IMG/VR virus record: IMGVR_UViG_3300044998_001099 | Coordinates: 1-29,354 of that record | DNA from: a virus | Direction: 5' to 3' (one strand) | DNA length: 29,354 nt | Shown here: positions 1 to 29,354 of the stretch, piece after piece | Layout of the letters: each line of letters begins with the position of its first letter | Position numbering within the stretch: position 1 is the first letter of the stretch | Made by a program: the position numbers and the translations under genes | Notes under the pieces: model-generated | Database searches by the model: none | Told to the model about the DNA's origin: nothing | Seen by the model: only the letters and a program-made list of their open reading frames with translations

Positions 1-345
1 ACTACATTGCGCCGGGCAAGCCGCAGCAGAATGCGTTCGTGGAGAGCTTCAACGGCCGCCTGCGCGACGAATGCCTGAACGAGCACGTGTTCGGCTCGCT
101 GACCGAGGCGCGTCGGCTGATCGAGGCCTGGCGGACGGACTACAACGTGGTTCGGCCGCATGGCAGCCTCGGCGGCCGGACGCCGCAGGAGTTTGCAAGA
201 CACAGCGCCCGCGCGAAGGATCGGGCCGAGGGCGCTGCGCTACTCGAGGGCTCCGCGCCCTCGGCCCGATCCACCACGGCCCCGACCAGGGGCAAACGGA
301 GAACGGGTCCAAGTTATCCGCGGCAGGAAAGCGGGGAGCACGTCA
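1..345 (+). pseudogene. IS3-family transposase OrfB, 3' end of an element cut by the window edge
   Basis: Frame 3 encodes the C-terminal part of an IS3-type DDE integrase, including [10 protein letters not shown] and the catalytic glutamate segment [17 protein letters not shown]. It is similar to the complete element at 2289-3486 but not identical, so it is a separate copy of a related element. The frame stays open to 680, well past the homologous part, which ends around residue FARHSA; the native stop has probably been lost through a frameshift. A plausible right end is GGGGAGCACGTCA, finishing at 345, inferred because many IS3-family ends begin TGA when read inward. The left part lies outside the window. 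Confidence 0.8.
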
Positions 346-394
346 CCCGACACCGCCGCCCAGCCCGCAAAAGATCATCGCGCCCCCACACCAC

Positions 395-601
395 GCAACG
401 GGACATGACCTGCGCAAGCCGAAGAGACAGGTCGCGTTCTCCGTCCACGCAAGCCGCTGGGTGGTCGAGCGCTTCTTCGCCTGGATCCGCCGAAACCGCA
501 GGCTCGCAAGGGACTTTGAGACTGCCATCGCCTCCGCCAATAACTTCGTCTGCCCCGGGTCCACCATGCTCCTGCTACGCCGCGTCGTACGTTCCGCATG
601 A
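395..601 (+). pseudogene. IS5-family transposase C-terminal remnant
   Basis: Frame 2 here reads through [21 protein letters not shown] and ends with [10 protein letters not shown] and a TGA. This matches the C-terminal signature of IS5-type (ISL2/IS427-like) DDE transposases, where the E of VVER is the third catalytic residue. Only about 65 residues remain: there is no first or second aspartate, no OrfA part and no start of its own. The remnant sits directly after the IS3 fragment, so the left edge is an accumulation of decayed elements. Family assignment is from the motif only. Confidence 0.65.
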
Positions 602-770
602 GAGACGAGATGAACCGCAAGCGAGGAGGCTGGCCTCTGCCGATCAATACGCAAGCAACAAGATACGTGTAAAGAACTGATCGCCACAGCCCAATCAGTC
701 AAGAGCGCAGGACCAAACCAATTTTCGTTCTTGCGTCTCGCATCCCGTCGCGCTACCGACCAATTCATGC

Positions 771-846
771 GTCCCGTTCGTCTAGAGGCCTAGGACACCA
801 GCCTTTCACGTTGGCAGCACGGGTTCGAATCCCGTACGGGACGCCA
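771..846 (+). tRNA. tRNA-Glu (anticodon TTC)
   Basis: The acceptor arms GTCCCGT (771-777) and ACGGGAC (836-842) pair fully. The anticodon stem CCAGC/GTTGG encloses the loop CTTTCAC with anticodon TTC at 805-807. The T arm CGGGTTCGAATCCCG is canonical, and CCA is encoded at 844-846. Length is 76 nt with CCA. The gene marks the left side of the restriction island; tRNA genes are common insertion points for islands, but no second copy of its 3' end was seen in the window. Confidence 0.95.
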
Positions 847-1187
847 CCTCTTCACACCGCAAACTCTCTTGCTCCCAGGGCGCCGCGCCGTGAGGCGCAG
901 GTTTTCCGCGGCTCTCGCGCCACGACTGGCCGATGCGGGGCCGGAACGAGGGGCAAAAATCGCTCTCTCCCGCCCCGTTCTCTCCGAACCTGGCTACTTG
1001 CGTGATTTACCCGCCAGTCGGAAACCCGCAGAAAACCTACACTTCGTGTGGCGAAATCGGGGCAGAGTTCGCATAGGAGAGTGCCCCGGCAATCGCAACC
1101 AACAGCGGGGCGCCGAGCATGTGCCCTCGGATCACCGGCTCCAAATCGGTAAGGAGCACGGCGGCCCTGAGGTCCGCCGCCGCATCA
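847..1187. other. Intergenic stretch after tRNA-Glu
   Basis: No gene is supported here. Several frames are open because of high GC, but none shows a family motif or a convincing ribosome site. Just past the stop of the minus-strand DUF262 gene, a weak hairpin (CGGCGG and CCGCCG around a 9-nt loop, about 1163-1183) lacks a U tract, so terminator function is doubtful. Confidence 0.4.
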
Positions 1188-2284
1188 TCAGCGAAGCCGC
1201 CAGACATCGGCAAGTCTGCCGACCAGCACGTCTTGCCGCTTCTGCAGAGTGGCAGGCGTCCAAGCGGGCTCGGACAAGACCTGATTCGTCAGTGCGAAGT
1301 TGGTGACTCCAGCCTGGCTGCTGAAGTATTTGGACTTCTTGTCGGCGAAATCCAGGTTGCCGGCCTGAGAGTTCTTCCGTCGCGTGAGCAGCACGAGGTT
1401 CGCCAGGCGATGCACCCATGACTCGCGTTGCATCTGGTCGGGGAAATCCTGCGCCCAGCGGCTACCTGGCAGGACCGTCTGCGGCAGCACGTGTTCCACG
1501 GTGATGATGGGGCTGTCATACACGGCGCCGCCAGCCGCCAGCATCGCATCGAGCCGCAGAAGGAGGGGCAAGCGAATACGCGTCTCCGTGTAGATTTCTC
1601 CCTCGATCTTACGGAGCACTTCCGCCTTCTCAGACTGATGCAGCTGAAGCGGGGAGCCGCCCACAGACAGATCGGCGCCTGACTGGATCGCCTGCAAGAG
1701 TGCGCCGTAGCGCTGGATACGCTCGTTGATGTCTGCTCGCCTCAGGAACAGTACGTAGGCGAGACGCTCGAGATCCTTGACGAATTCGAGGAGGAAAGCT
1801 GGGTCCTGTTTCCGCTTGGCGAAGACCTCGATCGCCGGCGGATGCCAGTCTGAGTTGTCGAGCCGCGCGAGGTGCCCGAGCGTCTGGTTGATCTCGCCGG
1901 CATGCTGGAAACTCACGAAGCGCTTGTCGACGATCGCCTCGAAGGCCTCACCATAGGGGATCAGTTCTCCGTCTATGAAGCTCACGGGATTCTTGCAGGT
2001 CGGAACGAATTCCCGGAACTCCGCAATCAACGTTCCCCTCATCTTCTGCTTGCGGTGGATCGTCCGGATGTGGCCAAAGAGCTCGGCGAAACTGTTTCGG
2101 CCGAGTTCCACCTCCAGCTCCTCCCACTTCTCTGTGTATTCGTCGCGCCGCGCCAGCGGCACCGCACCGATGATCTCCGCCTTAAGGATATCCGCCGGCG
2201 AGAGATCGAGGCCACGAGAATTCAGCACGGAGAAGATACGGAAGGCGGAATCCTGATCGGATGCCGCGACGACGACAAGGTAGC
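1188..2284 (-). pseudogene. DUF262/DUF1524 (GmrSD-like) restriction protein, C-terminal part, 3' of the IS insertion
   Basis: This is the downstream portion of the gene whose start is at 4066. Starting directly at the IS target, it reads CYLVVVAASDQDSAFRIF and then LNSRGLDLSPADI, the conserved end of the DUF262 domain. Near the C-terminus is VEHVLPQTVL followed by LANLVLLTRRKNSQAGN, the HNH-type DUF1524 signature (H of EHxLPQ and a downstream N). Known members such as GmrSD are NTP-dependent type IV restriction enzymes that cut modified DNA. No ribosome site precedes this fragment after the insertion. It could only be expressed from an internal start such as the GTG at 2226-2228, so I regard it as inactive. 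Confidence 0.85.
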
Positions 2285-2288
2285 ATCG
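2285..2288. repeat. 4-bp target-site duplication (left copy, ATCG)
   Basis: ATCG lies directly outside the left terminal repeat and is repeated at 3487-3490 outside the right one. A 4-bp duplication is typical of IS407/IS511-type IS3-family elements. Joining the flanks with one copy restores the DUF262 reading frame, which supports this boundary. Confidence 0.85.
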
Positions 2289-2345
2289 TGACCTTGCCCC
2301 CTTGGATGTCCCCGGTCTGAGCTAGGGTCCGTCGCAGGGAGACGG

Positions 2346-2615
2346 ATGATGAAGCGATCGAGGTTTACGCAGGAGCAGATTATTGGGGTGCTGAAGGAGC
2401 ATCAGGCCGGTGCGCCGGCGCCGGATCTGTGTCGCAAGCATGGGATCAGCGAGGCGACGTTCTACGCTTGGCGGTCGAAGTACGGGGGCATGGAGGTTTC
2501 CGATGCCCGCAAGCTGAAGAGCCTCGAGGAGGAGAACGCGCGGCTGAAGAAGCTGCTGGCGGAGTCCATGCTCGATGTCTCGACGCTGCGGGAGATGTTG
2601 GCAAAAAACTTCTGA
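2346..2615 (+). CDS. IS3-family transposase OrfA (HTH, leucine zipper)
   Basis: This 89-residue protein opens with [17 protein letters not shown] and [20 protein letters not shown], the helix-turn-helix of IS3 OrfA (HTH_8/transposase 8 family) that binds the element's ends. A coiled-coil stretch from about residue 58 ([17 protein letters not shown]) probably mediates dimerisation. AGGGAGACGG lies just before the ATG. The last codons GCA AAA AAC TTC TGA contain a frameshift signal leading into orfB. Confidence 0.93.
2603..2609 (+). promoter_or_regulatory. Programmed -1 frameshift slippery heptamer (A AAA AAC)
   Basis: AAAAAAC sits in phase as A-AAA-AAC at the end of orfA, six bases before its stop. 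Slipping back one base enters the orfB frame and yields an OrfAB fusion of about 371 residues. This is the established expression mechanism of IS3-family transposases; slippage itself is inferred. Confidence 0.8.
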
Positions 2616-3460
2616 CGCCCGGCTCGCGGAGAAGCGCCGTGACCTGGGCGATCAATGAGAAGGACTACTCGCAGCGGCGTGCCTGCCAGCTCGTCGGCCT
2701 GGCACCGAAGACGTATCGCTACGTCTCTCGGCGCCCCGACGATGGCGAGGTTCGCGTTCGGCTGCGGGCGCTGGCGAATGAGCGCCGACGGTTCGGCTAT
2801 CGGCGCCTGCACATTCTGCTGGCGCGTGAGGGGCACCGGCTGAACCACAAGAAGCTGTTCCGTCTGTACCGGGCGGAACGCCTTGGGGTACGGCGGCGTG
2901 GCGGTCGCAAGCGCGCGCTCGGCACGCGGGCGCCGATGGCACTGCCGCAGGCGATGAACGCACGCTGGTCGCTGGACTTCGTCTCCGACGCGCTGGCCTG
3001 CGGGCGGCGGTTCCGCGTGCTGGCGGTGGTGGACGACTTCACCCGCGAGTGCCTGGCGCTGGTGGCGGACACTTCGCTATCGGGGCTGCGCGTCGGGCGT
3101 GAGCTCGATCGGATCGTGGCGCTGCGCGGCCGCCCGGCGCTGATCGTGAGTGATAACGGCACCGAGCTGACCTCGCATGCGATGCTGCGTTGGCAGCAGG
3201 AGCGTTGCGTCGGCTGGCACTACATCGCGCCGGGTAAGCCGCAGCAGAACGGGTTCGTGGAGAGTTTCAACGGGCGGTTCCGCGACGAGTGCCTCAACGA
3301 GCACCTGTTCGGTAGCCTGCCCGCGGCGCGCCGGATCATCGAAGCATGGAGGAGCGACTACAACACGACCCGCCCACACACGAGCCTGAACGGGCTCACC
3401 CCAACAGCCTTTGCAACCCGCCCCGCATCGGGGCAAATGGAGAACAGGCTCTGCTCATAA
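2609..3460 (+). CDS. IS3-family transposase OrfB (DDE integrase domain), made as OrfAB by frameshift
   Basis: This frame carries the rve integrase core. After an N-terminal HTH_21-like region (YGYRRLH type, here [14 protein letters not shown]) come the catalytic residues: D in [11 protein letters not shown] in [10 protein letters not shown] and E in NGFVESFNG. Exactly 35 residues separate the second D from the E, the D(35)E spacing of the family. OrfB has no clear start of its own. The open frame extends back to 2429 inside orfA, as expected for production by -1 frameshifting at 2603-2609. It looks full length and active. Confidence 0.92.
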
Positions 3461-3486
3461 ACGAGGGCATTTCGGGGGCAGGGTCA

Positions 3487-4066
3487 ATCGCTGCACGAGA
3501 TAGACGGCGAATGCCTGCCGCTGCAGGTCCGTGAGTTGCGTCAGCCTGTTACGGAACAGAATCGCATTCTCGACGATCCGCGCCTGCGAGTCATGCAATC
3601 CGCGGGGGTTGGGGAGGTTCTTTGTGGCACTGAGCCTTTGTATGGTGTTTTCGAAGAAATCGGCATCGCGCTCGCGAAGCCGCAGGCGGTAGCGGTCCCT
3701 GGTCCCGAGAAGAGGATTTCCGGCCTGGCAGATGAAACCGTGGGCGTGAGTGGCGAAAGCGGGGCTCAGGTCGCGCAGCACGGCAAGCAAAATGCTGAGG
3801 GTGGTCAGGCGCTGCTGCCCATCCACCACGTCGGCCTCGGGCTTCTGCGGGTCCTTGATGAGCACGATGCTGCCCAGGAAGTATGGGGCCTGATCCTGTG
3901 CCTGCGCCTCGTGCCCCCAGGCGCTCATCACGTCAGCAAGCAGTTCGCTGGCTTGCTCGGTGGTCCAGGCATAGGGCCGCTGATAGGACGGGATGCTGAA
4001 CAGATAATCATCACTGAGAATTTTGAGGATCGGCTTCTCGGTCGCCTCGATCGTGTGGCTCGTCAT
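3487..4066 (-). pseudogene. DUF262/DUF1524 (GmrSD-like) restriction protein, N-terminal part, truncated by the IS
   Basis: The start MTSHTIEATEKPILKIL is followed by IPSYQRPYAW and VVDGQQRLTTLSILL. The DGQQR motif is the signature of the DUF262 (ParB/sulfiredoxin-like) nucleotide-handling domain of GmrSD-type restriction systems. After VYLVQR the IS begins, and the broken frame adds about nine foreign residues before a stop at 3455. The fragment is about 193 residues of an original 558. Its ATG overlaps the stop of an upstream small ORF (ATGA), so the two were an operon. The GmrSD role is known for the family; the exact substrate here is unknown. Confidence 0.88.
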
Positions 4067-4251
4067 ACCCGAAACACCCGCATCGCCTCGTCCCCATAGT
4101 GGTTGATCACCTTCACTGCGATGCGGCCTGATCTTGGTTTGGCGTAGGCGCGACTTTCGGTGCGGTAGAGGCTTGCGCAGGCGTCCTCATCTACATCGGT
4201 CTTCAGCGTGGTCGTAAGCTGCTCAAAAGAGCCCTTGATGACGCGTGTCAT
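4063..4251 (-). CDS. Small hypothetical protein upstream of the DUF262 gene
   Basis: From ATG 4251 this encodes 62 residues (MTRVIKGSFEQLTTTLKT...) ending in VKVINHYGDEAMRVFRV. The stop overlaps the DUF262 start by 4 bp (ATGA), which implies translational coupling and a linked function. Alternative starts lie at 4278 and 4362; the longest version adds an arginine/proline-rich tail that looks like non-coding sequence read in frame. No strong ribosome site marks any of them. I do not recognise the family. It could be a short accessory of the restriction gene. Confidence 0.5.
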   Translation of the reverse strand: MTRVIKGSFEQLTTTLKTDVDEDACASLYRTESRAYAKPRSGRIAVKVINHYGDEAMRVFRV

Positions 4252-4307
4252 GGCACTCGTCGCTATTGCAACAATCATACTTAGAAGGAGGTCCTTGCCT
4301 CGACTCG

Positions 4308-4430
4308 GTGTCGGTGCTGGCGATCGCCGCCGTGTTCTGTGCCGTGGTGTGGCTGGCTGCAAGCCGCCGCAATCACCAGCCTAGCCGGAATGACCGACCT
4401 GCGATTATCCGAGACCAAACAGTTTCATGA
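4308..4430 (+). CDS. Possible 40-residue single-membrane-span peptide
   Basis: From GTG 4308 this reads VSVLAIAAVFCAVVWLAASRR and then a polar tail, a clear hydrophobic span followed by positive charges. A perfect Shine-Dalgarno AAGGAGGT lies at 4285-4292, but about 15 bases upstream, which is farther than usual. It overlaps the 5' extension of the minus-strand small ORF. It could be a real small protein or chance; I give it low weight. Confidence 0.22.
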   Translation: MSVLAIAAVFCAVVWLAASRRNHQPSRNDRPAIIRDQTVS

Positions 4431-4602
4431 TCGCTGACGGAACTGGTTCTTGCAAACGTGATGTTGCGTCCGCGTTGCACGGGTCGCTTGTTGTTCGGTG
4501 CAAGCTGGATCACGCCAATGAGCCGGCTACACCGGTTACCAGAGGGCCTACGCAGCGTGAAGGCCCGCCAAAGGATCTGGACTAAACCACGCATTTCACA
4601 TA
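4431..4602. other. Intergenic region upstream of the R-M methyltransferase
   Basis: No coding signal was seen on either strand. GC content is lower than in the phage part. A weak promoter candidate is CTGGAC (4577-4582) with TATGAC (4601-4606), 18 bp apart, directly in front of and overlapping the palindrome at 4603. This is inference only. Confidence 0.3.
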
Positions 4603-4638
4603 TGACCTAGGTCACGAAACAACTCGTGACATGGGTCA
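4603..4638. promoter_or_regulatory. Composite palindromic operator candidate at the methyltransferase start
   Basis: A perfect 12-bp palindrome TGACCTAGGTCA (4603-4614) is followed, 24 bp centre to centre, by the near copy TGACATGGGTCA (4627-4638). The inner halves also form an inverted repeat, GTCACGA and TCGTGAC, around AACAAC. The two outer 15-bp arms match at 13 of 15 positions. Both sites contain GAC-N4-GTC. The right copy ends on the A of the ATG at 4638. The position fits autoregulation, either by a protein or by the methyltransferase itself; this is inference. Confidence 0.6.
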
Positions 4639-5843
4639 TGGCAAAGCGACATCAGTTTGGCGTGGACTTCCTCTCCCGCATCCGACGTATGCAGGAACTC
4701 ATCATGGCGCGCAGTGGCCTAGATGAGTTTTATGAGATCATCCGACTCATCCTCGCTAAGTACTATGCAGAACTGTCGGGCCTGCAAGGCCTCCCCGATC
4801 GAGACGAGTGCGACCGCCTCCTGAAAACACATGCGTCCGCGGTCACCGAGATTCTAGATGGTGTTCTGGTGATGCAATCGCCATCCGATGTTTTCCCGGA
4901 TCTTCAGAATATATTCGGCACCTTTAGCATTATTCAGCAGGATTTTACAGCACTCGATCAGGCCTTCGAGCATCTGACATCGCGGTCCTACAAGTCCGAT
5001 AAGGGCCAGTATTTCACTCCGCGACATGTTGTCGATATGTGCGTGGAGGCTGTCGATCCGAAGCCAGGCGAGACAGTCTGCGATCCCGCCTGCGGAAGTG
5101 GCGCCTTCCTAAAGTCTGCGCACGCTTATGGCATCAATAAGTACGGCAAGGCAGCGTCTTTGGATGGCTTCGACTTCTCTCACCGAGCCTGCCAAGTGGC
5201 AAAGACCGTCTCTCTCGTCGGGGCGAAGGGTGACATCAAGATCCACCAGGTAGACAGCCTACGCTTGCCCACTCGTACGCTATTCAGCGATCCAGGAACG
5301 ACCATCGAAAGCGTTATGGGCGCCGAATTCGAGGGTTTCGACGTTATCTTTACCAACCCTCCGTTCGCCGGAGACGTAGGCGCGGAGGCCTTCGCGAGAG
5401 ACTACGCGCTCGCATCGATCTATGGGCGGCGCTTGGAGCGCGATGTTTTGTTTCTGGAGCGGTGCATCCGGTTACTCAAGCATGGCGGGCGCCTCGCAAT
5501 CGTGCTCCCCGACAATAAGGTCTCGGGTCGCGCCTTCCGAGACCTTAGGCTGTGGCTGGGTCGGCATGCGCTCATCAAGAGCGTCGTTAGCCTCCATCGT
5601 TACACGTTCCTGCCTTACACAGGGCAGAAGGCGGCTGTGATCTTCGCCGTGAAGCAGCCGCCTTCGATGGACGCGTATAGCTCCGAAGTCCTTTTCTTCC
5701 GCTCCGACAAGCCGGGGAAAACGTCGAACGGATCCTTCGTTTATCGGCCGGGCGGCGACCCGAATGCGGCCCCCTACGAGGCACTCGACCACGATCTGGA
5801 CGAAGCGGCCCCAGTTATTCGGAGAGCTCTATGCGCTGTATAA
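4638..5843 (+). CDS. HsdM-like N6-adenine DNA methyltransferase of a type IIH-like R-M system
   Basis: The protein is about 401 residues from ATG 4638; GTG 4626 adds four residues and would place the start inside the operator. After an N-terminal helical domain comes SYKSDKGQYFTPRHVV, typical of type I M subunits (N6_Mtase family). Motif I is DPACGSGAFL (around residue 150) and the catalytic motif IV is NPPF (around 241). It methylates adenine using S-adenosylmethionine and needs a specificity subunit, supplied by the next gene, which overlaps by 13 bp. There is no ribosome site in front of the ATG, so translation could be leaderless or start further in. GC is lower than in the phage genes, consistent with transfer. 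Confidence 0.85.
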   Translation: MAKRHQFGVDFLSRIRRMQELIMARSGLDEFYEIIRLILAKYYAELSGLQGLPDRDECDRLLKTHASAVTEILDGVLVMQSPSDVFPDLQNIFGTFSIIQQDFTALDQAFEHLTSRSYKSDKGQYFTPRHVVDMCVEAVDPKPGETVCDPACGSGAFLKSAHAYGINKYGKAASLDGFDFSHRACQVAKTVSLVGAKGDIKIHQVDSLRLPTRTLFSDPGTTIESVMGAEFEGFDVIFTNPPFAGDVGAEAFARDYALASIYGRRLERDVLFLERCIRLLKHGGRLAIVLPDNKVSGRAFRDLRLWLGRHALIKSVVSLHRYTFLPYTGQKAAVIFAVKQPPSMDAYSSEVLFFRSDKPGKTSNGSFVYRPGGDPNAAPYEALDHDLDEAAPVIRRALCAV

Positions 5844-6511
5844 GCCGTCAGTTCCGCGATACCGGCGCCGACTACAACCTGTCCCCGGAGCAATGGCTAT
5901 CATCTGAGACGGCGAGCCGCCTCGCGGGCGCGACACCGCTACGGGACATTGTGCAGCCGGTTGGCCAAGTCACGACCCCGCCGGCAGGCGCTCGCTTCGT
6001 GTTGGACACGAACAATGCTCGTGATGGGCTTCTCGATTTGCCGGTGCTTGGCAATCCAGGCACCGGCCGCGTCAGCGCAAAGAAGACCGCATTAGAAGGC
6101 GACGTTATCGTGTCGCGTCTGCGTCCATACCTAAGGCAGGTCGCGATGATCCCGCCCGGCGCGTCGGAGCTCCTCGAGCAAAGGCAATTCTACTGCTCGA
6201 CGGAGTTCTTCGTCCTCAGGCGGAAGGATGGCGGCAACGCAGCCGGGCTCGTGGCTTGGCTCCTCAGCGAGCCAATTCAGAGCATGATGTCAGATGCAGC
6301 GACAGGTGGGCACCACCCCCGCATCAACGTCGACCTGTTGCTAAGCGCTCCTGTCGAGGACCGGTACATCGATCCGAAATTCTCAGCTTCACTTAGCAGC
6401 GTCCTCGCCCGGCACCTCCAATGCCAACGCGAGCTTTTGGTCCTCCTTCGACATGGCCCAGGGTCGGGGGTACGAGCCCTTCGCAGCAAACGCACAACCG
6501 CTGTCACGTAA
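5831..6511 (+). CDS. Half-length HsdS-like specificity subunit (single target-recognition domain)
   Basis: This 226-residue protein carries HsdS landmarks: LRDIVQ, GDVIVSRLRPYLRQVAMIP (around 95-113), STEFFVLR and GGHHPRINVDLLLSAPV, then a short C-terminal helix (LARHLQCQRELLVLL). Ordinary type I S subunits have about 400 residues and two recognition domains; this has one. In AhdI-type (type IIH) enzymes such half subunits dimerise as M2S2 and read a symmetric split sequence. Its start lies within the last codons of the methyltransferase gene, so the two are coupled. Its last 120 or so bases overlap the convergent nuclease gene. Confidence 0.75.
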   Translation: MRCISRQFRDTGADYNLSPEQWLSSETASRLAGATPLRDIVQPVGQVTTPPAGARFVLDTNNARDGLLDLPVLGNPGTGRVSAKKTALEGDVIVSRLRPYLRQVAMIPPGASELLEQRQFYCSTEFFVLRRKDGGNAAGLVAWLLSEPIQSMMSDAATGGHHPRINVDLLLSAPVEDRYIDPKFSASLSSVLARHLQCQRELLVLLRHGPGSGVRALRSKRTTAVT

Positions 6512-7240
6512 GAACTCCTGCAAGGGCTGGTAGGGGATGCGCTTCATCTTTCCAAAGTTCGTATCTTCGTTGAAGTGCCAGCCCTCGCTCTCTTTGCGAC
6601 CGTAGCGCTCGATGTTCAGTACACCTCCGGCGTTCACGATCTTCTTGCCGGTACGGCTTAGGATCGTCGGCGTTTCGAATTTGCCGAACCATCTGCCGCC
6701 TGCTTCCGCCATGCGGTGGTCGCGAGCACGGATGCACTCAATCACCGGGAAGACGCCGATGGACTTGATCGTGGGAGAGAGCAGCGTCGCGTCTTCTGGT
6801 AATGGTGCCAGTTGATAGACCAGGAGCAACAGTGCATCTCGATCAGGAATGACGTTCTTCACCGTAACCTTCTGCGTGAGCCTCGCCGAAGGCTCACGAG
6901 GCGTCGGAGGCTTCTTCAATTTGACCGCAGGGTTGTCCGTGAAGACACCCTTAAGCTCTATCCGATAACCGGCTGCATGTTCGAAGTCCGGATAGCCTTC
7001 GCGCTCTCCCAGCAGACCAGCCGCTTTCGTCAAGCCGATGCCGAGTTCAAGTGCGATCCGAGGCAGCATCAGGTCGGTGAGCGTGCCTACTATGGTTCCG
7101 ACCTGTGACGGCTCAATCTGCATCGCCATATCCGCTGGCAAGCGGAGGTAATGCACGGGCGTGCCACAAAGAGGCCGCAGCGCCTCGATGAGCCGTTCCA
7201 ACGGTTGCTGTTCTGTAATCGGACCCCACGCTGGCAACAC
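6389..7240 (-). CDS. PD-(D/E)XK restriction endonuclease partnered with the HsdM/half-HsdS pair
   Basis: This 283-residue protein starts at GTG 7240 behind GAGGGAGG (7247-7254). A likely active site is P84-D85 with E95-L-K97 in YPDFEHAAGYRIELKG, the PD-(D/E)XK nuclease pattern. It has no methyltransferase or helicase domain, so it would act as a separate type II enzyme. It runs convergently into the specificity gene and overlaps it by 123 bp. Family-level identity is not recognised; the role is inferred from the motif and from sitting beside M and S genes. Alternatively it could be an Mrr-like or other accessory nuclease. Confidence 0.65.
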   Translation of the reverse strand: MLPAWGPITEQQPLERLIEALRPLCGTPVHYLRLPADMAMQIEPSQVGTIVGTLTDLMLPRIALELGIGLTKAAGLLGEREGYPDFEHAAGYRIELKGVFTDNPAVKLKKPPTPREPSARLTQKVTVKNVIPDRDALLLLVYQLAPLPEDATLLSPTIKSIGVFPVIECIRARDHRMAEAGGRWFGKFETPTILSRTGKKIVNAGGVLNIERYGRKESEGWHFNEDTNFGKMKRIPYQPLQEFLRDSGCAFAAKGSYPRPWAMSKEDQKLALALEVPGEDAAK

Positions 7241-7254
7241 GATTCGCCTCCCTC

Positions 7255-7670
7255 TGCCGGGAGGAAGATATCAAGCCAAGCATTGCGAAACATCCCGCTG
7301 CGAAATCCGAGAGACGGTTGGCGTTATCGTTAGCTGTGCGGTTTCATCGACTATGGGAAAATCAAAATCGCCTTGACGATGTAGGCCGCCACCGATTTGA
7401 GCCATGGGACGTGAATGACAAGGACGCGTTGAAGGCCTCGATGTGCGCTACCCTTTGGTCGCGCCGTTGCTCGCAGCTGCGGCGCACCCCACACTGGGCG
7501 CGGAGATTAGTTGCTACAATCTGACGAAGGGCTGAGGCGAGCGACCTAGAAACTGCTGCGGCTATTGGAGCTGGAGGGGACGACATGAGGCCGATGAACT
7601 CCTGCGGCCTCTCCGTCCCGATCAGGAAAGGCCAAATGTGGAGCTATGGTGCCTCGACACCCGCGTGATG
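7255..7670. other. Gene-poor junction between the R-M locus and the prophage
   Basis: No convincing gene was found. A minus-strand frame (7586-7362) begins with SLASALRQIVATNLRAQCG, faintly like the first helix of an Xre regulator, but the rest has no helix-turn-helix, so it is at best a relic. The region must hold the promoter of the nuclease gene. Because the recombinase cassette starts just to the right, it is also the likeliest place for the left attachment site. Confidence 0.35.
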
Positions 7671-8099
7671 TCATCCGGGCGGGAGGGAAACGGCGCCAGG
7701 GGCCGGATAGGCCCGGGGAAGGCCCATGCGCTGTACGCCCCAGGCCACCTCACTGAGTTCGAGGAGATCATTCAGACCAAGGGCCTGGCTACTTCGCCCA
7801 TCCAGCACCGCCTCCACGACCTCCGGCGCCAGCAGCGTCAGGTTGAGCAGCCGGCCGACGTAGTTGCGATCGACGTCTTCAGCCTTGGCGAGTTCGCGAA
7901 TCGAGCTGTAACGCCCCTCCTCCAGCAGTCGCCACCAGCGGAAGGCGCGCGCCAGCGCCTTGACCAACACCGGGTCGCCGCGCGTTTCCTCCATCCCATC
8001 GCCGCCCACCTGCAGCGGCACCCCATCCGGCCCGATGATCTTCTTCCGCCCGCCGCGGCGGCGAACGGTCATCGGCACCACCACCGTCACGCTCGTCAT
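7671..8099 (-). CDS. KorB/ParB-HTH-like small protein of the recombinase cassette
   Basis: This 142-residue protein contains ALARAFRWWRLLEEGRYSSIRELAKAEDVDRNYVGRLLNLTLLAPEVVEAVLDGR split over residues of the middle third. The IRELAKAEDVDRNYVGRLL part is a helix-turn-helix of the KorB/ParB type. Its ATG overlaps the stop of the serine recombinase by 4 bp (ATGA). It is last in the cassette. Proteins of this kind regularly follow large serine recombinases in alphaproteobacterial phages, and a role in DNA binding during integration or excision is plausible but not established. Confidence 0.7.
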   Translation of the reverse strand: MTSVTVVVPMTVRRRGGRKKIIGPDGVPLQVGGDGMEETRGDPVLVKALARAFRWWRLLEEGRYSSIRELAKAEDVDRNYVGRLLNLTLLAPEVVEAVLDGRSSQALGLNDLLELSEVAWGVQRMGLPRAYPAPGAVSLPPG

Positions 8100-9424
8100 G
8101 CCGCCAGCGCCTCCCGCTTCACGCCCATGTCGCGCGCGAGGCCGACGAGGCCTTCCAGGTTCAGCCTGATCTGCGCACCAGCATCAGTGATGTCGACGCG
8201 CTCGACGAGCAACCGCACAATGCGCTCCTGCTCACCGGGGAACAGCTCGGCCCACAGCGGATCAAGCCGCGTGAGAGCGTCGCGCACATCGTCCTCGGTC
8301 AGATCCGGCACCTCCTCCCGCGCCGCGCGCCAGGTGCCGACGACGATCTCCGGCTCACGGAGGATCGTGCGCACCTGCGCCATCACGATCCCCTCGATCT
8401 CGCCTGCTGGCAGGCGCATGTGCGCCGCGTCGTTGGCCCCGCCCTGCAGCACGGTCTGGCTCACGTAGTAGCGGTAGAGCTTCCCCTTCTTCCGCGTATG
8501 GCTCGGCGACATCGCCCGGCCATCCGGCCCGAACAGCAGACCGCGCAGCAGCGCTGGGTTCTGGTTGCGTGACTGCTGGCCGCGCGTGCGCGGGCTCTGG
8601 GTCAGGATCGCGTGCACCCGATCCCACAGCGCGCGGGGGACGATCGCCTGGTGCTCGCCTGGGTACGAGCGCCCTTTGTGCACCGCCTCACCGAGATACA
8701 CGCGGTTGCCCAGCAGCTTGTACAGCGCGCCCTTGTCGAAGGGACGGCCGGTCTTCGTCAGCAGCCCCTCCTCCCGCAGGATCGGCAGAAGCCGCTTGCC
8801 GGAGCCGATCTCGGCGAAGCCCTCGAACACGCGCCGCACAGTGGCCGCGGCTGGCTCGTCCACCAGCAGCTTGCGGTTCTCGACCCGGTAGCCAAGCGGC
8901 ACCGGGCCGCCCATCCACATCCCCCGCGCGCGCGATGCAGCGATCTTGTCGCGGACGCGCTCGCCGATCACCTCCCGCTCGAACTGCGCGAACGAGAGCA
9001 AGATGTTCAACGTCAGCCGCCCCATGCTGGTCGTCGTGTTGAACGACTGCGTCACCGAGACGAACGTCACCTCGTGCGCGTCGAAGGTCTGCACGAGCTT
9101 GGCGAAGTCCATCAGGGAGCGGCTGAGCCGGTCGATCTTATAGACGACCACGACGTCGACCAGCCCGCCCTCGATGTCGGCGAGAAGGCGCTTCAGCGCG
9201 GGGCGCTCGAGCGTGCCGCCGGAGACGCCGCCGTCGTCGTAGCGGTCCTGCACGAGCACCCAGCCTTCCGACCGCTGCGAGGCGATGTAGGCCTCGCAGG
9301 CCTCGCGCTGTGCATCGAGCGAGTTGAATTCCTTCTCCAACCCCTCGTCGGTGCTCTTGCGGGTGTAGACGGCGCAGCGGAGCTTCCGCAGTTTCGCCGG
9401 CGTAGCGGTGTCGCGGCGGCTCAT
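8096..9424 (-). CDS. Large serine recombinase (phage integrase)
   Basis: The 442-residue protein starts with the resolvase domain. VYTRKSTDEG holds the catalytic serine (about residue 24), followed by YDDGGVSGGTLERPALKRLL, VYKIDRLSRS and FNTTTSMGRLTLNILLSFAQFEREVIGERVRDK, each a standard serine-recombinase block. The Recombinase domain follows (GYRVENRKLLVDEPAAATVRRVF). The usual cysteine zinc ribbon in the C-terminal half is missing its cysteines. It would integrate or excise this prophage. It overlaps its neighbours by 4 bp on both sides (upstream DUF2924, downstream KorB-like), giving one translationally coupled unit. Confidence 0.93.
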   Translation of the reverse strand: MSRRDTATPAKLRKLRCAVYTRKSTDEGLEKEFNSLDAQREACEAYIASQRSEGWVLVQDRYDDGGVSGGTLERPALKRLLADIEGGLVDVVVVYKIDRLSRSLMDFAKLVQTFDAHEVTFVSVTQSFNTTTSMGRLTLNILLSFAQFEREVIGERVRDKIAASRARGMWMGGPVPLGYRVENRKLLVDEPAAATVRRVFEGFAEIGSGKRLLPILREEGLLTKTGRPFDKGALYKLLGNRVYLGEAVHKGRSYPGEHQAIVPRALWDRVHAILTQSPRTRGQQSRNQNPALLRGLLFGPDGRAMSPSHTRKKGKLYRYYVSQTVLQGGANDAAHMRLPAGEIEGIVMAQVRTILREPEIVVGTWRAAREEVPDLTEDDVRDALTRLDPLWAELFPGEQERIVRLLVERVDITDAGAQIRLNLEGLVGLARDMGVKREALAA

Positions 9425-9918
9425 GGGCCTGGCTTCCGCAGGCCGAAGAACGCCCAGCCGTTCCAGCGTGTGCCGGTGATGGCACGCGCGATCGCCGACA
9501 GCGACTGGTAGGGCCGGCCCTCGAATTCGTAGCCGTCGCGCGTGACGGTGACCGTGTGCGGGACGCCCTGGTACTCACGGATCAGTCGCGTGCCGGCGAC
9601 GGGGCGCTGATGACGACGGACGCGGCGCAGCGTTGCCTTCTTCCCGTCGATGCGCTCGCCCAGCGCCTCGAGGCGTTCCAGCGTCTCGCGCTTCAGCCCG
9701 CCATACGCCAGCTCCTGGATCCGGTAGGCGATCCGGCGCTCCAGGAAGCAGCGGTTATAGGGCGGCGGCTCAGTGGCGAAGAGGCGTCGCCACTCGGCCT
9801 TCAGGTCGCCGATCGCCATGCCTGGCAGCGCCGCCAGCCGCGCCGGCACGTCCGGCTTCGGGATGGTGGAGATGGTGGCGGCGGGTGCTGCCACCGGCTT
9901 GGTCTTGGTGCGGGTCAT
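9421..9918 (-). CDS. DUF2924 protein of the recombinase cassette
   Basis: The start is ATG 9918 with GAGGGAG in front; a longer open frame reaching 10128 is rejected because it overlaps the upstream gene and lacks a site. The 165-residue protein has the DUF2924 pattern: ARLAALPGMAIGDLKAEWRRLF, then NRCFLERRIAYRIQELAYGGL, then GTRLIREYQGVPHTVTV and the C-terminal GRPYQSLSAIARAITGTRWNG and FFGL. The function of the domain is unknown. It very often precedes serine recombinases in alphaproteobacterial prophages, so it may be a directionality or DNA-binding partner (inference). Confidence 0.87.
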   Translation of the reverse strand: MTRTKTKPVAAPAATISTIPKPDVPARLAALPGMAIGDLKAEWRRLFATEPPPYNRCFLERRIAYRIQELAYGGLKRETLERLEALGERIDGKKATLRRVRRHQRPVAGTRLIREYQGVPHTVTVTRDGYEFEGRPYQSLSAIARAITGTRWNGWAFFGLRKPGP

Positions 9919-10115
9919 GCGGTCTCCCTCGTTCTGGGGTTCGCATGACGGCGCTGGGCGGGGACGGAGTGTAGGCGAACCTCTCTCTTCCGGCCGGCTG
10001 CGCGCGCGTTCTCCGCAGCAGCGCGGCTGCGCAGCCGCACGATGCCGCGCGCGAGGATCTCGCAGAGCTCGCGGAGATCGGGCGGGAGGTGGTCGTTCGT
10101 GATCGGCAGGCCCAT
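9915..10115 (-). CDS. Small hypothetical protein heading the recombinase cassette
   Basis: This 66-residue protein begins MGLPITNDHLPPDLRELCE and continues ILARGIVRLRSR, an acidic helix followed by a very basic arginine-rich tail. GAGGGA lies before ATG 10115, and the stop overlaps the DUF2924 start by 4 bp. Short ORFs with this LPPDLRELCEILARG opening are familiar in front of DUF2924 genes, but no function is known. Confidence 0.65.
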   Translation of the reverse strand: MGLPITNDHLPPDLRELCEILARGIVRLRSRAAAENARAAGRKREVRLHSVPAQRRHANPRTRETA

Positions 10116-10192
10116 CGTGATCCCTCACGCGCTGTCCTGCTTGTCATGTACGGATCCAGCCCCCTCGCGTTCTCATGCATCGTGTGGCGACG

Positions 10193-10876
10193 CTACGCTG
10201 CCTTCTGCGCTCCCTCCGGACCGAACCTGTCCCAGATGTCGCGGAGGCGCCGCTTCATCGTGCTCTCATCGGGCACCTTGCCCCCCTTCTTGGCGAACCA
10301 CGCCTGCACGTGCCGGATGAGGGCACCGAAAGATTCCGGCACGCCCTCGAAGTAGATCCGCGCAAAGGCCTCGAGGCGCGCGGCCTCCCAATCGTAGTGT
10401 GGCAGAGAACCGCGCACGCCGCCCTTCGCGAGAGGCGTGATCTCGTCCAACGACTCCTCCAACAGCGCGTAGCGCCTCAGTTCTTCATGACGCACCCCGA
10501 CATCCGCCCTGGTGACTTCCAATCCACGATCCTCCTCGCCACGGTTGATGATCCGTCGGTAGCAGCCCTCTTCCGCAGCAAGCCAGAAGATCGTCTGCGT
10601 TCCGACACGAAGCACATACCAGGCGTCCTCGGGACGAAGATCCACCAGACCGCGAACGTAATCCTGCGCGCCCGGAACGCAGTGGGAACCGCTATCCGGG
10701 ACGATCTCGTAGTGGCCGTGCTCAACCGGCAGGCCAGGCACCGCGGTGCAGAGCGTGATTTTTCCTTCCGAGACGAGAATGGTCATGTCCAAGAGCGACA
10801 GCCCGAGCCGCTCGCACACTTCGTCGATGTGATAGAAGACCTTCTTCTTCATCGCTTTCCCCAACGCATCCTCCAT
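10193..10876 (-). CDS. Hypothetical protein, last gene of the lysogeny-type operon
   Basis: This 227-residue protein of no family known to me starts at ATG 10876, which overlaps the xre stop (TGATG); an alternative ATG is nine codons in (KKKVFYHIDEVCERLG). The N-terminus HIDEVCERLGLSLLDMTILVSEG resembles a helix-turn-helix or adaptor segment. The C-terminus (FGALIRHVQAWFAKKGGKVPDESTMKRRLRDIWDRFG) is another predicted helical, possibly DNA-binding, segment that phage proteins in this position often share. A regulatory role is inferred from position only. Confidence 0.65.
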   Translation of the reverse strand: MEDALGKAMKKKVFYHIDEVCERLGLSLLDMTILVSEGKITLCTAVPGLPVEHGHYEIVPDSGSHCVPGAQDYVRGLVDLRPEDAWYVLRVGTQTIFWLAAEEGCYRRIINRGEEDRGLEVTRADVGVRHEELRRYALLEESLDEITPLAKGGVRGSLPHYDWEAARLEAFARIYFEGVPESFGALIRHVQAWFAKKGGKVPDESTMKRRLRDIWDRFGPEGAQKAA

Positions 10877-11157
10877 CAGCCGGCGCGAAGCGTGCGCATG
10901 CGGCGGTAGGCCAGCACGACGCGGCCCATGTCGTTGCGCATGTCTGGTGGCAGGCGCTGCGCCTCGACGAACAGCGCATCGAGCGGGATGCCGAGCACCG
11001 CCGCGGCACGCTGGACCACGTCATCGCTCGGTGGCTTGTCGAGATTGCGCTCGATCCGCGACCAGTAGCCGGGGGAGATCCCGAGCCGCTCGGCGAGATC
11101 GTTCAGCCCGATCCCAAGCTCGGTGCGTCGGGCCCGCACCACATCCCCGAATGCCAT
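10876..11157 (-). CDS. Xre-family transcriptional regulator (phage repressor-like)
   Basis: The 93-residue protein from ATG 11157 is almost entirely a helix-turn-helix of the Cro/CI type: FGDVVRARRTELGIGLNDLAERLGISPGYWSRIERN, then PPSDDVVQRAAAVLGIPLDALF. It overlaps the upstream ImmA-like gene by one base (TGATG) and the downstream gene in the same way, giving a coupled three-gene operon. Pairing of an Xre repressor with an ImmA/IrrE peptidase is the well-known control pair of ICEBs1 and many phages. Its likely targets are the repeats at 11977-12073. Confidence 0.88.
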   Translation of the reverse strand: MAFGDVVRARRTELGIGLNDLAERLGISPGYWSRIERNLDKPPSDDVVQRAAAVLGIPLDALFVEAQRLPPDMRNDMGRVVLAYRRMRTLRAG

Positions 11158-11933
11158 CACACCCCTCCTTCCACCAGGCCGTAGCGCGCGAGGCGTACGG
11201 CAATGAACCTCTCTGAAACCCCGAACTCGACGGCGAGCGCGGCGAGCACGCCCGCAACGGCGTCGGGGCAATTACCGCCAGCGATGATCGGGCTGCCGGG
11301 CCTGCCCTGATGCGGCGCGCGGCAGAGGCGCAGCCGCTCGCTGCGCGCATGCGCCAGCAGCCGCGTGTGCAGCGGGACAGCGGGCACCAGCAGCGATCCC
11401 ATGAACTCGTTGGCCCGCGCCTCGGCGCCACGGCCGAGGCAGTGAAGCGCGCGCGGTGAGCTCGCGACCGCGTGGTAGCGCTGCTCGCCGCGCGCGAGCG
11501 CGGCGGGCACGTCGAACAGGAGATGCGCCAGCTCGTGTGCTGCCGTGCTCAGCGCGAGGTCGGGTCGATGCGCGGTCATCGGCCCGTTGACGGCGATGTA
11601 GGCCCAGCCCGGCTCATCGGCGTCGATGTCGCAGAGACCGAGGACGGTGTTGCCGTCCTCGTCCACCAGGGCGCGGCCGAGCTCCCACGAGACGGAGAGC
11701 CGACGCCCGTTCACCTCGACGCGCCTGCACGCCTCGATCAGCGCCGGCAGGTTCAGTGCCAGGCTGTCAGGGTCGCGCGGCACCTGGCGCCGCACCTGTG
11801 CGGCGACGGCGCGGATGGTCATGGCCGCAGCCTCGACATGCGGGTGCAGCGCCGCTTCCGGGCGGTAGGCGATCGCGATCGGCAAGGACAAAAGTCCCTC
11901 GGTTTGGAGATGATCAGGAAACAGCATGTTCAC
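11157..11933 (-). CDS. ImmA/IrrE-family metallopeptidase
   Basis: The 258-residue protein has the zinc-binding helix STAAHELAHLLFD (HELAH at residues 133-137) and a downstream EARANEFMGSLLVP block with the third ligand glutamate, the classic ImmA/IrrE (peptidase M78) arrangement. Such peptidases inactivate the partner Xre repressor and so induce the mobile element. The start is GTG 11933 or ATG 11927; no strong ribosome site is present. A C-terminal segment (FGVSERFIAVRLARYGLVEGG) is a short helical tail common in the family. It is transcribed divergently from the sigma-factor gene. Confidence 0.85.
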   Translation of the reverse strand: MNMLFPDHLQTEGLLSLPIAIAYRPEAALHPHVEAAAMTIRAVAAQVRRQVPRDPDSLALNLPALIEACRRVEVNGRRLSVSWELGRALVDEDGNTVLGLCDIDADEPGWAYIAVNGPMTAHRPDLALSTAAHELAHLLFDVPAALARGEQRYHAVASSPRALHCLGRGAEARANEFMGSLLVPAVPLHTRLLAHARSERLRLCRAPHQGRPGSPIIAGGNCPDAVAGVLAALAVEFGVSERFIAVRLARYGLVEGGV

Positions 11934-11976
11934 TCTATGTTCTCAGGCGGGATGATGTCCAGAGCCTGCGCCCAGT

Positions 11977-12073
11977 GGGGGTGCGATGATCCCGGATTTC
12001 GACACCCCACCCCCTGCCAGCGCGCGCTAAATCCCTGCACATCGTTGATATACCTGGGGGTGCGGAAATCCCG
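11977..12073. promoter_or_regulatory. Repeated GGGGTG...ATCC motif in the divergent control region
   Basis: Two direct copies of GGGGGTGCGNNNATCCCG lie at 11977-11994 and 12056-12073. An inverted copy, GGATTTCGACACCCC, runs from 11994 to 12008 and reads GGGGTGTCGAAATCC on the other strand, matching the 12057 copy at 13 of 15 positions. All lie between the divergent peptidase/repressor and sigma-factor genes. This is the expected place for repressor operators; Xre binding is inferred. Confidence 0.55.
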
Positions 12074-12175
12074 AGAGGCTTTCAGCGCACCTTTCCGCAC
12101 CCTTCCGCCCTAGCCGCACCTCCCGGCCCCGCGCTGATCTCAGCGCATCGCAGCCGATCAAGCCGGAGGTCTCAG

Positions 12176-12763
12176 ATGGTGATCGAAAAACAGGGTTCCC
12201 GCATCGAGCAGGCGCTCGCGTGGGATCAAAGTCAGCTGCGCGTGGCGCTCGACAGCGCCCGCGCTTTGGCCGGCCGCTTCGCCCGGCAGCGTCGTCTGTC
12301 GCGGGCGGATCGCGACGATCTCGTCCAGGACATCCTTCTCGCCCTCGTCGAGGCGACCCCACGTTTCGATGCCACGCGGGGCTCGTGGGCGACGTTCGTC
12401 GCGGTGCTGGCGCGCCGCGCCATCATCGACCGGGCGCGGCAGCCGAGCACCCCGCCGCATGTGAGTCTCGACGCGGACGATGGCCGCGACGCGCGACGCA
12501 GCTTGTGCGCCGACGAGACGGATCGGGACGCGCGGCTCACTCTCCTGGGCGCGGCAGCTGACCTGCCGGACGGACCGCACGCGCTGCTGTGCGAGATCCT
12601 GGCGCACGGCGACGTGGTGGATGCGCGCGAGGCGCATGCGGCGTCAGCAGCGAGCTTCTATCGCGACCTGCAGGACCTTCGCTTCTGGCTGCGCGCGTTT
12701 GGCGCACACCGGCCGCGCACGGCCTGCGTTGTGCGATCGAAACGGCCATCGCGGAGCGCCTGA
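12176..12763 (+). CDS. Phage-encoded sigma-70 family (ECF-like) factor
   Basis: This 195-residue protein has GGAGG six bases before the ATG. Residues about 30-85 hold a sigma region 2: LAGRFARQRRLSRADRDDLVQDILLALVEATPRFD, then TRGSWATFVAVLARRAIIDRAR, with the DDLVQDI core used in polymerase binding and the aromatic WATFV in -10 recognition. The C-terminus (LPDGPHALLCEILAHGD and SAASFYRDLQDLRFWL) could be a diverged region 4 helix-turn-helix. It heads the rightward operon, so it may direct host polymerase to phage promoters. Confidence 0.8.
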   Translation: MVIEKQGSRIEQALAWDQSQLRVALDSARALAGRFARQRRLSRADRDDLVQDILLALVEATPRFDATRGSWATFVAVLARRAIIDRARQPSTPPHVSLDADDGRDARRSLCADETDRDARLTLLGAAADLPDGPHALLCEILAHGDVVDAREAHAASAASFYRDLQDLRFWLRAFGAHRPRTACVVRSKRPSRSA

Positions 12764-12829
12764 GAATTTTTCCGCGCTGATCCGTAAATGACCCAGTGAG
12801 CCACCACGCGTCGCAGGGAGACCACGACG

Positions 12830-13174
12830 ATGCGCCTCACCTCCTCCGATACCAAGCCTAACGAGATCCAGCTGAGCACGGCCGACCTTGCTGCACTCGT
12901 GCTGAACGAGAACGAGTTGTGCGATCGCTTCGCCGACGCCTCCCCCGGCGACACGCTCGTCTATCACATCGGCCACCTCGCCGCCGATCGCGACCTCGCC
13001 ACTTCCACGCTGCCTACAGCGCAGCGCGTCGATCTCGATCGCCTCGCAAGCCGCGCATCCCGGATGCACGACGAAGGCCTGGTGCATCTCGTGCAGCGCC
13101 GGGTCACACCGGAAAGCGTCGCCTATGTCGCGGTCATCCGACCGCGGCGCACCGCAAGGCGGCGCGCTGCCTAG
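12830..13174 (+). CDS. Hypothetical phage protein
   Basis: The 114-residue protein follows CAGGGAGACC. The sequence FADASPGDTLVYHIGHLAADRDL and RVDLDRLASRASRMHDEGLVHLVQRRV looks like a small winged-helix-type fold with a basic tail (RPRRTARRRAA). I do not recognise a named family. The position in the early operon and the basic tail suggest nucleic-acid binding (inference). Confidence 0.65.
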   Translation: MRLTSSDTKPNEIQLSTADLAALVLNENELCDRFADASPGDTLVYHIGHLAADRDLATSTLPTAQRVDLDRLASRASRMHDEGLVHLVQRRVTPESVAYVAVIRPRRTARRRAA

Positions 13175-13227
13175 CAGCGCCCTCCTCCACGCTTCTCCTC
13201 CCCTCGATCCGAAAGGACCCAGACGTG

Positions 13228-13443
13228 ATGCTGGATGAGATCCTGCACGCCCTCGATCAGCTCAAGACGCGCGGTGACCTCCCACCCCTCCTGCGTCAGC
13301 TGGCGCTGCGCGGCCTCATGGCGGACCTCGCTGATCGTGTGCCCGGCCAGGGCGAGATCCCCTTCGCGGACGAGCCTGCCGCCGACGCGCAGCCAGGCGA
13401 ACCGCTGCTCTGCCTCGCTGTCCTGATCGTCCGGCAGCGGTGA
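13228..13443 (+). CDS. Small hypothetical phage protein
   Basis: This 71-residue protein starts at ATG 13228 behind GAAAGGA. It reads MLDEILHALDQLKTRGDLPP, then LLRQLALRGLMADLADRV, an amphipathic helical protein, followed by an acidic middle. The stop overlaps the open frame of the next nuclease gene. No family was recognised. Confidence 0.55.
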   Translation: MLDEILHALDQLKTRGDLPPLLRQLALRGLMADLADRVPGQGEIPFADEPAADAQPGEPLLCLAVLIVRQR

Positions 13444-13451
13444 GGCCGGCA

Positions 13452-13874
13452 ATGGGCAAGTCCTCCCGCGACAAGGGGCTGCGGCGCGAGCGTGCGCTGG
13501 TGCAGCTCCACACCGCCTGTGGCATCCGCGCCGAGCGCGTGCCGCTGTCAGGGGCATCGCACTACCAGGGCAACGGCGCCGATCTCGACCTGCATGTGCG
13601 CGGCGCGGTGCCGATCAAGGCCGAGGTGAAGGCGCGCGGCGAAGGCAGCGGCTTCAAGACGCTCGAACGCTGGCTCGGCGTGAACGATGCGCTGTTCCTG
13701 TGGCGCGATCGCGCAGCCCCCTTCGTCGTATTGCCGCTGCATGTGTGGCTGGAGATCGCAGGACGCAGCGCGCGCGTCGATCCGGATGCCGATAGCACGC
13801 GGAGCGATCGCCGCAGCGCGATCGAGGATGGTCCGCTGCCCGCTAACGATGCCGTCGCACGGAGTGCCGCGTGA
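13452..13874 (+). CDS. Phage Holliday-junction-resolvase-like PD-(D/E)XK protein
   Basis: From ATG 13452 (an in-frame GTG exists at 13440) the 140-residue protein reads SSRDKGLRRERALVQLHTACG, AERVPLSGASHYQGNGADLDL and VPIKAEVKARGEG. The D of ADLDL and the ExK of AEVKAR form a PD-(D/E)XK active site, and the N-terminal KGxRxERALV helix is typical of phage and archaeal resolvase-like nucleases. It would resolve branched DNA during replication or recombination, in keeping with the annealing and helicase genes downstream. The exact substrate is inferred. Confidence 0.7.
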   Translation: MGKSSRDKGLRRERALVQLHTACGIRAERVPLSGASHYQGNGADLDLHVRGAVPIKAEVKARGEGSGFKTLERWLGVNDALFLWRDRAAPFVVLPLHVWLEIAGRSARVDPDADSTRSDRRSAIEDGPLPANDAVARSAA

Positions 13875-13984
13875 TGCCCGACAGACTTCGCGAAGCATGC
13901 CGTCTCCTGGTCACGGGCGCCCTGGTCGTCGCGGGGTGGCTGGTTCTGCTGCTCGCTGCCGGACTCCTGGAGGTCGCCCCATGA
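13874..13984 (+). CDS. 36-residue single-span membrane peptide
   Basis: ATG 13874 overlaps the stop of the resolvase-like gene (TGATG), and its own stop overlaps the next ATG (ATGA). It reads MPDRLREACRLLVTGALVVA, then a continuing hydrophobic stretch GWLVLLLAAGLLEV and stop, a short charged head with one clear transmembrane helix. Coupling on both sides argues that it is real. Function is unknown; small phage membrane peptides can act in superinfection exclusion or lysis control, but nothing here shows which. Confidence 0.6.
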   Translation: MPDRLREACRLLVTGALVVAGWLVLLLAAGLLEVAP

Positions 13985-14463
13985 GCATCCCGAACCGCAC
14001 CACGCTCGCGCAGCTGCGCGCGATGACGCCGAGCGATGCGGCGCAGCTGCCGCTCGATCACCTGGCGATGCTCGCGGACGACGTCGCGGCACTGAAGGCC
14101 GATGCGAAGCGCCTCGGCGATCTGCTGGGCGACGCGCTGCATGTGCGCTTCGGCGAGGCGGCTGCAACCGCACGACGCACCGACGGCAAGGACACCGGCC
14201 GTGTCCGCCTCGAGCAGGACGGGTTCGAGATCCTCGCCGATCTGCCGAAGAAGGTGGACTGGCACCAGACGAAGCTCGCCGAGGCCGTCGCCACGCTGCG
14301 CAGCTGGGGCGAGGACCCGAACGACTACGTCGCGACCGAGCTGCGCGTGCCCGAGAGCCGCTTCGCTGCCTGGCCGCCACGCATCCGCGCCCTGTTTGAG
14401 CCTGCCCGCACCGTCGCGGCCGGCCGCCCCTCCTACACCCTCCAGCAGAAGGACCCCGCCTGA
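13981..14463 (+). CDS. Hypothetical phage protein of the recombination module
   Basis: The protein has 160 residues. The first half is helical (LAQLRAMTPSDAAQLPLDHLAMLADDVAALKADAKRL), the second reads FEILADLPKKVDWHQTKLAEAVATLRSWGEDPNDYV and VPESRFAAWPPRIRALFEPAR. Proteins with this VDWDQxxL...YV...VPExxYxxWP pattern are common in tailed phages beside annealing proteins, but I know no assigned function. It is coupled to the membrane peptide upstream and to the 61-residue ORF downstream. Confidence 0.68.
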   Translation: MSIPNRTTLAQLRAMTPSDAAQLPLDHLAMLADDVAALKADAKRLGDLLGDALHVRFGEAAATARRTDGKDTGRVRLEQDGFEILADLPKKVDWHQTKLAEAVATLRSWGEDPNDYVATELRVPESRFAAWPPRIRALFEPARTVAAGRPSYTLQQKDPA

Positions 14464-14648
14464 TGGCGCACGAACTCAGGATCCAGGTCGCCATCCCCTT
14501 GCAGGGCGATGCGATCGCCCGCGCCAAGGACGTCGCCGCCTTCGAGCCGACGCTCGACGTCTTCGCCGAGGCGGTGGCGCGCGCTGGCGGGGAGATCAGC
14601 GTCGACGTCATCAAGGCGAAGCCGCGCGCTGCGAAGGAGACGCACTGA
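14463..14648 (+). CDS. Small hypothetical phage protein
   Basis: The 61-residue protein starts on a TGATG overlap with the preceding gene and ends on another with the Sak4-like gene. It reads MAHELRIQVAIPLQGD and FEPTLDVFAEAVARAGGEIS, an alternating beta-helix pattern with a basic end. No family is recognised. The double coupling supports expression with the annealing module. Confidence 0.6.
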   Translation: MAHELRIQVAIPLQGDAIARAKDVAAFEPTLDVFAEAVARAGGEISVDVIKAKPRAAKETH

Positions 14649-15418
14649 TGGGGATCTCACTCGCCTCGCTGCGCAGCAGCACCAGCCTCACCCCGCCGCG
14701 GCTGCTGGTCTACGGCGTCGCCGGCATCGGCAAGACGCTCTTCGCAACCTCTGCGCCGTCCCCCGTCGTCATCCAGACCGAGGATGGGTTGGGGCTGATC
14801 GACGCACCGACCTTTGGCGTGCTGCGCAGCTTCGACGCGGTGATGGAAGCGCTCGCCTCCCTCTACACCGAGCCGCATGACTTCCAGACCGTCGTGGTCG
14901 ACAGTCTCGATTGGCTGGAGCCGCTGATCTGGCAGCACACGGCGGCGCTGCACAACCAGCCGAACATCGAGGCCTTCGGCTACGGCAAGGGCTACCTCGC
15001 CGCACTCGATCCCTGGCGCAGCGTGCTCGATGGCCTGACTGCGCTGCGCGACGAGCGCGGCATGGCCGTGATCCTGCTCGCACATGCCGAGATCAAGCGC
15101 TTCGACAGTCCCGAGACGGAGCCCTACGACCGTTACCAGCCGAAGCTTCACGCGCGCGCCTCGGCGCTCGTGCAGGAGCACGTCGATGCCGTGCTGTTCG
15201 CGAACTACCGCATCACCACGCTGAAGGCAGACGCCGGCTTCGGGAAGAAGGTGGTGCGCGGCGTCAGCGGCGGCGACCGGCTGCTGCATACGGTCGAGCG
15301 CCCGGCCTACCTCGCAAAGAACCGCTTCGGCCTGCCGGAGACGCTGCCGCTCTCCTGGCCCGACTTTGCCGCCGCCGTCCCCTTCTACGCCAACGCCACC
15401 CAGACCCCAGGGAGCTGA
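14648..15418 (+). CDS. AAA_24-type ATP-binding protein (Sak4-like single-strand annealing ATPase)
   Basis: This 256-residue RecA-fold ATPase has Walker A GVAGIGKT (residues 23-30), the following strand VVIQTEDGLGLID, and Walker B TVVVDSLDW (81-89). A later VILLAHAEIKRFDSPETEPYDRYQP segment matches the AAA_24 family. In phages such Sak4-like proteins promote strand annealing or exchange with an SSB partner. The DUF669 gene next door, which is the usual companion, supports this. It has no HNH or helicase part. Confidence 0.82.
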   Translation: MGISLASLRSSTSLTPPRLLVYGVAGIGKTLFATSAPSPVVIQTEDGLGLIDAPTFGVLRSFDAVMEALASLYTEPHDFQTVVVDSLDWLEPLIWQHTAALHNQPNIEAFGYGKGYLAALDPWRSVLDGLTALRDERGMAVILLAHAEIKRFDSPETEPYDRYQPKLHARASALVQEHVDAVLFANYRITTLKADAGFGKKVVRGVSGGDRLLHTVERPAYLAKNRFGLPETLPLSWPDFAAAVPFYANATQTPGS

Positions 15419-15421
15419 TCC

Positions 15422-15961
15422 ATGGCCCAGCTGCACGACACCTTCGACGCGACCGGCGTCGCCCCCGCCGCCCCGATCGAGCTGCTGCCGCCCGGGCGCT
15501 ACCCCGCGCAGATCGTCAACAGCGAGATGCGCGCGACGCGCACCGGCACGGGACAGTATCTCTGGCTCGAGCTCGACGTGATCGAGGGCCCGAATCAGGG
15601 TCGGAAGATCTGGGATCAGCTGAACCTGGTGAACCCGAACCAGCAGACAGTGGAGATCGCGCAGCGCACGCTCTCGGCGATTTGCCACGCGGTCGGCCAG
15701 ATGCAGGTGAGCGACAGCGAGCAGCTTCACTTCCGTCCGTTGCAGGTGACGCTCGCGGTCGAGCCCGACAGCCGCGACAAGCACCTGCCGCCGCAGGAGC
15801 AGCGGAAGCAGAACCGCGTGAAGGGGTACGCGCCCCTCGGTGGTGCAGTCGCAGCGCGGCCGGCAGCAGCCCCGCCTCCGGCTGCGCGGCCTGCGGCGTC
15901 GGCTCCCGCACGCCCGGCACCTGCGGCCTCCGCCACACCTCCCTGGCGGCGCGCGGGGTGA
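15422..15961 (+). CDS. DUF669-like protein, putative ssDNA-binding partner
   Basis: The 179-residue protein starts three bases after the annealing ATPase gene. Residues about 20-120 hold IELLPPGRYPAQIVNSEMRAT, GTGQYLWLELDVIEGPNQGRK and LNLVNPNQQTVEIAQRTLSAI, the OB-fold-like DUF669 pattern. The rest is an alanine/proline-rich linker ending PPWRRAG, resembling the flexible tails of single-strand binding proteins. Neighbours (annealing ATPase upstream, exonuclease downstream) fit a homologous-recombination module. Confidence 0.75.
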   Translation: MAQLHDTFDATGVAPAAPIELLPPGRYPAQIVNSEMRATRTGTGQYLWLELDVIEGPNQGRKIWDQLNLVNPNQQTVEIAQRTLSAICHAVGQMQVSDSEQLHFRPLQVTLAVEPDSRDKHLPPQEQRKQNRVKGYAPLGGAVAARPAAAPPPAARPAASAPARPAPAASATPPWRRAG

Positions 15962-15963
15962 GC

Positions 15964-16893
15964 ATGGCGGTGCTGCCCGCCCCCAACAGCCCGACCGTCG
16001 ACGCCATCTATGCCGCCTACGAAGCAGCGGCGGACGATGGCTACCGCGACCATCTCGGCGCCTCCCTGATCGGCGCCGCGTGCGAGCGGGCGATCTGGTT
16101 CAGCTTCCGCTGGGCGACGCGGGCGCGCCATGCGGGGCGGCTGCTGCGGCTGTTCGAGACGGGCCAGCTCGCGGAGGCGCGGTTCGTCACCGACCTGCGG
16201 CGCATCGGCGTCACCGTGCTCGACGTCGATCCTGCGACGGGCCGACAGTGGACGCTGCGCGATGCGTCGGGCCACTTCGGCGGCAGCATGGATGCGGTGG
16301 CGCTCGGGCTGATCGAGGCGCCGAAGACCTGGCACGTCTGCGAGTTCAAGACGCACAACTCGAAGTCCTTCGCGGCGCTGAAGGCCGAGGGCGTCGCCGG
16401 CTCGAAGCCGCTGCACTGGGCGCAGATGCAGGCCTACATGCGGCTCGCCGGGCTGGAGCGTGCCTTATACCTCGCCGTCTGCAAGGACACCGACGAGATC
16501 TACCAGGAGCGCCTCCACCACGACGCGGAGGCCGGGCAGAGGATCCTCGCCAAGGCAGCGCGGATCATCTCAACCCCACGCCCACCCACCCGCATCAGCG
16601 ATGATCCGGCATGGTGGCAATGCCGTCTGTGCGATCACCACGCCGTCTGCCACGCAGCCGCGGTGCCGGAGCGGCATTGCCGCTCCTGCCTGCACGCCAC
16701 GCCGGTCCAGGATGGCGCCTGGCACTGCGCGCGGCACCAGCAGCTCCTCCAGAGGCAGCAGCAGCGGTCCGGCTGCGGCGCGCATCTCTTCGTCCCCGAC
16801 CTCATCGCCGCCCAGCAGATCGATGCCGGCGCGGATTGGGTCAGCTACCGGCTCCCTGACGGCAGCACCTGGCACGACGGGGTGGCGGCATGA
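15964..16893 (+). CDS. PD-(D/E)XK nuclease, RecB/Cas4-type, with cysteine cluster
   Basis: From ATG 15964 the protein has 309 residues; the open frame reaches far upstream but that part is antisense-like sequence overlapping two genes. Catalytic residues are D110 in FGGSMDAVALG and E127-F-K129 in WHVCEFKTHNSKSF, then Q154/Y158 in HWAQMQAYM, the RecB-type QxxxY motif. A cysteine-rich stretch (C220, C223, C229, C239, C242, C255) follows, suggesting zinc or an iron-sulfur cluster as in Cas4/AddB. It probably resects DNA ends for the annealing pair upstream. It overlaps the helicase gene by 4 bp. Confidence 0.8.
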   Translation: MAVLPAPNSPTVDAIYAAYEAAADDGYRDHLGASLIGAACERAIWFSFRWATRARHAGRLLRLFETGQLAEARFVTDLRRIGVTVLDVDPATGRQWTLRDASGHFGGSMDAVALGLIEAPKTWHVCEFKTHNSKSFAALKAEGVAGSKPLHWAQMQAYMRLAGLERALYLAVCKDTDEIYQERLHHDAEAGQRILAKAARIISTPRPPTRISDDPAWWQCRLCDHHAVCHAAAVPERHCRSCLHATPVQDGAWHCARHQQLLQRQQQRSGCGAHLFVPDLIAAQQIDAGADWVSYRLPDGSTWHDGVAA

Positions 16894-18473
16894 GCCTCTC
16901 GCTTCGCCCGTACCAGCGCGCGGCCATCGACGCGCTCTACGACTACTTCGGCAGCAAAACCGGCAATCCCCTCGTCGTGCTTCCGACCGGGACCGGCAAG
17001 AGCCTCTGCATCGCCGGCTTCATCCACGAGGCGATCGCGGCTTATGCCGACACCCGCGTCCTCGTCCTCACGCACCAGCGGGAACTTATCCAACAGGACT
17101 TCCAGGCCCTTCTGCGCGCGTGGCCCGAGGCGCCGGCCGGAATCTACTCGGCCGGCCTCTCCCGCCGCGACATCCACGCGCAGATCCTGTTCGCCGGCAT
17201 TCAGTCCATCCACCGTCACGCGTACAAGGTGCAGCGTTGCGATCTCGTGCTGATCGACGAGGCGCATCTGCTCGGGCGCGGCGACAGCGGCATGTACCGG
17301 TCCTTCCTCGCGCAGCTGAACGAGATCAATGCCGGACTGCTGAAGGTCGTCGGCTTCACCGCCACGCCCTACCGGCTCGATAGCGGGTTGCTGCACGAGG
17401 GCAAGGACAGCCTCTTCACCGACATCGCCTACGAAGTGCCCGTCCTCGACATGATCCAGCAGGGCTACCTCTGCCCCGTGGTGCCGAAGCAAACGGAGAC
17501 GCAGCTCGACGTGGCAGGCGTCGGCAGCCGCGGCGGGGAGTTCATCGCCAAGGATCTCGAGGCGGCGGTCGACCGCGACGAGGTGACGCGCGCGGCCGTC
17601 GACGAGATCGTGCAGCACGGCGAGGGTCGCGGCTCATGGCTGGTGTTCTGCTCGGGCGTCGCGCATGCGCGGCACGTGCGCGACGCCATCCGTGAGCACG
17701 GCATCTCCTGCGAGACGGTCACGGGCGACACGCCAGCGCCGGAGCGCGACGGCATCTTGGCTGCCTTCAAGGCCGGGCGGCTGCGCTGCGTCACCAACGC
17801 CAACGTGCTCACCACCGGCTTCGACGCGCCGGGCACCGACTTGATCGCGCTGCTGCGCCCCACCAAGAGCGTCGGGCTCTACGTGCAGATGGTCGGTCGC
17901 GGCACCCGCCTCGCCGAGGGCAAAGACGACTGCCTGGTCCTGGACTTCGCTGGCAACACCGCGCGGCACGGCCCCATCGACATGGTCGACGGACGCAAGA
18001 AGGAACCAGCCGGCGACGGCGAGGCGCCGATCAAGGTCTGCCCCGAGTGCCAGACCATCAACCACGCGAGCGTCCGGCGCTGCATCGCGTGCGATCATGA
18101 GTTCCCACCACCGGTGGTAAAGGTAGCGCCGCAGGCGGCGGCGAACGCGCTGCTCTCGACGCAGATCCAGGCTGCCTGGTGCGACGTCACCAGCGTCAGC
18201 TACGCCCGCCACGAGAAGCCGGGCAAGCCGGCGTCGCTGCGCGTGACCTACGAGTGCGGCCTCACCCGGCACAGCGAGTGGGTCTGCTTCGAGCACACCG
18301 GCTATCCGCGCCAGAAAGCGGTCGGATGGTGGCTGCGTCGCGCACCTGAGCGTCCGGTCCCTTTCACGGTGGAAGAGGCGCTGCAGCACCGCGACGCGCT
18401 GCGCCAGCCGATCGCGATTCAGGTGCGCCCCACGGGGCAGTACACCGAGATCACCGCCACGAGGTTCGTGTGA
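16890..18473 (+). CDS. SF2 DEAD/DEAH-box helicase with C-terminal zinc ribbon
   Basis: The 527-residue protein carries motif I LPTGTGKS (31-38), motif II DEAH (123-126), motif III GFTATP, and in the second RecA lobe TTGFDAPGTDLI and the motif VI QMVGRGTRLAEGK. The family is the phage/RecQ-UvsW-like type I restriction helicase group. A zinc ribbon VCPECQTINHASVRRCIACDHEF follows the motor. The C-terminal 110 residues resemble no domain I know. It would unwind DNA or remodel forks in phage replication. Confidence 0.88.
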   Translation: MSLSLRPYQRAAIDALYDYFGSKTGNPLVVLPTGTGKSLCIAGFIHEAIAAYADTRVLVLTHQRELIQQDFQALLRAWPEAPAGIYSAGLSRRDIHAQILFAGIQSIHRHAYKVQRCDLVLIDEAHLLGRGDSGMYRSFLAQLNEINAGLLKVVGFTATPYRLDSGLLHEGKDSLFTDIAYEVPVLDMIQQGYLCPVVPKQTETQLDVAGVGSRGGEFIAKDLEAAVDRDEVTRAAVDEIVQHGEGRGSWLVFCSGVAHARHVRDAIREHGISCETVTGDTPAPERDGILAAFKAGRLRCVTNANVLTTGFDAPGTDLIALLRPTKSVGLYVQMVGRGTRLAEGKDDCLVLDFAGNTARHGPIDMVDGRKKEPAGDGEAPIKVCPECQTINHASVRRCIACDHEFPPPVVKVAPQAAANALLSTQIQAAWCDVTSVSYARHEKPGKPASLRVTYECGLTRHSEWVCFEHTGYPRQKAVGWWLRRAPERPVPFTVEEALQHRDALRQPIAIQVRPTGQYTEITATRFV

Positions 18474-18823
18474 GATGCCGCGCATGCCGCCTTCGCACCG
18501 CGCGTGGCTTCGGCTGGTTCGATCCGCTGGTGCTGACCTCGCTCCCGCTGCCGGCCTGCTCGATGCGCTGCATGACCATCCTCTGGCGGAGGCGCGGCAT
18601 GGTTGACGCCGACGAGCACGAGACCGCTGCGATCGCTGCCGCCAGTCCGATGGCCGGCGAATATCTTGAGAGCATCGGGAAGACCGACCTCGCGATGCTG
18701 ACCGAGGCCGAGTGGCTGACGCTGCTCGAGGTGATCATCACCGCCTACCAGGACGAGCTCGCGCGGCGGCTGGAGCACGGACGCCACGCCGGCTCGGCGC
18801 ACCAGGGGCATGCGCTGCCATGA
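18470..18823 (+). CDS. DUF6511-like small protein with zinc-finger N-terminus
   Basis: The start is GTG 18470, overlapping the helicase stop by four bases. The 117-residue protein opens with MRCRACRLRTARGFGWFDP and later CSMRCMTILWRRRG, paired cysteines that may bind zinc. The second half (GEYLESIGKTDLAMLTEAEWLTLLEVIITAYQDEL) matches the DUF6511 pattern seen in alphaproteobacterial phages. It is coupled to the replication protein downstream by an ATGA overlap. Function is unknown. Confidence 0.68.
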   Translation: MRCRACRLRTARGFGWFDPLVLTSLPLPACSMRCMTILWRRRGMVDADEHETAAIAAASPMAGEYLESIGKTDLAMLTEAEWLTLLEVIITAYQDELARRLEHGRHAGSAHQGHALP

Positions 18824-21132
18824 GCGATCCCACCTTCATGGCCGAGCTTGGCGCCCGCCTCGTGGACAACGACTATCCGGTGATCCCGATCATGCCGGGC
18901 AGCAAGGTGCCAGGGCAGTTCCGCGGCGGCGCGTGGCATCCCTATCCCGGCTGGGCTAGGCATTGCGACAGACCGACCAATCCCTTCGAGGTGGACGTCT
19001 GGGAGCACTGGCCCGGCTGCGGCGTTGGCATCGCCACCGGTGCGGTGGTCGGCATCGACATCGACGTCACCGACGCAGCACTCGCTATCGAGATCGCCGA
19101 CCTCGCGGCTCGGATGCTCGGCGAGACGCCGTGCTGGCGCATCGGGCGCGCGCCGAAGCGGCTGCTCGTCTATCGCGCCGACACCCCCTTCGCCGGGCGC
19201 AAGCGCCACCCGATCGAGCTCCTCGCGCACGGCCAGCAGTTCGTCGCGCACGCCATCCACCCCGACACAGGCCAGCCCTATGCCTGGCCGGAGGCGAGCC
19301 TGCTCGACGTGCCGCGGGATCGCCTCCCCGCCGTCGACGAAGCCGCCTGCCACGCCTTCCTGGAAGCCGCCTGTGCGCTCGTCCCGGCGGAGGCGAGGCC
19401 GAGTACTCTGCAGACCGAGAACGCCACCAGCGGCCCCTGGAATGGCCCGAGCGACCCCAAGGGCACGCGCGAGGCTGTGGCGGCCGCGCTGGCATGGCTG
19501 CCGAACGACGATCTGCCCGGCGACGAGTGGGTCACCATCGGCCAGGCCATCAAGGCCGCCATCGGCGAGGAAGGGCGCGATCTCTGGCTCGACTGGTCGC
19601 GCCGCTCGCCCAAATCCGGCCAGTCCGGCCGAACCGACACCCCCGAGCGCCGCTGGGCCGGCTTCCGGCCACACAGCGTCGGTGCGGGAAAGATCTATGG
19701 GCTCGCCATAGCACGCGGCTGGGTGCCGGATCCTGGGATCATCCTCAACGGCACGATCGCTGCTCAGATGGCACAGCCGCATCCGGCAGCCGCACTGCTG
19801 GCGAAGACGAGCACGGTGGCACAAGCGCCAGCGCCGGGCCCCTATCGCGTCCCGCCCGAGCTCCTCGAGGTGGACGGCGTGCTGCGGATGTTCGTCGACT
19901 ATGCCACCCGGACCGCGGTGAGCCCGCAGCCCTTCCTCGCGCTGGGCGCCGCCATCACCCTGGTGGGCGCTGTCGCCGGGAGGCGCTACCGCACGCCGAC
20001 CGACCTGCGCAGCAACGTCTACGCCATCGGCATCGCTGACAGCGGTGGCGGCAAGGATCACGCGCGCCGCTGCGCCAAGCGTGCGCTGCATGCAGCCGGG
20101 CTCGACCGCTATCTCGGTGGCGAGGATCTGGCGTCGTCGGCCGGACTGCTCACCTCGCTACAGCTCCATCCGGCGCGGCTCTTCCTGCTCGACGAGTTCG
20201 GTCAGTTCCTCAAGCTGGTGCTGGCCCCACGCGCCCCCTTCCACAAGGCGGCCATCTGGTCGGAACTGACCAAGCTCTACACCTCGGCCGCGGAGCCCTA
20301 CATCGGCGCCGAGTACGCAGACCAGAAGGCACGGCCGCGCGTCACCATCGAGCAGCCCTGCGCCTGCATCTGGGGCGTCACCGTGCCAGGTCCGTTCTGG
20401 CATGCCCTGGAAGGCGGCGCGCTGGCAGACGGCTCAATGGCCCGCTTCCTCGTCTTCCTCACCGAGCAGGATTATCCCGATCGCAACGACAACCCCGTGG
20501 CCCTGGATCCGCCTGCCGATCTCATTGCTGCGCTGAAGGCGATCGCCGCCGGCGCAGCTGGCCATGATCCCGGCGGCAACCTCGCCGCGATCATGGAAGC
20601 CACCGCGGCCATCCAGCCCTACACAGTGCCCCTGGCGCCAGCAGCCGACGCCGCCATGGCAGAGGTGCGGCAGCAGGCCACTGACCGGCTGCGCGCGCAT
20701 CGCGGCAGCTACGCCACCGCGCTGTTCGGCCGCTACGCCGAGAACACCGCCAAGCTCGCCATGATCGCTGCCATCAGCCGCGATCCAGCGCAGCCGATCA
20801 CGCAGGCGCGCGACATCGCCTGGGCTTCGCGGTTGGTCGAGCACTGCATCGGCACGGTGCAGCAGGAGGCCGAGCGCCGCGTCGCCGATACGCCGGCCGA
20901 GGGCCGCGTGAAGAAGGTGCTCGAAGTCATCCGCGCCGCTGGCCGCATCAGCCGCAGTGACTTCGCACGCCGAACGCAGGCACTGACGAAGCGCGAGCGC
21001 GACGAGGCGGTCGCGCTGCTGCTGGAGAGCAAGCAGATCGCGCTGGTCGAGGTGCCGAACACGAAAGGCCCGGCGACCGGGTGGCTGACCGCGATGCCCC
21101 ACCTTGAAGAGAAGACCGATGATGCAGCCTGA
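18820..21132 (+). CDS. Prim-Pol / PriCT / P-loop ATPase replication protein
   Basis: From ATG 18820 (770 residues; an earlier start at 18712 overlaps DUF6511 and is rejected). Residues 1-190 form a bifunctional primase-polymerase domain, with GIDIDV (D80, D82) as metal-binding residues and H142/H145-like positions later. Residues about 215-300 are a PriCT_2-like linker (ALAWLPNDDLPGDEWVTIGQAIKAA). A DUF3987-like ATPase follows with Walker A GIADSGGGKD (403-412) and Walker B LFLLDEFG (453-460). The C-terminus holds a winged-helix segment. It would prime and unwind at the phage origin. Confidence 0.85.
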   Translation: MSDPTFMAELGARLVDNDYPVIPIMPGSKVPGQFRGGAWHPYPGWARHCDRPTNPFEVDVWEHWPGCGVGIATGAVVGIDIDVTDAALAIEIADLAARMLGETPCWRIGRAPKRLLVYRADTPFAGRKRHPIELLAHGQQFVAHAIHPDTGQPYAWPEASLLDVPRDRLPAVDEAACHAFLEAACALVPAEARPSTLQTENATSGPWNGPSDPKGTREAVAAALAWLPNDDLPGDEWVTIGQAIKAAIGEEGRDLWLDWSRRSPKSGQSGRTDTPERRWAGFRPHSVGAGKIYGLAIARGWVPDPGIILNGTIAAQMAQPHPAAALLAKTSTVAQAPAPGPYRVPPELLEVDGVLRMFVDYATRTAVSPQPFLALGAAITLVGAVAGRRYRTPTDLRSNVYAIGIADSGGGKDHARRCAKRALHAAGLDRYLGGEDLASSAGLLTSLQLHPARLFLLDEFGQFLKLVLAPRAPFHKAAIWSELTKLYTSAAEPYIGAEYADQKARPRVTIEQPCACIWGVTVPGPFWHALEGGALADGSMARFLVFLTEQDYPDRNDNPVALDPPADLIAALKAIAAGAAGHDPGGNLAAIMEATAAIQPYTVPLAPAADAAMAEVRQQATDRLRAHRGSYATALFGRYAENTAKLAMIAAISRDPAQPITQARDIAWASRLVEHCIGTVQQEAERRVADTPAEGRVKKVLEVIRAAGRISRSDFARRTQALTKRERDEAVALLLESKQIALVEVPNTKGPATGWLTAMPHLEEKTDDAA

Positions 21133-21352
21133 GCCCTCGCAACCCATTGAAAAATTGAGTTCCTCTACTTTTCAACTCTTCACGCGGGGGATGATGGGGA
21201 AGGATGGACGCACGCGTGCGGACGTCCGGGGAGAAGCCTTGTTGAAAAGTGTTGAAGAGTTGAATTGGTATATTTCTCAATCTCTTAGCTCCCTCACACA
21301 CCCCCTACTCCTCACTACTCTTCAAGCGGGTCGCCTGGAGGTGCTGCCATGA
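21122..21352 (+). CDS. Possible small ORF across the AT-rich repeat region
   Basis: An open frame starts within the end of the replication gene and ends in an ATGA overlap with the next ATG, which is the coupling style of this operon. Its sequence (LSSSTFQLF and KSVEELNWYISQSLSSL) is dictated by the repeats and has no family resemblance. The overlap argues for translation; the repeats and odd composition argue that the DNA or RNA itself matters. I leave both open. Confidence 0.3.
   Translation: MQPEPSQPIEKLSSSTFQLFTRGMMGKDGRTRADVRGEALLKSVEELNWYISQSLSSLTHPLLLTTLQAGRLEVLP
21141..21325. repeat. AT-rich stretch with GTTGAAGAGT-type repeats, origin candidate
   Basis: In a region of high GC this stretch is AT-rich. 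ACTTTTCAACTCTTCA lies at 21167-21182. On the other side, GTTGAAAAGT (21241-21250) and GTTGAAGAGT (21251-21260) sit in tandem, followed by TGAA. TTCAACTCTTCA (21171-21182) and TGAAGAGTTGAA (21253-21264) are a perfect 12-bp inverted pair. Another ACTCTTCAA lies at 21317-21325. Position right after the primase-helicase gene suggests an origin with iterons, or an RNA hairpin; this is inference. Confidence 0.55.
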
Positions 21353-21576
21353 CGCTCGCCGGCTCACCCCGCCTGCCGCGCTCCTGCCTCGACCGCAGCG
21401 CGTGCAGCCCCACCACCAGCCGCGAGTTGGACGCGCTGCGACGTCGCGCCTGGCATGAGCATGGCGTCGCCTCGCTCCCCATCCACGACATCACCGATCC
21501 CTGGCTGCGCCAGGCCGTCATCAACGAAGCGACGCGGCGCTGGGGGCCGCGCAACGGAGCACACCATGGCCGCTAA
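21349..21576 (+). CDS. Small hypothetical phage protein
   Basis: The 75-residue protein has CTGGAGG in front of ATG 21349. The second half reads SRELDALRRRAWHEHGVASLPIHDITDPW and RQAVINEATRRWGPR, a helical segment seen in small proteins between phage primases and DUF6456 genes. Its end overlaps the next gene by 11 bp. Function is unknown. Confidence 0.6.
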   Translation: MTLAGSPRLPRSCLDRSACSPTTSRELDALRRRAWHEHGVASLPIHDITDPWLRQAVINEATRRWGPRNGAHHGR

Positions 21577-22120
21577 GCGGAAGACCAAGCGCACGACGAC
21601 GCCGCGCGAGGATCTGGCGAAGCCGACGAAATGGCGGCTGCAGCACGGCAGCGTCTCCGACCCAATCCGCGATGCGGACCCCGAAACCGGCACGCCAGTG
21701 CAGCATCGCCGCGTCGTCGACACGCTCGGCCAGATGCTGAGCAACGGCACAATCACTACCGAGATGCACGAGGCGGGCTGTATCTTCCGCACGCACTTCC
21801 GGACGGCAGCGCTCGACGCCATGCGCACCACCCAGCTGCTGCGCATGCCCCGCGGCGGCGGCGATCCGCTCACGGAGCGCCAGGCCGGTGCGCGCGCACG
21901 CGTCGTCGATGCGCTCGCCCTGTTCGGCGGCAGCGACAGCCCTGGCGGCAGCTGCCTCTGGCATGTGCTCGGCCTCGAGTGCTCCCTGCGCGAATGGGCC
22001 ACGCGGCAGGGCTGGTCGGGCCGGCATGTGCACCACGTCCATGCCCAGGGCATCCTGGTCGCGGCCCTCGGCGTGCTCGCGGTGCACTATGGGCTGACGC
22101 CCCGGCAGCGAGCAGCGTGA
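21566..22120 (+). CDS. DUF6456-like phage protein
   Basis: The 184-residue protein has a lysine/threonine-rich basic N-terminus (MAAKRKTKRTTTP). The core follows: RRVVDTLGQMLSNGTITTEMHEAG, LRMPRGGGDPLTERQAGAR, and PGGSCLWHVLGLECSLREWATRQGW, ending ILVAALGVLAVHYG. This matches the DUF6456 family, found in alphaproteobacterial phages; some related short proteins of late-operon position are thought to be transcription regulators. The arrangement (last gene of the early operon) would suit that, but I cannot show it. It ends 5 bp from the convergent GNAT gene. Confidence 0.65.
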   Translation: MAAKRKTKRTTTPREDLAKPTKWRLQHGSVSDPIRDADPETGTPVQHRRVVDTLGQMLSNGTITTEMHEAGCIFRTHFRTAALDAMRTTQLLRMPRGGGDPLTERQAGARARVVDALALFGGSDSPGGSCLWHVLGLECSLREWATRQGWSGRHVHHVHAQGILVAALGVLAVHYGLTPRQRAA

Positions 22121-22124
22121 TGCC

Positions 22125-22640
22125 TCAGCCCGCTGCCTCCTCAAGATCCGCAAGCGTCGCCATCAGCAGCATCGGATCGCTCGGGGACTGCACGAAGCCG
22201 CAGGCGATATAGAACGCCTGCGCCTTCGGGTTCAGCGCCTGGACGAGCATGCCGCGCACGGCCAGCACCTCGGCTGCCTGCAGCGTCCGCAGCACGGAAT
22301 CGCGCAGAAGAGCCCGCCCGAGCCCCCGGCCGTGCAGCGACTGATCCACCGCCAGTCGCCCCAGCACCGCCATCGGGATGGGATCGGGCATGTTGCGGCG
22401 GATACGGCCAGGGCTCGCGACCGCTGCGACCGCACCCGCGGCGAGGCAGTAGTACGCGACCACGAACCCGTCGCGGCCCACCACGAAGGTGCGCGAGGCA
22501 CCCGATGCTTGGTTGGCCCGCGCACGTTTCCGCAGCCAGTCATCGAGCGGCGGCTCACCGCAGCTGAACAACGACAGGTCGTGCGCGTCGGTGAGCGGCT
22601 CAGGCGGGCTCAGCCGCCCCGCGCCGGGCGCTACGCCCAT
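22125..22640 (-). CDS. GNAT acetyltransferase toxin (TacT/AtaT type)
   Basis: The 171-residue protein has LDDWLRKRARANQASGASRTFVV near the start, acetyl-CoA binding loop LAVDQSLHGRGLGRALL (loop at 104-111) and AFYIACGF with the catalytic tyrosine (Y144). This is the pattern of TacT/AtaT toxins, which acetylate aminoacyl-tRNA and block translation. Its start overlaps the DUF1778 antitoxin gene by 10 bp, the standard operon of such pairs. The tRNA target is known for the family and not deduced here. Confidence 0.85.
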   Translation of the reverse strand: MGVAPGAGRLSPPEPLTDAHDLSLFSCGEPPLDDWLRKRARANQASGASRTFVVGRDGFVVAYYCLAAGAVAAVASPGRIRRNMPDPIPMAVLGRLAVDQSLHGRGLGRALLRDSVLRTLQAAEVLAVRGMLVQALNPKAQAFYIACGFVQSPSDPMLLMATLADLEEAAG

Positions 22641-23002
22641 GGCGCCTTGGTCTTCATCAGCTTGCGCAGCTTGGCGTTCGGCTGCGGTGGCGCATCGAGC
22701 ATCGCAACGAACCTGGTGAACGCACCCGCCTCCATACGGAACAGCGTGCGGTCGAGGATCGTCGTGGTCGCCGCCTCACGTGCCGCCTCGAGCATGAACT
22801 CTGAGCGGGACTTCCCCGCGAGCGCTGCGGCCTGATCGATCAGCGCCCGCTCGTCGGAACGCACGCGGATGTTGATCGCGCCTTCTGCCGTCTTGCGCAC
22901 GACAGCCGTCGCGCTCTTCTTCACGCTCGGTGGCTTCGCGAAAGTCTTCTTCGCCGTCGCCTTGCGTTGAGCAGGCTTCGAGCGGATCTGTGGTGCGGGC
23001 AT
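22631..23002 (-). CDS. DUF1778 (TacA-type) antitoxin with basic N-terminal extension
   Basis: The start at ATG 23002 is chosen because GGAGG lies five bases upstream; an in-frame GTG at 23050 would put the operator-like palindrome inside the gene. The ribbon-helix-helix core is INIRVRSDERALIDQAAALAGKSRSEFMLEAAREAA, followed by a C-terminal toxin-binding tail (FTRFVAMLDAPP). The first 45 residues are a lysine/alanine-rich extension (KPAQRKATAKKTFAKPP) not usual for the family. It should neutralise the GNAT toxin and repress the operon. Confidence 0.85.
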   Translation of the reverse strand: MPAPQIRSKPAQRKATAKKTFAKPPSVKKSATAVVRKTAEGAINIRVRSDERALIDQAAALAGKSRSEFMLEAAREAATTTILDRTLFRMEAGAFTRFVAMLDAPPQPNAKLRKLMKTKAPWA

Positions 23003-23032
23003 TGCGGCCTCCGAGAACGGGTCTGGCAGTGG

Positions 23033-23042
23033 TGTATATACA
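23033..23042. promoter_or_regulatory. Palindrome upstream of the toxin-antitoxin operon
   Basis: TGTATATACA is a perfect 10-bp palindrome, AT-rich in a GC-rich surrounding, centred about 35 bp before the antitoxin ATG. Ribbon-helix-helix antitoxins bind such sites over their own promoter. Binding is inferred. Confidence 0.45.
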
Positions 23043-23337
23043 TTGTCCACCCACCGGTTGCGAGGGCGCAGAAACCGGATTGCGGCCGCGGAACCGCAAG
23101 CGATAGACTCCCGTCACCGTCGAGACTTGGGCTTTGAGGCGACGGCACGGTGGCTCAGGAGCCACCCCGCAAGCGAAAGCGGACGCCTTCGCGTCGATCT
23201 CATGGTTCCTTCCCGGCCCTGGCGTATGCGGGGGGCGAACGCGCCGGACTTCGCTAGCGTCAGCCCCGTTCTCTAGGTTGCCAAGACGGCCAAGTTGCCG
23301 GCCGTTGCGCCTCCCCGTTCACCAGAAGCAGGTTGCG
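23043..23337. other. Divergent intergenic region between the TA operon and the ParB-methyltransferases
   Basis: No gene is supported. The methyltransferase frame is open upstream to 23134, but that part has no ParB similarity. A hairpin GTGGCTC-AG-GAGCCAC lies at 23150-23165. Promoters for both directions must lie here; no clear -35/-10 pair was recognised. Confidence 0.4.
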
Positions 23338-24798
23338 ATGCCCCAGGCCCCTTGGGCTGCGAGCACCGTCGAGGCGCGCGCGGTCACCTCGCTGCTGCCC
23401 TATGCCGGGAATGCGCGCACGCACGCGCCCGAGCAGGTGGCGCAGATCGCAGCCAGCATCCTCGAGTTCGGCTTCGTCGCGCCGGTGCTGGTGGACGAGC
23501 ATGGCGAGCTGATCGCCGGCCACGGTCGGCTGCTGGCGGCGAAGTCGCTGGGCCTCGAGACCGTCCCGACCATTGTCCGCGCCGGGCTGAGCGAAGCGCA
23601 GAAGGCAGCCTACCGCCTGGCGGACAACAGGATCGCGCTGAACGCGGGCTGGGACGAAGCGCTGCTTGCCGCCGAGGTCACGAAGCTGCAGGAGATGGGT
23701 GACGTCGATCTGGCACTGACCGGCTTCGGCGCGGACGAACTCGATCGCCTGCTCGCCGGGCTGGAAACCAGCCCTGGCAACGAGGCGGCATCCGCCGTTG
23801 CCAGCGGTCCTGAACCCGCGGCTGGCAACCAGCCTGATGCCAACGCCGAGCCGGCGGATGATCCCGCCGACGCATCAATCGAGCCGCCGCGGCGCGTCAT
23901 CACCCGAACGGGTGATCTCTGGCGCCTTGGCGACCATCGCCTCCTCTGCGGCGACAGCACCGATACGGCTTCCGTCGCCCGCATGATCGGCGACGACCGC
24001 GCGGCGCTGCTGTTCACATCCCCGCCGTACGGCAACCAGCGCGACTACACCACCGGCGACGTCTCGGATTGGGATGCGCTGATGCAGGGCGTGTTCGCAC
24101 ATCTCGGCGCGGCGCTGCGTCCCGATGCGCAGGTGCTGGTGAACCTCGGCCTGATCCACCGCGAGAGCGAGTGGCAGCCCTACTGGTCAGCGTGGGTCGA
24201 CTGGATGCGCGCCCGCGGCTGGCGGCGCTTCGGCCTCTATGCCTGGGACCAGGGGCCGGGGCTTCCCGGTGACTGGAACGGCCGCCTCGCCCCGGCTTTC
24301 GAGCTTGTCTTCCACTTCAACCGCGAGGCGCGGCAGGCGAACAAGATCGTGCCCTGCAAATGGGCCGGTACGCCGAACAAGGGCAGCGGCCTTCGCGCCG
24401 CCGATGGCGAGGTGAAGGCCTACACACACATCGGCCTCCCCGTGCAGGACATGCGCATCCCCGATGCGGTGCTCCGCATCACGCGGCACAAGGCACGTGG
24501 CATCGAGACCGAGCACCCGGCGGTGTTCCCCGTGGCGCTCCCCGAGTTCCTGATGCGGACCTACACCGACGAGAGCGATGTGGTGTTCGAGCCCTTCTCC
24601 GGGTCCGGCACGACGATCCTGGCAGGCCAGCGCACCGGCCGCCGGGTGGCCGCCATCGAGCTTGCGCCGGCCTATGTCGACCTCGCGATCGCACGGTGGC
24701 GCATGCTGCACCCCGATCTGCCTGTGACGCTCGACGGCGACGGGCGGGACTACGACGCCATCGCTGCGGTGCGCACGGAGATGGCCGATGCTGCCTGA
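23338..24798 (+). CDS. ParB-domain / DNA methyltransferase fusion (SPPY type)
   Basis: From ATG 23338 the protein has 486 residues. Residues 10-140 form a ParB/Spo0J-like domain (NARTHAPEQVAQIAASILEFGFVAPVLVD, GHGR at 61-64). After an acidic linker comes an amino-methyltransferase: CGDSTD, catalytic TSPPYGNQ (227-234) and motif I FEPFSGSGTT (417-426), in the order typical of beta-class enzymes. SPPY is found in N4-cytosine as well as some N6-adenine enzymes. Such fusions are frequent in phages and are thought to modify phage DNA against restriction. It overlaps the next, related gene by 11 bp. Confidence 0.87.
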   Translation: MPQAPWAASTVEARAVTSLLPYAGNARTHAPEQVAQIAASILEFGFVAPVLVDEHGELIAGHGRLLAAKSLGLETVPTIVRAGLSEAQKAAYRLADNRIALNAGWDEALLAAEVTKLQEMGDVDLALTGFGADELDRLLAGLETSPGNEAASAVASGPEPAAGNQPDANAEPADDPADASIEPPRRVITRTGDLWRLGDHRLLCGDSTDTASVARMIGDDRAALLFTSPPYGNQRDYTTGDVSDWDALMQGVFAHLGAALRPDAQVLVNLGLIHRESEWQPYWSAWVDWMRARGWRRFGLYAWDQGPGLPGDWNGRLAPAFELVFHFNREARQANKIVPCKWAGTPNKGSGLRAADGEVKAYTHIGLPVQDMRIPDAVLRITRHKARGIETEHPAVFPVALPEFLMRTYTDESDVVFEPFSGSGTTILAGQRTGRRVAAIELAPAYVDLAIARWRMLHPDLPVTLDGDGRDYDAIAAVRTEMADAA

Positions 24799-26035
24799 CC
24801 TGCAGCTCGAGATGATGCCGGTGGCGTCGCTGGCGCCCTACGTGGCGAATGCCCGGCAGCATCCGCCCGAGCAGGTGGCGCAGCTTGCCGCGTCGATCGG
24901 CGAGTTCGGCTTCAACGTGCCGGTGCTGGTCGATGATGCCGGCGTGCTGATCGCCGGCCACGGTCGCGTGCTGGCCGCGAAGGCGCTTGGGCTGGAGGAA
25001 GTGCCAGCCATCCGGCTCGGGCACCTGACGGAAGCACAGGCGCGCGCCTTCCGCCTCGCGGATAACCAGCTAGCGCTGACCTCGACCTGGGACGAGAGCC
25101 TGCTCGCCGCCGAGCTGCGCGCGCTGCGCACAGACGAGTTCGATCTCGGCCTGGTTGGCTTCGACAATGCGACGCTCGATCGGCTGCTGGCCGAGACGGC
25201 GACGGATGGGCCGGCGCCACCTAGCGGCGATCCTGACGCCCCGGCCCCCGAGCCACCCGCGGTGCCGCTCACGCGCCCTGGCGATCTCTGGTTGCTCGGG
25301 CCGCACCGCCTGCTCTGCGGCGACGCCACCAGCGCCGCCGATGTCGCGCGGCTGCTCGCGGGCACGACGCCGCACCTGATGGTCACAGACCCTCCCTATG
25401 GGGTGAACTACAATCCCGAGTGGCGCAACGAGGCCGGCGTCTCGGCGACGATGCGCACCGGCAAGGTGGCGAACGATGACCGCGCCGACTGGCGCGCCGC
25501 CTGGACGCTATTCCCCGGCGATGTGGCTTACATCTGGCACGCGGGCGTGCATGCGCGGACGGTGATCGAGAGCCTCGAGGCGGCAGGCTTCGCGGTGCGC
25601 AGCCAGATCGTCTGGGCGAAGTCCCGGTTCGTGCTCGGCCGCGGTGACTATCACTGGCAGCACGAGCCCTGCCTCTACGCCGTGCGTAAGGGTGCGACGG
25701 GTCACTGGCAGGGCGCGCGCGACCAGGCGACGCTCTGGCCGATCAGCACGGCCGGCGACGAGGACGCCGCCACCGTGCACGGAACGCAGAAGCCGGTGGA
25801 ATGCATGCGCCGGCCGATGCTGAACAACAGCGCGCCGGGCGATGCGATCTACGAGCCGTTCTGCGGCAGCGGCACGGCCATCATCGCGGCCGAGACCGTC
25901 GGGCGCGTCTGCCTCGCGATGGACGTCGATCCGGCTTATGTCGACGTGGCTGTGCAGCGGTGGCAGACGCTGACGGGCAGCGCTGCGATGCTCGCAGCGA
26001 GTGGTCGCACATTCGGCGAAATTGCACCCGCGTAG
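24788..26035 (+). CDS. ParB-domain / DNA methyltransferase fusion (DPPY type)
   Basis: The 415-residue protein is a paralogue of its upstream neighbour. The ParB-like part has NARQHPPEQVAQLAASIGEFGF and AGHGR (57-60). The methyltransferase part has VTDPPYGVNY (DPPY 201-204), HGTQKPVE (331-338) and EPFCGSGTA (356-364). DPPY indicates N6-adenine methylation. The two ParB parts are closely alike, while the catalytic parts differ, so together they could modify two kinds of site. It ends three bases before the convergent DUF429 gene. Confidence 0.87.
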   Translation: MLPDLQLEMMPVASLAPYVANARQHPPEQVAQLAASIGEFGFNVPVLVDDAGVLIAGHGRVLAAKALGLEEVPAIRLGHLTEAQARAFRLADNQLALTSTWDESLLAAELRALRTDEFDLGLVGFDNATLDRLLAETATDGPAPPSGDPDAPAPEPPAVPLTRPGDLWLLGPHRLLCGDATSAADVARLLAGTTPHLMVTDPPYGVNYNPEWRNEAGVSATMRTGKVANDDRADWRAAWTLFPGDVAYIWHAGVHARTVIESLEAAGFAVRSQIVWAKSRFVLGRGDYHWQHEPCLYAVRKGATGHWQGARDQATLWPISTAGDEDAATVHGTQKPVECMRRPMLNNSAPGDAIYEPFCGSGTAIIAAETVGRVCLAMDVDPAYVDVAVQRWQTLTGSAAMLAASGRTFGEIAPA

Positions 26036-26037
26036 TC

Positions 26038-26835
26038 TCACGCCAGCGGTCGCGGAATCCAGATCGCTGCGTCGTCGTCGCCGAAGCTTTGCGCGTGTCC
26101 ATTAAGAGCCGCGATGCCGACCCACACGCACACCGCTGCGTCGATCAAATCCTCGGCGGACTTCAACTCCCATTTTGGGGCGTCGACCAGGGGCAAGCGC
26201 AGACGCTCAGCCGCACCAGCAATCTGCCGATCAATGCGGTGCACGATGGAAGACCAATTTGCGAGAAGGAGTACCTTCCTCTCGGCACCAGAAATGGTGG
26301 GCCAGTACTTGCTGATCTTGGCCACCTTGTAGGGTAGTCGCTCCGGGGCGGACATCAGCTCGACCAGGGCAGGATGCGGGTAGACCTCAATCAAGCAAGG
26401 TGGAGCGATCGTTTCCGTTGCAAGTGGATATCCTGCATCGGCGAAACTGGAAGTGAGAGATTCACTGATGCTTCCTGGCCTCTCGGCGTTCGGTGTGTGC
26501 GTGCCGCACTTGCGGGCGCCGTAGGCTTTAGAGACTGCATTGTCAGCGAAGCGCCGTCGGAGGATTGGCGACCGTGCCATGGGCATGTCGATCGCGACAA
26601 TGTCGGGGCGCTGTCCCGTAAGTGTGATGCAAGCATGCATCAGATCCGCGATCGACGGCATGGAGCCGGTAGGTCGAGTCCCGGAAACATCCGCGCCGGC
26701 AGCGCGTGCCACGAAATGCAGATATGAGTCTTCAGCGGCCACAAGCTCCCATCCGGTATCGCTCTCCTTCGCAAGTGCGACCCCACTCGGTTCCGTAACC
26801 GTCCAAGCTGCGTCAATCCCGAGGACCGTTCTCAC
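26038..26835 (-). CDS. DUF429 family protein (predicted RNase H-like fold)
   Basis: The 265-residue protein starts at GTG 26835 with GGAG 11 bases before it. Landmarks are LGIDAAWT (5-11), DIVAIDMPMA (D78, D83), AYGARKCGTHTPN (105-116), LIEVYPHPALVEL (148-160) and AEDLIDAAVCVWVGI, the DUF429 pattern. The conserved acidic residues suggest an RNase H-like nuclease, which is a prediction for the family. It stands alone on the minus strand between phage genes, the layout of a moron (an extra gene carried by a prophage). GC is lower than its neighbours, suggesting separate acquisition. Confidence 0.8.
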   Translation of the reverse strand: MRTVLGIDAAWTVTEPSGVALAKESDTGWELVAAEDSYLHFVARAAGADVSGTRPTGSMPSIADLMHACITLTGQRPDIVAIDMPMARSPILRRRFADNAVSKAYGARKCGTHTPNAERPGSISESLTSSFADAGYPLATETIAPPCLIEVYPHPALVELMSAPERLPYKVAKISKYWPTISGAERKVLLLANWSSIVHRIDRQIAGAAERLRLPLVDAPKWELKSAEDLIDAAVCVWVGIAALNGHAQSFGDDDAAIWIPRPLA

Positions 26836-26884
26836 GATTAGAAAGACTCCGCGCCGCGTTCCGTTCGACCCCGCAAGTCTGATA

Positions 26885-26914
26885 CGGGACGGAGCGAATT
26901 GACACTCCGTCCCG
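26885..26914 (-). terminator. Strong hairpin after the DUF3489 gene
   Basis: CGGGACGGAG (26885-26894) and CTCCGTCCCG (26905-26914) form a perfect 10-bp stem with a 10-nt loop, beginning nine bases beyond the DUF3489 stop. No U tract follows on either strand, so it is a terminator-like or RNA-stabilising hairpin rather than a textbook terminator. Confidence 0.6.
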
Positions 26915-26922
26915 GTCAGTGC

Positions 26923-27786
26923 TCAGCGCTGGGTGCGGTAGATCGAGTAGGATCCCTTCGCGCCCTCCTTGTTGGGCCCGACCTGGCGGATGCGCTCCAG
27001 CACCTCGCCAGTGATGCCCTTTCGCTTCAGCCCGGCGAGGAAGCCGCGGACGGTGTGGCTCTGCCAGCCGGTGGCCTCGATGATCTGGGCGATGGTCGCG
27101 CCCTCGTCGCGGCGCAGGAGGGCGAGCACCGTCTCCTGCTTCGTTCCCTCTCGCGGCTTGCGCTGCGCGCCAGGCTCCCGCGAGGTGCGGGAGGGCTTGC
27201 GCGCCGCGACCGTGCGGAGCTCGGCGACAAGGTTCGCGTGATCTGCGCAGAAGCGCGACCAGGCCGGCTGGTCAGCCGCGTGCGCTGTGATCGTGCCGAT
27301 GGCCCGGACCAGCGCGTGCTCGATCGGCTGGTAGCTTTGGTCGTCTGGCCCGTCGATCAGCGCCGGGTCCACCCCAAGCCGCTCGTGCCTCGGCCGGTCG
27401 TCCTCGGGATCGGCGTCGTCGTCGCCCTGGGGTGCGTCCTGGGTGGCCTCAGGCGCCAGGGCGTCGTCCTGCTGCGGCGCCGGCTTCTCCGCGCCCGTGG
27501 GCGCCGTGTCAGCCGCGGCGTCGCCCTCGTTCGGGTCGATGCCGATGGCGCGCAGCCCCTCGTCGGTGATGCGCGCCACGATCCAGGTCCCGTCCTCGTC
27601 CTGGCGCCAGCCGAGCCCCACGTGCTCGGGCTGCGCGTTGATCTCGGTCAGCAGGGTGTTCTTGATCAGGCTGCGGAACACCGCGTTACGGGCCGCGGCC
27701 GGGAGGCCCTTGGGCGCGCGCGCCAGCCCCGCCTCATGCTTCGCGGCGGCGGAGAGAATCACCAACTGGGTATCGGAAAGCTTCAT
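26923..27786 (-). CDS. DUF3489 domain protein
   Basis: ATG 27786 is preceded by AAGGAG at eight bases; the longer frame to 27852 runs through the hairpins and is rejected. The 287-residue protein opens with MKLSDTQLVILSAAAKHEAG and a region LPAAARNAVFRSLIKNTLL. An acidic, alanine/proline-rich linker fills about residues 90-140. The last 75 residues (GTKQETVLALLRRDEGATIAQIIEATGWQSHTVRGFLAGLKRKG) are the DUF3489 winged helix. DNA binding is likely; its target is unknown. Confidence 0.82.
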   Translation of the reverse strand: MKLSDTQLVILSAAAKHEAGLARAPKGLPAAARNAVFRSLIKNTLLTEINAQPEHVGLGWRQDEDGTWIVARITDEGLRAIGIDPNEGDAAADTAPTGAEKPAPQQDDALAPEATQDAPQGDDDADPEDDRPRHERLGVDPALIDGPDDQSYQPIEHALVRAIGTITAHAADQPAWSRFCADHANLVAELRTVAARKPSRTSREPGAQRKPREGTKQETVLALLRRDEGATIAQIIEATGWQSHTVRGFLAGLKRKGITGEVLERIRQVGPNKEGAKGSYSIYRTQR

Positions 27787-27807
27787 CGTCGTGGCTCCTT
27801 CGTCGAA

Positions 27808-27849
27808 GCCCGACCATCGGGCTCCTACGAGCCCGAGCCCCGCCGGGGC
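27808..27849. repeat. Three adjacent hairpins in the leader of the DUF3489 gene
   Basis: GCCCGA-CCA-TCGGGC (27808-27822), GGGCTC-CTAC-GAGCCC (27819-27834) and GCCCC-GCC-GGGGC (27837-27849) are consecutive perfect stems. The first two share GGGC and exclude each other, as in an attenuator. They lie between the 78-residue ORF and the DUF3489 start. They may be a terminator or a switch; this is inference. Confidence 0.45.
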
Positions 27850-27881
27850 CACCGGTCGGGGCGGTGCGGGAAGGGCCCGCG

Positions 27882-28118
27882 TCAGGCGGCGAATTCGCCC
27901 CGCTTGAAGTAGGCGTCGGTGACTTGGCGCAGCCTGCTGTTCCAGTGCTCGAGGTTGGCGGCCTCGCCCCAGAGCACCGCCTCCGGGTCCGCGCCGAAAT
28001 GGTCCGCGCTCATCTGCTGCAGCTCGGCGAGCAGGGCGTCGAACTCAGCCTTCCTGGCGAGGAAAGCCTCCAGGCTTTTCTGCTGGTTCAGGGCGGCGCG
28101 GGCTTCGCGGTCGGTCAT
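27882..28118 (-). CDS. Small hypothetical protein (coiled-coil type)
   Basis: From ATG 28118 (an open frame reaches 28196 but lacks a site) this encodes 78 residues: MTDREARAALNQQKSLEAFLARKAEFD, LLAELQQMSADHFGADPEAV, then WGEAANLEHWNSRLRQVTD. It is mostly helical and acidic. GGAGA lies ahead of the ATG. It probably shares a transcript with DUF3489 downstream. Family not recognised; similar short ORFs accompany DUF3489 genes. Confidence 0.6.
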   Translation of the reverse strand: MTDREARAALNQQKSLEAFLARKAEFDALLAELQQMSADHFGADPEAVLWGEAANLEHWNSRLRQVTDAYFKRGEFAA

Positions 28119-28243
28119 CGTCGTCTCCGTCTGGTGCTGCGCGGTGCTCCGCGCGTGACGGACCATTCGCGCTGCGGCGGGGGCTGAGCCAAGCATCTCC
28201 TGCGCTGCGATCGTTGCTTTCTTCAGGGGCTTTGGATCACATC

Positions 28244-28819
28244 ATGATCGCTGCCGCGCAGCCGGGCCGCGTGGCCTCGCAGCGCGAGGTGGCGCGCCGC
28301 CTCGGCATCTCCCACACGGCGTTACAGAAGGCGCAGCGCGTCGGCCGCATCGCGCCCGAGGCCGATGGCGCCTGGGACGTCGAGAAGGTCCGCACCCGGC
28401 TCGCCGAGAGCAGCGATCCGACCCGCAAGACCGCCGCCTTCGTCGTGCCGACGCAGCCTCGTCCTGCCGCTCAGGCTCCCCTTGCACCGGCACCGGCCGC
28501 GGCACCGGATCCGCTGCCGCGCACCGCTGGCAGCACCTTCCACGATGCGCGCACGGCGAACGAGGTGCTGAAGGCGCAGGAGCGTCGGCTGCGCCTCGAT
28601 GAGCGCAAGGGCAAGCTCGTGGACAAGGCGCGCGCGCTGCTGCTGGTGCACCGCCTCGCCAGGGAGGAGCGCGATGCGATCCTCGCCTGGCCTGCACGCG
28701 TGGCCGCCGAGATGGCAGCGGAGCTCGGCGTGGATGCGCACAGGCTGCAGACCATGATGGACACACGCCTGCGCCAGCACCTGGCCGAGCGGCACGATGT
28801 TCGGGTGAGCGTCGGCTGA
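28244..28819 (+). CDS. Phage terminase small subunit, Nu1-like
   Basis: From ATG 28244 the protein has 191 residues (a TTG at 28214 would add ten). The N-terminus QREVARRLGISHTALQKAQRVGRI and EVARRLG is the winged-helix DNA-binding part of Nu1-type small terminases. After a proline-rich linker, DARTANEVLKAQERRLRLDERKGKLVDKAR and EERDAILAWPARVAAEMAAELG match the phage 'element of external origin' family. It would recognise the packaging site. Its stop overlaps the large-subunit start (TGATG). Confidence 0.82.
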   Translation: MIAAAQPGRVASQREVARRLGISHTALQKAQRVGRIAPEADGAWDVEKVRTRLAESSDPTRKTAAFVVPTQPRPAAQAPLAPAPAAAPDPLPRTAGSTFHDARTANEVLKAQERRLRLDERKGKLVDKARALLLVHRLAREERDAILAWPARVAAEMAAELGVDAHRLQTMMDTRLRQHLAERHDVRVSVG

Positions 28820-29354
28820 TGGGTGGCGAGCGTCTTCTCGACGAGCTTGGGCGCTTCGATGGCGACGCCGAGATCCTGCAGTCCTGGCGCGACGGCATGG
28901 CGCCGGAGCCGGCGCTGCTGGTCTCTGAATGGGCTGACCGCCATCGCATCCTGAGCAGCCGTGGATCGGCTGAACCAGGTCCGTGGCGCACGGCGCGCAC
29001 GCCCTATCTGAAGGAGGTCATGGACGCGCTTTCGCCATCGCATCCGGCACGGCGCATCGTACTCATGAAAGGTGCGCAGGTCGGCGGCACCGAATGCGGC
29101 AACGGATGGATCGGCTACGTGATCCACCATGCGCCCGGGCCAATGCTGGCGGTGCAGCCGACCGTCGAACTGGCCAAGCGCTTCTCCGACCAGCGCATCG
29201 ACCCACTGGTCGAGGAGACGCCTGCGATCCGCGAGCGCGTGGCCCCCTCCCGCGCACGCGACAGCGGCAACACGCTGCTCTCGAAGGAGTTCCCCGGAGG
29301 GATCCTGGTGCTCACCGGCGCCAACAGCGCAGTGGGGCTGCGCTCGATGACGGC
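28819..29354 (+). CDS. Terminase large subunit, GpA-type, 5' part (runs off the window)
   Basis: The frame opens at ATG 28819 and stays open to the right edge (178 codons seen). Typical GpA features are LLVSEWADRHRILSSRGSAEPGPWRTARTPYLKEV and VLMKGAQVGGTECGNGW, whose KGAQVGGTE is the adenine-binding Walker A variant of the lambda-like packaging ATPase. LAVQPTVELAKRFSDQRIDP follows. With the small subunit it packages DNA into the capsid. The nuclease half lies beyond the window. Confidence 0.9.
   Translation, partial: MGGERLLDELGRFDGDAEILQSWRDGMAPEPALLVSEWADRHRILSSRGSAEPGPWRTARTPYLKEVMDALSPSHPARRIVLMKGAQVGGTECGNGWIGYVIHHAPGPMLAVQPTVELAKRFSDQRIDPLVEETPAIRERVAPSRARDSGNTLLSKEFPGGILVLTGANSAVGLRSMT

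Follow-up and report, generated by a model that had tools for sequence, protein, structure and literature searches.

AhdI has an M2S2 composition and recognizes GACN5GTC (PMC2878638). The promoter of the AhdI M gene is reportedly repressed by methylation of sites that lie inside it (PMC5333194; PMC12707154). PshAI is listed as recognizing GACN4GTC and as comprising M and half-S subunits, two of each (PMC3874165, Table 3). The label Type IIH is said to be in little use today (PMC4081073).

Here we describe a restriction-modification (R-M) locus in the 29,354-base virus record IMGVR_UViG_3300044998_001099, the whole of which was analysed and is called the window below. The locus very probably adds a further system to the established AhdI/'Type 1 1/2' (Type IIH) kind.

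Gene content of the window

By its gene content the window reads as a prophage. Besides a serine integrase, it encodes a Cas4-domain exonuclease, an SF2 helicase, a primase, and a terminase small subunit. The M, S, and R genes (4638-7240; Table 1) are flanked by a broken GmrSD gene to the left and by the integrase to the right. The closest relative is locus L005 from an Acetobacteraceae MAG; its DNA similarity to the window spans the integrase and M, S, and R, and breaks off at position 4590 of the window, shortly before the M promoter sites, suggesting a prophage edge near this position. Across the locus the two sequences share 82% DNA identity, with 91% and 87% protein identity for R and S, respectively. 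The GmrSD/DUF262-type gene is interrupted by an IS3-family element. Two adjacent ParB-domain/DNA-methylase fusions, overlapping by 11 bp, were also identified in the phage part of the window.

Table 1. Positions of the R-M genes, predicted recognition sites, and other features in the window
Feature	Position	Strand	Description
GmrSD/DUF262-type gene	1188-4066	-	N-terminal part 3455-4066, C-terminal part 1188-2228
IS3-family element	~2346-3460		interrupts the GmrSD/DUF262-type gene
Site 1, GACCTAGGTC	4604-4613	.	GACN4GTC, predicted recognition site; -34 to -25 from the M start codon
Site 2, GACATGGGTC	4628-4637	.	GACN4GTC, predicted recognition site; directly before the M start codon
M	4638-5843	+	401 aa, gamma-class N6-adenine DNA methyltransferase, HsdM-like
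S	5831-6511	+	226 aa; start overlaps the M stop by 13 bp
S/R tail-to-tail coding overlap	6389-6511		123 bp, from ORF coordinates
R	6389-7240	-	283 aa, predicted stand-alone PD-(D/E)XK restriction endonuclease, facing S
Serine integrase	8096-9424	-	right of the R-M genes
SF2 helicase	16890-18473		match to a phage DNA helicase family
ParB-domain/DNA-methylase fusion	23134-24798		phage part
ParB-domain/DNA-methylase fusion	24788-26035		phage part

The M protein matches Pfam N6_Mtase (4.5e-28). Motif I (DPACGSG at 149) and motif IV (NPPF at 240) are both intact, the latter being the NPPY/F/W motif of a gamma-class N6-adenine M subunit, a Type IIH feature. The M reading frame is open from a GTG at 4626; from the alignment of 23 M proteins, the ATG at 4638 was picked as the more likely start.

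By sequence, S matches type I/II specificity models only, and these weakly (PADLOC, 1.5e-7). Its AlphaFold2 model (pLDDT 81.2) contains one TRD (about residues 34-175), followed by one long C-terminal helix (182-208). In its predicted fold, S corresponds to just one half of the S subunit of PacII (VIA-align, Z 13.8), and further half-matches were obtained with the type I enzyme 5ybb (Z 12.4) and with BsaXI (Z 11.8). Both the model and the alignment point to a separate, half-length S with a single TRD, which is another Type IIH feature, and the two-TRD HsdS of type I systems is absent. The segments SRLRPYL, STE, and HPR of the TRD are invariant and RLRPYLRQ is conserved among 19 aligned proteins. 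Conservation of the TRD across phyla is unusually high, suggesting that one specificity may be common to the family.

The R sequence has no match in Pfam, NCBIfam, PHROGs, or PDB sequences, and the viral Foldseek library gave no usable match. The AlphaFold2 model of R (pLDDT 89.6) has SwaI, HincII, NlaIV, and EcoRV as its nearest solved structures (Z 5-6.7); with Z below 8, the model supports assignment to the general PD-(D/E)XK nuclease class only. Among 26 aligned homologues, E43, P84-D85, and E95-L-K97 are invariant, together with many flanking residues, and E43, D85, E95, and K97 are candidate catalytic residues. The PADLOC REase_II model PDLC03583 matches 19 of the 23 R members weakly (best 2.2e-4); the PDLC03583 family was searched for in 143 genomes and in control genomes, and none was found. 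A separate Type II restriction endonuclease with intact active-site residues, in a window without HsdR, is likewise a Type IIH feature. Neither HsdR nor an HsdR remnant was found among the window ORFs or Pfam hits, and the SF2 helicase belongs to a phage helicase family.

These results bear out most of the preliminary description, which had proposed an AhdI-like (Type IIH) system from a type I-style methyltransferase, a half-length specificity protein, a stand-alone nuclease facing it, and the lack of a type I HsdR. The half-length S, the gamma-class M, the separate endonuclease, and the lack of HsdR all agree with this reading, as does the symmetric motif at the M promoter. The nuclease active site was retained when compared with homologues. 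That description had also left the nuclease unplaced and considered its class possibly new. R indeed falls outside the Pfam, NCBIfam, and PDB sequence families, but its predicted fold is an ordinary one of the EcoRV/HincII/SwaI type. The R/S overlap and the two GACN4GTC sites had not been part of it.

Relatives, gene order, and the controller gene

Homologues of R were found at 26 loci in a collection of 84,980 species genomes and, separately, in two viral contigs, and they also occur in Streptococcus suis phages with 49% identity. The R, M, and half-S genes co-occur in 23 non-redundant loci, which span many phyla and include two archaeal loci. The recurrence of the same trio in 23 loci goes beyond chance, and its occurrence across phyla argues for a real, mobile, and rare R-M system. 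Four class-wide samples of approximately 390 genomes each contained no additional family members, which also points to a rare family. A set of 72,556 plasmids contains no R. Those M hits on plasmids that were opened belong to other systems with larger methylases.

The 23 loci show two gene orders. In the order usual among relatives, S-M is transcribed divergently from an XRE-type C gene, and R comes after C. In the window and in L004-L007, R converges on M-S and the R and S coding sequences overlap, by 72-123 bp in L004-L007. In L008, M and S form a single 653-aa chain, and a 1:1 ratio of M to S fits this fusion.

Some R homologues were observed in other contexts. In a 51.7-kb viral contig (L031), neither M nor S was detected within 6 kb of an intact R homologue (5989-6792), which is possibly an orphan restriction enzyme or may have a much diverged partner. 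The R homologues of L025 (3601-4371) and L027 (5932-6702), with about 41% identity, are located on the same strand downstream of a different, shorter methylase, and no half-S was detected at these two loci. The nuclease family may thus pair with other methylases too. In L017 (Nitrososphaera), a C-like HTH match and R are contained in one 321-aa ORF (317-1282), possibly a C-R fusion.

A C gene was identified in 18 relatives. In a PDB search, the family C protein matches known R-M controllers, such as C.BclI and C.Esp1396I (3clc). No C-like ORF was found beside R in the window, L004, L005, or L006. In L007, which belongs to the same convergent branch, a C-like HTH ORF (5641-5895), belonging to a different subtype, is located directly upstream of R, resembling the reported AhdI layout. 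We regard the C-less state of the window and the loci closest to it as a modest variant.

GACN4GTC sites upstream of the methylase gene

All 832 bipartite palindromes of the 3+3 type with spacers of 0-12 were counted in the 150-bp regions that precede the 23 M genes. GACN4GTC ranks top, with 13 of the 23 loci. The runner-up motifs are AT-rich and occur in nine loci, and GAC with other spacers occurs in 0-2 loci. In dinucleotide-preserving shuffles, GACN4GTC occurred on average in 0.66 loci and at most in 4; across 300 shuffles, none of the 832 motifs was found in more than 10 loci. Random 150-bp windows from the same loci gave 0.67. According to the trees, the motif-bearing loci include six from Clostridia/Streptococcus and four from the window's branch, so the 13 loci represent about five lineages and not independent events. 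The N4 bases differ between loci, as for an unread spacer, and this variation argues against simple block inheritance.

As in L005 and L006, the two sites in the window are at -34 and -10 relative to the start codon, with a spacing of 24 bp. Site 1 is also present in L004, L005, and L006, with the N4 bases changed in two of these, and the position and spacing of site 2 are unchanged in L005 and L006. In six C-bearing loci (L002, L013, L016, L019, L024, and L030), the site runs exactly up to the -35 hexamer of the best-scoring promoter match, in which a 17-base spacer separates -35 from -10. The promoter scan gave no sigma-70 match upstream of M in the window. In the loci where R converges on M-S, the 200 bp preceding R contain no GACN4GTC. 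In the whole window, 10 copies of GACN4GTC were found versus 10.4 expected, indicating neither avoidance nor enrichment.

The motif could also be a regulatory operator only, bound by a host factor or, in relatives, by C, in an R-M system whose enzyme reads another sequence. The exact motif is missing upstream of M in 10 of the 23 loci, and the spacer in L018 is N3. Single half-sites in L011, L012, and L026, where the left GAC alone is retained ten bases before -35, and the GACN4GAC of L007 in the window's own branch are in favor of such an operator. However, the motif persists in the loci without a detectable C gene (the window and L004-L006) and is doubled in the window, L005, and L006, so the binder of the sites in these loci is not a C protein. 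The C-gene side of the intergenic region in relatives carries a different, TTC/GAA-type palindrome, and the occurrence of GACN4GTC in several phyla speaks against one host factor. Furthermore, the bases between the half-sites vary, and GAC halves are known from AhdI, PshAI, and DrdI (PMC3874165). We consider the operator-only explanation unlikely.

Given the parallels with AhdI and PshAI, these data are most simply read as a family that recognizes GACN4GTC and whose methylase limits itself through its own promoter. The recognition sequence predicted from these upstream regions is probably GACN4GTC. It had been suggested earlier that the specificity might be new; the predicted word is that of PshAI, and novelty is improbable in this respect. 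A literature search found no paper with GACN4GTC methylome data. Negative feedback of the methylase on its own promoter appears moderately probable.

Proposed working and comparison with known systems

The explanation that we consider likely as a whole combines an M2S2 methylase with R, recognition of GACN4GTC, and self-limitation of M. Two M and two half-S subunits would assemble into the M2S2 methylase, which would read the symmetric, interrupted sequence GAC-N4-GTC and methylate the adenine of each GAC. R, presumably a homodimer with an EcoRV/HincII-like fold, would cut unmethylated GAC-N4-GTC in incoming DNA. The methylase would also act on the sites at 4604 and 4628 in its own promoter, and M expression would fall as the methylase accumulates.

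Alternatively, the copy in the window might be inactive cargo that is decaying while hitchhiking on the prophage, as could be read from the adjacent GmrSD-type gene broken by the IS3 element and from the missing C gene. Against this, the three genes are open and keep their invariant residues, and L005, at 82% DNA identity, retains all three genes and the two promoter sites; inactive cargo is thus quite improbable. A degraded type I system, with HsdM, a truncated HsdS, and an unrelated nuclease adjacent by chance, can practically be dismissed: a relation of M and S to type I subunits and the presence of IS elements nearby speak for it, but the same M, half-S, and R are conserved jointly in 23 loci with two gene orders, all catalytic motifs are intact, and the window ORFs and Pfam hits include no HsdR remnant.

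For the preferred reading, an intact AhdI-like R-M system, a further proposal concerns the C-less branch and is tentative. This branch might have lost its controller gene, and its expression timing might be provided only by the two target sites at the M promoter and start codon, with R, inverted and overlapping S, having no site control of its own; the R family would be an undescribed one.

A rare yet very widespread R-M family, present in many bacterial phyla, archaea, and phages, thereby gains a concrete and testable candidate recognition sequence, which was read off promoters and not methylomes. The relatives with and without C provide natural material on how such systems spare a new host. 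Apart from the predicted site and the contrast in C, this is an ordinary defence system of known architecture.

Compared with AhdI, the locus has the same separate gamma-class M, half-length S, and separate restriction endonuclease, with R convergent with M-S (PMC5333194; PMC2878638; PMC4081073). It differs from AhdI in the size of M (532 aa in M.AhdI versus 401 aa here), in the spacer (N5 in AhdI versus the predicted N4 here), and in the C gene, which was not detected in the window, L004, L005, or L006. The likeness to PshAI, compared by its published listing, comprises the recognition sequence predicted here and the M2/half-S2 composition that we infer. R shares its predicted PD-(D/E)XK fold with EcoRV, HincII, and SwaI (Z 5-6.7), with no detectable sequence similarity to them. 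The type I R-M systems EcoKI and EcoR124I, as well as PacII, share the M core and the TRD fold with the locus, whereas S here has one TRD and not two, there is no HsdR motor, and the nuclease is a separate Type II enzyme.
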